Assembly: GCA_019694215.1 (NCBI GenBank)
Contig: JAIBCK010000020.1
Span: forward strand, 1-44,819
Direction: 5' to 3'
DNA from: Thermoflexales bacterium
GTDB taxonomy: Bacteria; Chloroflexota; Anaerolineae; J036; Brachytrichaceae
Length of the DNA: 44,819 bases
Made by a program: the position numbers and the translations under genes
In this document: positions 1 to 44,819 of the stretch, piece after piece
Layout of the letters: each line of letters opens with the position of its first letter
Numbering within the stretch: the first letter of the stretch is position 1
The notes under the pieces: generated by a model
Told to the model about the DNA's origin: nothing
What the model saw: only the letters and a program-made list of their open reading frames with translations
The model's database searches: none

Positions 1-638
1 AGGCGGTGGTGCTGCGGCGCAGCACGGTCGCCGTGAACGATGAACTCGATGTGCTCGCCCTGCTTGCGCCGGGAATGGCGCTGCTCTTTCTGATGTACAC
101 CGTCACGCGCGGTGCCTCGCTGATTCTGGCCGAGCGCGACGGATCGACGCTGGCGCGCCTCTTTGCGACGCCAACGGCCACGGCCTCGATCCTGGGCGGC
201 AAGATTGCCGGGGTGTTTCTCACCGGTGCCGCCCAGGTCGGGATCCTGATTGCGGCCAGCGGCCTGATCTTTGGCGTGAAGTGGGGGGATCCGCTGGGTG
301 TGATCGCCCTGGTCCTGGCCAGCGCCGCCGCTGCAACGGCATGGGGGGTGTTCATCCTCGCCTTTGCCAAGTCGCGCGAGCAGGTCACGGTCACCGGCAG
401 CGCGCTGATGATGCTCTTCGCCATCCTCAGCCGCAGCTTTGGCAACATGCCACTGCCGGAAGCGCTGCAAGGGCTCGGAAAACTGACACCCAACTACTGG
501 GGGCTGGATGGATTTGGTCGGTTGGCACAGGGGCAGTCCTTTGCCGCCATCGCACCAAACCTCACCACCCTGCTCATCATGACCGGAATCCTGTTCGCCG
601 TTGGCGTGATCGGCTTCCGCAAGCTCGCGCGCGCCTGA
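1..638 (+). CDS. ABC-2 type transporter permease, 5'-truncated by window edge
   Basis: The frame is open from base 3, so this is the C-terminal part (211 residues visible) of a protein whose start lies outside the window; the GTG at 6 is only an internal codon. The visible part has the ABC-2 permease layout: a hydrophobic helix near residues 15-35, a charged ERDGSTLARLFATP loop, then four more hydrophobic helices ending in a short basic tail. ABC-2 permeases are usually about 370 residues and form the membrane channel of drug, lipid or polysaccharide exporters. The next gene is a second permease of the same family 27 bp downstream, and a two-component system follows. The ATPase is probably upstream, outside the window. 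The substrate cannot be told from sequence. Confidence 0.85.
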   Translation, partial: AVVLRRSTVAVNDELDVLALLAPGMALLFLMYTVTRGASLILAERDGSTLARLFATPTATASILGGKIAGVFLTGAAQVGILIAASGLIFGVKWGDPLGVIALVLASAAAATAWGVFILAFAKSREQVTVTGSALMMLFAILSRSFGNMPLPEALQGLGKLTPNYWGLDGFGRLAQGQSFAAIAPNLTTLLIMTGILFAVGVIGFRKLARA

Positions 639-665
639 AGGGCCGGGCACACAGGTCGTATCACC

Positions 666-1847
666 ATGCAAAAGATTCTGGCAGTTGCCATCAAGAATGC
701 GCGGATTCGCTTCTCGTCTCCCGCACAACTTATTTTCTTCATCGTCCTTCCGGTGATCTTCACGTTCGCGCTGTCCGGGGGTGCCCCGGCCGACGGCGGC
801 GGAGACGTGCGCCCGCAGGTCGCCATCGTGGACGGCGCGCGCTCGGCAAGTGGCGACGCCCTGATCGCGGCGCTGAACCGGGCGGGCACGGTGCGCGCCA
901 CCGTGATGACGCGCGACCAGGCCCTGGCCGCCTTCGAGCGTCGCGACGCCGTCGTCGTCCTCAGCATCCCGGCGCCGTTTGGTCCCGGGCAGTGGGCGTT
1001 GGACGTTCAGACGCAGGCCAACAGCCCGGCGGCCCTGGCGGCCGAGCGGGCGATCACGGCGGCGGCCGGCGATGCGGGCCGCGCGCAGCGCGTGGGCGAG
1101 TTCGGCGCGCAGGAGCGCGAGCGCCTTGCCCCCTTTGCCAGCGCCAGGGAGCGGGAGGGCTTTGTCGCGCAGCTCGCGGCGGAGGCGACGACCCGACTGG
1201 CCGACACCCCGGACCGTCTGACGAAGACGGCCGCCGTGGCCGAGGGCGCAGTCATCGATGACGCCGCGCAGGCCAGCGCCGGGCAACTCGTGACCTGGGT
1301 GTTCATCCCGTTGCTGGGCGTGGGCTTCCTGTTCGTCTCCGAGCGCGCGCGGGGCACGCTCAAGCGCACCTTCGCCACGCCGGTCACCCGCGCGCAGTGG
1401 CTGCTGGGCACGATTGGCGGCGAGACCGCCATGGCATTGGTGCAGATGCTGCTGCTGATTGCCTTTGGCGTCTTTGCCCTGCGCCTGCCGTGGGCGCGCG
1501 AGCCGGCTGCCCTCGCGCTGGTGGCAGTCGCCTTTGCGGTATGCGGTGCCTGTCTCGGGGCCCTGCTAGGCACGCTGGTCCGCTCCGAGGGTCAGGCCCA
1601 GGGGCTGGGCATCCTGCTCGGCATGCTGCTGGCCCTGCTGGGCGGCTGCTGGTATCCGCTCGAGTTCTTCCCGCAGCCCGTCCAGTCCGCCGTTCAGGTG
1701 CTGCCGACCTACTGGGCGATGCGTGGGCTGAGTGACATCCTGGTTCGCGGTGCGGGCGTGGGCGCGGTGCTCCTGCCAACCGGTGTCCTGCTTGGCAGCG
1801 CGGCGCTGTTTTTGATTCTCGGCGTGCGGCGGTTCCGGGTAGAGTAG
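666..1847 (+). CDS. ABC-2 type transporter permease
   Basis: This 393-residue inner-membrane protein has one N-terminal transmembrane helix (about residues 19-38, FIVLPVIFTFAL), a long extracytoplasmic region rich in Ala, Arg and Glu (about 40-205), and five or six C-terminal helices. The loop SERARGTLKRTFATPVTRAQ is the amphipathic coupling segment that ABC-2 permeases of the DrrB/YhfK type present to their ATPase. It lies 27 bp behind another permease, so the two probably form a heterodimeric exporter channel. The histidine kinase starts 8 bp after its stop, and such kinase/regulator pairs often control the adjacent exporter in response to antibiotics or membrane stress. No ATPase gene is inside the window. 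Confidence 0.87.
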   Translation: MQKILAVAIKNARIRFSSPAQLIFFIVLPVIFTFALSGGAPADGGGDVRPQVAIVDGARSASGDALIAALNRAGTVRATVMTRDQALAAFERRDAVVVLSIPAPFGPGQWALDVQTQANSPAALAAERAITAAAGDAGRAQRVGEFGAQERERLAPFASAREREGFVAQLAAEATTRLADTPDRLTKTAAVAEGAVIDDAAQASAGQLVTWVFIPLLGVGFLFVSERARGTLKRTFATPVTRAQWLLGTIGGETAMALVQMLLLIAFGVFALRLPWAREPAALALVAVAFAVCGACLGALLGTLVRSEGQAQGLGILLGMLLALLGGCWYPLEFFPQPVQSAVQVLPTYWAMRGLSDILVRGAGVGAVLLPTGVLLGSAALFLILGVRRFRVE

Positions 1848-1855
1848 GTGACGCG

Positions 1856-3088
1856 ATGGACTCAGACAGCGCGATGCCCCCGCTCTCGAAGGCGAGTGAC
1901 AAGGACAACCAGAGCCGACGGATCAGCCGCATCCTGTCAGCGACGGGCGTGCTTCCGCTGCTCATCTCGCTTGCCTACACCGTGCTCGGTGAGCCTGATC
2001 CGACGCGCAACCTGATCAGCGTCGCCACGATGGCGGTCTTCATCGCACTGTTTCTGATCTTTACGCTGCGCGAGGCCCTAGCACATGTGACGCTGATTCT
2101 CGCGCTGCAGATGCTCGTCGCGACGGTGATGAGCTTTGTCCCCGGCGTGAAGGATGCCTTCTACATCTTCGTCGTGTATGCAGTCCTGTGCGCGGAAATC
2201 GGCATGGCATTGCCCCTGCGCACCGCAACGAAGTGGTTCGGCTGCATCCTTGCGGTGACCGTGGCTGCCTATGTCATTGCCTTTGGCCCGATCTCCGGCG
2301 CGCTGATTGCATTGGGCAACGCAGCCGGCTTCTTCTTCTTCATCTATGTCGGCAACCTGATCCACGAATCCGAGATCAATGGTCAGCGCAGCGAGAAAAT
2401 GGCCGCCGACCTTCGCGCAGCCAACGAACAGTTGCAAGCTCTCAATCTGCAGACGCAGCATCTTGCCATCGTCGATGAGCGCAATCGCATGGCCCGCGAG
2501 CTGCATGACTCGCTGGGCCATCGCCTGACGGTCGCCGCGGTGCAGATCGAGGGCGCGCAGCGCATTCTGGCCAGCGACCCCGAGCGGGCCGAGCGCATGC
2601 TGCGCACCGTGCGCGAGGAGATCAAGAGCGGGCTGACGGACCTGCGGCTGAGCGTCGCGGCGCTGCGCGCGCCATTGGATGAGGCCCTGCCAATCGTGGA
2701 GGCGCTGCGCCGTCTCGCCAGCGCATTCGAGGCCAGCACCGGGATCACGGTCGCGCTGGAGGTCCCCGACACCGTGCCCGCCCTCAGCCAGAACCAGCGC
2801 CTGGCACTGTATCGCGCCGCGCAGGAGGGCCTGACCAACGTTCAACGCCATGCTGCGGCGGGCAAAGCCTGGGTGGCCCTGGGCGTGACCGCAGCGGCGA
2901 TGGTCCTGGCGGTTGACGACGATGGCAGGGGGTTCGATTCGACGACCCCATCAGAGGATGGCTTCGGGCTGCGCGGCCTGCAGGAGCGCGCGCTCGCGCT
3001 GCAGGGGCAGCTGGAGCGTGGCCGCAGCGCGCACGGCGGCGCGCGCCTCGCGTTCAGCTTTCCCCTCGCAACCGGGGGGAGCGCATGA
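1856..3088 (+). CDS. Sensor histidine kinase, NarL/DesK (HisKA_3) type
   Basis: This is a 410-residue sensor kinase that should autophosphorylate on His217 and pass phosphate to the next gene's product. The N-terminal half has about five to six hydrophobic segments (residues about 33-165) with no large extracytoplasmic domain, so it probably senses a signal in or at the membrane, as DesK and LiaS types do. A coiled linker (about 175-205) leads to the dimerisation motif RELHDSLGHRL. The C-terminal ATPase domain has an N box near NVQRHAAAGKA and a G1 box DDDGRGFD. Its last codons overlap the response regulator start by 4 bp (ATGA), so the two are translationally coupled. The context suggests control of the upstream ABC-2 permeases. 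Confidence 0.92.
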   Translation: MDSDSAMPPLSKASDKDNQSRRISRILSATGVLPLLISLAYTVLGEPDPTRNLISVATMAVFIALFLIFTLREALAHVTLILALQMLVATVMSFVPGVKDAFYIFVVYAVLCAEIGMALPLRTATKWFGCILAVTVAAYVIAFGPISGALIALGNAAGFFFFIYVGNLIHESEINGQRSEKMAADLRAANEQLQALNLQTQHLAIVDERNRMARELHDSLGHRLTVAAVQIEGAQRILASDPERAERMLRTVREEIKSGLTDLRLSVAALRAPLDEALPIVEALRRLASAFEASTGITVALEVPDTVPALSQNQRLALYRAAQEGLTNVQRHAAAGKAWVALGVTAAAMVLAVDDDGRGFDSTTPSEDGFGLRGLQERALALQGQLERGRSAHGGARLAFSFPLATGGSA

Positions 3089-3741
3089 CGGCGCCGATTC
3101 ACGTCTTCATCGTCGACGACCAGCGCCTGATGCGGGAGGGTCTGCGCACGCTGCTCGAGCTCGAGCCCGACCTGCGCGTGGTGGGCGAGGCTGCGGATGG
3201 TCAGGCTGCGTTGGACGCGATCGCACTCGCGCACCCCCACGTCGTGCTGATGGACATCCGGATGCCACGCATGGACGGCGTCGAGGCGACCCGCCAGCTG
3301 CGGGCGCGTCACGATCCCGCCCGGGTCATCATCCTCACCACCTTTGATGATGACAGCAGCGTATTTGACGGCCTGCGCGCGGGGGCCATGGGGTATCTGC
3401 TCAAGGATGTCTCCGGCGAGGACCTGGCGCGGGCAATCCGCACCGTGCACGGCGGCGGGGCGCTGGTCGAGCCTTCGGTGGCACGGCGCGTCTTCGCCGA
3501 GTTCGCCCGGCTGGAACGCGCCGACGGCCCCACCCCGGCCCTGCCGGAGGCGCTCTCCCAGCGCGAGATCGACATCCTCCGTCTGATCGCGCAGGGGATG
3601 AGCAACCGGGAGATCTCGGCGGCCCTGTCGCTGGCCGAGGGCACGGTCAAGAACTATGTCACCACGGTGCTGCAGAAGCTGGGCGCGCGAGACCGCACCC
3701 AGGCCGCCCTGAGGGCCCGGGAATTGGGATTGCTGCCCTGA
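3085..3741 (+). CDS. Response regulator, NarL/FixJ family with LuxR-type HTH
   Basis: The product is a 218-residue cytoplasmic transcription regulator. The receiver domain (about residues 5-120) has the acidic pair Asp11-Asp12, the phosphoacceptor Asp57 in VLMDIRMP, and the switch Lys in YLLKDVS. A LuxR-type helix-turn-helix follows (about 150-212: LSQREIDILRLIAQG, then SNREISAALSLAEGTVKNYV). Length and domain order are those of the family. It overlaps the sensor kinase by 4 bp and is its obvious partner. Targets are unknown; the upstream permease genes and the divergently regulated small membrane gene at 3820 are candidates, although the operator before 3820 looks like a different type of site. 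Confidence 0.95.
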   Translation: MTAPIHVFIVDDQRLMREGLRTLLELEPDLRVVGEAADGQAALDAIALAHPHVVLMDIRMPRMDGVEATRQLRARHDPARVIILTTFDDDSSVFDGLRAGAMGYLLKDVSGEDLARAIRTVHGGGALVEPSVARRVFAEFARLERADGPTPALPEALSQREIDILRLIAQGMSNREISAALSLAEGTVKNYVTTVLQKLGARDRTQAALRARELGLLP

Positions 3742-3751
3742 CGGACGGGGC

Positions 3752-3780
3752 TTGACAAAGTGAATATTCCGGTGTAGATT
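3752..3780 (+). promoter_or_regulatory. Sigma-70 type promoter of the HsmA-family gene
   Basis: A perfect -35 box TTGACA (3752-3757) and a -10 box TAGATT (3775-3780) are separated by exactly 17 bp. The predicted transcription start is near 3787, inside the inverted repeat described next. This is the best consensus promoter in the window. Confidence 0.85.
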
Positions 3781-3798
3781 AGTCAAGTCTGACTAATC
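3777..3798. promoter_or_regulatory. Inverted-repeat operator over the -10/+1 region
   Basis: GATTAGTCA (3777-3785) and TGACTAATC (3790-3798) form a perfect 9-bp inverted repeat with a 4-bp spacer. It overlaps the -10 box and the predicted start site, a position for repression. The TGACT/AGTCA half-sites and short spacer fit TetR-type operators best, but no TetR gene is in the window, so the repressor is unknown. Confidence 0.7.
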
Positions 3799-3819
3799 AA
3801 TGCTAACTGGAGTGTTCCA

Positions 3820-4197
3820 ATGTCCCCGAATCTTCTTACGTCCGTCATCCTGATCGTCTCCGCGCTGGTTTGCTATTCCATCGGCGTGTGGTCGGAAAAG
3901 CTGCAGAACCGCCTCAAGCCCTGGCACCTGCTCTTCTTCTGGGCGGGCTTTGTGTGCGACACGCTGGGCACCTCGCTCATGACCCAGATGGCCGGTGGTA
4001 TGGCCCTCAACGCCCACGGCATCACGGGCGCGCTGGCGATCATCCTCATGGCCGTCCACGCGGTCTGGGCAACCATCGTGCTGGTGATGAAGAAGGAGGA
4101 GGCCCTGCGCAGCTTCCACAAGTTCAGCCTGCTCGTCTGGTTTGTCTGGCTGGTCCCCTTCGTCAGTGGCATGGTGATGGCGATGGGCGCGCGCTGA
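3820..4197 (+). CDS. HsmA family small integral membrane protein (TIGR03987-like)
   Basis: The product is 125 residues and almost entirely four transmembrane helices (about 5-22, 36-58, 65-88, 100-122). The helices carry His28, Asp47 and His residues at 66, 75 and 95, in a pattern reminiscent of small heme- or quinone-linked membrane proteins. The overall sequence matches my recollection of the HsmA/TIGR03987 family, whose biochemical role is not established. The ATG at 3820 has a GGAG Shine-Dalgarno 7 nt upstream. It stands alone behind its own repressible promoter and is closed by a strong hairpin, so it is a monocistronic, regulated gene. That the repressor responds to a toxic ligand is only inference. 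Confidence 0.8.
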   Translation: MSPNLLTSVILIVSALVCYSIGVWSEKLQNRLKPWHLLFFWAGFVCDTLGTSLMTQMAGGMALNAHGITGALAIILMAVHAVWATIVLVMKKEEALRSFHKFSLLVWFVWLVPFVSGMVMAMGAR

Positions 4198-4222
4198 CGT
4201 CTGACGATCCCCTCACACACGC

Positions 4223-4257
4223 AGAAGGGGCGGGCCCGGAGTGGGCTCGCCCCTTCT
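4223..4257. terminator. Bidirectional hairpin terminator between convergent genes
   Basis: AGAAGGGGCG (4223-4232) pairs with CGCCCCTTCT (4248-4257), extended inward by a G-T wobble and GCCC/GGGC to a 15-bp stem with a 5-nt loop. It lies between two convergent stop codons (4197 and 4292). T tracts on either side are weak, so factor help or a hairpin-only terminator is possible. Confidence 0.8.
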
Positions 4258-4291
4258 GTTGCTTCGGGCCCGTGGCCCGCGCGATCCCGGC

Positions 4292-5719
4292 CTACTGGCC
4301 GGACATCGCCTTGTTGATGGTTTCCGCGGCCGTGTTCAGCGCGCCCTGGTAGTCGGTGCCACCCAGCTCGATCTTCTCGATGGCCTTGCGCATCTGCTCA
4401 TCGTTGTTGCCGAGTTCGGCGAAGATGGGGATGCTGCTTGCGTTGGGCATGCCGGCGATCAGCGCGGCGGCGTTCGGCGACTTGGCCACGTAGTCCTTGA
4501 GCGCGGCTTCGTTGCTCACCGACTTGCGAATCGGCACGTAGCCGGTCTTGATGAACAGATCGACCGAGTTGGCCGGGCTGGTCATCCACTGCGCGAAGTC
4601 CCAGGCGGCCTTCTGCTTGTCCGCCGCGCCCTTGAAGAGGAGCAGGCTGGCCCCGCCGATGGGCGACGAGCAGGCCTTCTGGCAGGGCAGCGGGGCGACG
4701 CCCACCGCGAACTTGGCATCCTTCTCGATCGTCGGCAGGTTGGACGAGGAGCGCATCAGCATGCCGAGCTTGCCGGCCACGAAGTCGGCGCTGGCGGTGC
4801 CATGCTGGTTGGACGGCATGACCTTGTGGGTGTTCACGAGCTCGCCCCAGAACTTGAGCGCGGCCACGCCTTCCGGACCGTTGTACACCACCTTCTTCCC
4901 GTCATCGCTGAGGATCTTGCCGCCGGCCTGCATGACCATGGCTGCGAAATACCAGTGCGTGTCGGTGTGGGTGTTGAAGCCCCACTGATCCGGCTTGCCA
5001 TCGCCATTTGTATCCTTGGTGAGCGCCTTGGCGGCGGCGACCAGCTCATCCCAGGTCTTGGGCGGCTTGTCCGGGTCCAGCCCGGCCGCCTTGAACAGGT
5101 CCTTGTTGATGTACAGCAGCGGCAGGCTGTTGTTGAACGGCATGCTGACGATCTTGCCGTTGAAGCTGTTGTAGTCCCAGAAGCCGGGGTAGATGTCGCT
5201 CTTGTCCGCGGCGCTGACCAGGTCCGCGACCGGGACGATGACGCCGGATTCGGCCATGGTAGGCGCGCCGCCCATCTGCGCGATGTCGGGCAGCGTCTTG
5301 GCGGCCACGGCGGCGGTCAGCTTCTGGGCGATGTCGGCGTAGCTGCCCTGGTAGATGGCCACGACCTGGTTGGCGCTTTGCGACTGGTTGTATTGCTCAA
5401 CCATGGCCTCGATGGCCTTGCCCTGCGTGCCGCTCTGCGAGTACCAGAACGTGATGCGGGTGCGCCCCGGGGCCGGGGTGATCGTGGGCGGCACCGCGGT
5501 CGCGGTGGGGGGCACGGCCGTGGCGGCGGGCTTGGTCGGGGCTGCGGTGGCGGCCGTTGCGGCCGTCGCCGCAGGCGCCGTCGTGGCAGCCGGAGCCGTG
5601 GTCGCGGCCGGTGCCGCCGGCTTGGTGGGCGCAGCGGTTGGGGCCGCCGTCGGTGTTGCGCCACCACAGGCGGTCAGCAGCAACAACGCCAGGCTGGCGA
5701 ACAGTGCGATCCGTTTCAT
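4292..5719 (-). CDS. ABC sugar-binding lipoprotein (extracellular solute-binding, family 1)
   Basis: This 475-residue exported lipoprotein should capture a sugar or polyol outside the membrane for the two permeases encoded just upstream in the operon. I chose the ATG at 5719 because a perfect AGGAGG lies 6-7 nt before it and the signal peptide MKRIALFASLALLLLTAC begins there; the lipobox is LLTAC with the lipidated Cys at about residue 18. A low-complexity Ala/Thr/Pro linker spans about residues 20-85. The family 1 binding fold follows, starting at RITFWYSQSGTQG, with TWDELVAAAKALT and WDFAQWMTSP typical of the maltose/multiple-sugar group. The strong ribosome site fits the excess of binding protein usual in such systems. 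It is the last gene of the operon. Confidence 0.93.
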   Translation of the reverse strand: MKRIALFASLALLLLTACGGATPTAAPTAAPTKPAAPAATTAPAATTAPAATAATAATAAPTKPAATAVPPTATAVPPTITPAPGRTRITFWYSQSGTQGKAIEAMVEQYNQSQSANQVVAIYQGSYADIAQKLTAAVAAKTLPDIAQMGGAPTMAESGVIVPVADLVSAADKSDIYPGFWDYNSFNGKIVSMPFNNSLPLLYINKDLFKAAGLDPDKPPKTWDELVAAAKALTKDTNGDGKPDQWGFNTHTDTHWYFAAMVMQAGGKILSDDGKKVVYNGPEGVAALKFWGELVNTHKVMPSNQHGTASADFVAGKLGMLMRSSSNLPTIEKDAKFAVGVAPLPCQKACSSPIGGASLLLFKGAADKQKAAWDFAQWMTSPANSVDLFIKTGYVPIRKSVSNEAALKDYVAKSPNAAALIAGMPNASSIPIFAELGNNDEQMRKAIEKIELGGTDYQGALNTAAETINKAMSGQ

Positions 5720-5761
5720 GGGTTTCCTCCTGATGGATGTTTTCTTCGGGCACACCCGCCG

Positions 5762-6601
5762 CTATTTGAAGCCGGTGTTGGCGATGCCCTGGGTGAACGT
5801 TTTTTGAACGAACAGGTAGAGCGCGATCATGGGGAGCGAGACGAACACGGCCGCAGCCATGAGCAGCCCCCACTGACTGCCGCCCTCCTGCCCAACGAAA
5901 TAACGCAGCCCTATCTGCACGGTCCGCATCTCGTCGCTGTTGGTGACGATGAGCGGCCACAGATAGCTGTTCCAGTTGCCCTGAAAGGCAAACAGGGCGA
6001 GCGCCGCCAGCGAAGGCTGCGCCAGCGGCAGAACGACACGTGTGAGAAAGCCGAGCCGGCCACAGCCATCCAGCGTCGCGGCGTCCTCCAGCTCGTTCGG
6101 GATGCGCATGAAGGACTGGCGCAGCATGAACACGCCAAAGGCGCTGGCCATGAAGGGCGCGGCGAGCGCAAAGTAGGTGTCCAGCCCGAGCGCGGGATCG
6201 ATGTCGCTCAGGTTGCGCAGCAGCAGGAAGGACGGGATGATGGTCATCTGATGCGGGATCATCAGGCTGGCCAGATACAGAGTGAACAACGCATCGCGGC
6301 CCGGGAAGCGCATCCGCCCGAAGGCAAAGGCCGCCAGCGACCCGGTGGTCAGATCACCCAACGTTACAAGCCCTGCCACGAACAGGCTGTTGACGAAATA
6401 GCGCGGGAAGGGCGCGGCCTTCCAGGCCTCGACGTAGTTCTGCCACATCGGCGTGCTCGGAATCCACTGCGGCGGATAGCTGAAGACCTCGCTCTGCGCC
6501 TTGAGCGAGGTCGAGACCATCCACGCATACGGCAGCAGCATGACCATCGCGCCGACGACCAGCAGGGCGTAGACGAGCAGGGATTCGGTGTGCTTCTTCA
6601 T
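5762..6601 (-). CDS. ABC sugar permease, MalG/CarE type inner-membrane subunit
   Basis: This 279-residue protein has six predicted transmembrane helices, beginning at residues 9-28, and the family's EAA coupling loop, here LEDAATLDGCGRLGFLTRVV, which docks on the ABC ATPase. The length is normal for MalG-type permeases. Its ATG overlaps the stop of the MalF-type gene by 4 bp (ATGA), and the binding protein starts 42 bp downstream. It would form the channel with the MalF-type subunit. No ATPase gene of the MsmK/UgpC type is present in the window, so the complex probably borrows a shared ATPase encoded elsewhere, as is known for several sugar importers. Confidence 0.93.
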   Translation of the reverse strand: MKKHTESLLVYALLVVGAMVMLLPYAWMVSTSLKAQSEVFSYPPQWIPSTPMWQNYVEAWKAAPFPRYFVNSLFVAGLVTLGDLTTGSLAAFAFGRMRFPGRDALFTLYLASLMIPHQMTIIPSFLLLRNLSDIDPALGLDTYFALAAPFMASAFGVFMLRQSFMRIPNELEDAATLDGCGRLGFLTRVVLPLAQPSLAALALFAFQGNWNSYLWPLIVTNSDEMRTVQIGLRYFVGQEGGSQWGLLMAAAVFVSLPMIALYLFVQKTFTQGIANTGFK

Positions 6602-7482
6602 ACCTGGTACTGCACCTTCCCGCCAAGCAGGCGGAACTGGATGACGGTGAGAACGAGGATGATGGCGAAGAGCACCATCGCGATGGCCGAGCCATAGCCC
6701 ATGTTGAACTGCTGGAAGGCCTGCTGATACAGGTAGTAGACGATGACGGTGGTCGATCCGACCGGCCCGCCCTGGGTCATCACATGCACCTGGGTGAACG
6801 ACTGGAACGAATTGATCACCGCGATGATGAGGATGAAGAAGGAGGTCGGCGCGAGCAACGGCCAGGTGATGTAGCGCAGGAGCTGCCAGCGATTGGCGCC
6901 ATCGATGCGCGCCGCCTCATACAGGTGGGCGGGGATGTCCTGCAGCCCGGCCAGATAGATGATGACGTTGTAGCCCAGCCCGCGCCAGATGCCCAGGATG
7001 ATCAGCGCCGGCATGGCCGAGCGCGGCTCGTTGAGCCAACGCACGGATTCAAGTCCCAGCGCGTTGAGGACGGCATTGGCCAGCCCGACATCCGGGTGAT
7101 AGATCCACTGCCAGACCACGGAGACGGCCACCAGCGAGGTGATGGTGGGGATGAAGAACGCCGCGCGAAAGAGGGGCAATCCGCGCAGCGGGCGGTTGAG
7201 CAACAGGGCGACGAAGAGCGCCAGCGCCATGCCGGGCGGGATGGACCCAACCGTGAAGACGATGGTGTTGCCGATGGCCTGCCAGAAATCGGCGGACTCG
7301 AACAGGGTGCCGTAGTTGGCCAGGCCGATGAAGCTCGGCTCGCCGCGCATGATCCGCCAGCGAAAGAGCGACAGCCAGGCCGCGTTCAGCACCGGATAGT
7401 AGGTGAACAGCGAGAGGATGACCAGGCTGGGGAGCAGAAAAGCCAGGCCCTGCACTGCATCGCGCCACGGTCGGGGTTTCAT
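6598..7482 (-). CDS. ABC sugar permease, MalF/UgpA type inner-membrane subunit
   Basis: The product is a 294-residue polytopic membrane protein with six predicted helices, the first at about residues 13-32, and an EAA loop YEAARIDGANRWQLLRYITW near residue 190. These are hallmarks of the MalF/UgpA side of family 1 sugar importers. It overlaps the upstream isomerase gene and the downstream MalG-type gene by 4 bp each, so all three are translationally coupled. The order MalF, MalG, binding protein behind catabolic enzymes suggests that the imported compound is the substrate of the enzymes in the same operon. The compound itself cannot be deduced. Confidence 0.93.
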   Translation of the reverse strand: MKPRPWRDAVQGLAFLLPSLVILSLFTYYPVLNAAWLSLFRWRIMRGEPSFIGLANYGTLFESADFWQAIGNTIVFTVGSIPPGMALALFVALLLNRPLRGLPLFRAAFFIPTITSLVAVSVVWQWIYHPDVGLANAVLNALGLESVRWLNEPRSAMPALIILGIWRGLGYNVIIYLAGLQDIPAHLYEAARIDGANRWQLLRYITWPLLAPTSFFILIIAVINSFQSFTQVHVMTQGGPVGSTTVIVYYLYQQAFQQFNMGYGSAIAMVLFAIILVLTVIQFRLLGGKVQYQV

Positions 7483-8300
7483 GCCAGCACCTCCCGGATG
7501 GCGGCAAAGCTGTCCGCCAGGCGCTGGTGCAGGTTGTCGAGCCGCGAGGCGCGATAGCCGTTGATCTCCATCGTGATCGCCCCGCTGAAACCGGCAGCCC
7601 GCAGCGCGCGCAGGTCGCGCTGCCAGGGCACCGTGCCATATACCAGCGGAAAGTGATCCTCACCGGCGGCATTGATGTCGTGGATGTGGACGTGGCGCGT
7701 GCGGCCCAGGAAATCAGCAGGGGGCAGGTCGTGCTGCTTCTGGAGGACGCTGTGCCCGAGATCCCAGCAGATCGCCAAACGGGGGTGATCAATCTGCGCA
7801 ACCAGTGCGGCCACCTGCTCCGGCGTTTCGCCAAGGCGGACGGTGCCGGGCTTGGGCGGCAGGTTTTCGAGCATGACCCGACACGCCCGGGTGTGCTCTA
7901 GCACCCACAGCAGAAACTGGCGGGTGTCCTCGCGCAAAGTGGCCAACGGTGTGAATCCATGCGCGCCATGGATCACCAGCCCCGGCGCATACCCGGTCTC
8001 GGCGGCGATCCGCTCGGCAAACGCGAGGGCGGGCGTGAATAGCGCCTGGAGCGCCTCGCGGCGATCCGACGCAAAGCCGGCCGGGTTGTGCGGGTCCTGA
8101 TACGGCGCGTGGAAGTTGCAGTGGAAGCCGCTCCGCGCGCAGTCCTCGGCCAGCGCGCGCATCGGCTCACCCTCGCCGGGCTGGGCATACAGGGTGAACT
8201 CCAGCCCGACCATGCCGGCGGCCTGGAGTGGGGACAGGAAGGCGTTCACGCCCTCCCGCTCCACCCACTTGGGATGCAGGGCAAAACAAGGCTCGATCAT
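7479..8300 (-). CDS. Sugar phosphate isomerase/epimerase, xylose-isomerase-like TIM barrel
   Basis: This 273-residue cytosolic enzyme belongs to the AP-endonuclease-2-like TIM-barrel family, which interconverts keto-sugars or their phosphates using a divalent metal. Candidate metal ligands are seen in order: Glu in VMLENLP, Asp in ICWDLGH, His in HVHIHDI, and Glu in ITMEINGY. The ATG at 8300 overlaps the ADP-ribosylglycohydrolase stop by 4 bp, and its own stop overlaps the MalF-type permease start. Its place between a dehydrogenase-containing segment and the transporter suggests epimerisation or isomerisation of an imported sugar or its oxidised form. Members of this family are hard to assign a substrate by sequence, and I do not try. 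Confidence 0.85.
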   Translation of the reverse strand: MIEPCFALHPKWVEREGVNAFLSPLQAAGMVGLEFTLYAQPGEGEPMRALAEDCARSGFHCNFHAPYQDPHNPAGFASDRREALQALFTPALAFAERIAAETGYAPGLVIHGAHGFTPLATLREDTRQFLLWVLEHTRACRVMLENLPPKPGTVRLGETPEQVAALVAQIDHPRLAICWDLGHSVLQKQHDLPPADFLGRTRHVHIHDINAAGEDHFPLVYGTVPWQRDLRALRAAGFSGAITMEINGYRASRLDNLHQRLADSFAAIREVLA

Positions 8301-9301
8301 GCGCGGGCTCCTGTGAGCGTGGCCGCGGCCAACGCTCGGAAATCAAGACCATTGACGGCTTCGACGCGCGCGAGGCTGGCCGGGTCAAAGGCGGCAATGC
8401 CCTGCCAGGCCCCGCTGATGGCGCCAACGATGGCGGCCACGGTGTCGGTGTCGCCGCCCAGGTTGATGCCCGCCTGCAGGGCGGCCATGGGCTCCCCGTC
8501 GGCCAGCGCCAACACGCCAAACGCGGCGGCCACCGACTCGGCAGGGTCCAGCCCGACACCGATCCCGGCATACAGCGCGTCGAGCGCGGCATCACGGTCC
8601 GCGGTTTCAGCCACCAGCCGGCGGGCCAACGCGATCCGACCATCCAACGGTGTATACCAACTCCAAACCCCGTGCCGGCGCCCTTCGCGGGCACCCGCCT
8701 GCGCGGCCTCGAGGATGCCGGCCAGCGTGGCGCCGGGCTGCGCGGCGGCATGCGCGGCAAAGGCCACGCAGACCGCGCCCTGCATCCCGGCATGGGTGTT
8801 GTGCGTCGGGGTGGTGGCCGCGATGACATCGCGCAAACAGCCGGCCAGGCTGCCCCCGGGCGCCAGCGCGTGCGCGACACCGATGGGCGCCACCCGCATC
8901 GCGCCGCCGTTCGTTGTGCCCTTGCGCCCCGTCTCGGCGGGGTTTGCGCCATCCATCAGGGCGCGCAGGGCCTGGCGCGTGCTGGGGCCGAGATACGGGT
9001 TGTCCAGACCGCCTGCCTCGCGCGACCAGGCGGTCAGCGCGGCCGCCATGCGCGGCGGGGTCAACGCGCCGCCTTCCGCCAGCAGCCGCGCGATCATGAG
9101 GGCCTGGGTGCTGTCGTCGGTGACGACGCCGAGCGGATCCGCATGCCCGGGGTGGTGCGTCGAGGGCGCGGCGAAGTCGGTCAGCCAGCCGTGCGTGGCG
9201 CGGATCGACTCGCGGGTCATGAACTCGGTCGCGCGCCCGAGCGAGTCTCCCAGGGCCAGGCCAGCCAGACAGCCGGCCATCCGATCGTGGGCGCTAGGCA
9301 A
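8297..9301 (-). CDS. ADP-ribosylglycohydrolase family protein
   Basis: The 334-residue product has the family's binuclear metal site motifs: GDSLGRATEF near the N-terminus, DDSTQALMIARLL near residue 60, and GGDTDTVAAIVGAISGAW near residue 280. Members cleave N- or O-glycosidic bonds of ADP-ribose or related ribosides. The start is uncertain: a TTG at 9301 overlaps the dehydrogenase stop and has a GGTGGTG stretch upstream, while an ATG at 9280 begins directly before the conserved core DRMAGCLAGLALGD. Finding this family inside a sugar-uptake operon suggests that it acts on a ribosyl-type glycoside from the imported substrate rather than on ADP-ribosylated protein, but that is inference. Confidence 0.9.
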   Translation of the reverse strand: MPSAHDRMAGCLAGLALGDSLGRATEFMTRESIRATHGWLTDFAAPSTHHPGHADPLGVVTDDSTQALMIARLLAEGGALTPPRMAAALTAWSREAGGLDNPYLGPSTRQALRALMDGANPAETGRKGTTNGGAMRVAPIGVAHALAPGGSLAGCLRDVIAATTPTHNTHAGMQGAVCVAFAAHAAAQPGATLAGILEAAQAGAREGRRHGVWSWYTPLDGRIALARRLVAETADRDAALDALYAGIGVGLDPAESVAAAFGVLALADGEPMAALQAGINLGGDTDTVAAIVGAISGAWQGIAAFDPASLARVEAVNGLDFRALAAATLTGARA

Positions 9302-10316
9302 GGTTCACCACCGTCTTGATGCCCTGATAGGCCGCGCTCTCGGCGAAGGCCGCCTCGATGCCGTCCAGCCCAACGGTCTTTGTAATGAAGCCGCGCAGGT
9401 CGAGCGCGCCCGCTGACAGCGCGCGCGCCGCGCGGGCGAAGTCCGGGCCGCCAAAGCCAAACGTACCCACCAGGCTGACCTCGTCGTAGTGGATCTTGAA
9501 CGGATCGACGCTCAGCCGCGCATCGCGGGGCAGGCCCGCAAAGACATTGAGCCCACCGCCGCGGGCGGTCAGGGCCAGACCGACCTCGACCAGGTCGGGC
9601 GCGGCCACCGAGAGCATGACGCGCTCATAGCCCCTGCCCGCGTTCAGGGCAAGCGCCGTCTCACGCAAGTCGAGGCGGGCCACATCGATCACGGCATCGG
9701 CGCGGGCCGCCGCCCAGGCCAGGCGCTCGGGCGTCTTGCCGGCGACGATGATGCGGCTGGCCCCCATCTCGCGCGCCGCAACGGTCTGAAGCAACCCCAT
9801 CGGCCCATCGCCGATGATCAGCACGCTCTCGCCCGGGCGCAGGCCGACGACATCGAGGCCGTGGTAGCAGCAGGCCAACGGCTCGGCCAGGGTGGCCGTG
9901 TTGGTGTCGAGCGTCGGTGGCAGCGCGTGGAGGCCACCGGCGACGATGCGCGGCGGGATGCGCACAAACTCGCAGAACCCCCCCGGCTCGGTGGCGGCCT
10001 CAAACAGCCGTTCACACAATGAATAGCGTCCACGTCGACACAACGCACATTGGCCGCATCCGAGATACGGGGCGATCATCACCCGCATGCCTGGTTGAAC
10101 CCCCTCCGCGCGACTCTCGACGATCTCGCCGACCAGCTCGTGGCCCAGCACGGTCCCAGGTGGGATGAGGGGATGTCCGCGCAGGAAGGTCTTGACGTCG
10201 GTGGCGCAGATGCCACAGCCCAGCACCCGCGCGAGGGCCTCGCCCTCGTGGATCGTCGGCTGCGGGATCTCCACGAGCTCGGCCTTACGGGCCCCCAGGT
10301 AACGAAATGCCTTCAT
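9294..10316 (-). CDS. Zinc-dependent alcohol/polyol dehydrogenase (MDR superfamily)
   Basis: This 340-residue cytosolic enzyme should oxidise a hydroxyl of a sugar or polyol with NAD(P). The catalytic zinc site is seen in GCGICATD (Cys) and GHELVGEI (His-Glu); the structural zinc loop has four Cys in CGQCALCRRGRYSLC; the nucleotide-binding turn is IIGDGPMGLLQ, a variant of GxGxxG. The ATG at 10316 is preferred over an upstream in-frame start at 10340 because it gives a 4-bp ATGA overlap with the kinase-like gene and has GGAGGG 8 nt before it. Sorbitol/threonine dehydrogenases are the closest named relatives. Together with the isomerase it points to a catabolic route for an imported polyol or sugar. 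Confidence 0.92.
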   Translation of the reverse strand: MKAFRYLGARKAELVEIPQPTIHEGEALARVLGCGICATDVKTFLRGHPLIPPGTVLGHELVGEIVESRAEGVQPGMRVMIAPYLGCGQCALCRRGRYSLCERLFEAATEPGGFCEFVRIPPRIVAGGLHALPPTLDTNTATLAEPLACCYHGLDVVGLRPGESVLIIGDGPMGLLQTVAAREMGASRIIVAGKTPERLAWAAARADAVIDVARLDLRETALALNAGRGYERVMLSVAAPDLVEVGLALTARGGGLNVFAGLPRDARLSVDPFKIHYDEVSLVGTFGFGGPDFARAARALSAGALDLRGFITKTVGLDGIEAAFAESAAYQGIKTVVNLA

Positions 10317-11317
10317 CGATCCGCCCTCCGCAGGCGACACGCCCGGGCAAGCCGACGTTGCGCCCGCACATGGATGACATCAGCGGGTTGCAGACACTGC
10401 AGCGGGTTGCCGTCGGCGCACAGGGCCACCCCCGCGCGAAATCCACGGCCGTGCAGCGTGTCGCCCTCGGCCAACCCGGCATACCGTGAGACGACCGGCT
10501 CGGAGGCGGCGTGCGCGGCGACGTCGATGTGCACGGTGATGAGCAGGTGGTCGCACACCAGACAGCCGGCCGGCTCGTCGAGCATGCTCGAAAGCAGCGC
10601 GCCGCCCGCGATGGCCTTGCCATAGAAACGCGGATCGGGCAGGCCGACGATCACGGTGTGGACCTGGTCGGCGCTGGCGACGACTTGCTTTGTTCCGTTG
10701 CGCATCCGCCAGATCTCAGTCTGCGACGTGTGCACGGGGATGGGCGCGCGCGGGGTGTTGAGGCCGCGCAGCTTGTCGGCCACATCGACGTTGACCATGG
10801 CGCCATCGACCGTCGCCAGCACAGTGGCATCCACGACGACGTCGTTGAAGCCCAGCCCGAGGTCGCGGCCATTGACGCCCGCGATCAACCCCGGCACGTC
10901 CTCGCACACGAGCGAATCCGCGCGCAGGGCGGCGGCCTCGGCGGCGCGGCAGGTGAGCAGCGGGCCGACATTGGCCGTGCCGGCACCCAGGCCGATCAGC
11001 GCCGGGGCCGAAGCGCTTTCGCGCAACGCCCAGGCCACATCCGCAAGCGTGCCATCACCCCCCACGACGAGCAGGCCGTCAACGCCCTGCGCCGCCATCT
11101 GCGTTGCCAGCCAGCGTGTGCGCTCGACACCGGTCCGCGGCGACCACTCGAGCACCTGAATGGGCGCCTCCCCGACGAGGACGTCCGCGCCCATTTCACC
11201 GGCTCCGACCAGAACATGCGCGGGGGCGAGCGCCGAGACGGCGGCGCGCGCGGCCCGTCCCCCCTGCCCATCGCCTGCCCGGGGGTTGACGATCACGCCC
11301 AGCCGCGTCAGGTTCAT
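10313..11317 (-). CDS. NAD kinase / diacylglycerol kinase superfamily protein, putative sugar kinase
   Basis: The 334-residue product opens with GVIVNPRAGDGQGG and contains VVGGDGTLADVA near residue 90, the GGDGT nucleotide-binding loop of the NAD-kinase/diacylglycerol-kinase fold, then GLGAGTANVGP, where NAD kinases have a GTxNxAR-like segment. It resembles the AcoX-type branch more than housekeeping NAD kinase. The gene sits between the operon's regulator and dehydrogenase with 4-bp overlaps on both sides, so it is part of the catabolic pathway. Catabolic operons with an aldolase usually need a kinase to phosphorylate the sugar before cleavage, and no ribokinase- or FGGY-type kinase is present. 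I therefore infer that this protein fills that role; the substrate is unknown. Confidence 0.72.
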   Translation of the reverse strand: MNLTRLGVIVNPRAGDGQGGRAARAAVSALAPAHVLVGAGEMGADVLVGEAPIQVLEWSPRTGVERTRWLATQMAAQGVDGLLVVGGDGTLADVAWALRESASAPALIGLGAGTANVGPLLTCRAAEAAALRADSLVCEDVPGLIAGVNGRDLGLGFNDVVVDATVLATVDGAMVNVDVADKLRGLNTPRAPIPVHTSQTEIWRMRNGTKQVVASADQVHTVIVGLPDPRFYGKAIAGGALLSSMLDEPAGCLVCDHLLITVHIDVAAHAASEPVVSRYAGLAEGDTLHGRGFRAGVALCADGNPLQCLQPADVIHVRAQRRLARACRLRRADR

Positions 11318-12279
11318 GCGCCCCCTTCGGCTGCGAGGGCGAGCACGCGTCGCGCGGCGGGCTCATCCAAAATGAGGGTGTTGACAAAGCCGCCTCGCAG
11401 CGCGCCGAGGATGGCCTCGGCCTTCTCCGCGCCGCCGGCCACGCCGATCGTGCGGCGGGTGGCCTTGAGCTGATCGAGCGAGACGCCGAGCACGCCAGGC
11501 ACCGCCTCGGGGCAGGGACGCCCGGAGACATCAAAGAAGCGCACACACAAATCGCCCACAGCGTGGCTGGCCACGAGGCGCTGCTGCGTCGCCTCGCTCA
11601 GGTAATTGACAAAGAGCATCTCGATCTCGGTGGACAACGCAAAATTGCCAATCCCGACGACTGCGCAATCGAGGTGATCCCACAGCGCCATGACCTGCTG
11701 AAGGTCGGGCAGGCGGCGCAGCATGGCGGCGGCCTCCTCGGTCTCCAGCATGGCCGGGGCGTAGAAGCTGCGCCAGGTCCCGCCAAAGGCCTCGGCCATG
11801 TGACGCGCCAGCTCGTGCACCTGAAAGACGGGGCTGATCTGGCCCACGCCGCCGATGAGCGGGACGATGGTGACGCGCGCCTTGCGGCGCGGCTCGAGGG
11901 CGAGCGCAACCTCGTGCAGGGTGCGCCCCCAGCCCAGGCCAACCGTCTCACCGGATTGCACCGTGCGCGCCAGAAAGCGCGCGGCGGCCTGGCCAACGCG
12001 TCGGCGGGCCAGATCGGGCGGGCTGTCCTCGACGGCCACGACGACGACATCGCGCAACGCAAAGGTGGCCATGAGCTGCTTCTCGAGGCTGCGATTGGTG
12101 GCCTGCGGATCGATGACGCGGATCTCGACGATGCCATCCTCGCGGGCCTGCTGGAGCAGGCGGGAGATGGTCGGCCGGGAAAGCGACAACGCGCGCGCGA
12201 TCTGTTCCTGCGTCCGGTTGTCCTCGTAATACATCCGGGCGGTCTGGAGGAGCAGGTGCTGATCGTCGTTGCGCGTCAT
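11314..12279 (-). CDS. SorC/DeoR-type sugar-binding transcriptional regulator
   Basis: This 321-residue DNA-binding protein has an N-terminal helix-turn-helix (about residues 20-45, TQEQIARALSLSRPTISRLL) and the large C-terminal effector domain of the SorC family, which folds like a sugar-phosphate isomerase and usually binds a phosphorylated sugar. GLGWGRTLHEVA near residue 105 and VPLIGGVGQ are typical of the family. It is the first gene of the eight-gene operon and divergent from the aldolase, with 72 bp between them. SorC proteins generally repress their own operon until the phosphorylated intermediate appears, so both directions are probably under its control. Confidence 0.93.
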   Translation of the reverse strand: MTRNDDQHLLLQTARMYYEDNRTQEQIARALSLSRPTISRLLQQAREDGIVEIRVIDPQATNRSLEKQLMATFALRDVVVVAVEDSPPDLARRRVGQAAARFLARTVQSGETVGLGWGRTLHEVALALEPRRKARVTIVPLIGGVGQISPVFQVHELARHMAEAFGGTWRSFYAPAMLETEEAAAMLRRLPDLQQVMALWDHLDCAVVGIGNFALSTEIEMLFVNYLSEATQQRLVASHAVGDLCVRFFDVSGRPCPEAVPGVLGVSLDQLKATRRTIGVAGGAEKAEAILGALRGGFVNTLILDEPAARRVLALAAEGGA

Positions 12280-12288
12280 GGGCGTTTG

Positions 12289-12315
12289 TGAACAGATGTA
12301 AAATACAATCGTTCA
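12289..12315. promoter_or_regulatory. Candidate SorC-family operator
   Basis: TGAAC (12289-12293) and GTTCA (12311-12315) form an inverted repeat with a 17-bp AT-rich spacer in an otherwise GC-rich region. It covers the predicted start site of the minus-strand operon (about 12310). Paired TGAAC-type half-sites are known for some SorC/DeoR regulators. The short half-sites make this a moderate call. Confidence 0.45.
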
Positions 12316-12316
12316 G

Positions 12317-12345
12317 ATTCTTCCACACCCCTTCGCGCTTGTCAA
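12317..12345 (-). promoter_or_regulatory. Promoter of the SorC-led catabolic operon
   Basis: On the minus strand a perfect TTGACA (-35, complement of 12340-12345) is followed after 17 bp by AAGAAT (-10, complement of 12317-12322, 4 of 6 consensus bases). The predicted start near 12310 gives a leader of about 30 nt before the regulator ATG at 12279. Confidence 0.6.
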
Positions 12346-12351
12346 GACACC

Positions 12352-13137
12352 ATGACTGAAGCTCTCTCCCGTCGTCTCTCCCGGTTGTTTGCGCCGGATG
12401 GGCGCTGCCTGATCGTGGCCATGGACCACGCCGGGTTCATGGACCGGCCGCTGGCCGGGCTGGCCGACCCCGGGCCGGTGATTGCCGACACAGCAGCCGC
12501 GGGCGCCGACGCCTATTTGCTGACGCTGGGGAGCGCCACCCGCCACAGCGCGGCGCTGGGCCGGGCCGGCCTGTGGTTGAGCGTCGAGGCACGGGCGGGA
12601 CAGGCCGCGGCACAGGTCGAAGCCGCGCTGCGCCTGGGCGCGGATGGCATCAAGACCCTGGTGTATCCGTGGTCGGCCGAGCTGCCCGACAGCGTCGCCG
12701 ACTTCACGGCGCTGGCGCTGGTCTGCCGCTCGTGGGGGCTGCCGGTGATGGCCGAGGTCATCCCCTTTGGTTTTCAGGCGGACCCCGCGCTGCGCACGCC
12801 GGCCAAACTGGCGGCGGGCGCGCGCATCGCCATGGAGGCGGGCGCGGATGTGATCAAAACGTTTTACACGGATCCCGGCGGTTTTGCGGAGCTGCGCGCC
12901 TACTGCCCGATCCCGATCGTGGTGCTGGGGGGCGAGCGGGCGCCCGACGAGGCCGGCGTGCTGGCGAGCGTGCGCGATGCCCTGGCGGCCGGCGCGGCCG
13001 GGGTCGCGATCGGCCGCAACATCTGGCAGCATCCGCGGCCCGGCGGCATGACGGCGGGGCTGGCCGCGCTCGTGCATGCCGGTGCGAGCGTCGACGAGGC
13101 CCTGGCGTTGACGCGCCGTGAGCGGCCCCTGCGTTAG
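12352..13137 (+). CDS. Class I aldolase, DhnA/LsrF/FbaB-like family
   Basis: This 261-residue TIM-barrel protein resembles DhnA-type aldolases. It starts with LIVAMDHAGFM, the family's substrate-binding strand, and has ADVIKTFYTD near residue 167, which places the Schiff-base Lys at about 168; the phosphate-binding end of the barrel is seen in GVAIGRNIWQHPRP. Such enzymes cleave ketose phosphates, or in LsrF act on phosphorylated AI-2. It is divergent from the SorC-led operon and probably catalyses the last, carbon-carbon bond-breaking step of the same pathway. No clear Shine-Dalgarno precedes the ATG. It ends directly next to the convergent exporter gene with no spacer for a terminator. Confidence 0.85.
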   Translation: MTEALSRRLSRLFAPDGRCLIVAMDHAGFMDRPLAGLADPGPVIADTAAAGADAYLLTLGSATRHSAALGRAGLWLSVEARAGQAAAQVEAALRLGADGIKTLVYPWSAELPDSVADFTALALVCRSWGLPVMAEVIPFGFQADPALRTPAKLAAGARIAMEAGADVIKTFYTDPGGFAELRAYCPIPIVVLGGERAPDEAGVLASVRDALAAGAAGVAIGRNIWQHPRPGGMTAGLAALVHAGASVDEALALTRRERPLR

Positions 13138-14982
13138 CTAGATCGCCTGCCCCTTGAACTGGCTGACATACAGCCGGTAATAGAAGCCGCGCTGGTCGAG
13201 CAGCGATTGATGCGTGCCCTGCTCGACGATGCTGCCGCCATCGATGACGAGCACCTGATCGGCGTCCCGGATGGTGCTCAGGCGATGGGCAATGACGAAG
13301 CTGGTGCGGCCGGCCATCAGCCGCAGCAGCGCGCGCTGGATGCGCGCCTCGGTGCGCGTGTCAACGCTGCTGGTCGCCTCGTCGAGGATGAGCAGGGCCG
13401 GGTTGGCCAGCGCCGCGCGGGCAATCGCGAGCAGCTGGCGCTGCCCCTGGCTCAGGTTTGACCCGCGCTCGGAGAGCGGCGTCTCGTAGCCCTGCGGGAG
13501 CTGGCGGATGAAGGGGTCGGCGTCTGCGAGGGTGGCCGCGGCAATCACCTCCGCATCGCTGGCTTCGAGGCGGCCATACCGGATGTTCTCCATCACCGTG
13601 GTGGCAAAGAGCGTGGTGTCCTGCAGTACCAGCCCGAGCTGGCGGCGCAGGTCGTCCTTGCGGAGGTTGCGGATGTCCACCCCGTCGAGGGTGATCGTCC
13701 CCGCCTCGATCTCGTAGAACCGCGTCAGCAGGTTGATGATCGTCGTTTTGCCTGCGCCGGTCGGGCCGACCAGCGCCACGATCTGGCCGGGCGCGGCTTC
13801 GAGCGACACGTCCTTGATGACAGGGCGCCCGGGCGTATAGCCAAAGGTGACGTGGTCAAAGCGCACCGCCCCCCGCACTGCGCGGGTGCCGGCTGTGAGC
13901 GCGATGGCCTCCGGTGGGTCGGCAATCTCGGCGGCCGTGTCCAGGGTTTCGTACACCCGCTCGGCGCCAGCCAACGCCGCCTGCAGGGTGTTGTAGAGGT
14001 TGGAGAGCTGGCGCAGCGGCCCAACGAAGTTCTGCCCGTAGTTGATGAAGGTGGCGATCAGGCCCACCGAGACCAGCCCGCGCAGGGCCAGCCATCCGCC
14101 CAGCCCGGCCAGGACGATGACAAAGAGGTTGCCCAGCACGGCAGTGAGCGGCATGAGCAGCAGGGCGTAGGAGTTGGCATACACGCCGGCGCGGTAGACG
14201 TGTTCGTTGTGCTCGCGGAAGCGCTCGGTTACTGAGGCCTCGCGGCCAAAGGCCTTGATCACCTTCTGCCCGCTGATTGCCTCCTCCATGACGGCATTCA
14301 GCTCCCCCAGCCGTTTCTGAAGATCGCGGAAACCGCGTCGGGTGTAGGTGGCGACGAAATTGGCGAACCACAGCATGATCGGTACGACCAGCAGGGAGGC
14401 GATGGCCAGCCAGGCATCCAGGATGAACATGGCCACGACGATGCCGATCATCGAGAGCAGGCTGGAGAGCAGCGCCGTGACGTTCTGCGAGACAGCCTGG
14501 TTGATGGCGTCGATGTCATTCGTGAGGCGGCTCATCAGCTCGCCGGCCGGGTTGCGATCAAAGAACGCGATGGGCAACACCTGCAGGCGGCGGAAGAGGC
14601 GCTCCCGCAAGTTGAGCAGGGCGTGCTGCGAGACATCGGCCATCAGCCAGTTCGCCACGGCCGTAAGCGCATTGCTGCCGAGATAGGCGGCTGCCATCAG
14701 CAGGGCGGCCCCGGCCAGCCCCGCCGCATCGCGATTGGCGATGAAGGTGTCGATGGCGCGGCCCATCAGCCAGGGGCCGGCCAGCCCGAGCAGACTGTAG
14801 GCCACGATGCAAACCAGCACCAGCGTCATCCGGGCGCGGAAGGGCTTGAATTCCTCCAGCAGCCGCAGCAGCGTGCGGCGCGGGTCGCGCGCCTTTTCGA
14901 TCTTGCCGAGGAAGCGGGGCCCGCGCGGACCCAGGGCGGCGCGGGCGCCATCGGCGTGGTCGTTTGCGGGGCGCTGGTTCAT
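13138..14982 (-). CDS. ABC exporter half-transporter, catalytically competent subunit
   Basis: This 614-residue protein fuses an N-terminal six-helix exporter domain (about residues 45-335) with a C-terminal ATPase. Motifs seen are Walker A GPTGAGKTTIINLL, signature LSQGQ, Walker B LLILDEATSSVD with the catalytic Glu, and switch His in IAHRLST. An N-terminal extension rich in Arg and Ala precedes the membrane part. It overlaps the 583-residue partner by 4 bp. The pairing of a canonical Walker B here with LSQGQ in place of LSGGQ is exactly what the competent half of heterodimeric exporters (TM288, LmrD, BmrD type) shows. Cargo is unknown; drugs and lipids are usual for the type. Confidence 0.93.
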   Translation of the reverse strand: MNQRPANDHADGARAALGPRGPRFLGKIEKARDPRRTLLRLLEEFKPFRARMTLVLVCIVAYSLLGLAGPWLMGRAIDTFIANRDAAGLAGAALLMAAAYLGSNALTAVANWLMADVSQHALLNLRERLFRRLQVLPIAFFDRNPAGELMSRLTNDIDAINQAVSQNVTALLSSLLSMIGIVVAMFILDAWLAIASLLVVPIMLWFANFVATYTRRGFRDLQKRLGELNAVMEEAISGQKVIKAFGREASVTERFREHNEHVYRAGVYANSYALLLMPLTAVLGNLFVIVLAGLGGWLALRGLVSVGLIATFINYGQNFVGPLRQLSNLYNTLQAALAGAERVYETLDTAAEIADPPEAIALTAGTRAVRGAVRFDHVTFGYTPGRPVIKDVSLEAAPGQIVALVGPTGAGKTTIINLLTRFYEIEAGTITLDGVDIRNLRKDDLRRQLGLVLQDTTLFATTVMENIRYGRLEASDAEVIAAATLADADPFIRQLPQGYETPLSERGSNLSQGQRQLLAIARAALANPALLILDEATSSVDTRTEARIQRALLRLMAGRTSFVIAHRLSTIRDADQVLVIDGGSIVEQGTHQSLLDQRGFYYRLYVSQFKGQAI

Positions 14983-16730
14983 GCGCGCACCCCCGGCAAG
15001 CCACCGCCCAGCTGCGAGTCATAGATCTCACGGTAGATGGGGCTGCTGGCGAGCAGCTCGCGGTGCGAACCGCGCGCCGCGATTTGCCCGTGCTCCAGCA
15101 CGATGATCTGGTCGGCCTTGAGGACGGTGCTGATGCGTTGTGCAACGACGACGGTCAGGCGGCTTGCCGCGCTCAAGGCCATGGCGTCCTGGATGCGCGT
15201 CTCGGTCTCGACATCGACGGCGCTGGTGCTGTCGTCGAGGATGAGGATATCCGGATGCGGCAGCAGGGCGCGGGCAATCGAGAGGCGCTGCTTCTGGCCG
15301 CCGGAGAAGTTGGCCCCGCGGGCCTCGACATGGCTGTCATAGCCCTCCGGCAACGCCGAGATGAAGTCATGCGCCTGCGCGGCGCGGGCGGCCGCCTCGA
15401 TCTCGGCCAGGCTGGCGTCGGGCTTGCCATAGGCGATGTTCTCGCGGATGGTGCCGGAGAACAGGAGCGCCTCCTGCGGGACGATGGCGATGCGCTTGCG
15501 CAGGGAGCGCTGGGTGACGGTGCGGATGTCCTCACCGCCGACCCGCACCGTTCCGGCGCGGGTGTCGTAAAAGCGTGGGATGAGGTTGATCAGCGAGGTC
15601 TTGCCGGCCCCTGTCGCACCCAGGATGGCCAGCGTCTGCCCGGGGGTTGCGGCAAGCGCGATGTCGTGCAGGACGTCGTCGCCGCCGGCGGACGCGTATG
15701 CAAATCGTACGTTGTTCATTTCCAGCGTCGGCGACAGGTCCTCCGGCAGGGCGCGCGCGCCGGGCAGGTCCTGCACCTCGGGCGGATCGGCGAAGACCTC
15801 GCCGACGCGCCGCGCGGAGGCCAGCCCCGCCGCCCAGGTGTTGGACAGCATCGTCATCATGATGAGCGGCGTCATCATGGTGAGCAGGTAGTTGCCAAAG
15901 GCGACCACCTGGCCGAGCGAGAGGGTGCCCTCGATGGCCTGCAGGCCGCCGGCCCAGATCACGACCACCATGCCAGCGTTGACGCACAACGCCAGCAGGG
16001 GTTGCATCGTGGACATGAAACGCATGACCCGGATGGAGTGATTGGCGAAGTCGCGATTGGCCGCGTCAAACTTGCCGATCTCGAAGTCGGCGCGGGAAAA
16101 CCCGCGCGCCAGGCGCGCCCCTGCGATGTTCTCCTGCAGCACCGTATTCAACCGGTCGAGCTTTTGCTGCACGACGCGGAAGAGCGGCTCCATGCGGAAG
16201 ATGAAGATGCCGATCAGGAGCGAGGTCACCGTGAGCAGGGGCAGCAGCGTGAGCGCGAGCGGCGGGCTGGTCTGAATCATCAGCAGCAGGCTGCCGACCA
16301 TCATCATCGGCGCGCGCGTGCCGATGCGGAGTGAAATCTGGGTGAGGTGCTTGAGCGCATTGACATCGCTCGTCAGGCGGACCATGAGCAGACCGGTGCG
16401 CTGGCGGTCCAGGTTGCCAAACGAGAACCCCTGGATGCGGTCGAACAGATCGGCGCGCAGGTCGCGGGCCACTCCTTCGCCGGTGCGGACGGAGAAGAGG
16501 TTGTTGCCGATGGCGACGCCGGCGCTGAGGAGCGAGATCAGCAGCATCAGCGCGGCGGTGCTGAGCACGACGTCCTGATTGCCGGGGCGGATGCCATCAT
16601 CGATGATGCGCTGGATCAGGCGCGGGATGGCAAGATCGAGAAAGACCAGGGCTGTGAGTGTGGCCAACGATAAAAGCGCATATGCGCGATACGGCCGGAG
16701 ATAGGGGAAAAGGCGGCGAAGCGCATCCAT
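14979..16730 (-). CDS. ABC exporter half-transporter, degenerate ATP-site subunit
   Basis: The 583-residue product has a six-helix exporter domain (about residues 15-310) and an ATPase domain with Walker A GATGAGKTSLINLI and a canonical-type signature FSGGQ. The Walker B is LILDDSTSAVD, with Asp in place of the catalytic Glu, and the switch His is Gln (VAQRIST). These are the two classic changes of the non-hydrolysing site in heterodimeric exporters such as TM287/288 and LmrCD. It is the first gene of the pair. A TACACT hexamer (complement of 16741-16746) ends 10 nt before its ATG, so its messenger may have almost no leader. Confidence 0.93.
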   Translation of the reverse strand: MDALRRLFPYLRPYRAYALLSLATLTALVFLDLAIPRLIQRIIDDGIRPGNQDVVLSTAALMLLISLLSAGVAIGNNLFSVRTGEGVARDLRADLFDRIQGFSFGNLDRQRTGLLMVRLTSDVNALKHLTQISLRIGTRAPMMMVGSLLLMIQTSPPLALTLLPLLTVTSLLIGIFIFRMEPLFRVVQQKLDRLNTVLQENIAGARLARGFSRADFEIGKFDAANRDFANHSIRVMRFMSTMQPLLALCVNAGMVVVIWAGGLQAIEGTLSLGQVVAFGNYLLTMMTPLIMMTMLSNTWAAGLASARRVGEVFADPPEVQDLPGARALPEDLSPTLEMNNVRFAYASAGGDDVLHDIALAATPGQTLAILGATGAGKTSLINLIPRFYDTRAGTVRVGGEDIRTVTQRSLRKRIAIVPQEALLFSGTIRENIAYGKPDASLAEIEAAARAAQAHDFISALPEGYDSHVEARGANFSGGQKQRLSIARALLPHPDILILDDSTSAVDVETETRIQDAMALSAASRLTVVVAQRISTVLKADQIIVLEHGQIAARGSHRELLASSPIYREIYDSQLGGGLPGVRA

Positions 16731-16740
16731 GCGAGGTCGA

Positions 16741-16746
16741 AGTGTA
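16741..16746 (-). promoter_or_regulatory. -10 hexamer of the ABC exporter pair
   Basis: TACACT on the minus strand lies 10 nt before the ATG at 16730, which predicts a 5' leader of about 4 nt. No Shine-Dalgarno and no convincing -35 box are seen. Confidence 0.45.
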
Positions 16747-16768
16747 TGCCAGCGCCCGGAGGCTGGCG

Positions 16769-16774
16769 GATAAT
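16769..16774 (+). promoter_or_regulatory. -10 hexamer of the GH5-like lipoprotein gene
   Basis: GATAAT lies 6 nt before the ATG at 16781, so transcription is predicted to begin at or one or two bases from the A of the start codon. No Shine-Dalgarno is present. Confidence 0.5.
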
Positions 16775-16780
16775 CGCCGC

Positions 16781-17626
16781 ATGTCTGTTCGCGTTCTCAT
16801 CGCCGGGCTGGCGCTGTGCCTGGCATCCCTGACCGCCTGTGGCGGCGCGGCACCGACCACATCGGGCGGCCCGGCCTTTTGCCGGCTCAAGGTCGATGGC
16901 GCGCACGTCGCGCTGCCCAACGGCCAGGCGCTCACCCTGCGCGGCGTGAGCGTGCCCTCCCTGACCGCGATGGAGGCGGCCGGCGTGGTCGCCGTGGCGC
17001 GCGTCCGCGCGTTGGCGGCGGCGGGCGCGCGGATGATCGTGCTCGCGGTCGAGGACGCCGAGATCACACCGACCTTTTTCCCGGAGCGTCTGGCCCCGGT
17101 CCTGCAGGCCGCAACCGAGGAGGGCGTGATCGTGATTCTGAGCTATCAGAACCGGGTCGGGGTGGCGAACCGCGGGCTGAGCAATGCCGAGCTCGACCAT
17201 GCCGAGGATTTCATCAACCTGGCCATGGCCTATGCGCGCAACGCGCCCAGCGTGTGGGTGGATCCGCTGCAGGGCATCGACGAGATTCCCCTGGCACGGC
17301 GGCGCAACGTCACCCAGCGCCTGGTCGATCTGGTGCGCGGGCGCGGCGCGGACAACATCATCGTCATCCGCGAGCCGCTCTGGCTGCGCGAGGGCGGGGA
17401 ACCGCTCAGCGGCGGCAACGTCGTCTATGCGCTCAACCCGGGCGAGACGCTGGATGGGTTGCCGGTGGATCGCCTGCCCTTCCTGCGGATCAGCGTCGAT
17501 GCGCCGAGCGCGCGCGAGACGCTGTCCGTCGCCGCCATCGGGGCGGAGACGAATGCGGGCTGGGTCGACGCGCTGCGCGCGCCGGTGCCTCCGAACTTGC
17601 GCCAGTGCGCGGCGACAGGGCGGTGA
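16781..17626 (+). CDS. Lipoprotein with glycoside-hydrolase-like TIM-barrel fold
   Basis: The 281-residue product begins MSVRVLIAGLALCLASLTAC, a signal peptide with lipobox LTAC, so it is anchored on the outer face of the membrane. The mature part follows the early GH5 layout: LTLRGVSVPSL (compare RGVN), a helix, ARMIVLAV, and then a helix leading to VIVILSYQNR. The usual NEP acid/base motif is absent; the corresponding place reads VWVDPLQGIDEIP, and IIVIREPLW follows. It may therefore be a non-catalytic or divergent member. The start at 16781 is chosen because the signal peptide begins there and a -10 hexamer lies just upstream; the open frame before it overlaps the divergent exporter gene. 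A role in surface glycan handling is only suggested by its neighbours. Confidence 0.65.
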   Translation: MSVRVLIAGLALCLASLTACGGAAPTTSGGPAFCRLKVDGAHVALPNGQALTLRGVSVPSLTAMEAAGVVAVARVRALAAAGARMIVLAVEDAEITPTFFPERLAPVLQAATEEGVIVILSYQNRVGVANRGLSNAELDHAEDFINLAMAYARNAPSVWVDPLQGIDEIPLARRRNVTQRLVDLVRGRGADNIIVIREPLWLREGGEPLSGGNVVYALNPGETLDGLPVDRLPFLRISVDAPSARETLSVAAIGAETNAGWVDALRAPVPPNLRQCAATGR

Positions 17627-17650
17627 GCGTTCGGCGCGGCCTGGCTGCGG

Positions 17651-17656
17651 TATAGT
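17651..17656 (+). promoter_or_regulatory. -10 hexamer of the Wzt-like ATPase gene
   Basis: TATAGT ends 12 nt before the ATG at 17669, predicting a leader of about 6 nt. It lies in the 42-bp gap after the lipoprotein stop, so the ATPase gene probably has its own start site. Confidence 0.5.
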
Positions 17657-17668
17657 CCCGCGGTCGTC

Positions 17669-18928
17669 ATGAGCAACGCCGTCGAATTCATCAACGTCTC
17701 CAAGCGCTTCCACATGGAGCGGGACCGCCCGCGCTCCTTTCAGGACGTCGTGGTCTCGGCTTTTCGGCCGCGCCGACGGATGCCAGACGATCAGGACTTC
17801 TGGGCGCTGCGGGACGTGAGCTTTGAAGTCCCGAAGGGCGCGACGATGGGGTTGATCGGGCCGAATGGGTCGGGCAAGAGCACCTCGCTCAAGCTGATTT
17901 CCAGGATCCTGACCGCGACCACGGGCGAAGTCGTGGTCAATGGCGCGGTGACGGCGCTGCTGGAGTTGGGCGCGGGTTTTCATCCCGAGCTGTCCGGGCG
18001 CGACAACATTTTCCTGAACGGCGCATTGATGGGGATGTCGCGCCGCGAGGTACAACGCAAGGTACAGGGCATCATCGACTTCGCCGAGATCGGCGACTTC
18101 ATCGATGTGCCGGTCAAACTGTATTCGAGCGGGATGTATGTGCGGCTCGGCTTCGCCGCGGCGGTCAGCCTGAACCCGGAGATTCTCCTCGTCGACGAGG
18201 TGCTGGCGGTGGGGGATGCGGCCTTCCAGCACAAGTGCATGCGGCGGATCGGCGAACTGCGCCGGAGCGGGATCTCGATCCTGCTGGTCTCGCACGATCT
18301 CGGCGCGATCCAGACGCTGTGTCAGCAGGCGATCTGGTTTGACAACAATATCGTGCGCGTGGTGGGCAAGCCCACCGATGTCGCAATGGCCTATCTCAGC
18401 AAGGTGGCCGAGACTGAATCCGATCGGCAGGTGGCTGAGGATGCCTCAGCGCCGCCGCCTGCCGGCGACAAGCGACAGTGGGGGAGTGGCGAGGTCGAGC
18501 TGCTCGGGGTCGACTTTGTGGATGCGTTTGGTGCGCCGCGCAAGACCTTTCTGACCGGTGCCGAGATGAACATCCGGGTGCGCTACCGGGCGCGCAAGCG
18601 GGTCGAGGATCCGATCTTCGGGTTGGCCATCCACAGCGAGCAGGGCGTGCACATCTGTGGTCCGAACACCAGCTTCTCGGATTTCTCACTCGAGTTTGTC
18701 GAGGGCGAGGGGGCAGTGGTCTACAAGATTCCCCGGCTGCCGCTGCTGGAAGGCAGCTATGTCGTCTCCGTGGCCGCGCACAACCGCGAGGACACGAAGA
18801 TGTACAGCTACCACGACCGCGTGTATCCCTTCCAGGTCTTCCCGGGCGCGACGCGCGAGCGGTATGGCGCGCTGACGATGTGGGGGGACTGGCTCACGGA
18901 GCCTGCGCCAGAGCGCGAGCCGCGCTGA
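17669..18928 (+). CDS. Polysaccharide ABC transporter ATPase, Wzt/TagH type with C-terminal glycan-binding domain
   Basis: This 419-residue ATPase has Walker A GPNGSGKST (about residue 67), the group's special signature YSSGMYVRLGFAAAV, Walker B ILLVDEVLAVGD, and switch His in LLVSHDL. After about residue 250 there is an acidic linker and a beta-rich C-terminal domain with the Wzt-type pattern RYRARKRVEDPIFGLAIH and GSYVVSVAAHN. In Wzt that domain recognises the finished end of an O-antigen chain before export. The partner permease Wzm is expected next door but is absent; the only ABC-2 permeases in the window are 16 kb away and of another subgroup. It heads the glycosyltransferase cluster. 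Confidence 0.93.
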   Translation: MSNAVEFINVSKRFHMERDRPRSFQDVVVSAFRPRRRMPDDQDFWALRDVSFEVPKGATMGLIGPNGSGKSTSLKLISRILTATTGEVVVNGAVTALLELGAGFHPELSGRDNIFLNGALMGMSRREVQRKVQGIIDFAEIGDFIDVPVKLYSSGMYVRLGFAAAVSLNPEILLVDEVLAVGDAAFQHKCMRRIGELRRSGISILLVSHDLGAIQTLCQQAIWFDNNIVRVVGKPTDVAMAYLSKVAETESDRQVAEDASAPPPAGDKRQWGSGEVELLGVDFVDAFGAPRKTFLTGAEMNIRVRYRARKRVEDPIFGLAIHSEQGVHICGPNTSFSDFSLEFVEGEGAVVYKIPRLPLLEGSYVVSVAAHNREDTKMYSYHDRVYPFQVFPGATRERYGALTMWGDWLTEPAPEREPR

Positions 18929-18931
18929 GGG

Positions 18932-18947
18932 CTGCCCGCGCGGGCAG
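18932..18947. terminator. Perfect GC palindrome between convergent genes
   Basis: CTGCCCGC followed directly by GCGGGCAG makes a 16-bp perfect palindrome in the 42-bp gap between two convergent stops. It could fold into a short, tight hairpin in either transcript. No T tract follows, so its role as a terminator is tentative. Confidence 0.4.
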
Positions 18948-18970
18948 ATGCCTTGCCCGCGCTCGATCCC

Positions 18971-20563
18971 TTATTTGAGGATCCACATCTCGATGGTCTC
19001 GTTGCCCTTTCTAAGCGTTTTCGTTGACGTGGGCGGTCCGTATAACGTCACAAGTTGTGCATCGGAGCAATTCACCCAGAACACCTTGTCGATCCCGTTG
19101 CGGTCGATCAGGATGAAATCGGGTGGCATCGAGAACAGGCTCTTTGTTCCGATGTAGGGCCAGGGTGCGCAATCAGAAACAGGAATGATGACGTCGTCGG
19201 CCTTCGTGAGAAAGGAAGTCGAGAACGAGTTCCAGTATCCGGAGTAGCCCACCTTGAGGTTATCTTGCTCGATGAGGGTGCTGAGCGCGTCGTAGTAGTC
19301 CATGCGGGGCGCAAAACGCTCCAAATTTTCCTCCACGCGCGTGAAGTTGATGATCAGGATGGGGAGGCATGCGACCAGGGTCAAGCGGGAGAAGGTTTTG
19401 CGATAGGGGAAGCGGGGTGCGAGCGCGCAAAACGTGCCGACGAAGATTGGCAATACGTTCAGATAGCGGGTAGAGGTGGGATCGCCTGCAAAATTGGTGC
19501 CCACATAGGCCGCGCAGGTCAACACAAACGAGGCGGTCACCAGAAGAAGGAAGAGCTCCTTTGACGTGCGCGCCGGCAGCCTTGCGTTCGTTCCACCGTA
19601 TCGGGCCACGGCGTGAAACAAGAGCCTGAGCGCGCCGGCGAGGGCCAGAAGCCCCATCAAGACTGTCAGGCCCTGGGCAATGGTGGAGACAGACAAGGAT
19701 CGGCCCCAGAACTCGGCGCCCAGAAAGTCCAACGTGCCGCGAGTGGCCAGGTCGACGGACCGCGCGAGCCCCTGATAAGTGTTCATCAGGAAGTCCGAAT
19801 TGGGCGCAATGTGAATCGGCGACTGGGGCCAGGTCTTGAAGAACGCCAGCGTGAGCAGCGCCAGTGCGGCTGACACAACGGTCACAATTGACACCCTCAG
19901 GCCACGCCTCCACATCTGGTTCGGCCCGTCACTGCCGCGCCGCAGCCACAACAGCGAGCCCAACCCAACGATGGGCAGGACAAAGCCCGTCAGGAAGAAC
20001 TCATCCGAGACGATCAGGGAATAGGTCAGCAAAGCAAGTGCCGGAAGGACCCACTTTCTCCAGCCAGGTTTGTCACTTGTGACGTAACGCACCGCGAGGA
20101 AGAACATCACATAGGCAAGCCCATGCTCGGCATTCCGCATGGTCGCGCTGCTGGTGACCATGAAGAAGTAGGTTGAAGTCATGAGCGGGACCGTGAAGAC
20201 GAGGAGTCGAATCGGCAACGAGCGATCCCGACGTTGGAAGGCGAAGACAATGGCCGCGATAGGGATCAGCCAGCCGAAGCCGAATACGAGATTCAACAGC
20301 GAATAGTACGGGTACGTATTGCCCAGGATCCGCAGCACCAGCAGCACGAAGGGGATCTTGTTGGCGAAGGTGTGTCCGGGCAGGTAGATCTCCTCATTGG
20401 CGCCGCCAAGATGGTCCAGGACATTGGGCAGGTAGTGCGCATCTGCATTGAATGCATAGGCGATGCCAGCGCGATAGAACAACAGCGCGAAGCCCGCCAG
20501 AATCGCCACGGCGAACAGCACAACGCCTACCTGCCGAAGCGTGTTGATAATTCGGCTGTTCAT
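18971..20563 (-). CDS. Polytopic membrane protein, putative GT-C fold glycosyltransferase
   Basis: The 530-residue product has about ten or eleven predicted transmembrane helices and a C-terminal soluble part of about 130 residues (from about 400). The first loop after helix 1 contains NADAHYLPNVLDH, where GT-C glycosyltransferases carry their catalytic acidic residue, and the overall layout is like GT39/ArnT-type or flippase-associated proteins. I do not recognise a specific family. The ATG at 20563 is used; a TTG directly before it is an alternative. The gene has clearly lower GC than its neighbours (32 G/C of 60 at 19201-19260). It is on the opposite strand to the cluster's main run. Confidence 0.6.
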   Translation of the reverse strand: MNSRIINTLRQVGVVLFAVAILAGFALLFYRAGIAYAFNADAHYLPNVLDHLGGANEEIYLPGHTFANKIPFVLLVLRILGNTYPYYSLLNLVFGFGWLIPIAAIVFAFQRRDRSLPIRLLVFTVPLMTSTYFFMVTSSATMRNAEHGLAYVMFFLAVRYVTSDKPGWRKWVLPALALLTYSLIVSDEFFLTGFVLPIVGLGSLLWLRRGSDGPNQMWRRGLRVSIVTVVSAALALLTLAFFKTWPQSPIHIAPNSDFLMNTYQGLARSVDLATRGTLDFLGAEFWGRSLSVSTIAQGLTVLMGLLALAGALRLLFHAVARYGGTNARLPARTSKELFLLLVTASFVLTCAAYVGTNFAGDPTSTRYLNVLPIFVGTFCALAPRFPYRKTFSRLTLVACLPILIINFTRVEENLERFAPRMDYYDALSTLIEQDNLKVGYSGYWNSFSTSFLTKADDVIIPVSDCAPWPYIGTKSLFSMPPDFILIDRNGIDKVFWVNCSDAQLVTLYGPPTSTKTLRKGNETIEMWILK

Positions 20564-20667
20564 CAAAGGTTGGGAGAGACACCCGGATGGAGATGGGCGA
20601 CGACTACGCCTCCATGCGATTTGTTCCCGTACCGATTCCGTCCGTCCCCTGTCCCTCCGGCGGGCGG

Positions 20668-20673
20668 ATTATA
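20668..20673 (-). promoter_or_regulatory. -10 hexamer of the polytopic membrane protein gene
   Basis: A consensus TATAAT on the minus strand predicts a start near 20661 and a leader of about 98 nt before the ATG at 20563. The -35 region (complement of 20691-20696) is weak. Confidence 0.45.
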
Positions 20674-20858
20674 GAAGGTTGCGCTGTTCCGCGGAAAGCG
20701 ACAACGCCAGGTTCGCGCGGAAAGTGATGGTGCATCGCGCCGGGCAGCGGAGGCTCCGCCGACCGCCCTTCCGCTCGGCTGGAGCAGGCAGTTCCCCGAG
20801 ACTGAACGCACGGACATGCCCGCCGCGCCGTGGGCCACGCGACGGCTTGGCCCTGTGG

Positions 20859-20864
20859 CACAAT
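20859..20864 (+). promoter_or_regulatory. Extended -10 of the GT2 gene, leaderless GTG start
   Basis: CACAAT is preceded by TGG, an extended -10. It ends 7 nt before the GTG at 20872, so the transcript should begin at or one base before the start codon. This decides the start of the gene. Confidence 0.55.
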
Positions 20865-20871
20865 CACCGTC

Positions 20872-21849
20872 GTGAGTGCGTCGGTCTCGTTGATCATCCC
20901 CACCTGGAACGGAGCCCCCTGGATCGACGATTGCCTCGCGACTGCGCTCGAACACGCACCTGCGGACACGGAGATCATCGTTGTGGACGACGTGTCGACC
21001 GATGACACCGTCGAGCGGGTGTCACGCTTTGTCGCAGACGGTCGTGTGAGGCTGATCGTCGCGCCAGAGAACCGCGGGTTCGCCCGAACCGTGAACCGTG
21101 GGTTGGCTGCTGCGCATGGGGATGTGCTCGTCATGCTCAACCAGGACACGCGGTCGACGCAGGATTGGCTGACACCCCTGCTGTCGGTGATGGCCGCGGA
21201 TCCGCGCATCGGGATCGTGGGCTGCCGGCTGCTCTACCCGGACGGTCGCGTCCAGCACGCGGGCGGGCGCATCGACGCACGCGGCGCGGGCTCGCACGAT
21301 CTCGTCGATCCACCGCTGGATGGGCTGGGCGTGGCGGATGTCGACTTCGTCACGGGGGCCGCGCTTGCGATCCGCCGGGACTGCTTGAATGAAATTGGCA
21401 CGTTGGACGAATCGTTTGGGCGCGGCTACTACGAGGATGTCGATCTGTGCTTCCGCGCAAGACGCGCCGGTTACCGGGTGGTGTACTGCCCGGCCGCCGA
21501 GCTCATCCACGCGGAGGCGTCCCTGTCGGCGAGCGCGAACATCGAAGGGATGGCCCGCTTTCAGAGCAATCGCTTGCGCTTCGTGATCAAGCACTTCGAC
21601 CCGGCCACGATACAGGCGGGCTTTCACACGGGGGAGAGGGCCTGGCTGAACGGCCTGGGCGTGGAGAGCAGCGCATTTGTCGCGGCCCATCACCGAAGCT
21701 ATGTCCGTAGCCTGCTCGATCTCGACGATCTGGTGCGATCGCGCATGTCGAATGGCGAGGATGACCCTCGTCCAACCGTCCAACGCGTGCTCATCGATCT
21801 GCGCGGCCTCGTTCCGCTCGGAGCGACCGCCGAACTTCACCGCACATGA
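20872..21849 (+). CDS. Glycosyltransferase family 2, rhamnosyltransferase-like
   Basis: The 325-residue product has the GT-A fold signs of GT2: VSLIIPTWNG at the start, IIVVDDVSTDDTVE for nucleotide-sugar binding, a DxD-equivalent in LVMLNQDTR, and YYEDVDLCFRARRAGYRV with the catalytic-base region. It belongs to the WbbL/RfbF-like inverting transferases that add a sugar to a lipid-linked glycan on the cytosolic face. The GTG at 20872 is chosen over an ATG 42 nt upstream because the family's first strand begins directly after it and an extended -10 lies 7 nt before it. Its stop overlaps the next start by 4 bp (ATGA). Confidence 0.9.
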   Translation: MSASVSLIIPTWNGAPWIDDCLATALEHAPADTEIIVVDDVSTDDTVERVSRFVADGRVRLIVAPENRGFARTVNRGLAAAHGDVLVMLNQDTRSTQDWLTPLLSVMAADPRIGIVGCRLLYPDGRVQHAGGRIDARGAGSHDLVDPPLDGLGVADVDFVTGAALAIRRDCLNEIGTLDESFGRGYYEDVDLCFRARRAGYRVVYCPAAELIHAEASLSASANIEGMARFQSNRLRFVIKHFDPATIQAGFHTGERAWLNGLGVESSAFVAAHHRSYVRSLLDLDDLVRSRMSNGEDDPRPTVQRVLIDLRGLVPLGATAELHRT

Positions 21850-22409
21850 CACCTCCCCCGTTTGTTCCGCCCCCCTTGCATGAATTTCAATTCGAATCCA
21901 GGGTGCCCATCCTTGGTCCGCTGATCTCGGGGGTGCGCCGCCTGTGGCACTCGATCGCCGGGCGATGGGCGCTGCGCTGGCTGGCCGGGCAACAGGAAGG
22001 AATCAACGCTGCCGTGGCCGAGCGGTTGAACGCCGCGGCGCAGGCGGGCCAGGTGCATGATTCCCGGATCGCGGAACTCGAGGCTCGCCAGCGCGCCCTC
22101 TTCGACACGCTGCGCACGCACATCGGACAGTATGAGACGGAGAAGGGACGCCTGGCGGCCAGTCACGCACAGCTAACGGATCTCATACACAGTCTTCAGC
22201 AGGAACGGGCCGGACAGCAGGCCGCGAACGCTGAAACGGCAACCCGCCTGGAGCAACGGCTCGATGCCCTTGCGGAGGCGGTCGCTGCGGATGCAACGCA
22301 TCTTGCCCAGCTGCAAACCGCGACCCAGTGTCATCTTCAGGAAATCGGCCAGGAGCTTGGCGAGATGGCGGGCCGAATTGGCGGACTGCGGCAGGAGGAC
22401 GCAGCCTGA
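21846..22409 (+). CDS. Coiled-coil protein of the glycosyltransferase cluster, function unknown
   Basis: The 187-residue product has a proline-rich start, a short amphipathic segment (about residues 18-55: RVPILGPLISGVRRLW then RWALRWLAGQQEGINAAV), and then about 120 residues of heptad-like helix rich in Ala, Gln, Leu and Glu. There is no transferase domain. The same amphipathic segment appears at the C-terminus of the GT4 protein encoded at 24880-26484. Such segments often precede or follow transferase domains in Chloroflexota and cyanobacteria, so I infer a scaffold or membrane-docking part that organises the transferases. It overlaps the GT2 gene by 4 bp and lies 4 bp before the next GT4 gene. 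Confidence 0.75.
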   Translation: MTPPPFVPPPLHEFQFESRVPILGPLISGVRRLWHSIAGRWALRWLAGQQEGINAAVAERLNAAAQAGQVHDSRIAELEARQRALFDTLRTHIGQYETEKGRLAASHAQLTDLIHSLQQERAGQQAANAETATRLEQRLDALAEAVAADATHLAQLQTATQCHLQEIGQELGEMAGRIGGLRQEDAA

Positions 22410-22413
22410 CGAG

Positions 22414-23649
22414 ATGCGCTCGCTGATGATGATGAACACCTTCCCGCCGTTCTACACGGGCGGCGCGGAGGTTGTTGCCTACCATGAGGCCCGGGGGTTG
22501 CGGGCGCGGGGCGTTGAGGTGAGCGCGCTCGTGCTGAACAATCGCCGCCCCAGCGCGGTGGATGAATGGTTTACGCTGGACGGCATTCCGATCCATCGCA
22601 TCCACACGCCGCCCGTCCGGCGGACGCACTGGCGGGACGCCTATGACCCTCGCATGTATCGCCATGCCCTCGCCGAGATCCGCAGGCTAAAACCCGATGT
22701 CGTGCATCTGCACAACATGTCAGCGGTGTCGCTCGCGCCGTATGTGGCGTGCCGGGTGGCGGGCATTCCGGTAGTCAACACGCTGCACGACTACTGGCTG
22801 TTGTGCACCAACAACATGCTGTTCGACGTGAACGAGAAGATCTGCTCCGGCGCCACTGGGCCGGCCTGCGGATCGTGCTGGCGCGTCTATGACCACTGGG
22901 CGGACATCCCGGGCCGCCGCCTCGTCTTTCGAACGTTGACCTCCAACGTCAAGCGGTTCACGTCTCCCAGCCAGAAGCTCATCGACCTGCACGTGACCGC
23001 AGGATACGCGCGCTCCCGATTCGTCCTGATTCCTTCAGGGTTGGACGAACGCGTCACCGAACCAAAGCACCCCGTGGTTCGACAGCTGATTGCCAGTGCC
23101 CCACGTCACAACAACGTCATTTATGCGGGTGGAGGGGTGGCCCCCAAGGGAGTCGCCACGCTCATCGAAGCCCTGCCGGTCCTCCGGGAACGCATCCCTG
23201 ACCTGCGCGTCGTCGTGGTCGGAGGCGGCGAGCGACACTTTGCAGCGCAACTCGCCCAGTATGAACCGATGGTTGTGCGCCTGGAGCGGGTTCCGTTCGG
23301 GGAGATGCGCGGTCTGTTTGCCGCGATGGACTTGACGTTGTCGCCGTCACTCTGGCACGACAACTCTCCGACCGTCATCTACGAGAGCCTGCAGATGGGC
23401 ACGCCGGTCGCCGGCGCGGCCGTGGGCGGCATTCCCGAGCTGATCAAGGAAGGCGAAACAGGCTATCTCTTTCCGGTCGGCGATGCCGCGACCCTCACCG
23501 AGCGTGTGGCCGCGCACTTCCAACGCACGCCCCTGGAACGCCGCCAGATGCGCCAGCGCTGTGTTGCCGATGCGCGCGAGAGACTTTCGCTCGACCTTCA
23601 CGTGGCGCGAATGATCGACACTTACCGCGACGTGATCGGGGGCCGTTGA
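22414..23649 (+). CDS. Glycosyltransferase family 4
   Basis: This 411-residue protein has the GT-B fold of retaining GT4 enzymes. The N-terminal acceptor half starts with NTFPPFYTGGAEVVAYHEA; the C-terminal donor half has VIYAGGGVAPKGVATLIEAL, SLWHDNSPTVIYESLQMGTPV and GGIPELIKEGETGYLFPVGD, where the Glu residues bind the nucleotide sugar. Several Cys residues (about 140-155, CSGATGPACGSCW) form a cluster reminiscent of a metal-binding insert in some GT4 members. The ATG at 22414 follows the previous stop by 4 nt; an AGGAGG lies 15 nt upstream, farther than ideal. It belongs to the plus-strand run of four transferase-related genes. Confidence 0.9.
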   Translation: MRSLMMMNTFPPFYTGGAEVVAYHEARGLRARGVEVSALVLNNRRPSAVDEWFTLDGIPIHRIHTPPVRRTHWRDAYDPRMYRHALAEIRRLKPDVVHLHNMSAVSLAPYVACRVAGIPVVNTLHDYWLLCTNNMLFDVNEKICSGATGPACGSCWRVYDHWADIPGRRLVFRTLTSNVKRFTSPSQKLIDLHVTAGYARSRFVLIPSGLDERVTEPKHPVVRQLIASAPRHNNVIYAGGGVAPKGVATLIEALPVLRERIPDLRVVVVGGGERHFAAQLAQYEPMVVRLERVPFGEMRGLFAAMDLTLSPSLWHDNSPTVIYESLQMGTPVAGAAVGGIPELIKEGETGYLFPVGDAATLTERVAAHFQRTPLERRQMRQRCVADARERLSLDLHVARMIDTYRDVIGGR

Positions 23650-23650
23650 C

Positions 23651-24880
23651 GTGCGCCTGCTCAACATCTCGCACCAGTACCCGCCGGCGCTGGGAGGAGC
23701 CGAGAAGCACCTCGCCGACATGAGCGAGGAACTCGTGATACGCGGCCATCACGTCGATGTGTACACGACGCGCTCCACGGACTATCGCTCCTGGGCAAAC
23801 ACGCTGCCCCGGTTTGAACAGCGCAACGGGGTGGGCGTTCACCGCTTCGACGCGTTCCAACGCCGGGAAGCCGGCTGGAAGATGATGAACCAGGGTTATG
23901 CGCGCTACTGGCAGGGGCGCAGGGGCCGGGACGCCGCGGCGATATTTCTGGGCAGTGGGCCGCTCAGTCCGGGGCTCTTTGTCGAGACGCTGCGCACCGC
24001 ACGCCGATACGATGTGGTGCATCTCAATCAGCTGCACTATTCGCACGCCCTGACGGGGTACCTCGCGGCGCGCGCCAGTCGAACCCCGATCATCCTGACG
24101 CCGCACCTGCACACTGAACAGCCCGTGACCTGGGACATCGGGTATTTGCGGCGGATCATCCTCGGCTGCGCCGCCATCATCGTGAACACCCGCGCGGAGC
24201 GCGAGCTGGTGCGTACGATTGGCTACACCGGACCGATTCTCATCGCGGGGGTGGGGATCGACCTCCAGGCCTATCCGGCGCGTGAGCGTCGCGCCGCCCG
24301 TCAGGCACTCGGCTTGCGGGAAAGCACCTTTGTCGTGCTGGCGCTGGGACGCAAGGCCGATTACAAGGGCCTGGACGTCACACTCGCGGCCATGAGGCGG
24401 CTTGCGCAGCGGCACCAGGACATCGCCCTTCTGGCGTATGGCGCGGAGACCGAAGCCTCGGCCGCGCTGTGGGCGGGCCCGGGCAACATGAGTTTCGTTG
24501 ATCGGCGCGGCGAGATAAGCAACGAAGATAAGCTGAATGCGTTGGCCGCCTGTGACGTCATGTGCATGCCGTCAACGGGCGAGTCGTTCGGAATCACCTA
24601 TGTCGAGGCATGGGCCTACGCGCGGCCGGTGATCGGGGCGCGCATTCGTGCGGTGTCTGAGCTCATCGATGATGGCAAGGACGGGTATCTGATCCCCCCG
24701 GGCGATGATGTCGCCCTGGAAGCGCGGCTCGAAGCGCTGCTCGCGGCAGCCGAGACCGGGCGCGTCCTGGGTGAAGCGGGATGGAAAAAGCTGACCCGCT
24801 GCTATACTCGCGCGCGCGTCGCGGATGTCTTCGAAAGCGCTTGCGCAATGGCCCGCCGACGCGGTGCAAATTCCCGCTGA
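23651..24880 (+). CDS. Glycosyltransferase family 4
   Basis: The 409-residue product starts from a GTG one base after the previous stop and has a standard GT4 layout: NISHQYPPALGGAEKHLADM in the acceptor domain, VVLALGRKADYKGLDVTLAA at the linker to the donor domain, and MPSTGESFGITYVEAWAYARPVI with RAVSELIDDGKDGYLIPPGD for nucleotide-sugar binding. Its stop shares one base with the next start (TGATG). It probably adds one sugar to the repeat unit made by this cluster. Donor and acceptor cannot be assigned from sequence. Confidence 0.92.
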   Translation: MRLLNISHQYPPALGGAEKHLADMSEELVIRGHHVDVYTTRSTDYRSWANTLPRFEQRNGVGVHRFDAFQRREAGWKMMNQGYARYWQGRRGRDAAAIFLGSGPLSPGLFVETLRTARRYDVVHLNQLHYSHALTGYLAARASRTPIILTPHLHTEQPVTWDIGYLRRIILGCAAIIVNTRAERELVRTIGYTGPILIAGVGIDLQAYPARERRAARQALGLRESTFVVLALGRKADYKGLDVTLAAMRRLAQRHQDIALLAYGAETEASAALWAGPGNMSFVDRRGEISNEDKLNALAACDVMCMPSTGESFGITYVEAWAYARPVIGARIRAVSELIDDGKDGYLIPPGDDVALEARLEALLAAAETGRVLGEAGWKKLTRCYTRARVADVFESACAMARRRGANSR

Positions 24881-26484
24881 TGCAAGTCTTCATCACGATC
24901 GCCAATCTCGTCGGGCATGATGCCATCGGTCAGTGCGTCATTCAACAGGCCCGAACCTTCCTGCGCCGCGGCGACCAGGTCACCATCGTGTGCGAGGTCG
25001 CGCCGGTGGCGGTCGATTCGGCCATCGCCGCCCTCGTTCGCGTCACCAATCACGCCCAGCTCTCGGCAAATCGGCTCGACGCGTTCTGGCGCGGCGACCT
25101 GTATGTCTTTCACTATCCCGGCCTGTACTCACTGATGGACACCCTGCCGCACCTCGACCGGGGCGCGGTGATCTTCTACTATCACAACGTCACGCCGCCC
25201 GAGTTGTGGGGCAACGATGAAGTGGGCGCGTGGTGCCGACGCAGCATCGATGCCATTGCCGGCTACGTGCGCTTTGCCGACCTGTGCGTGACCGACAGCG
25301 ACTTCAACACGCGGGACCTGATTGACAACCACCGCGCTGACCCGGAGCGCACCCTGACCCTGAGCCTGTCAATCCCGCTCGACCGGTTTGTGCCGGGCCC
25401 CCGCGATCCCGATTTGCTGACGCGATATGGCGCACTCGGGAAGCGCATCATCCTGTTTGTCGGACGGATGGCACCCAACAAGCGTGTCGATCTGCTGATC
25501 GAGGCGATGCCGCTCGTGCTGGCGCGCGTGCCGGACGCGCTGCTGCTGCTCGTCGGCGACGACCGCGGCAACGACACCTTCAAGCGCTATGTCAGCGGGA
25601 TGAAGGCGCGGGCGGCCGAGTTGGGCATCGGACGGCAGGTGCACTTCTCGGGCGTGGTTGACGACCTCCCTGCGCACATGCGGCTGGCCGATGTCTACGC
25701 CAGCGCCAGCCTGCATGAGGGGTTTGGCGTGCCCCTGGTGGAAGCCATGGCGTGCGGCACACCGGTTGTCGTCAGCAATGCAACGGCACACCCCTGGGTG
25801 CTTGGAGAGGCCGGTCTCTTGTGCGAGCCCGGGGATGCCCGTGACCTGGCCGACAAACTCATCGCGGTGCTGACCGACGATGCCCTGCACGGCACGCTGG
25901 TCAACCGCGGGCTTGCCCGGGCGCAGGACTTTGCCCCTGACCGCTATGATGCCGAGTGGGCGCGCATCATCAGCCGGGCCGTTGTGCATCTGCCGCGTCA
26001 ACCCTATCCCGACCTCATGGCGGCGCCGGCGCACTCCCTGCAGACGGTATTTGGCCGGCCCGCCCAGACGGCCGAACAACCCGCATCCGAGACCGGGGCG
26101 GAGAGCATGGCTGATGTACAGGCCACCCGCACGCGCCTGCGAGGGCACATCCTGCATCTCGACAACACCGCCGACGTGATGAAGCGCGGCTACGTTGTGC
26201 GCTCAAATGCCCCGCTGGTCGGGAAACTCATCGCCTGGATCCGCCGGAATCTCACCTCGCATCTTCGCGAACCGTATCTGGATCCGATGATCGAGAAGCA
26301 GGTCGCCTTCAACCACCATGTCAGCTACACGCTGCATCAGATGCTGGACGCGATGATGGCGATTCAGGCCCGCCTTCCCGCCGACGGCCGGTCGGATGAA
26401 CAGCAGCGCGCCCTCGCCCGCCTGGCCGATGACGTGGCGGCGTTGAAGGCGGCGGTCGACACCGCGAGTCCGTCGGCGGACTAG
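24880..26484 (+). CDS. Glycosyltransferase family 4 with C-terminal amphipathic/coiled extension
   Basis: The 534-residue product has a GT4 domain up to about residue 370 (HYPGLYSLMDTLPHL and YYHNVTPPELWG in the acceptor half; ILFVGRMAPNKRVDLLIEA, SASLHEGFGVPLVEAMACGTPVV in the donor half). A C-terminal extension of about 160 residues contains VVRSNAPLVGKLIAWIRRNL and LDPMIEKQVAFNHHVSYTLH, the same type of segment as in the small coiled-coil protein of the cluster. I start it at the ATG at 24880, which shares one base with the previous stop; a longer open frame upstream runs antiparallel to nothing but overlaps the previous gene by 100 bp. Its stop overlaps a convergent stop within CTAG. Confidence 0.9.
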   Translation: MQVFITIANLVGHDAIGQCVIQQARTFLRRGDQVTIVCEVAPVAVDSAIAALVRVTNHAQLSANRLDAFWRGDLYVFHYPGLYSLMDTLPHLDRGAVIFYYHNVTPPELWGNDEVGAWCRRSIDAIAGYVRFADLCVTDSDFNTRDLIDNHRADPERTLTLSLSIPLDRFVPGPRDPDLLTRYGALGKRIILFVGRMAPNKRVDLLIEAMPLVLARVPDALLLLVGDDRGNDTFKRYVSGMKARAAELGIGRQVHFSGVVDDLPAHMRLADVYASASLHEGFGVPLVEAMACGTPVVVSNATAHPWVLGEAGLLCEPGDARDLADKLIAVLTDDALHGTLVNRGLARAQDFAPDRYDAEWARIISRAVVHLPRQPYPDLMAAPAHSLQTVFGRPAQTAEQPASETGAESMADVQATRTRLRGHILHLDNTADVMKRGYVVRSNAPLVGKLIAWIRRNLTSHLREPYLDPMIEKQVAFNHHVSYTLHQMLDAMMAIQARLPADGRSDEQQRALARLADDVAALKAAVDTASPSAD

Positions 26485-27644
26485 CGCGTCACCCACGCCC
26501 ACAGCGCCCGGGTGCGGGCGTCAAAGGCCTCCAGCGTAAAGGCCGCGCTGCGCAGACGTGCGGCCGCCCCAAGGCGCTCGCGCAAGGGCGGATCGTCGAT
26601 CAAACGCAGGGACTGCTCCACCAGGGCCGCCGGGGTCTGCCAGTGCTGCCCATCCACACCATCGGTGACGATCTCGGCCGGCCCGCCCGCGCCGAAGACA
26701 ACCGGCACAGCCGCGGCGGTCATGGCCTCAACGATCGACATCCCGAAATGCTCGGCGCGGTCCGGATAACGCTGCAAGTCGACGCCATAGCCGGCGGCGT
26801 GCCAGTACAGCGCGGCCCGGCCGATCAAGCCGGTGATCTCATGGTGGCTCGGCGCAAAGCGCAGGTCGACGGGCAGCCCGGCGGCAAGCGCCTCGATGTG
26901 CCGGGCATAGCCGTGGTGCTCGTCTCCGGGCGTGATGCTGCCGGCCAGCACCAGCCGCCACGGCGCCCCCGACGGCAGGCGGGCAAGCAGCGCGCGAAAG
27001 GCCTCGATCAGCACATCGTGGCGCTTGTTGTGCCCGCCGACGAAGAAGCGCCCAACGTGCAGGATGGTCGGCGTCTTTGGCAGCGGTGCCACCGGATCAA
27101 TGGGCGGGTACAGAATTTCGGCGTCGCGGTGCCAGTAGTGCGTCGCCCAACGCTGCGAATAGGCGGAGTTCACCCAGACCGCGTCGTAGGCGGCCAGCGC
27201 CCGCACCTGCGCGCGCGTGGGCAGGACGCTCAAGCGCGCCCGCAGCGTCGGCGGCAGGGCGCGTCCAAGCCGCGCGACGCGCAGTACCGAGCCCGCCCCC
27301 CAGCGCATGCGCCCCCCCGCCGAGAGATCGATCCCGGTGGGGAAGAAACTGAGGAAGACAGAGCGTTTTGCGCGCGGGTGAATGAAGCGACCCTGCGCGG
27401 CGTTGATGAAGCCGTCCAGCCCGGCGGTCCGGGCGCTGATGGCGGCATCGTCGTCGGGCACGCCGACCAGCCGGATGCGCTCGAGCGGGACGTTCCAGCG
27501 CGCCCGCAGCGCCTCTGGATCGACCTGCCCGGTGTGCCACATCTCGACGTCGTTCTGCCCGGCCAGGGCGATGGCCGCGCGCAACGCATGACGCCCACCA
27601 CCGCCGAAATTGCCGAGGCGGCTCTCAAATACGGCGATGGTCAT
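26481..27644 (-). CDS. Glycosyltransferase family 4 (ALG11-like donor domain)
   Basis: This 387-residue protein has a clear GT4 donor half: TILHVGRFFVGGHNKRHDVLIEAF, YWHAAGYG, EHFGMSIVEAMTAAAVPVVF and GGPAEIVTDGVDGQHW. The motif YWHAAGYG followed by EHFGMSIVEAM resembles the eukaryotic ALG11-type group rather than the other GT4 genes here. The N-terminal half is more divergent, starting FESRLGNFGGGGRHAL. Its stop codon is shared with the convergent GT4 gene through the tetranucleotide CTAG (26481-26484), leaving no room for a terminator between the two operons. Its start overlaps the stop of the next upstream gene by 4 bp. Confidence 0.88.
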   Translation of the reverse strand: MTIAVFESRLGNFGGGGRHALRAAIALAGQNDVEMWHTGQVDPEALRARWNVPLERIRLVGVPDDDAAISARTAGLDGFINAAQGRFIHPRAKRSVFLSFFPTGIDLSAGGRMRWGAGSVLRVARLGRALPPTLRARLSVLPTRAQVRALAAYDAVWVNSAYSQRWATHYWHRDAEILYPPIDPVAPLPKTPTILHVGRFFVGGHNKRHDVLIEAFRALLARLPSGAPWRLVLAGSITPGDEHHGYARHIEALAAGLPVDLRFAPSHHEITGLIGRAALYWHAAGYGVDLQRYPDRAEHFGMSIVEAMTAAAVPVVFGAGGPAEIVTDGVDGQHWQTPAALVEQSLRLIDDPPLRERLGAAARLRSAAFTLEAFDARTRALWAWVTR

Positions 27645-28726
27645 GGCTGCCCCGTGATCGCCCGCAGCTCACGCAGCAGGGTGGCGGCGACGACCGCGCG
27701 GGAATGCGCGGCGAGGCGGTCGGGTTGGCGGCGCAACAGCGCCGCGCGTGCGGGCTCGTCGGTCAGCAGGAGGTGCACGCCCTCGGCCAGCGCGGCGGGC
27801 TCGGGGCGCGCGATGAGCAAGCCCGCCCCCCGCACCGCCTCGGGGACGGCGGCGCAGGCCCGCGCCACGATGGGCAGGCCAAAGGCCATGGCCTCGACGA
27901 GCGGGATGCCAAAGCCCTCGTGTTCGCTCGCGGAGACGAAGACATCGGCGGCGGCATACCATCCGCCAAAGCCCTCATCGAAGCCGGGCTGTCCGGCGAA
28001 GACGACCTGCTGCGCGCCGCTGCGGGCGACGTGGTAGTCCAGCTCGCTGTGATAGGCGCGGTTGCCGTGCGCCGCGCCCACGAGCAGGAGGCGGCTGTTG
28101 GGCTGATGCCGGCGCTGGTAGTCGGCAAAGGCCGTGATGAGGTCGTCCTGGCGCTTGTTCGGCGCGAGCCGGCCAACGAACAGCCAGTTCGTCCAACGCT
28201 CATTGTTGATTATCCGTGGGTGGCGCTGCTGGATGGCGCGCCCCGCCGGCGAGGCCGCCGAGCGGCGCAGGCCGTCGGCGTCGACCCAGGGCGGGATGAC
28301 GCGCGGGTCGCGGAAGCCCATCGCGAGCAGTTCGCCGCGGTTGAAGTGCGAATCGGTGAGTGCGGGCTGGGCGCCGAAGCGCGCCTCCTCGACCCGCCCC
28401 CGCTCCAGCCGTCCGGCCATGTCGGCCGAATAGCGCTGGAAGAAGCGCCCGGGCGTGACGTTGTGGTCGTGCAGGATCACCCGGTCACCCAGCCGCTCCG
28501 CGATGGCCGTGGCCGCCGAGGCGTTGCCGTAGTGATAGATCAGCCAATCGTCGGGGCCAAGCCGCAGGTCGCGGGCGTCGAGCCCCCCCGGCGCCCGCGC
28601 ATCGTGCGAGAGTGTGTAGATGTGGCTGTCGCGCTGGCCGGCCTCGCGCAGGATGGCCTGATACAGCCGGGCGATGTTGCCGATGGCGTCGTGGGCGGAC
28701 AGCGCTGCGACCAGTTGGTGGATCAT
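27641..28726 (-). CDS. Glycosyltransferase family 4
   Basis: The 361-residue product has DDWLIYHYGNAS and VILHDHNVTPGRFF in the acceptor half, LFVGRLAPNKRQDDLITAF at the domain junction, and SASEHEGFGIPLVEAMAFGLPIV in the donor half. The phrase YHYG...HNVTP also occurs in the GT4 protein at 24880-26484 (YHNVTPPE), so the two are probably paralogues that use related acceptors. It overlaps the small coiled-coil gene upstream and the GT4 gene downstream by 4 bp each, so the three are translationally coupled in one minus-strand operon. Confidence 0.9.
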   Translation of the reverse strand: MIHQLVAALSAHDAIGNIARLYQAILREAGQRDSHIYTLSHDARAPGGLDARDLRLGPDDWLIYHYGNASAATAIAERLGDRVILHDHNVTPGRFFQRYSADMAGRLERGRVEEARFGAQPALTDSHFNRGELLAMGFRDPRVIPPWVDADGLRRSAASPAGRAIQQRHPRIINNERWTNWLFVGRLAPNKRQDDLITAFADYQRRHQPNSRLLLVGAAHGNRAYHSELDYHVARSGAQQVVFAGQPGFDEGFGGWYAAADVFVSASEHEGFGIPLVEAMAFGLPIVARACAAVPEAVRGAGLLIARPEPAALAEGVHLLLTDEPARAALLRRQPDRLAAHSRAVVAATLLRELRAITGQP

Positions 28727-29118
28727 GCCGGGCGGTCGTCGCCGGGCCCGCGCGCGGCGCGCAGCGCCGCCAGCGCGCGCTGCTGACGCACAACGATCTC
28801 ACGCAACGTCTCCAGCGCGGCGATTTGCTGGTGCTGGGCGGCTTCGAGCCGCGCCGCCAGGCCATTGGTGTAGAAGACGACCAGGGCGTGCAGCGGGCGT
28901 TTTAGCGCGCCAAGCGAAAACCGTCCGCCGGGGAGCTGCCGAAAGGCGGTCTCGGCCGAGAGGCCCAAGTCCTGGCTCAGGGCGCGGACCTGCGCGATGC
29001 GCACATCCAAATCAGCCAGCAGCGCCTCCGTGCTCTCCGGGGCGGCGGGACGCGCCGCAAGGGCGGCATCGATGCGCGCCGAAAGGGATTGTTGCACTGC
29101 GTCGTCGTCGTGGCCCAT
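28723..29118 (-). CDS. Small coiled-coil protein of the glycosyltransferase cluster
   Basis: The 131-residue product is mostly helix: heptad-like stretches at about residues 10-55 and 85-125 flank a short basic amphipathic middle (LPGGRFSLGALKRPLHALVVFYTNGL). There is no recognisable domain and no signal peptide. Its place just before two GT4 genes, with a 4-bp overlap, parallels the position of the other coiled-coil protein (21846-22409) among the plus-strand transferases. I infer a scaffold or membrane-association role but cannot name a family. A TATAAT on the minus strand lies about 20 nt before its ATG. Confidence 0.7.
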   Translation of the reverse strand: MGHDDDAVQQSLSARIDAALAARPAAPESTEALLADLDVRIAQVRALSQDLGLSAETAFRQLPGGRFSLGALKRPLHALVVFYTNGLAARLEAAQHQQIAALETLREIVVRQQRALAALRAARGPGDDRPA

Positions 29119-29120
29119 GA

Positions 29121-29132
29121 CACCCCGGGGTG
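29121..29132. promoter_or_regulatory. Perfect 12-bp palindrome at the start site of the coiled-coil/GT4 operon
   Basis: CACCCCGGGGTG lies between the predicted transcription start (about 29132) and the ATG at 29118. It could be an operator or an mRNA hairpin over the ribosome-binding region. In GC-rich DNA a 12-bp palindrome can arise by chance, so this is weak. Confidence 0.3.
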
Positions 29133-29138
29133 CGAAAG

Positions 29139-29144
29139 ATTATA
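29139..29144 (-). promoter_or_regulatory. -10 hexamer of the minus-strand GT operon
   Basis: A consensus TATAAT on the minus strand in the 47-bp gap before the coiled-coil gene predicts a start near 29132 and a leader of about 14 nt. No clear -35 box is seen. Confidence 0.5.
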
Positions 29145-29165
29145 GCGGCGCGGTCTGCGCGCCGA

Positions 29166-30521
29166 TCAGCGCTGCCGCAGCCAGCGCATGAAGCGGATGA
29201 AGCGCCCGCGTTCGTAGCCCGAGACAGTCTCCCGCAGGCGGGCGTTCTCGGCGCGCAGCGCGGGTTCGGCGGACGTTGCGTCCAACTGCAGGCCGGCCCG
29301 GCGGTCGGCCGCCTTGCGCGGGGCCAGGCAGTAGCGAATCAGCGGCGCCGCCACCCGCGGCCAGGCATAGTCGGCCTGCGCGCGGGCAAAGGCGCCCGCC
29401 AGCGACGCGCGCGGCACCTCCAGCCAACGCAGGATGGCGGCCGCGAGCGCGTCCGGGTCCGCTTCGGGCACGGCCTCGCCCAGGCCGTAGCGGGCGATGA
29501 CGGCGGCCGTCTCGTCGCCCGCCGTGGCCAGGGTGGGGACGCTCGCCCAGATGTAGCCGAGGGTGCGCGAGCGAAAGGCCAGGCGGGTCTCGTAGGTCTC
29601 GCGATGCAGCGACAGCGCCAGATCGCTTTCGAGCAGCACGGCCGGCCAGTCGGCGTAGGGGACCCAATCGCCAAACAAAACGACTCGATCCGCCAGCCCA
29701 AGCTCGACGGCCAGGGCGCGGGCGGCCTCCGCATGCGTGGGCGCGCCGGCGACCGCGGGGTTGGGATGGCGCGTGCCGGGGAAAACCAGCCGCACATCGT
29801 CGCGGACCGCCGCGACGCGCGCAAATGCGCGGATGGCGGTGAGCGGGTCCAGCCACGGCCACAGCCCGCCGCCCCACAACACGATCCGATCCCGCGCGCC
29901 GATGCCCGGCCACACGCCGCGCAGGACGGGCCGCGCGGCCTCGGGCGGCTGCGGATCGAGCCCCGAGGCGACGACATCGACCAGTCCGCGCAACGCAGGA
30001 TCCTCAGCGATGGTCAGGGGGTTGATGCGGCCCGCGCTTTCGAGCTGGCCCAGACACCAGTCACGCTGACGCTCGCTCGCGCACAGGTAGAAGTCGCCCA
30101 TCCGCCACTGCGCGCGCAGGTTGTTCATCCGCTCGCGCCACCAGCCAATCTGCTGGTCGAGCGGATGCGCGGCGACCATCGCCAGGCCTTCGGACAGCAT
30201 CGGATCGTAGGCATCGAGAATGAGCGCCGCGGGCAGGTCGGCCAGGGCCGGGAAATCCGTGGCGAGATCGGTGTTGAGGAGGATGGCGTCGCTGGCCCGG
30301 GCGAGGGGTTCGAGCGTTGGCCAATCGTTGCGCCGGTAGGCCACCACCGGGAAGCCCTCCGCGCTCAGGCGGGCGACAGGCGGGTTGGGGATGGCGAACG
30401 TGACCGCGACATGCGCGGCAAGCGTGCGGGCCAGGGCGAGATAGCGCAGGCCCGGCCCGGCCATGGCGTCGCCGACGACGTCATGCGAGACGACGAGGAT
30501 GCGTGGTCGGTCGGTGGGCAC
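29166..30521 (-). CDS. GT4-like glycosyltransferase with C-terminal coiled tail
   Basis: The 451-residue product has a GT-B layout: ILVVSHDVVGDAMAGPGLRYL at the N-terminus, IVLWGGGLWPWLDPLTAIRAF and VVLFGDWVPYADWPAVLLESD in the donor half, and SLHRETYETRLAFRSRTLGYIWAS near residue 330. In place of the usual GT4 EGFGLPxxE motif it has this SLH...AFRSR segment, so it is a divergent subgroup. The last 40 residues (LRAENARLRETVSGYERGRF, then IRFMRWLRQR) are a short coiled coil with a basic amphipathic end, as in many Chloroflexota glycan genes. It starts from a GTG whose -10 hexamer lies 6 nt upstream. Confidence 0.85.
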   Translation of the reverse strand: MPTDRPRILVVSHDVVGDAMAGPGLRYLALARTLAAHVAVTFAIPNPPVARLSAEGFPVVAYRRNDWPTLEPLARASDAILLNTDLATDFPALADLPAALILDAYDPMLSEGLAMVAAHPLDQQIGWWRERMNNLRAQWRMGDFYLCASERQRDWCLGQLESAGRINPLTIAEDPALRGLVDVVASGLDPQPPEAARPVLRGVWPGIGARDRIVLWGGGLWPWLDPLTAIRAFARVAAVRDDVRLVFPGTRHPNPAVAGAPTHAEAARALAVELGLADRVVLFGDWVPYADWPAVLLESDLALSLHRETYETRLAFRSRTLGYIWASVPTLATAGDETAAVIARYGLGEAVPEADPDALAAAILRWLEVPRASLAGAFARAQADYAWPRVAAPLIRYCLAPRKAADRRAGLQLDATSAEPALRAENARLRETVSGYERGRFIRFMRWLRQR

Positions 30522-30527
30522 GGGCGG

Positions 30528-30533
30528 ATTGTA
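30528..30533 (-). promoter_or_regulatory. -10 hexamer for leaderless GTG start at 30521
   Basis: TACAAT on the minus strand ends 6 nt before the GTG at 30521. The predicted start site is the G of the start codon itself. No Shine-Dalgarno precedes the gene. Confidence 0.5.
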
Positions 30534-30547
30534 GCCGCGGGGTCGGG

Positions 30548-31168
30548 TCAGGCGTAGTAGCCGCGATAAGGCTCGGGCAGCAACGCGGCGATGCGGCGCA
30601 TGAGCTGGTCGGTGGCCTCCTCGGCGCTGAGGGAGCGATCCAGCCGCAGGGCGGGCCCGAAGCGCGCCCCCACCTCGCCGCGGTGCCCACTGCGCAGGGC
30701 TGATGCGATCTTCTCGATCCCCCAGATCCCCATCGGGATGACCGGGACATCGGCGCGCTGCGCCAGCCAGGCCACGCCCGAGCGCGCCTTGATCATCATG
30801 CCGCTCTTGCTGCGGGTGCCCTCGGGTGACATGCCCAGGCTCTTGCCGCTCTTGAGCGCCTCGATCGCAGCCTTGAGGGCGGCGCGATCGGCCTCCGCCT
30901 GACGGACGTAGATCACCCCCGCCGCGGAAAACAGCCAGTGCAGGGGCAGGATCTTGCGTCGCTTGGCCGCCGCGAAGACCGTGATCTGCGGGCGGGGCGG
31001 GATGCAGGCCATGACGAAGGGCGGGTCGAAGTTGCTGAGGTGATTGACCGCCAGGATGAAGCCGGGCTCCTTCGGGAAGTGCTCGACACCTTCCAGCACG
31101 GTGGTGCGCGAGACGACGGCCATGAAGGCGCGGCAGGCCGTGTGGAGAAAGGGATACAGCGGTGCCAT
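30548..31168 (-). CDS. 1-acyl-sn-glycerol-3-phosphate acyltransferase family (PlsC-like)
   Basis: This 206-residue protein should acylate a lysophospholipid or related acceptor at the membrane. It has the four family blocks: catalytic NHLSNFD (about residue 46), a [16 protein letters not shown] region, [10 protein letters not shown] (about residue 123) for phosphate binding, and [10 protein letters not shown]. The length is usual for short PlsC proteins. I use the ATG at 31168, 4 nt after the upstream stop; an in-frame GTG at 31186 would overlap that gene. It is co-directional with the small coiled-coil gene, and the two probably share the promoter at 31701. Confidence 0.92.
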
Positions 31169-31172
31169 CTGT

Positions 31173-31670
31173 CTAGTTTGGCCCACGCAGGCGATCCATG
31201 CGCGCCTTCAAGCTCTTGTCGTCTTCGGCGGGCGGAGGCGGTGCAGACGACGGGGCGACTTGGGACGTTGTGCTGGCGCTGGCACCGTCGGCGGCCGCCT
31301 CGACGGCGACGCGGGTGGCCTCGGCACCGCGCTCGACGGCCTTCATGCTGGCGCGCATGTCGCGCTCGGCGCTCTCCAGCTGGTCGATCATGCGCTGGTT
31401 GCTGGCGATGGCGTCGCGGGTCTGCGCCGCCTGACCCAGGCGCGTGCGGGCGGCGTCATCATTGCCGGCCTTGACGGCGGCATCGACGCCGCCCTCCAGA
31501 CGCGCCAGCTCCTCCTGCAGGCGCTTGCGCGCCGCCTCGAGTTCCGCCCGGCGCAGGGCGATTTCACGTTGTGCGGCCGCCGGGTCTTCACCGCGCACGT
31601 GCGGCGCGCCGCGGCTGGCTCCGCGCAGGCGGGCGCGGGCGACGAGGAGGGCTTTTTCGATCAGGTTCAT
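31173..31670 (-). CDS. Coiled-coil protein, weakly PspA/IM30-like
   Basis: The 165-residue product starts [15 protein letters not shown], then has an [20 protein letters not shown] segment that resembles the PspA/IM30 start (a membrane-binding helix followed by an EDP motif), and a long predicted coiled coil to about residue 125. The tail is Ser/Pro-rich with a short basic end. Full PspA is about 220 residues, so this is shorter and the relation is tentative. The ATG at 31670 is chosen because the open frame before it runs antisense to the tgt gene. The PlsC-like gene follows 4 nt after its stop, which suggests a shared membrane-related role. Confidence 0.6.
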
Positions 31671-31699
31671 GGGTGTGCGGCAGGGGGGTGTGCCTCCAC

Positions 31700-31706
31700 T
31701 ATGATA
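31700..31706. promoter_or_regulatory. Overlapping divergent -10 hexamers (tgt / coiled-coil gene)
   Basis: The 7-bp stretch TATGATA contains TATGAT on the plus strand (31700-31705, 7 nt before the tgt ATG) and TATCAT on the minus strand (31701-31706, 30 nt before the ATG at 31670). One AT-rich element could therefore start both divergent transcripts. No -35 boxes are convincing. Confidence 0.5.
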
Positions 31707-31712
31707 GCTGGC

Positions 31713-32825
31713 ATGTTCGAATTCGAGTTGCGCGCCAGCGACGGGCGCGCGCGGGCCGGCATTTTCCGCGTCCCACACGGTGACATCCTCACCCCCGTCT
31801 TCATGCCGGTCGGCACGCAGGCGGCGGTGAAGGGCGTGACGCCGCGCGAGTTGGGCGAGATGGCCGCCAACGTCGTGCTGTCCAACACCTATCACCTGTA
31901 TCTGCGGCCCGGCGATGCGCTGGTGGCGCGACGCGGCGGGCTGCACCGCTTCATGGGCTGGCCGGGGCCGATGCTCACCGACAGCGGCGGCTTCCAGGTG
32001 TTCTCACTCAGTGCGATGCGCAAGATCGACGAACAGGGCGTGACCTTCAAGAGCCATCTGGACGGCAGCCTGCACCGCTTCACGCCCGAGAAGTCCATCA
32101 GCATCCAGGAGAACCTGGGGGCCGACATCATCATGGCTTTTGACGAGTGTCCGCCGCCCACCGATCGCGAATACGTGACCGAGTCGCTGGCCCGCACGCA
32201 TGCCTGGGCGCGGCGCTGCCGCGACGCGCACACCCGCGCCGACCAGGCGCTGTTTGGCATCGTTCAGGGCGGCATCTTTCAGGACCTGCGCGCGCGCTCG
32301 GCGCAGGCCATCATGGAGATCGGCTTTCCAGGTTATGCGATCGGCGGCCTGGCGGTCGGGGAGACCAAGGCCGAGATGTACCCCGTGCTGGCCTGGATGG
32401 ACGATCTGCTCCCGCGCGACAAGCCGCGCTATCTGATGGGCGTGGGTGATCCGCGCGACCTGCTGGAGGGCATCGCGCGCGGTGTCGATCTCTTTGACTG
32501 CGTGCTGCCCACGCGGCTGGCCCGCCACGCTGCCGCCTTCACGCACGATGGCCGCATCACGGTGACCAACCAGCGCTTCGCCGAGGATGATGGTCCGTTG
32601 GACGCCGAATGCGATTGCGCCACCTGCCAGCACTTCTCGCGCGCCTACCTCCGCCACCTGCTGCAGGCCGGCGAGCTGCTGGGCATGATGCTGATGAGCG
32701 TGCACAACCTGCGCTTCCTCATCCGGTTGGTGGCTGATGCGCGCGCGGCGATCTTCGAGCGCCGCTTCGAGGCCTTCGCTTCGGCATGGCTGGCGCGGTA
32801 TGCGGCGGGTGGGCGACGTGCATAG
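31713..32825 (+). CDS. tgt: Queuine/preQ1 tRNA-guanine transglycosylase
   Basis: The 370-residue enzyme exchanges guanine-34 in GUN-anticodon tRNAs for preQ1, a step of queuosine synthesis. Seen are the active-site DSGGFQVFSL (general-base Asp), the nucleophile region FDCVLPTRLARH, GGLAVGE for base recognition, and the zinc site CDCATC followed by a His about 25 residues later (LMSVHNL). Length is that of bacterial Tgt. The ATG at 31713 is preferred to upstream in-frame codons because the family begins MFEFELRASDGRARAG there and a -10 hexamer ends 7 nt before it. No other queuosine gene (queA, queC-F) is in the window. The next gene overlaps its end by 8 bp. Confidence 0.97.
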   Translation: MFEFELRASDGRARAGIFRVPHGDILTPVFMPVGTQAAVKGVTPRELGEMAANVVLSNTYHLYLRPGDALVARRGGLHRFMGWPGPMLTDSGGFQVFSLSAMRKIDEQGVTFKSHLDGSLHRFTPEKSISIQENLGADIIMAFDECPPPTDREYVTESLARTHAWARRCRDAHTRADQALFGIVQGGIFQDLRARSAQAIMEIGFPGYAIGGLAVGETKAEMYPVLAWMDDLLPRDKPRYLMGVGDPRDLLEGIARGVDLFDCVLPTRLARHAAAFTHDGRITVTNQRFAEDDGPLDAECDCATCQHFSRAYLRHLLQAGELLGMMLMSVHNLRFLIRLVADARAAIFERRFEAFASAWLARYAAGGRRA

Positions 32826-33171
32826 GCGCGCGCGCAACCTCGGCCTGCTGCCCTTTGGCGTGAGCGCCCTGCTGGCCCTCGCCCTTGGGCTCGCCGCGCG
32901 GCTGGATGCCGTCATGGCCTGGCTCGTGGCGGTCAACGTCGTCACCTTCGTGACCTATGCCGGCGACAAGGCCAGCGCCGGCGCGGGAACGCTGCGCGTG
33001 CCGGAGTGGTCGCTGCTCGGGCTGGCGCTCGTGGGCGGGTCGCCGGCCGCGGTTCTGGCGATGTTGCTGCTGCGCCACAAGACGGCCAAGCCATCCTTTC
33101 TGGGGCGCTTTGTCGTTGTAATCGTTGTGCAGTCCCTCGCCATTGCGGCATGGCTGGCCCTGCGGCGCTGA
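32818..33171 (+). CDS. DUF1294 family membrane protein
   Basis: The 117-residue product has about three hydrophobic segments and the family motifs NVVTFVTYAGDKASA, LRVPEWSLLGLALVGGSPAA and LLRHKTAKPSF, which define DUF1294. The function is unknown. The best start is the GTG at 32818, which overlaps the tgt stop by 8 bp; the frame is open further upstream but only inside tgt. It has no cold-shock or nuclease domain fused at the N-terminus, as some members do. It ends 6 bp from a convergent gene. Confidence 0.85.
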   Translation: MHRRARNLGLLPFGVSALLALALGLAARLDAVMAWLVAVNVVTFVTYAGDKASAGAGTLRVPEWSLLGLALVGGSPAAVLAMLLLRHKTAKPSFLGRFVVVIVVQSLAIAAWLALRR

Positions 33172-33177
33172 GCGCGT

Positions 33178-33732
33178 TCAGGGCAGGTCGGCGTTCGCCA
33201 GCATCGCTTCGAGCGCCGCGAAGTTGCGCTTGAAACGCTCCGGGTTGCGCTTGAGGCTCTCGGCCTCGACCCGCGGCAGGATGTTGGCAAAGGCTTCGCG
33301 CAGTTCATCGAGCGCAATCTGGCCGGAGCGGAGCATGGCCAGCACATCCTGATAGTCACCTTCGCGGCCACGTTCGATCTTGCTCAGCGCCGTGCTGTAG
33401 GGGTCAAAATGAAAGACATCCACCAGCCCGAAGCGGCCGACGTGGCGGGCACGATCCTTCCATCCGGCCGGGAGCGGGATGAAGTGCCCCGGTGAGGCGA
33501 GCTCGACGTTGATCTGCAGGGTCTCCTTCAGCTCCGTGATGGCGCGCGCAAATTCACCCTCGTGCTCGGGCTTGACCTCGTAGTCGATGTCGATGTCCAA
33601 CGATTGCTCGCGCAGACCCTCATACACCAGCGTCGCGCCGCCGACCAGATACAGCCGGCAGGGGTGGCGGAAGGCCATCCCCAGTTTGACGAGGAAGTAG
33701 TGAACGCGAAGCCGGTCAATGGGCGGGCGCAT
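33178..33732 (-). CDS. Nucleotidyltransferase (DUF6036-like)
   Basis: The 184-residue product contains CRLYLVGGATLVYEGLREQS followed by DIDIDY, the GG and DxD motifs of the polymerase-beta-type nucleotidyltransferase fold; a third carboxylate may be in DVFHFD. It resembles DUF6036-type enzymes, some of which are toxins or regulators in two-gene modules with a helical partner. The upstream gene on the same strand (33762-34256, 29 bp away) is a helical unknown and is the obvious partner. A TACATT hexamer ends 9 nt before the ATG, so it may also have its own start. Its real substrate is unknown. Confidence 0.75.
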   Translation of the reverse strand: MRPPIDRLRVHYFLVKLGMAFRHPCRLYLVGGATLVYEGLREQSLDIDIDYEVKPEHEGEFARAITELKETLQINVELASPGHFIPLPAGWKDRARHVGRFGLVDVFHFDPYSTALSKIERGREGDYQDVLAMLRSGQIALDELREAFANILPRVEAESLKRNPERFKRNFAALEAMLANADLP

Positions 33733-33761
33733 GCGCCCGGGAATGTATCACGCCTCGCGGG

Positions 33762-34256
33762 CTATGGCCCGCAGGGCTGGTCGATCAGGAGATCAACGGC
33801 CTGCTCGTACGACGACCAGTCGTTGAACAGGCCGCGCTCGGTCAGGCGACGCAGGCCGAACTCGCCATGCATGAAGTCGGGGGCGGGTAGACCCTGCGCT
33901 TCGAGGTAGCGCTCGGGCAGCAGCGGCGTCTCGCCAAAGGCCAGGCGCAGGCGCGTCCGCCACAGGCGCTGCAGATAGACCGCCGCGGCGTAGTGTTTTT
34001 CGAGCTCACGCAGTGCGGCCGAGGGCAGGCCGGCCACATGCACGCGCTCGACGGCCTCGGCCAGCCCGGGATGGCGCAGGAGCAACGCCGCCAGCGAGAA
34101 GCGCAGGCGCGCATCGGGCGAGGCCGCCAGCCCGGCAATGAGCACATCGTCGCTGACCGGCAGCTCATCGCCGACCGGCGTTGGCGCGAGGTAGCACACC
34201 CCGCGCGCATGCAGGCCGGCGACGAGGTCATCGCGCGAGATGGCCGGGTTGGTCAT
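33762..34256 (-). CDS. Helical protein of unknown function paired with the nucleotidyltransferase
   Basis: The 164-residue product is not assigned to a named family. It looks all-helical, with [21 protein letters not shown] (about residues 52-72) and [20 protein letters not shown] (about 83-102) as the strongest segments; the latter has a [10 protein letters not shown] pattern that could pack as a four-helix bundle. It overlaps leuD by 4 bp (ATGA) and precedes the nucleotidyltransferase by 29 bp. The two-gene order (helical protein, then nucleotidyltransferase) is reminiscent of HEPN/MNT modules, but I do not see a HEPN RxxxxH motif. Coupling to leuD may be only positional. Confidence 0.65.
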
Positions 34257-34843
34257 GCCCCTGCGCGGGCCTCATAGGCGACGATGCGGTCCTGCATCGC
34301 CAGCACATAGCCGATCTCATCCACGCCGTTGAGCAGGCAGCTCTTCGAGAAGTTGTCCAACGGAAAATTGACCGCACGGCCATCGGGCAGGCGCAGGGTC
34401 TGCGTGGCCAGGTCGACCGAGACGCTGGTCTCGGGATCCTCAGCCACGAGGCTGAAGAGTTGCTGGTGGGTGTCTCGGTCAACGACGATGGGCAGCAGGC
34501 CGTTCTTCAGCGCGTTGTTGCGGAAGATGTCGGCGAACGAGGTGCTGATCACGGCGCGGAAGCCATAGCCCGTCAGCGCCCAGGGGGCATGCTCGCGCGA
34601 GGAGCCGCAGCCGAAGTTGTCTCCGGCCAGCAGGACCTGGCGGCCCTTCATCGGCGTCTGGTTCAGGATGAAGTCGGCGCGCGGTGAGCCATCGGCGTTG
34701 TAGCGCCAGTCCGCGAACAGGTTGTCCCCCAGGCCGGCCTTGTCGGTGACCTTGAGGAAGCGGGCCGGGATGATCTGGTCGGTGTCGACGTTCTCAGCGG
34801 CCAGCGGGACGATGCGGCTGGACAGGGCGGTGAATTTATTCAT
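34253..34843 (-). CDS. leuD: 3-isopropylmalate dehydratase small subunit
   Basis: The 196-residue product is the swivel-domain subunit of isopropylmalate isomerase in leucine synthesis. Seen are [13 protein letters not shown] near the start, the conserved [13 protein letters not shown] that contacts substrate, and [17 protein letters not shown]. Length is as expected for LeuD. It starts 3 nt after the leuC stop, so the subunits are made together. Its end overlaps the unknown 164-residue gene by 4 bp. The third gene of the pathway, leuB, is not in the window. Confidence 0.97.
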
Positions 34844-34846
34844 GGT

Positions 34847-36253
34847 CTAGAGCAGGCTGCGCGCATCGGCGACGACGCCGGCGATGGCCGTGGCCGCCGC
34901 AGTCAGCGGGCTGGCGAGGAAGGTGCGGCCGCCCTTGCCCTGGCGGCCCTCGAAGTTGCGGTTGCTGGTGCTGACGGCATACTGCCCGGGGCGCAGCTCA
35001 TCGCCGTTCATGGCGATGCACATCGAGCAGCCCGGCTCACGCCACTCGGCGCCCGCGGCGAGGAAGACCTTGTCCAGCCCCTCGCGCTCGGCCTGCCGCT
35101 TGACCGACGCCGAGCCCGGCACCACCATCACGCGCACCGCCTCGTTGACGCGGCGGCCCTTGAGCAGGCTCGCCGCCTCACGCAGGTCGCTCAGACGCCC
35201 ATTCGTGCAGCTGCCGATGAAGACGACATCGACGGGATGGCCGAGCAGCGGCCGGCCCGGTTCGAGCGCCATGTAGCTCAGCGCCTTCTGCAGCGCGGCC
35301 CGCTGGCTGGGATCCGCAAGGCCGGCCGGATCGGGGACCGGCGCGTTGATCCCGACGCCCATCCCGGGGTTGGTGCCGTAGGTGATCATCGGTTCCAGCG
35401 CATCGGCATCCAGCGTCAGCGTGGCATCGTAGCCCGCGCCTTCGTCGGTGGGGAGCGTGCGCCAGTTGGCCAACGCTTTCTCCCAGTCTGCGCCCTTCGG
35501 CGCGTATTCGCGCCCGGCCACATACTGGAAGGTCGTGTCATCCGGGGCGATCATCCCGGCCCGGCTGCCGCCCTCGATGCTCATGTTGCAGATGGTCATG
35601 CGCTCCTCCATCGTGAGCGCCTTGATGGCCGCGCCGGTGTACTCGAAGACGTATCCCGTGCCGGCCCCCACGCCGTATTTGGCGATGATGCCGAGGATGA
35701 TGTCCTTGGCCGTGACGCCCTTGCGCAACGCACCGGTGATCTTGACTTCCATCGTGCGCGGCTTGCGCTGGAGCAGGCATTGCGTGCTGAGCACCATCTC
35801 GACTTCGCTGGTGCCGATGCCAAACCCGAGCGCGCCAAAGGCGCCGTGCGTGGCGGTGTGGCTGTCGCCGCACACGATCGTCATGCCCGGCTGCGTCAGG
35901 CCGAGCTCCGGGCCGATGATATGGACGATGCCTTGCTTCTCTGCGTTTTGCCGGATGCCATACAGGCGGATGTCGTTGTCCAGGCAGTTCTGCTCGAGCT
36001 GGGCGATCTGTTTGATCACGAGCTCATCGACGATGGGCAGATCCCGCGAGCTGGTCGGGATGCCGTGGTCCATCGTCGCGAACGTGCGATCCGGGCGACG
36101 CGCCTTGATGCCGCGTCGGCGCAGGCCGGCAAAGGCCTGCGGCGAGGTGACCTCGTGCACGAGGTGCAGGTCGATGTAGAGGACGGCCGGGCTGTCCGGC
36201 TCCTGGGCGACGACGTGGGCGTCCCAGATTTTCTGAAAAAGGGTTTTCGCCAT
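34847..36253 (-). CDS. leuC: 3-isopropylmalate dehydratase large subunit
   Basis: The 468-residue product is the iron-sulfur subunit of isopropylmalate isomerase, which converts 2- to 3-isopropylmalate via an aconitase-type reaction. The 4Fe-4S ligands are Cys in [14 protein letters not shown] and two Cys in [33 protein letters not shown] and [10 protein letters not shown] are further family blocks. Length matches bacterial LeuC. It starts [15 protein letters not shown] at an ATG with only a weak AGGA about 13 nt upstream. It heads the leuC-leuD-unknown-nucleotidyltransferase run. Confidence 0.98.
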
Positions 36254-36366
36254 GATGGTGATCAGATCCTGTCAGGGCCTCTCCGGGGCCCGTGTAGGGG
36301 GCGATTATCCATGCCCGCTCACGGGCCGCCCCGGCGGGGCGCTCCTACCAAAATCCACCACCGCCC
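36254..36366. promoter_or_regulatory. Leader and promoter region of leuC, with GC hairpins
   Basis: This 113-bp gap holds a minus-strand GATAAT (complement of 36304-36309), predicting a leader of about 44 nt. Inside that leader GGGCC (36275-36279) can pair with GGCCC (36287-36291). A second stem, CGCCCC/GGGGCG (36327-36341), lies upstream of the -10 and could end the ubiquitin-like gene's transcript. No leader peptide rich in Leu codons and no T-box features were seen. Confidence 0.45.
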
Positions 36367-36684
36367 TCATCCGCCCGCCATGGCACCCACCACCATGAAG
36401 GGCTCGCTGCCGCTCACCACGGCCTCGGGCAATCGGGCATCGTCGGGCTCGAGCGACAGGTCCTGCTCGCAGGCGAAGAAACGGATGAAGTCCCGACGTT
36501 TGCCCGTTTTCCGGTCGCGGATCGTGCCGCCCAGCATGGGGTAGGCCGCCTCCAGCGCATCGAGCAGCGCACAGCGGGTGACCGGCTCATGCACGCGCAG
36601 CGTCACCGTGCGTCCGGTCCGCGCCAGCGTGCGCAGATGGGTCGGCAGGAGCACGACGATCTCCCGGACCGCACCCTCGCTCAT
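36367..36684 (-). CDS. MoaD/ThiS family ubiquitin-like protein with C-terminal Gly-Gly
   Basis: The 105-residue product has the MoaD-type beta-grasp pattern: [15 protein letters not shown], then [30 protein letters not shown] and an end of [12 protein letters not shown]. The terminal Gly-Gly is the residue pair that MoaD, ThiS and their relatives expose for adenylation and thiocarboxylation by an E1-like partner. MoaD is usually about 80 residues; the extra is a basic insert ([15 protein letters not shown]). No moa, thi or ThiF/MoeB gene is nearby. It overlaps the Asp-box propeller gene by 4 bp, so its job is probably tied to that protein rather than to cofactor synthesis. Confidence 0.85.
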
Positions 36685-37796
36685 GGCAGGACCTGCGCCT
36701 CCACGGACACCACGGCCGGCAGATCACGCACGATGGCCTGCCAGTGATCGCCGCTGTCGGCCGAGCCGTAGACCTGGCCGCCCGTCGTGCCGAAGTAGAT
36801 GCCACAGGACGGCAGCGTGTCGACCGAGAGGGCCGTGCGCAGCACATTGACGTAGCAGTTCTCCTGCGGAAGGCCGTTGGTCAAGGCCTCCCAGGTATTT
36901 CCGCCGCTGCGGCTGCGATACACGCGCAGCTTGCCCTCGGGCGGATAGTGCTCGGTGTCGCTCTTGATCGGGATGACGTAAACGGTTTCGGGTTCGTGGG
37001 CGTGCACGGCGATGGGGAAGCCAAAGTCGGTGGGCAGGTCGCCGCTGATCTCGTGCCAGCGCCCGCCGCCATCGTCGCTGCGCATCACATCCCAGTGCTT
37101 CTGCATGAACAGCGTGTCCGGATGTCGCGGATGCAAGGCGATGCTGTGCACGCAGTGGCCGACGTCGGCATCGGCATCCGGCAGCTCGTAAGGCGAGATC
37201 AACCCCTTGTTGATCGGACGCCAGGTCTCACCATGATCGTCGCTGCGGAAGGCACCGCCTGCCGAGATGGCCACATACAGGCGGCCGGGGTGAACGGGAT
37301 CGAGGACGATGGTGTGCAGACACATCCCGCCGGCACCGGGCTGCCAGAGCGAGCCCTTGGCCGCGCGCAGCCCGGGCAGTTCCTGCCAGGTCTTGCCGGC
37401 ATCCGTCGAGCGGAAGAGCGCGGCATCCTCCGCGCCGGCATACACCGTGTCGCGCTCGGTGAGCGAGGGCTCCAGGCGCCAGATGCGCTTGAACCCCCAC
37501 GGATGCTGGGTGCCGTCGTACCACAGGTGCGTGCCAACCTCGCCGGCATATTCAAAGGTATTCCCGACCGGCTCCCAGGTCTTGCCGCCATCATCCGAAC
37601 GTTGGACGATCTGACCAAACCAGCCAGTGGACTGCGAGGCGTAGATGCGGTTTGGATCGACGGCAGAACCCTTGAGGTGATAGATCTCCCAGCCCGCGAA
37701 ATGCGGGCCGTCGACGTGCCAGTGCTGGCGTGCCGCATCGGAGGTGAGGATGAATGCGCCCTTGCGCGTGCCGACCAGGACCCGGACTGTGCTCAT
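36681..37796 (-). CDS. Cytosolic Asp-box (BNR/sialidase-like) beta-propeller protein
   Basis: The 371-residue product contains six Asp-box repeats of the form SxDxGxx[41 protein letters not shown] (Asp replaced by Ser) and SADSGDHW. It thus folds as a six- or seven-bladed propeller like sialidases and sortilin. There is no signal peptide, so it should act in the cytosol, and I see no sialidase catalytic set (Arg triad with a FRIP motif), so an enzyme role is unproven. The ATG at 37796 has GGGGA about 7 nt before it and begins the conserved [14 protein letters not shown]. It overlaps the ubiquitin-like gene by 4 bp. Confidence 0.85.
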
Positions 37797-37822
37797 GATG
37801 TTCCCCTGATGAAGGGCTGCAT
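37793..37822 (-). CDS. Possible 9-residue upstream ORF coupled to the propeller gene
   Basis: An ATG at 37822, preceded by GGGGGA, opens a 9-codon frame (MQPFIRGTS) whose TGA overlaps the propeller gene's ATG as ATGA. Such an overlap could couple translation. The size is so small that it may be chance. Confidence 0.25.
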
Positions 37823-37863
37823 CGTGTTCCCCCGCGCACCCCCTCGCGTGTTGAGCGCGCAGT

Positions 37864-39147
37864 TTATCGCGCCGGGGGCGCCTTCGCAAGCAGCCGCCGC
37901 GCCAGGCCGAGCGCCTCGGCGGAGGTGCTGATCTCGCCGATCATCTGCGCCTCGCGCACGCCGGCCAGGGCGGCACCCAGCGCGGGCCCGGGCTCCGCGC
38001 CCAACGCAATGAGGTCCTGCCCGGTGAGCAGCTGCGGCGGCGCGATACCCGGCGCATAGTGGCCGTGATAGCGCTCGATCAGCGCCCGCCCCAGCGCGCC
38101 CTGGCCAGGTTGGCGGCTCATGCCGAGCAGCGCGGCCTCGACCGCAGCGAGATCGGCCCGCAACATCCAGGCGTACTCCGCGCGCGGCTCGCACAGGGCG
38201 GGGGTGAGCGCGCCGGCCTCGAGCATCCGACGCAAGCGCGAGACCTCCTCGCTGCTCAGGCGCAGGGCCCTCGCGCGTGCCAGCACCGCCTTGACCGATC
38301 CAGACAGCAGGGCCGCAAAACGAAGCAATGCCAGCCGCGTCGTGTTGGTCAAGGTCCCGGCCAGGAGCGTGGCGAGCTCGGGCAGGCCGGCCAGCACGGC
38401 CTCCAACGCCCGCAGGGAGGCGAGGCCGCGTTCGCCGTGGGCCTCCGGGGCAACGCGCGCCAGCAGGCCGTGGGCGTCGAGCAGCGCCATCCCCTGCAGC
38501 GCCCGCGGCAGCGCCAGCGTCTTGAACAGCTCGTCGCGCATGCGCTCCGCGCTTGGCCCGGCCTCGGTGCCGAGCAAGGGCGCGGCGCGGCGCGCCTCCT
38601 CCGCCGCCTCGGGGGCGAGCGTTGCATCGAGCTGGGCGGCCATGCGCGCAAGCCGCAGCGCGCGGATGGCGTCATCACGGATGGCGTGCGGGCTGGCCAG
38701 ACGCAGGCGGCGGGCGGCCAAATCGGCCTCCCCGCCCAACGGATCAAATAACTCTGCGGCGCGGGAAGCGCTGTCCGCGGGCGGGCGCAGGGCCATGGCA
38801 TTGAGCGTGACGTCGCGGGCGGCCAGGTCGGCCTGCCAGGTCGCGCCGCGCCGAAGGGCAAAGTCCAACACCCAGGTCCGACCCGCGCGCTCGACGATGA
38901 CGCGCGCCGTGGCCCGCTCGGCATCCATGACATACACGTCGCCGCGGAGCAGGTCGGCGGTCGTGCGCGCCACGGCCACGGAGTCGCGGTCTGTGGCGAA
39001 ATCGAGGTCGTGCGGCGTCTCGCCCAGCAGCAGGTCGCGCACGCTGCCACCCACCAGGAGCAGCTCGACGCCGTCGTCCAGCGCCGCCTGACGGGCCGCC
39101 TCGACCAGCCCGGCAACATCCGGGGGCAGGGAGATGCGCTTGCCCAT
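37864..39147 (-). CDS. CCA tRNA nucleotidyltransferase / poly(A) polymerase family
   Basis: The 427-residue enzyme should add or repair the CCA end of tRNA, or act as a related tail-adding enzyme. Seen are [13 protein letters not shown] and DLDFATD (nucleotidyltransferase GG and DxD), the RNA-binding [11 protein letters not shown] block, and the flexible-neck motif [18 protein letters not shown]. The C-terminal half is helical and Ala-rich. I use the ATG at 39147, whose A is shared with the YggS stop (TGATG). A second nucleotidyltransferase-fold gene in the window (33178-33732) is unrelated in sequence. Which of CCA- or A-adding activity it has cannot be decided from this alone. Confidence 0.92.
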
Positions 39148-39869
39148 CACCGCGTCCCGAAGATGGCCCGGCCGACCCGGATGTGCGTCGCGCCCTCGGC
39201 AATGGCGGCCTCGAAGTCGTCGCTCATCCCCATCGAAAGGATCGGGGCATCGTGCCCATCAAGGGCCTCGCGGAGCTGGTCGCGCAGGGCGCGCAGGCTG
39301 GCGAAGAAGGGCCGCGCCTCGGCCGACGTGGCGACGATGGGCGCCATGGTCATCAAGCCGCGCACGCGCACGCCGGGCAGGTCGCGCAGCGTCCGGACCT
39401 GCGCCAGAAAGGCATCGCGCGTCACCGCGTCGCGCTCCCAGCCGGTGACCGGGAAGCCGTCCTTGCTGGCCTCGCCGCTGACGTTGCATTCGAGCAGGAT
39501 GTCCTGCCGACGCGCTTGTGCGACCGCGCGCGCGGACAGACGCGTGGCGAGGCGCAGGCTATCGACCGAGTGAATGAGCGCGAATTCGCCGCCGAAGTCG
39601 TTGGTCTTGCGCGATTGCAGGTGGCCGATCAGGTGCCAGCGCGCGCCGTCCAACGCGCCAAGCTCCGCCAGTTTGGGCAATGCCTCCTCCACGCGGTTCT
39701 CGCCGAAATCGCGCTGGCCGGCCTCCCACGCCGCGCGGGCCGCGGCAGCCGGAAAGGTCTTGGAGACGGCCACCAGCGTGACCGCAGCGGGATCGCGGCC
39801 GACGCGCAACGCCGCCTCGGCAAGGCGGGCGCGGACCCGGATGAGGTTGGCGGCAATGCTCTCGGTCAC
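39147..39869 (-). CDS. YggS/PROSC family pyridoxal-phosphate homeostasis protein
   Basis: The 240-residue cytosolic protein binds pyridoxal phosphate and buffers its level; it has no known catalytic turnover. Lys37 in LVAVSKTFP forms the Schiff base, DFGENRVEE is the family's best-conserved block, and WHLIGHLQSRK, ECNVSGEASKDGF and LSMGMSDDFEAAI follow in order. It starts from a GTG at 39869 with a -10 hexamer TAAAAT ending 9 nt before it. It is divergent from the DUF1684 gene with a 36-bp gap, and heads the run YggS, CCA enzyme, propeller, ubiquitin-like protein. Confidence 0.95.
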   Translation of the reverse strand: MTESIAANLIRVRARLAEAALRVGRDPAAVTLVAVSKTFPAAAARAAWEAGQRDFGENRVEEALPKLAELGALDGARWHLIGHLQSRKTNDFGGEFALIHSVDSLRLATRLSARAVAQARRQDILLECNVSGEASKDGFPVTGWERDAVTRDAFLAQVRTLRDLPGVRVRGLMTMAPIVATSAEARPFFASLRALRDQLREALDGHDAPILSMGMSDDFEAAIAEGATHIRVGRAIFGTR

Positions 39870-39878
39870 GACGTCTGG

Positions 39879-39896
39879 ATTTTACCGGCCTATACT
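39879..39896. promoter_or_regulatory. Divergent leaderless promoters (YggS / DUF1684)
   Basis: TAAAAT on the minus strand (39879-39884) and TATACT on the plus strand (39891-39896) each end 9 nt before the start codon they face, within a 36-bp gap. Both transcripts are predicted to have leaders of about 3 nt. No Shine-Dalgarno is seen on either side. Confidence 0.5.
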
Positions 39897-39905
39897 CGCC
39901 TCGCC

Positions 39906-40412
39906 ATGACCGAGCTCGATCACCTTCGCAAGCAAAAAGACGCCTTCTTCGCCGAGGATCCGGCCAGCCCGCTGCTCGAGGAGCAGATGGTGGACTTCAA
40001 GGGCCTGCACTACTTCGCGGAAAACTCCGCGCTTCGTCTGACGCTCAAAGTCGAGCGCGACACGCGCGGCGAACGCTTCGCCATCACGACGACAGGCGGT
40101 GACACGCAGACCTACACGCGCTACGGCCGCTTCCACTTCACCGTCGACGGCGTGCCGGTCACGCTGACGCTGTTCGAGGGCGCGTATGGCTTCTTCCTTC
40201 CCTTCACCGATGCGCTGGCGGGCCGGGAGACCTATCCGGCCGGGCGCTATCTCGAACCGGAGGCGGTTGGCGCGGACCGCTTTCTCGTCGATTTCAACCT
40301 CGCCTACAACCCGTATTGCGCCTACAACGACCGTTGGTCGTGCCCGATCACGCCGGCCGAGAACCGGCTTCCGGTGGCGATCCGCGCGGGCGAGAAAGTC
40401 TTTCACGACTGA
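39906..40412 (+). CDS. DUF1684 family protein
   Basis: The 168-residue cytosolic product carries the hallmark C-terminal block of DUF1684: FFLPFTDALAGRETYPAGRY, then LVDFNLAYNPYCAYND and CPITPAENRLPVAIRAGEKVF. The N-terminus is KQKDAFFAEDPASPLLEEQ, also typical. The function of the family is not known; the conserved Asp, Asn, Tyr and Cys residues suggest a binding site. It starts at an ATG with a -10 hexamer 9 nt upstream. The aldo/keto reductase follows after 6 nt, so they are co-transcribed. Confidence 0.92.
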   Translation: MTELDHLRKQKDAFFAEDPASPLLEEQMVDFKGLHYFAENSALRLTLKVERDTRGERFAITTTGGDTQTYTRYGRFHFTVDGVPVTLTLFEGAYGFFLPFTDALAGRETYPAGRYLEPEAVGADRFLVDFNLAYNPYCAYNDRWSCPITPAENRLPVAIRAGEKVFHD

Positions 40413-40418
40413 GGCCCC

Positions 40419-41405
40419 ATGCAAACACAGACCCTGCCTGGCACCGGTCAGGATGTCTCGCGTCTGATCCTGGGCGCGATGAGATTTGGCGGCTCGTGGT
40501 CGCGCGAGGAGCCCGTGAGCGCCTCGCAGCGCGCGACCGTTGAGCGCATCGTGCAGACCGCGCTCGACCTGGGCATCACCGTCATCGATCACGCCGACAT
40601 CTACTGCGCGGGCAAATCCGAGGCGGTCTTTGGCGATGTGCTGCGCGCCCACCCCGGCCTGCGTCAGCGCCTCTTTCTGCAGAGCAAATGCGGCATCCGC
40701 TTTGCGGGGGATCCCACGCCGGATGCGCCTGCGCGCTACGACTTCTCCCGCGCGCACATCGTCGCCTCGGTCGAGGGCAGCCTGCGCCGGCTGGGTGTCG
40801 ATCACCTCGATCTGCTGTTGCTGCATCGCCCTGACCCGTTGATCGAGCTGGAGGAGGTCGCCGCCGCGTTCACGGCGCTCGAGGACGCCGGGAAGGTGCG
40901 CCACTTCGGCGTGAGCAACCACACCGCGGCGCAGATTGCCTTGCTTCGTAGCGTTGTGCGACAGCCCATTCTGGTCAATCAGGTCGAGCTCAGCCTGCTC
41001 CACCCGCACCTGATCGACGCGGGGGTCGGCTTCAATCAGACCAGCCCGGGGCCGGACCGCAATGGCGGGACGCTCGAGTACTGCCGCCAGCACGGCATCA
41101 CCGTTCAGGCCTGGTCGCCGTTGGCCAAGGGGGCGGTGGTCTCGGGTGTGGCGGGCCCGGGCGTGGCGCCGGAGACCGCGCAGGCCGTAGCCGCCGAGGT
41201 GGCGCGCCAGGCGGCCGAACACGGGGTGAGCGGTGAGGCGATTGCGTTGGCCTGGCTGCTCAGGCACCCCGCCCGGATCATGCCCGTCATCGGCACCACC
41301 AACCCCGCGCGCCTGCGGGCGGCGGGTCAGGCAAGCGAGGTCACCCTCACGCGCGAGGCCTGGTATCGCTTGTTCATCGCCGGCCGCGGCGGTCGGGTGC
41401 CCTGA
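40419..41405 (+). CDS. Aldo/keto reductase
   Basis: The 328-residue (alpha/beta)8-barrel enzyme should reduce a carbonyl with NADPH. The catalytic tetrad is visible: Asp and Tyr in VIDHADIYCAG, Lys in LQSKCGIRF, and His in LLLLHRPDPLIE. It is closest in layout to the YdhF-type group. NQVELSLLHP and AWSPLAKG provide the nicotinamide-stacking and nucleotide-binding regions. It follows the DUF1684 gene by 6 nt. The substrate is not predictable. Confidence 0.94.
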   Translation: MQTQTLPGTGQDVSRLILGAMRFGGSWSREEPVSASQRATVERIVQTALDLGITVIDHADIYCAGKSEAVFGDVLRAHPGLRQRLFLQSKCGIRFAGDPTPDAPARYDFSRAHIVASVEGSLRRLGVDHLDLLLLHRPDPLIELEEVAAAFTALEDAGKVRHFGVSNHTAAQIALLRSVVRQPILVNQVELSLLHPHLIDAGVGFNQTSPGPDRNGGTLEYCRQHGITVQAWSPLAKGAVVSGVAGPGVAPETAQAVAAEVARQAAEHGVSGEAIALAWLLRHPARIMPVIGTTNPARLRAAGQASEVTLTREAWYRLFIAGRGGRVP

Positions 41406-41423
41406 GCGCGGTCGCGCCGCCGG

Positions 41424-42113
41424 TCAATCGCCCTCTCGCGCGATGCGCTGGAGATAGCGCACCTCGATGGCGATGGTCTCGTCGATGATCCAGCGGAAGA
41501 CGCGCTCGAACAGGTCGGCATTGAGCTGCTGACGCTCGGCGGCGGCGCGGGCGCGGTCGATCACGGCCCGCTCGCGGACGCGGTCGGTCAGGCGCTCGCG
41601 CAGCACGGCCGGCTGGTCGATCAGCTCGCGCAGGTCGGGTTCGGCGCGCAGCTTGACCTCCGCCACAAAACGCCCAACATTCACCCGCTGGAACAGGTTG
41701 AGCAGGATCTCGGCATCCATGTAGGCGGCTTCGCCAAACGTCTGCGCATCCTCGCCCGGCTGGCACAGCGCCCCGATGAACTCAAAGTAGAAGCGCATCA
41801 GGTTCTCGCGGATCGGCAGGTCGACGACGGGCAGTGAGGGCAGCGTGCCGCGCCGCACGATGGGCGACTCGGGCAGGGTCTGGCTGAGCAGCGGTTGTTG
41901 ATCGGGAAAGGAGAAGCGCCCCAGCGAGGCGTGGTAGCGCTCCAACCCTTCCAGCGCAAACTCGAGCAGCGACGTGTCCGGCCGGCCGGCGATGGGGATC
42001 GCCCCCTTGCGATAGATCGTGGCGTTGACGGGGAAGCGCGCGCGATCACGCAGGCGGTTGACGATCAGATCGTTCCACAGGTCGATGCGGCGGCGAAGGT
42101 CCGGCAGGTCCAT
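41424..42113 (-). CDS. Chorismate mutase, eukaryotic (yeast/plant, Aro7-like) type
   Basis: The 229-residue product lines up along its length with yeast Aro7p as I recall it: ARFPVNATIY with SHFPTCPSVY, LEFALEGLERYHASLGRF with LDWALSNLEIAHSRIRRF, VGRFVAEVK with FGKFVAEAK, and DETIAIEVRYLQ with PITKEVEVEYLL. The catalytic set is kept: Arg7, Arg143, Lys154, Glu181, Thr213 and Glu217 match yeast Arg16, Arg157, Lys168, Glu198, Thr242 and Glu246; Asn194 is Asp177. The effector site is changed (yeast Arg75, Ser142, Thr145 are Gly65, Glu128, Tyr131) and the yeast loop around residue 220 is missing, so Tyr/Trp control is probably lost. It would convert chorismate to prephenate. The ATG at 42113 is chosen because CATAAT ends 7 nt before it; an ATG at 42122 overlaps that hexamer. 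Confidence 0.88.
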   Translation of the reverse strand: MDLPDLRRRIDLWNDLIVNRLRDRARFPVNATIYRKGAIPIAGRPDTSLLEFALEGLERYHASLGRFSFPDQQPLLSQTLPESPIVRRGTLPSLPVVDLPIRENLMRFYFEFIGALCQPGEDAQTFGEAAYMDAEILLNLFQRVNVGRFVAEVKLRAEPDLRELIDQPAVLRERLTDRVRERAVIDRARAAAERQQLNADLFERVFRWIIDETIAIEVRYLQRIAREGD

Positions 42114-42120
42114 GGCCGGC

Positions 42121-42126
42121 ATTATG
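42121..42126 (-). promoter_or_regulatory. -10 hexamer of the chorismate mutase gene
   Basis: CATAAT on the minus strand ends 7 nt before the ATG at 42113, predicting a leaderless transcript. It lies in the short gap after the RIO kinase stop, so the mutase can be transcribed independently of the kinase. Confidence 0.55.
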
Positions 42127-42131
42127 GTCGA

Positions 42132-43151
42132 TCATGCCGGCCGTTCCCCGCCCAGCGTTTCCGGCGCGTCCTCGCCATACGCCTCACGCCACAGCGCGCG
42201 CGCCAACCACCCGGGCTCCGGCATATCCGCATAACGCTCGAAGTATTCAAGCACGCGGGTGACATCCCGGCGGAAGAACGTGAAGGCGCGCGGGTTGCGC
42301 CACGGGTTCATGCTCTGCGGGAAGTCGATGATGCGGATCTCGCCCCGGTAGTACAGGATGTTGAAGGCCGAGAGATCGCCGTGGATGATCTCGCAACGCA
42401 GCATGATGCGGATCTGCTCGAGCACGGTGTCATACAGCCGGCGCGCCTCCGCCTTGCCGAGGGTGATGTGATTGAGCGTTGGGGCGGGATCGCCGGGCTC
42501 GCCGTGGAAGTCCATCAGCAGCGCATTGGCGTTGACGCCATACAGCCGCGGCGTGAGGGCGCCGGCCTGCTGCAGACGCCCCAGCGCGCCGGCCTCGTTG
42601 GCCAGCCAGGATTGATGCAGCATCCGAAGGCCAACCGTGGTGCGGTCCGCGACCGCGCGCTGCTCGCGCTTCTTGCGCAGGGCCTTGCCATCCGCGCCGC
42701 GCAGCTCACCGCCGGTGCGATAGGCCGCATCGTTCTTGAGGTTGCGGAACATGCGCGGGCGGAACACCTTGCCGGCCACCCAGCGCGGCCCCAGGCTGGG
42801 GTGGGCGAGGCAGCAGTAGACATTGGCCTCCTTGCCGCCCTTGACCTGCGACAGGATGTCGCTGATCAGGCTGTCATCATAGAAGCCCCCCAGCGATTCG
42901 AGCAGCCAGTTCTCCTCGAACTGCTTGCCCCGAAAGGTGGGCTGGAAGCCGCTCGGGACGAGGTTGAACTCGGCGGCGGCGCGAAAGCGCTGGCGTTCGC
43001 GGTCGGCGATGCGCGTCAGGCGCGGCCGATGGGCCTGATCGCGCGCGGCCCGCACGGCCCGCTGTTCGCGCGCGCCGCGCAGGTAGGTCAGCGCGTCATC
43101 GTTTTCACTTTCAGAATCGGGTTGTGACGTTGGATTGGTTTCGAGATCCAT
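42132..43151 (-). CDS. RIO-type serine/threonine protein kinase
   Basis: The 339-residue product has the compact kinase fold of RIO1 proteins: a flexible nucleotide loop QVKGGKEANVY (about 103-112), Lys128 in VAGKVFRPRMF, the catalytic loop HGDLSAFNIL (His257, Asp259, Asn264) and the metal-binding Asp276 in IIDFPQS. An acidic/basic N-terminal region of about 60 residues precedes it. In eukaryotes and archaea RIO kinases act in small-subunit ribosome maturation; the bacterial role is not established. I start it at the ATG at 43151 because the alternative TTG at 43202 lies in the terminator-like hairpin. Its transcript begins with the leader ORF and hairpins described below. Confidence 0.93.
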   Translation of the reverse strand: MDLETNPTSQPDSESENDDALTYLRGAREQRAVRAARDQAHRPRLTRIADRERQRFRAAAEFNLVPSGFQPTFRGKQFEENWLLESLGGFYDDSLISDILSQVKGGKEANVYCCLAHPSLGPRWVAGKVFRPRMFRNLKNDAAYRTGGELRGADGKALRKKREQRAVADRTTVGLRMLHQSWLANEAGALGRLQQAGALTPRLYGVNANALLMDFHGEPGDPAPTLNHITLGKAEARRLYDTVLEQIRIMLRCEIIHGDLSAFNILYYRGEIRIIDFPQSMNPWRNPRAFTFFRRDVTRVLEYFERYADMPEPGWLARALWREAYGEDAPETLGGERPA

Positions 43152-43162
43152 CTCTTCCGCAT

Positions 43163-43181
43163 CCCGGTGACGGGCACCGGG
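43163..43181 (-). other. Perfect hairpin just before the RIO kinase start
   Basis: CCCGGTG (43163-43169) and CACCGGG (43175-43181) pair perfectly over 7 bp with a 5-nt loop. The stem ends 11 nt before the kinase ATG and could limit ribosome access or protect the 5' end of a processed message. Confidence 0.55.
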
Positions 43182-43184
43182 CAA

Positions 43185-43216
43185 GAAAAAAGCCAGGGAC
43201 AAGCGCGTCCCCGGCT
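43185..43216 (-). terminator. Intrinsic terminator in the leader of the RIO kinase gene
   Basis: On the minus strand AGCCGGGGAC pairs with GTCCCTGGCT (one G-U pair, 10-bp stem, 6-nt loop GCGCTT) and is followed at once by six T. This is the best intrinsic terminator in the window. It lies between the 21-codon leader ORF and the kinase start. Confidence 0.85.
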
Positions 43217-43226
43217 GCGGAAGCCG
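43212..43226 (-). promoter_or_regulatory. Alternative hairpin competing with the leader terminator
   Basis: On the minus strand CGGCT (43222-43226) can pair with AGCCG (43212-43216) around a 5-nt loop. The AGCCG half is also the 5' arm of the terminator stem, so the two folds exclude each other, as an antiterminator would. The stem is short (5 bp), so this is moderate. Confidence 0.5.
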
Positions 43227-43235
43227 ACGGTATCG

Positions 43236-43301
43236 TCAGGCCAGGCAGGCAGGAGGCGCGCACACAACGGCGACAGACAGGATATGAACATTGACGGTCA
43301 T
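43236..43301 (-). CDS. 21-residue leader peptide ORF upstream of the RIO kinase
   Basis: ATG at 43301 has a perfect Shine-Dalgarno AAAGGAGGT (complement of 43307-43315) with 6 nt between GGAGG and the ATG. The peptide begins MTVNVHILSVAVV and ends CAPPACLA. It has a Pro-Pro pair at residues 16-17 and two Cys, but no Phe, Tyr or Trp. The codons for Pro16-Pro17 (CCT CCT) are complementary to its own AGGAGG, so the ribosome site could be masked when no ribosome covers them. Followed by the alternative hairpins and terminator it has the shape of an attenuation leader. It could instead be a free-standing small protein gene ended by that terminator. Confidence 0.7.
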   Translation of the reverse strand: MTVNVHILSVAVVCAPPACLA

Positions 43302-43328
43302 GCGTTACCTCCTTTGATCAGAAAAGAT

Positions 43329-43343
43329 GCCCGTCTTGCGGGC
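43329..43343 (-). other. Hairpin at the 5' end of the RIO leader RNA
   Basis: GCCCG (43329-43333) and CGGGC (43339-43343) pair around a 5-nt loop, only a few bases after the predicted start at about 43347. It may stabilise the leader RNA. Confidence 0.4.
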
Positions 43344-43353
43344 TCGACGCGGG

Positions 43354-43383
43354 AGTATAGCAGCTTTCAGGGTTGGCTGCGAA
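43354..43383 (-). promoter_or_regulatory. Promoter of the RIO kinase leader
   Basis: On the minus strand TATACT (-10, complement of 43354-43359) is preceded after 18 bp by TTCGCA (-35-like, 4 of 6). It overlaps the 3' end of the PPC-domain gene. The predicted start near 43347 gives a leader of about 195 nt before the kinase ATG, unusually long for this window. Confidence 0.6.
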
Positions 43384-44398
43384 CCTCCAGCCGATAGGGC
43401 TGGAGGGGGGCGCTGGCGGCGTACACCCGCACGCGCAAACCATGGGCCGTGGAGGTCGGCGCGACAAAGACGATCTGCTCGACGGCCTGCCCATACGTGT
43501 CCGACTGCGCGACGAGCGCCGCCCCGGTCGTCACCCCGTCATAGAGATACAGGTCCATGTCGGTTGGCGTGGTGAATGGCGTGCCCGCGCTCAGACCGCC
43601 CGAGAGTGTCATCGTGTAGCGCGTCCCGGCCTGCAGCAGCACTGCAAAGAAGTCGTCCCGGTCCTGCACCTGGGTGGTGGAGATGGTCACGCCATACACC
43701 GGTTGGTTGAACCACGGCAGGGGGGCGGCCGAGGCGAGCGGGCTGTTGGGCTCGCGGCAATCGACGCCATACTCGGTGCAGGGGTTGGCCACCTCGACAA
43801 CGTCCAACCGATAAGGCACACCCAAGCCGACCGGTGCGAAGAGATGGATGTAGAGGGCGTATTCGCCCGTCGCCGGCGGGGTGAACAAGAGCCGCTCGCT
43901 GGCTGCGCCAAACGTCGCGGCGCTGAGCAGCGCGCTGCCCCCGCTGCCCGCAAAGAGATACAGGTCCAGATCAGCGGGCGGCGTGAAGGGCGAGCCCATC
44001 GTCAGCCCGCCCGAAAGCGTGATCGAGTATTCGACGCCGGCGACGAGCGTGACGCGAAAGACATCGACGTTGTCGGTGTTGCCGCTGCCCGTGATGACGG
44101 TGCCGAAGAGGCCGCGGTTCAAGGCCGGCAGCGCCGCGCCGCCCGCCACGCTGTCATTGGGTTCGAGGCAGTCCAGGCCGTAACGCTGACAGGCAGGGTT
44201 GTTGTAGACAAGCGGCAGGTAGGCGCGCGGCGTCAGGGCACCGGGGGCAGCGGGCTGCGACGGCGGGTTCACGGCGACGCCGTCGAGCTCGGGCAGGGGC
44301 TTGGGGGCGGGCGGCTCCGCGCGCGCGGCCCGCGGGGCCGGGAGCAACCCCGGCAGTGCAGCGATCAAGGCGACGATGATGATGAAACGTTTGATCAC
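43367..44398 (-). CDS. Exported protein with two tandem PPC-type domains and AYLPLV motif
   Basis: The 343-residue product has a signal peptide (MIKRFIIIVALIAALPGLLP, then an APRAARA cleavage region), a Pro-rich stretch, the motif RAYLPLVYNN, and two homologous repeats of about 120 residues. The repeats start YGLDCLEPNDSVAGGAALP and YGVDCREPNSPLASAAPLP and share YTMTLSGG/YSITLSGG and a DLDLYLF/DMDLYLY strand, the bacterial pre-peptidase C-terminal (PPC) beta-sandwich pattern. No catalytic domain is attached, so it may bind or stabilise partners outside the cell. I use the GTG at 44398, 8 nt after GGAGGGG. The Nudix gene ends 22 bp before it. Confidence 0.82.
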   Translation of the reverse strand: MIKRFIIIVALIAALPGLLPAPRAARAEPPAPKPLPELDGVAVNPPSQPAAPGALTPRAYLPLVYNNPACQRYGLDCLEPNDSVAGGAALPALNRGLFGTVITGSGNTDNVDVFRVTLVAGVEYSITLSGGLTMGSPFTPPADLDLYLFAGSGGSALLSAATFGAASERLLFTPPATGEYALYIHLFAPVGLGVPYRLDVVEVANPCTEYGVDCREPNSPLASAAPLPWFNQPVYGVTISTTQVQDRDDFFAVLLQAGTRYTMTLSGGLSAGTPFTTPTDMDLYLYDGVTTGAALVAQSDTYGQAVEQIVFVAPTSTAHGLRVRVYAASAPLQPYRLEVRSQP

Positions 44399-44420
44399 GC
44401 CCACGGCCCCTCCATGGCAA

Positions 44421-44819
44421 TCAGGTTTGTGTACCCTCGCCGACGGTCTGATCGAAGAAGGCGCGCACGCCATCCTGGCCTGCCCCGAAGACGGCGTGCA
44501 GGCGTGAGGCGTGCCCCGGGTCCAGCCCTGCCGGGAGCGCGGCTTCACCAAACCAACCAAGGTCTAGAATTTCATGCGCGTGGCTGCCACGCCCGAAGCC
44601 GGACAGGTCGGTGGGTGCGCAGACAAACACGAACTGATACAGCTGAAAGGCGGATGTCGTCCCGCACAGGCGCGAGTCCCAGACGCCCGCCAGCGTGTGG
44701 GCGCGGCAACGCACGCCGGTCTCCTCGAACGCTTCGCGTTCCACGCCCTGGGCGGGCGTCTCCCCCACCTCCAGCGCGCCGCCCGGCATCGCCCAACGCT
44801 TATTGTCAGCCCGCTGGAT
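44421..44819 (-). CDS. Nudix hydrolase, 5'-truncated by window edge
   Basis: The frame stays open to the window edge (RADNKRWAMPGG is readable before the first ATG inside the window), so the N-terminus is missing. The Nudix box is complete: GGALEVGETPAQGVEREAFE followed by ETGV, matching Gx5Ex7REUxEExGU. FQLYQFVFVC and ILDLGWFGEAALP are typical of small ADP-ribose or nucleoside-diphosphate-X pyrophosphatases. The substrate is unknown. The PPC-domain gene follows on the same strand after 22 bp and may be co-transcribed. Confidence 0.92.
   Translation of the reverse strand: MQRADNKRWAMPGGALEVGETPAQGVEREAFEETGVRCRAHTLAGVWDSRLCGTTSAFQLYQFVFVCAPTDLSGFGRGSHAHEILDLGWFGEAALPAGLDPGHASRLHAVFGAGQDGVRAFFDQTVGEGTQT

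Follow-up and report, generated by a model that had tools for sequence, protein, structure and literature searches.

In polyketide and peptide synthases, docking domains are short helical ends whose matching types link separate enzymes in the right order. It is poorly understood how soluble glycosyltransferases that are separate proteins work one after another on a single lipid-linked glycan. The segment family analyzed here resembles the synthase docking domains by description only: the enzymes concerned are glycosyltransferases, and stand-alone adaptors would also supply the tag. For ABC-exported glycans, it is the C-terminal region of WbdD that brings WbdA, a mannosyltransferase, to the membrane (Clarke et al. 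2009, cited in PMC3482155), and the passages on WbdD in PMC11231755 and PMC5082667 place an amphipathic helix and a recruitment site in this region. Our locus is like the WbdD/WbdA systems of E. coli O9a and K. pneumoniae O3 in its helical non-catalytic region, its ABC-exported glycan and a proposed recruitment of glycosyltransferases through protein contacts, as these are set out in passages of PMC3482155 and PMC11231755. However, the WbdD region is described there as one part of one terminator enzyme, whereas here several proteins encoded in a single cluster bear segments homologous to one another, in different types, fused or stand-alone. The tag may work like the WbdD C-terminus by analogy; we do not claim membership of the WbdD type because no terminator domain is present. 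A further likeness is to the K. pneumoniae O4, O7 and O12 polymerases, whose functions are fused in one serotype, split in another and kept as complexes; what these share is a terminator that bears a coiled-coil ruler, and the passages of PMC11231755 on these enzymes describe no tag shared by several transferases.

The window, that is, the whole stretch of 44,819 nucleotides that was analyzed, is one entire contig (G000:C31) of a genome that comprises 3.40 Mb and 184 contigs. Between 17.7 and 31.2 kb it encodes a Wzt protein with a Wzt_C domain, one GT2, five clear GT4 and one divergent GT4-like glycosyltransferase, and two small domain-less proteins, cc187 and cc131. The plus-strand genes are wzt (17669-18928; Pfam ABC_tran 3.9e-19, Wzt_C 1e-28), encoding an ABC glycan exporter ATPase with a C-terminal carbohydrate-binding domain, GT2 (20830-21849; Glycos_transf_2 4e-28), cc187 (21846-22409) and three GT4 genes: 22414-23649 (start likely at 22414; Glyco_trans_1_4 1.4e-22), 23651-24880 (Glycos_transf_1 2.1e-24) and 24880-26484 (Glyco_trans_1_4 1.8e-35). 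On the minus strand lie GT4 genes 26481-27644 (Glycos_transf_1 9.7e-21) and 27641-28726 (Glycos_transf_1 4.9e-27), cc131 (28723-29118) and the GT4-like gene (29166-30521). Packing is tight: ATGA overlaps link the GT2 stop to the cc187 start, cc131 to GT4 27641-28726, and the two minus-strand GT4 genes to each other. Wzt together with Wzt_C, the mark of a glycan exported through an ABC transporter of this kind, is thus present in the window. Neither cc187 nor cc131 matches a Pfam family at E<=0.001 or an NCBIfam family above its cut-off, and a terminator domain (methyltransferase/kinase) is absent from both.

An earlier note on this DNA had read a shared segment in cc187, at the C-terminus of GT4 24880-26484 and, in a looser version, in cc131. 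Two profiles bear on this reading. Profile A2 comprises 14 segments, that of cc187 and 13 from relatives, with the GT4 tail excluded (14 of 18 loci; L013, L015, L016 and L017 were dropped as gapped, near-duplicate or weak); profile A12 comprises 22 type-C proteins of other genomes and no window sequence. Searched against the whole genome at E<=10, A2 gives two matches only, cc187 (residues 9-66, plus strand 21870-22043; E=1.3e-24), which is a profile member, and the GT4 tail (plus strand 26200-26349; E=8.9e-7), which is not. A12 gives the GT4 tail (E=1.4e-6), cc131 (minus strand, match 28756-29061; E=7.3e-6, or 1.6e-8 among the window ORFs) and cc187 (E=2.8e-5), and the next match lies at E=4.8. 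Because A2 and A12 find only these three copies, all within positions 21,870-29,061, we conclude from profile comparison that the three segments are homologous and confined to this cluster in the 3.4-Mb genome; chance resemblance is excluded. In direct pairwise comparison the cc187 and GT4-tail segments score above shuffles (p=0.001); cc131 does not score above shuffles against either (p 0.59 and 0.83), and its kinship is therefore visible only through the family, where as a single query it reaches a type-C protein (E=9.8e-4, within L070:4376-4867). All three placements are borne out in this way, as is, literally, the remark that each transferase run has one stand-alone copy, cc187 in the plus-strand run and cc131 in the minus-strand run.

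The fourth element listed with them, the tail of the GT4-like protein 29166-30521, turned out to be another motif. Pairwise comparison and the A2 and A12 genome searches rule it out as a fourth copy, and Pfam and tail comparison show a GT4-like protein with a different conserved C-terminal tail, GYERGRFIRFMRWLR. Its motif, ENARLRxxVxGYERGRFIRFMRWLR, occurs on eight ORFs in six of 60 regions from relatives, and the tail is on no ORF in the 80 named loci. A type-D match elsewhere in the genome (contig C35, E=0.011) was taken as chance; the ORF reads by eye as endonuclease III.

Counterparts in relatives make up a family, about 50-60 residues long, that divides into five sequence types, A-E. An iterated profile run on 60 regions from relatives detected 125 segments, two of the window's included, as HMM matches on stop-to-stop ORFs with approximate starts; in the control with reversed sequences the best match was no better than E=1.7. 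Assigned by best-scoring profile, these comprise 56 segments of type A (consensus FxSxxPxxGPLIAxxRxxWNxxxTRWYVRxLxxQQxxFN), 20 of type B (ADVMLRxYxVRSxxPxVGxLIAWxRRNLTSHLREPYLDPxxERQVxFN), 36 of type C (PLxGxLWQRxRxxAHxLVVFYVNxLAxxQxxFN), 10 of type D (WPPGxxxKxxAxxQKxxRRLLxWYIxPIVxQQNxxN) and 3 of type E. The window carries types A (cc187), B (GT4 24880-26484) and C (cc131, divergent). Differing types co-occur in clusters, as in L052, where B, A, D and E lie within about 6 kb. Two or more segments are found in 40 of the 60 regions, a count biased upward because the first 20 regions were picked for holding several copies; in the other 40 (L070-L109) the figure is 20. At the level of the class, 70 of 298 genomes have a match and 31 have two or more copies, at least two of which lie within 20 kb on one contig in 21 of the 31. 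Across the phylum, 73 of 400 genomes match a mixed profile.

A scan for type D with exact peptide patterns in 84,980 species genomes gave at least 80 loci, and among the matches listed all but three titles are Chloroflexota groups. The exceptions are titled 'Singulisphaera' (L128), 'Gracilibacteria' (L140) and 'bacterium' (L144); L128 and L140 are likely binning or naming errors, since their proteins resemble Roseiflexaceae/Chloroflexales ones by eye. Plasmids searched for the family gave chance-level matches or none. No curated model in Pfam, NCBIfam or PHROGs lies over the segment, PDB sequences give no match at E<=1 (the WbdD fragment of known structure stops at residue 556, short of the recruitment region), and the literature searched contains no description of such a tag, which is thus uncatalogued in those models and that literature.

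With few exceptions, the enzymes to which the segment is fused are GT2, GT4 or methyltransferases. Pfam identifies 25 GT2 and 4 GT4 among the 56 type-A carriers, 13 GT4 and two or three methyltransferases among 18 type-B carriers, three FkbM methyltransferases and three DUF4214 among 37 type-C carriers (cc131 included), and two GT2, one methyltransferase and one GT4 among 13 carriers of types D and E; whatever else matches at E<=0.001 is either generic or an isolated case (SlyX, DUF7310, HetR_C, TRM5-TYW2, RfbT etc.). Type A is found at the C-terminus of GT2, at the N-terminus of GT4 (L086, L092, L093) or alone, as would be expected of a portable tag. Relatives of cc187 residues 1-65 occur in 17 of 60 genomes, its own included, and in the four inspected (L002, L003, L008, L009) a GT2 protein ends in the part that matches the cc187 segment. 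In L050 and L114, the same GT4 subfamily is present by its N-terminal half alone, with the type-B tail behind it (E 2.8e-13 and 5.5e-13); in this comparison L053 is weak (E=0.0016), and L051 and L052 give no match. Its retention on GT4 proteins without the catalytic half, in L050 and L114, argues for a role apart from catalysis.

Enrichment of the segment near glycan genes, whose absence the earlier note had named as a refutation, is borne out. Another GT2 or GT4 ORF lies within 5 kb of 112 of 123 segments in the 60 regions, and of 58 of the 63 small stand-alone carriers. The density of GT2 plus GT4 is 0.254 per kb in the regions versus 51 per 3,404 kb (0.015 per kb) in the window's own genome, a 17-fold ratio that serves as a guide only, since the models behind the counts differ and so do the genomes. 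The coupling often extends to the very next gene. A GT4 gene comes directly after the stand-alone type-C gene in 30 of 32 cases, 21 of these with a GGAE-like motif, and a glycosyltransferase gene lies directly downstream of stand-alone type A in 12 of 24 (the window's included) and of none of the other 12. Among the type-D matches listed, 71 named loci have only type-D tags, 54 of which extend at least 3 kb downstream; a GT4 gene directly follows the stand-alone carrier in 49 of these 54. In the cultured Herpetosiphon aurantiacus DSM 785 (L163), a 135-aa carrier gene abuts a GT4 gene. Tandem type-D proteins (n=27) are followed by no, one or two GT4 genes in 5, 11 and 11 cases, and a rule of one type-D segment per downstream GT4 is not borne out. 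Of the 60 regions, 25 encode a Wzt-like ATPase. The 55 segment entries in these 25 all share the strand of Wzt, and in ten a type-A segment is its neighbor.

Tagging in cis and supply by an upstream adaptor exclude each other. In the 60 regions, a stand-alone carrier lies directly upstream of 44 of 151 untagged GT4 ORFs and of none of the 15 tagged ones (Fisher p=0.012). For all glycosyltransferase ORFs the counts are 45 of 174 and 0 of 42 (p=2.6e-5), a contrast that is confounded in part by the usual fusion of type A with GT2 itself. The window fits this pattern: GT4 24880-26484 is self-tagged, the untagged GT4 27641-28726 overlaps cc131, and the untagged GT2 overlaps cc187, whose segment is part of GT2 in several relatives. 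Since 107 of the 151 untagged GT4 ORFs have no upstream adaptor, docking, if any, is not universal.

Structure prediction yields helices. The AF2 model of a GT2-type A fusion (L062, 22 rows; pLDDT 89.6, pTM 0.82) has a globular GT2, a flexible linker of low confidence at 327-347 and, as the tag, one long helix at 348-415 (pLDDT about 74-86). The model of a tandem type-D protein (29 rows; profile A10 uses 29 of 33 tandem proteins; pLDDT 77, pTM 0.64) shows in each half a short helix, a loop and a helix of 51-60 residues, and Foldseek finds no match to it at E<=0.001. Column hydrophobicity has a period of about 3.7 (p 0.017 for A, 0.16 for B, 0.0004 for C and <0.0002 for D), the best period of 3.70-3.75 lying at the edge of the scan and reaching significance in A, C and D but not in B. 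As the period is about 3.7 and not 3.5, the core is not established as a classical heptad coiled coil; the periodicity is that of an amphipathic helix, whose packing partner may be helix or lipid. The amphipathic moment is modestly above shuffles for type A (0.516 vs 0.433) and type B (0.478 vs 0.428) and is also above shuffles for C and D; net charge is positive, most strongly in D (+3.6).

We think it moderately probable that the segment is a docking or adaptor helix by which glycosyltransferases are brought together, either in cis or in trans, for the making of a surface sugar chain. It would be a small helical docking domain, with a short N-terminal element bearing a conserved P and G, followed by a single long amphipathic helix in which R, W/Y, Q and N are conserved. 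An enzyme would carry it in cis, as a GT2 C-terminus, a GT4 tail, the N-terminus of some GT4 or on some methyltransferases, or a small stand-alone adaptor, encoded next to an untagged glycosyltransferase and coupled to it, would provide it in trans. We infer that copies of differing type within a cluster would pair helix to helix, and that this pairing would hold the transferases together beside Wzt/Wzm, the exporter, on the cytoplasmic side of the membrane. In the window, GT4 24880-26484 would be tagged in cis by its putative docking segment, and the putative adaptors cc187 and cc131 would serve GT2 and GT4 27641-28726, respectively. The docking system proposed in the earlier note thus gains from the enrichment near glycosyltransferase genes and the cis/trans arrangement, and loses one of its four listed elements.

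Other roles for the helix have to be weighed against this one. A period near 3.7, a moment above shuffles in A, C and D and a positive charge would also suit a helix that mainly binds membrane, anchoring each carrier at the cytoplasmic face with no specific pairing, and WbdD has a membrane-associated amphipathic helix according to passages of PMC11231755. However, the excess over shuffles is modest in types A and B, lipid binding has no need of the conserved Q, Q and N in mid-helix or of distinct co-occurring types, and a stand-alone protein made of the segment alone would be useless to a glycosyltransferase unless it also bound the enzyme. We consider this anchor role unlikely. The recurrence in one cluster of several homologous yet different types, the natural A-B fusions (L050, L053) and the presence of the tag in cis on enzymes all speak against a helix that merely self-associates, as homodimer or trimer, or that stabilizes the adjacent enzyme as a co-folding partner without joining different transferases. 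Such a role would account for the tight carrier-GT4 pairs that Chloroflexus and Herpetosiphon relatives have outside larger tagged clusters, and has a parallel in WbdD, which trimerizes through its helix according to passages of PMC3482155; we nevertheless regard it as distinctly improbable.

Still a little less probable, in our estimate, is that cc187-like proteins are rulers of glycan chain length in the manner of the WbdD coiled coil, with the segment as membrane foot. The predicted coil of about 120 residues that follows the cc187 segment is what this would call for, extended coils being a mark of such systems in passages of PMC11231755, and the Wzt with Wzt_C of the window and the Wzt-like ATPases of the relatives' regions are compatible with it. 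Yet cc187 and cc131 lack a terminator domain, many carriers stop soon after the segment (type-D carriers are 132-142 aa long), and several enzymes of one cluster have the segment. The cis/trans arrangement fits a docking system better than any of these alternatives.

A docking system may go further. It is conceivable, although we hold it as a tentative and somewhat doubtful idea, that Chloroflexota use a modular docking code in which the paralogous helix types A-E, whether part of the enzyme in cis or furnished in trans by dedicated adaptors, pair selectively and fix the membership of a membrane assembly beside the exporter. Cultured strains that carry the tag, such as H. aurantiacus DSM 785, make the docking idea testable. 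If it is true, tag shuffling would let surface-glycan clusters swap enzymes, like the docking domains of synthases, and a portable tag would name the members of each glycan assembly from sequence alone. It would also give a function to many small hypothetical proteins of Chloroflexota, and provide parts for glycan assembly lines.

In the same-genus locus L191 (contig G001:C121), the interval between the Wzt gene and an acyltransferase gene holds a set of glycosyltransferase (GT) genes unlike that of the window at 17669-31946, and it also encodes a 188-residue protein resembling the type C form of the helical segment (E=3e-13). The locus, in the window (17669-31946) and in L191 alike, looks like a variable surface-glycan cassette with conserved flanks. 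Between Wzt and the GT2 gene of the window, and opposite in orientation to the glycan genes, lies a gene for a 531-residue, apparently membrane protein (18971-20566, minus strand), for which a Pfam search returned no match.

Other sequence elements accompany the segment. In many type C, D and E carriers (for example, in the relatives' loci L071, L163 and L052) the N-terminus bears a short motif, for instance DxEIDxExIMxxIRxxIxxRR or IDVAAILxxLRxxVRxRR, that may act as an additional contact element. Furthermore, a conserved tail, (E)xARLRxLVxGYERGRFIRxMRWLR, forms the C-terminus of proteins in segment-bearing clusters (window 29166-30521; L050, L062, L066, L068, L072 and L104). Genes encoding it often lie immediately 5' of a type A gene, and it may be another interaction tail.

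The segment itself also recurs within single chains. In Chloroflexia, type D carriers often have it tandemly duplicated in one protein (34 of 80 loci among the matches listed; L118, L120-L123, L130-L134 and others). Type D proteins in records titled Singulisphaera (L128) and Gracilibacteria (L140) resemble those of Roseiflexaceae/Chloroflexales, and these names are likely naming or binning errors. Type B and type A segments are joined in natural fusions in L050 (8477-9814) and L053 (9241-10446), whereas in L051 and L052 they are split over overlapping ORFs; both arrangements bear on the proposed pairing of A with B.

Follow-up and report, generated by a model that had tools for sequence, protein, structure and literature searches.

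The minus strand of the window (the whole 44,819-nt stretch of DNA analysed here) carries, from 43383 to 43183, a promoter-like site, a strong Shine-Dalgarno (SD) sequence, a 21-codon open reading frame (ORF) and an intrinsic terminator, ahead of a gene for a RIO1-family kinase. The features are as follows.

43354..43383, minus strand: promoter-like site TTCGCA-18-TATACT (-35/-10-like, with an extended TG), from the sequence
43299..43313, minus strand: segment 1, comprising the SD AGGAGG, the spacer and the start codon; pairs with segment 2 (1:2 duplex in the window, -18.4 kcal/mol)
43236..43301, minus strand: upstream ORF MTVNVHILSVAVVCAPPACLA, 21 codons plus TGA (ATG at 43301, TGA at 43236), from the sequence
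43251..43263, minus strand: segment 2, GTGCGCGCCTCCT, the ORF end; partner of segment 1 or segment 3 (swap test, duplexes)
43201..43216, minus strand: segment 3, the terminator 5´ arm and loop; competes with segment 1 for segment 2 (2:3 duplex in the window, -19.3 kcal/mol)
43183..43216, minus strand: intrinsic terminator (segments 3:4) with T tract (stem, -19.1 kcal/mol; the stem covaries in relatives)
42132..43151, minus strand: RIO1-family kinase, 339 aa, the gene proposed as controlled (Pfam PF01163)
41424..42122, minus strand: chorismate mutase type II domain protein, 9 nt 3´ of the kinase

The -10 hexamer, SD, 21-codon ORF and terminator with T tract that the initial annotation had placed before the kinase are all present in the sequence. 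TTCGCA-18-TATACT is the sole promoter-like site within 41500-44819, where 0.2 are expected, and similar sites are enriched in relatives at a median of 26 nt 5´ of the SD. The SD, AAAGGAGG with its core AGGAGG at 43313-43308, occurs once in the 44.8-kb window, which agrees with its description as the strongest there. CCTCCT at 43256-43251, near the end of the ORF, is complementary to this core, so that the pairing proposed between the CCT CCT codons and the ORF's own SD is available. The encoded peptide does lack Phe, Tyr and Trp, as had been stated. The terminator stem spans 43216-43191 and is followed by TTTTTCTT. Between the terminator and the kinase ribosome-binding site lies a 7-bp hairpin, CCCGGTG-CCCGT-CACCGGG (43181-43163, minus strand), which could provide extra translational control of read-through transcripts.

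The kinase scores 124.6 bits against PF01163 (RIO1; E = 4.8e-36), above the gathering cut-off of 22, in accordance with the bacterial RIO kinase of the initial annotation. Comparison with solved structures gives RIO1 kinases as the closest chains, and the solved relatives comprise RIO1, RIO2 and RIO3 kinases. Translation likely starts at ATG 43151, as in the homologs. The chorismate mutase type II domain gene is probably in one operon with the kinase, judging by the 9-nt spacing.

A similarity search with the leader DNA in 60 related genomes returned no match. Because this DNA is too divergent to be matched directly, homologs were reached through the kinase: homologs with 46-54% identity were collected, and the region upstream of each was read. 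Eight of them share with the window a common layout of AGGAGG, a short spacer, an ORF of 20-24 codons, an anti-SD near the ORF end and a terminator hairpin. The anti-SD is typically RTGCRCCTG and the terminator typically GCCACGGG...CCCGTGGC-T, and the peptides differ. A covariance model built from six leaders (R1) yielded further leaders in the class; on the window it gave no match at default settings and 13.6 bits with the filters off. The second model, R2, was built from 28 leaders of relatives with the window excluded. Its single match in the window, at 43328-43185 of the minus strand (35.1 bits, E = 5.4e-7), is the leader. Since a model made from 28 other leaders picks out this site alone, the window leader is not a product of chance. 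It is a divergent member of the family (35 bits) with an internal loop in its 1:2 helix. The 5´ hairpin reported upstream is present at 43343-43329 (minus strand); it appears private to the window genome and forms no part of the relatives' leaders.

Of 396 genomes sampled from one Chloroflexota class, 116 (~29%) contain matches to R2, spread over 75 of 222 genera. Among 301 sampled genomes of the phylum, every match falls in the same class except for two genomes of one other family, whose leaders (L124 and L125) also lie 5´ of RIO kinases. None of the covariance models of Rfam 15 matches the window (E up to 5) or 20 of the relatives (gathering cut-off). Within the window's own genome R2 returned no match; the known kinase-leader copy was missed too, and this blank therefore carries little weight. 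The rsgA and TetA(P)-like genes of that genome were fetched directly, and neither has a detectable leader. The kinase leader is the only copy found there, by a genome-wide search too insensitive to exclude others.

Two helices compete for the end of the ORF. In an alignment of 103 matches, four of them partial or spurious, 95.1% of cells are paired across the terminator and the helix between the SD and the ORF end. Double changes are observed at 17 of 18 pairs, none of 500 shuffles reaches any of the measures, and sliding the partner by 1-3 columns lowers pairing to 30-55%. The 10-pair terminator stem covaries among the relatives. This alignment had been fitted to the structure, and an independent swap test of duplex energies was therefore made, in which the segments of each of 94 non-redundant leaders were paired with each other or with segments exchanged between leaders. 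The 1:2 helix (SD with ORF end) has a mean energy of -18.5 kcal/mol with its own segments compared with -15.5 kcal/mol with swapped ones (z = -12.4). The 2:3 helix (ORF end with terminator 5´ arm), which lies outside the model, has -20.5 compared with -17.6 kcal/mol (z = -10.9). These z-scores ignore kinship among leaders related by descent, and the control pairs 1:3, 1 with mid-ORF and mid-ORF with 3, which have the same phylogeny, show no own-pair advantage. The advantage of 1:2 and 2:3 persists when redundancy is cut to 65 and to 27 leaders. In 102 of 106 leaders, some bases of segment 2 belong to both helices, and 2:3 takes up a median of 80% of the terminator 5´ stem. Thus, 1:2 and 2:3 are mutually exclusive and coevolve. 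The median energies of the three helices (-18.9, -19.9 and -21.2) are similar, as a switch needs.

The window 2:3 helix is formed by GCGCG 43261-43257 with CGCGC 43207-43203 and by CCTGGC 43245-43240 with GCCGGG 43215-43210. The terminator 5´ arm had been described as shared with a small hairpin at 43226-43212. The arm does have an alternative partner; the one conserved in relatives is the ORF end, not that hairpin. The predicted architecture is that of a 1:2/2:3/3:4 attenuator whose strand 1 is the SD itself.

The position of the ORF fits this arrangement in the relatives. An ORF of 14-37 codons (median 23), which begins with ATG or rarely GTG at SD distance, is present in 108 of 110 leaders; the L118 leader has a weaker SD and was overlooked by the automatic ORF finder. 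A stop codon falls within 21 nt after segment 2 in the frame of the ORF in 78 of 93 leaders, versus 16 and 28 in the other frames, and the median distance from stop to terminator is 28 nt. With the stop just past segment 2 and the terminator close by, a ribosome that has reached the stop codon would mask some of segment 2. Two side features accompany some of these leaders. A second short ORF (MERVF...) with its own SD is found between leader and kinase in L006 and L011, approximately 100 nt 5´ of the kinase start. In L006, L010, L007 and L118 the leader terminator is succeeded by another GC-rich hairpin with T after it (for example GGCCGCGGG...CCCGCGGCCTTT), in the manner of a tandem terminator.

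The sequence features of an attenuator are all observed: a leader ORF that has an SD, a start codon and a stop in frame, helices exclusive with one another and with the terminator, and a terminator before the gene. The leader is probably a ribosome-dependent transcription attenuator and a general sensor of blocked translation, of a family absent from Rfam and from the papers searched. The relatives give strong support to translation-dependent attenuation, the reading of the initial annotation: SD, ORF, SD:anti-SD pairing and a terminator 5´ arm able to pair with the ORF end are all retained in homologous leaders, and loss of the ORF or of the shared arm, which would have spoken against this reading, is not what the relatives display.

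The in silico support covers the ORF, the SD, the exclusive pairings, their coevolution and the downstream genes; the off/on logic of the following model is drawn from the pairings, and from these we infer read-through, its direction and its signal. Transcription would begin just 5´ of the strong SD, and a ribosome would load on the nascent short ORF. During normal translation this ribosome would reach the stop, which comes a few codons after segment 2; with segments 1 and 2 covered or re-paired with each other, 3:4 would form and the kinase would be off. If no ribosome loads, 1:2 would form together with the terminator, and the kinase would again be off. When ribosomes are held on the SD or the first codons, by a drug or another block of initiation or elongation, segment 1 would be covered and segment 2 left free. 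Free segment 2 would then pair with the terminator 5´ arm as 2:3, the terminator would be blocked and the kinase would be made. The leader thus suggests a device by which bacteria of one Chloroflexota class would activate helper functions once protein synthesis is blocked.

The genes that follow the leaders are oriented with them. The first recognised same-strand gene encodes a RIO kinase in 31 of 110 leaders, an ABC exporter in 26, a GNAT acetyltransferase in 23, RsgA in 16, an ABC ATPase in six, an aspartyl-tRNA synthetase (AspRS) in two, an MFS protein in two and an ABC-F protein in one, with none recognised in three. A few kinds of same-strand gene thus cover 107 of 110 leaders, and the first gene lies on the opposite strand in none. 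These classes were assigned with Pfam and NCBIfam on representatives and spread by tblastn, and the labels are approximate. Those ABC ATPases that were run against profiles are DrrA-like. For the MFS proteins examined, TetA(P)/Tet(40) came closest, under the curated cut-off, and the L118 gene is closest to NF000355, a ribosomal-protection-like ABC-F, at 343 bits against a cut-off of 380. Among the relatives, leaders occur ahead of genes of possible inhibitor protection (ABC-F, TetA(P)-like); in the window the gene is that of a RIO kinase. By their predicted products, the leader-associated genes are those of ribosome assembly, translation and drug export. The RsgA, ABC-F, TetA(P)-like efflux and ABC exporter leaders of relatives give strong indirect support to the earlier idea that translation state is sensed.

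Several gene arrangements recur beside the leaders. An MFS gene often follows RIO kinase and RsgA genes, and the latter two occur together in L071 and L082. Operons join RIO kinase, RsgA and TetA(P)-like MFS genes in several orders (L071, L082, L053, L030, L034, L040, L044, L048, L112 and L004), which hints at a functional link. The leaders L042 and L109 lie 5´ of the aspartyl-tRNA synthetase gene, the sole aminoacyl-tRNA synthetase seen. In L028, L054, L058, L073, L043 and others, two or three GNAT acetyltransferase genes stand in tandem behind a single leader.

A rather unlikely alternative to a general sensor of blocked translation is that the leader responds to ribosome supply at initiation (the 30S or initiation-factor state) rather than to elongation drugs, with RsgA closing a ribosome-homeostasis loop. 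Strand 1 is the SD itself, and the 31 RIO kinase and 16 RsgA leaders precede proteins that act on the small subunit in the systems where this is known, RsgA as a small-subunit GTPase. However, drug exporters and acetyltransferases form the other large group and fit external inhibitors better, and in the absence of initiation the pairing of 1:2 should leave the terminator free to fold. We lean towards a class-wide translation-stress regulon in Chloroflexota, built from copies of one cis RNA family with the SD of the upstream ORF (uORF) as its sensing strand, which would place RIO kinases with RsgA, ABC-F and drug exporters in the response to blocked ribosomes.

The peptide itself is not the conserved feature, since segment 2 is read in all three frames: the base that pairs with the last G of AGGAGG falls in frame 0, 1 or 2 in 52, 18 and 23 leaders, respectively. 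Across 94 leaders no amino acid shows strong enrichment or a constant position, and no codon is conserved or strongly enriched. The Pro-Pro and two Cys codons singled out as possible sensors in the window were rejected for this role, given that the peptides differ and segment 2 spans all three frames; here the initial annotation stands in its observation, which is confirmed, and in part of its interpretation.

An arrest peptide that stalls the ribosome through a RAPP-like C-terminus on a specific cue is improbable. Peptides of this type are already described (PMC12992588), many of the leader peptides end in RSAPV or RAPA, and that of the window ends in CAPPACLA. The A-P motif, however, is GCGCCU read in one frame, a C-terminal motif in a fixed frame is not found among the leaders, and the C-termini of other members are VRLP, ARL or CAHL. 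It is highly improbable that the leader is an amino-acid attenuator in which scarce charged tRNA for Pro or Cys stalls the ribosome: the Pro-Pro and two Cys codons of the window ORF and the trp/his kind of architecture speak for it, whereas control codons for a pathway amino acid, as in trp and his leaders, are absent from the set and the downstream genes are not those of biosynthesis. It is barely credible that the terminator simply ends a small protein gene and that the kinase gene behind it is transcribed independently, given the lack of a second promoter-like site, the unconserved peptide, the coevolution of 1:2 and 2:3 and the same-strand tie to few gene families.

Ribosome-dependent attenuators are as a rule examined one gene at a time, and chiefly in Bacillota and Pseudomonadota. 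In the present class, whose regulation is little known, a single RNA family is repeated ahead of a coherent set of genes in ~29% of the genomes sampled. If the attenuator reading is true, the class would have a translation-stress regulon that works without a transcription factor of its own, and the leader would offer both a function to test for bacterial RIO kinases and a search model with which drug-response genes not yet recognised could be flagged. The element is undescribed in the literature searched on Chloroflexi/Anaerolineae attenuators, leader peptides, rsgA, RIO kinase and ABC-F, a search with most subscription papers and all bioRxiv preprints outside its scope.

The leader resembles known systems in part. 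The attenuators of trp and his operons are alike in their four segments, an ORF that overlaps segment 2 with its stop just past it, and a 3:4 terminator; in contrast, the Chloroflexota leader has no run of control codons, and its strand 1 is the SD, so that occupancy of the start codon is the likely input. The antibiotic-induced attenuators of the vmlR type in Bacillota likewise combine a uORF, an anti-antiterminator, an antiterminator and an intrinsic terminator (PMC9226507), and one leader of the present family precedes a ribosome-protection-like ABC-F gene. The antiterminator logic is the same and the layout different: in vmlR a tripeptide uORF lies inside the hairpin SL-1 with its SD unpaired (PMC9226507), whereas in the Chloroflexota leader the SD of the uORF is strand 1. 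The Chloroflexota leader, unlike vmlR, is one RNA family before many kinds of gene. The toiL uORF of E. coli topAI is a multipurpose uORF for several ribosome-targeting drugs, as proposed here, and tetracycline stalls ribosomes at start codons in that study (PMC12121999); the start codon is the ribosome position that the Chloroflexota leader would read. However, toiL acts on topAI translation with Rho-dependent termination, and the Chloroflexota leader has an intrinsic terminator. In the duf1127-1 leader of S. meliloti, which responds to impaired initiation, the ribosome-binding site of the uORF pairs with codons of the same uORF, as here; this pairing leads to induction in a presumably Rho-dependent manner (PMC12218461), whereas in the Chloroflexota leader it should lead to termination. 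The WblC/WhiB7 system of Actinobacteria is likewise a regulon, one of intrinsic resistance to translation-targeting antibiotics; it is governed by a transcription factor in trans (PMC7157823), whereas the proposed Chloroflexota regulon would consist of repeated cis RNA leaders.
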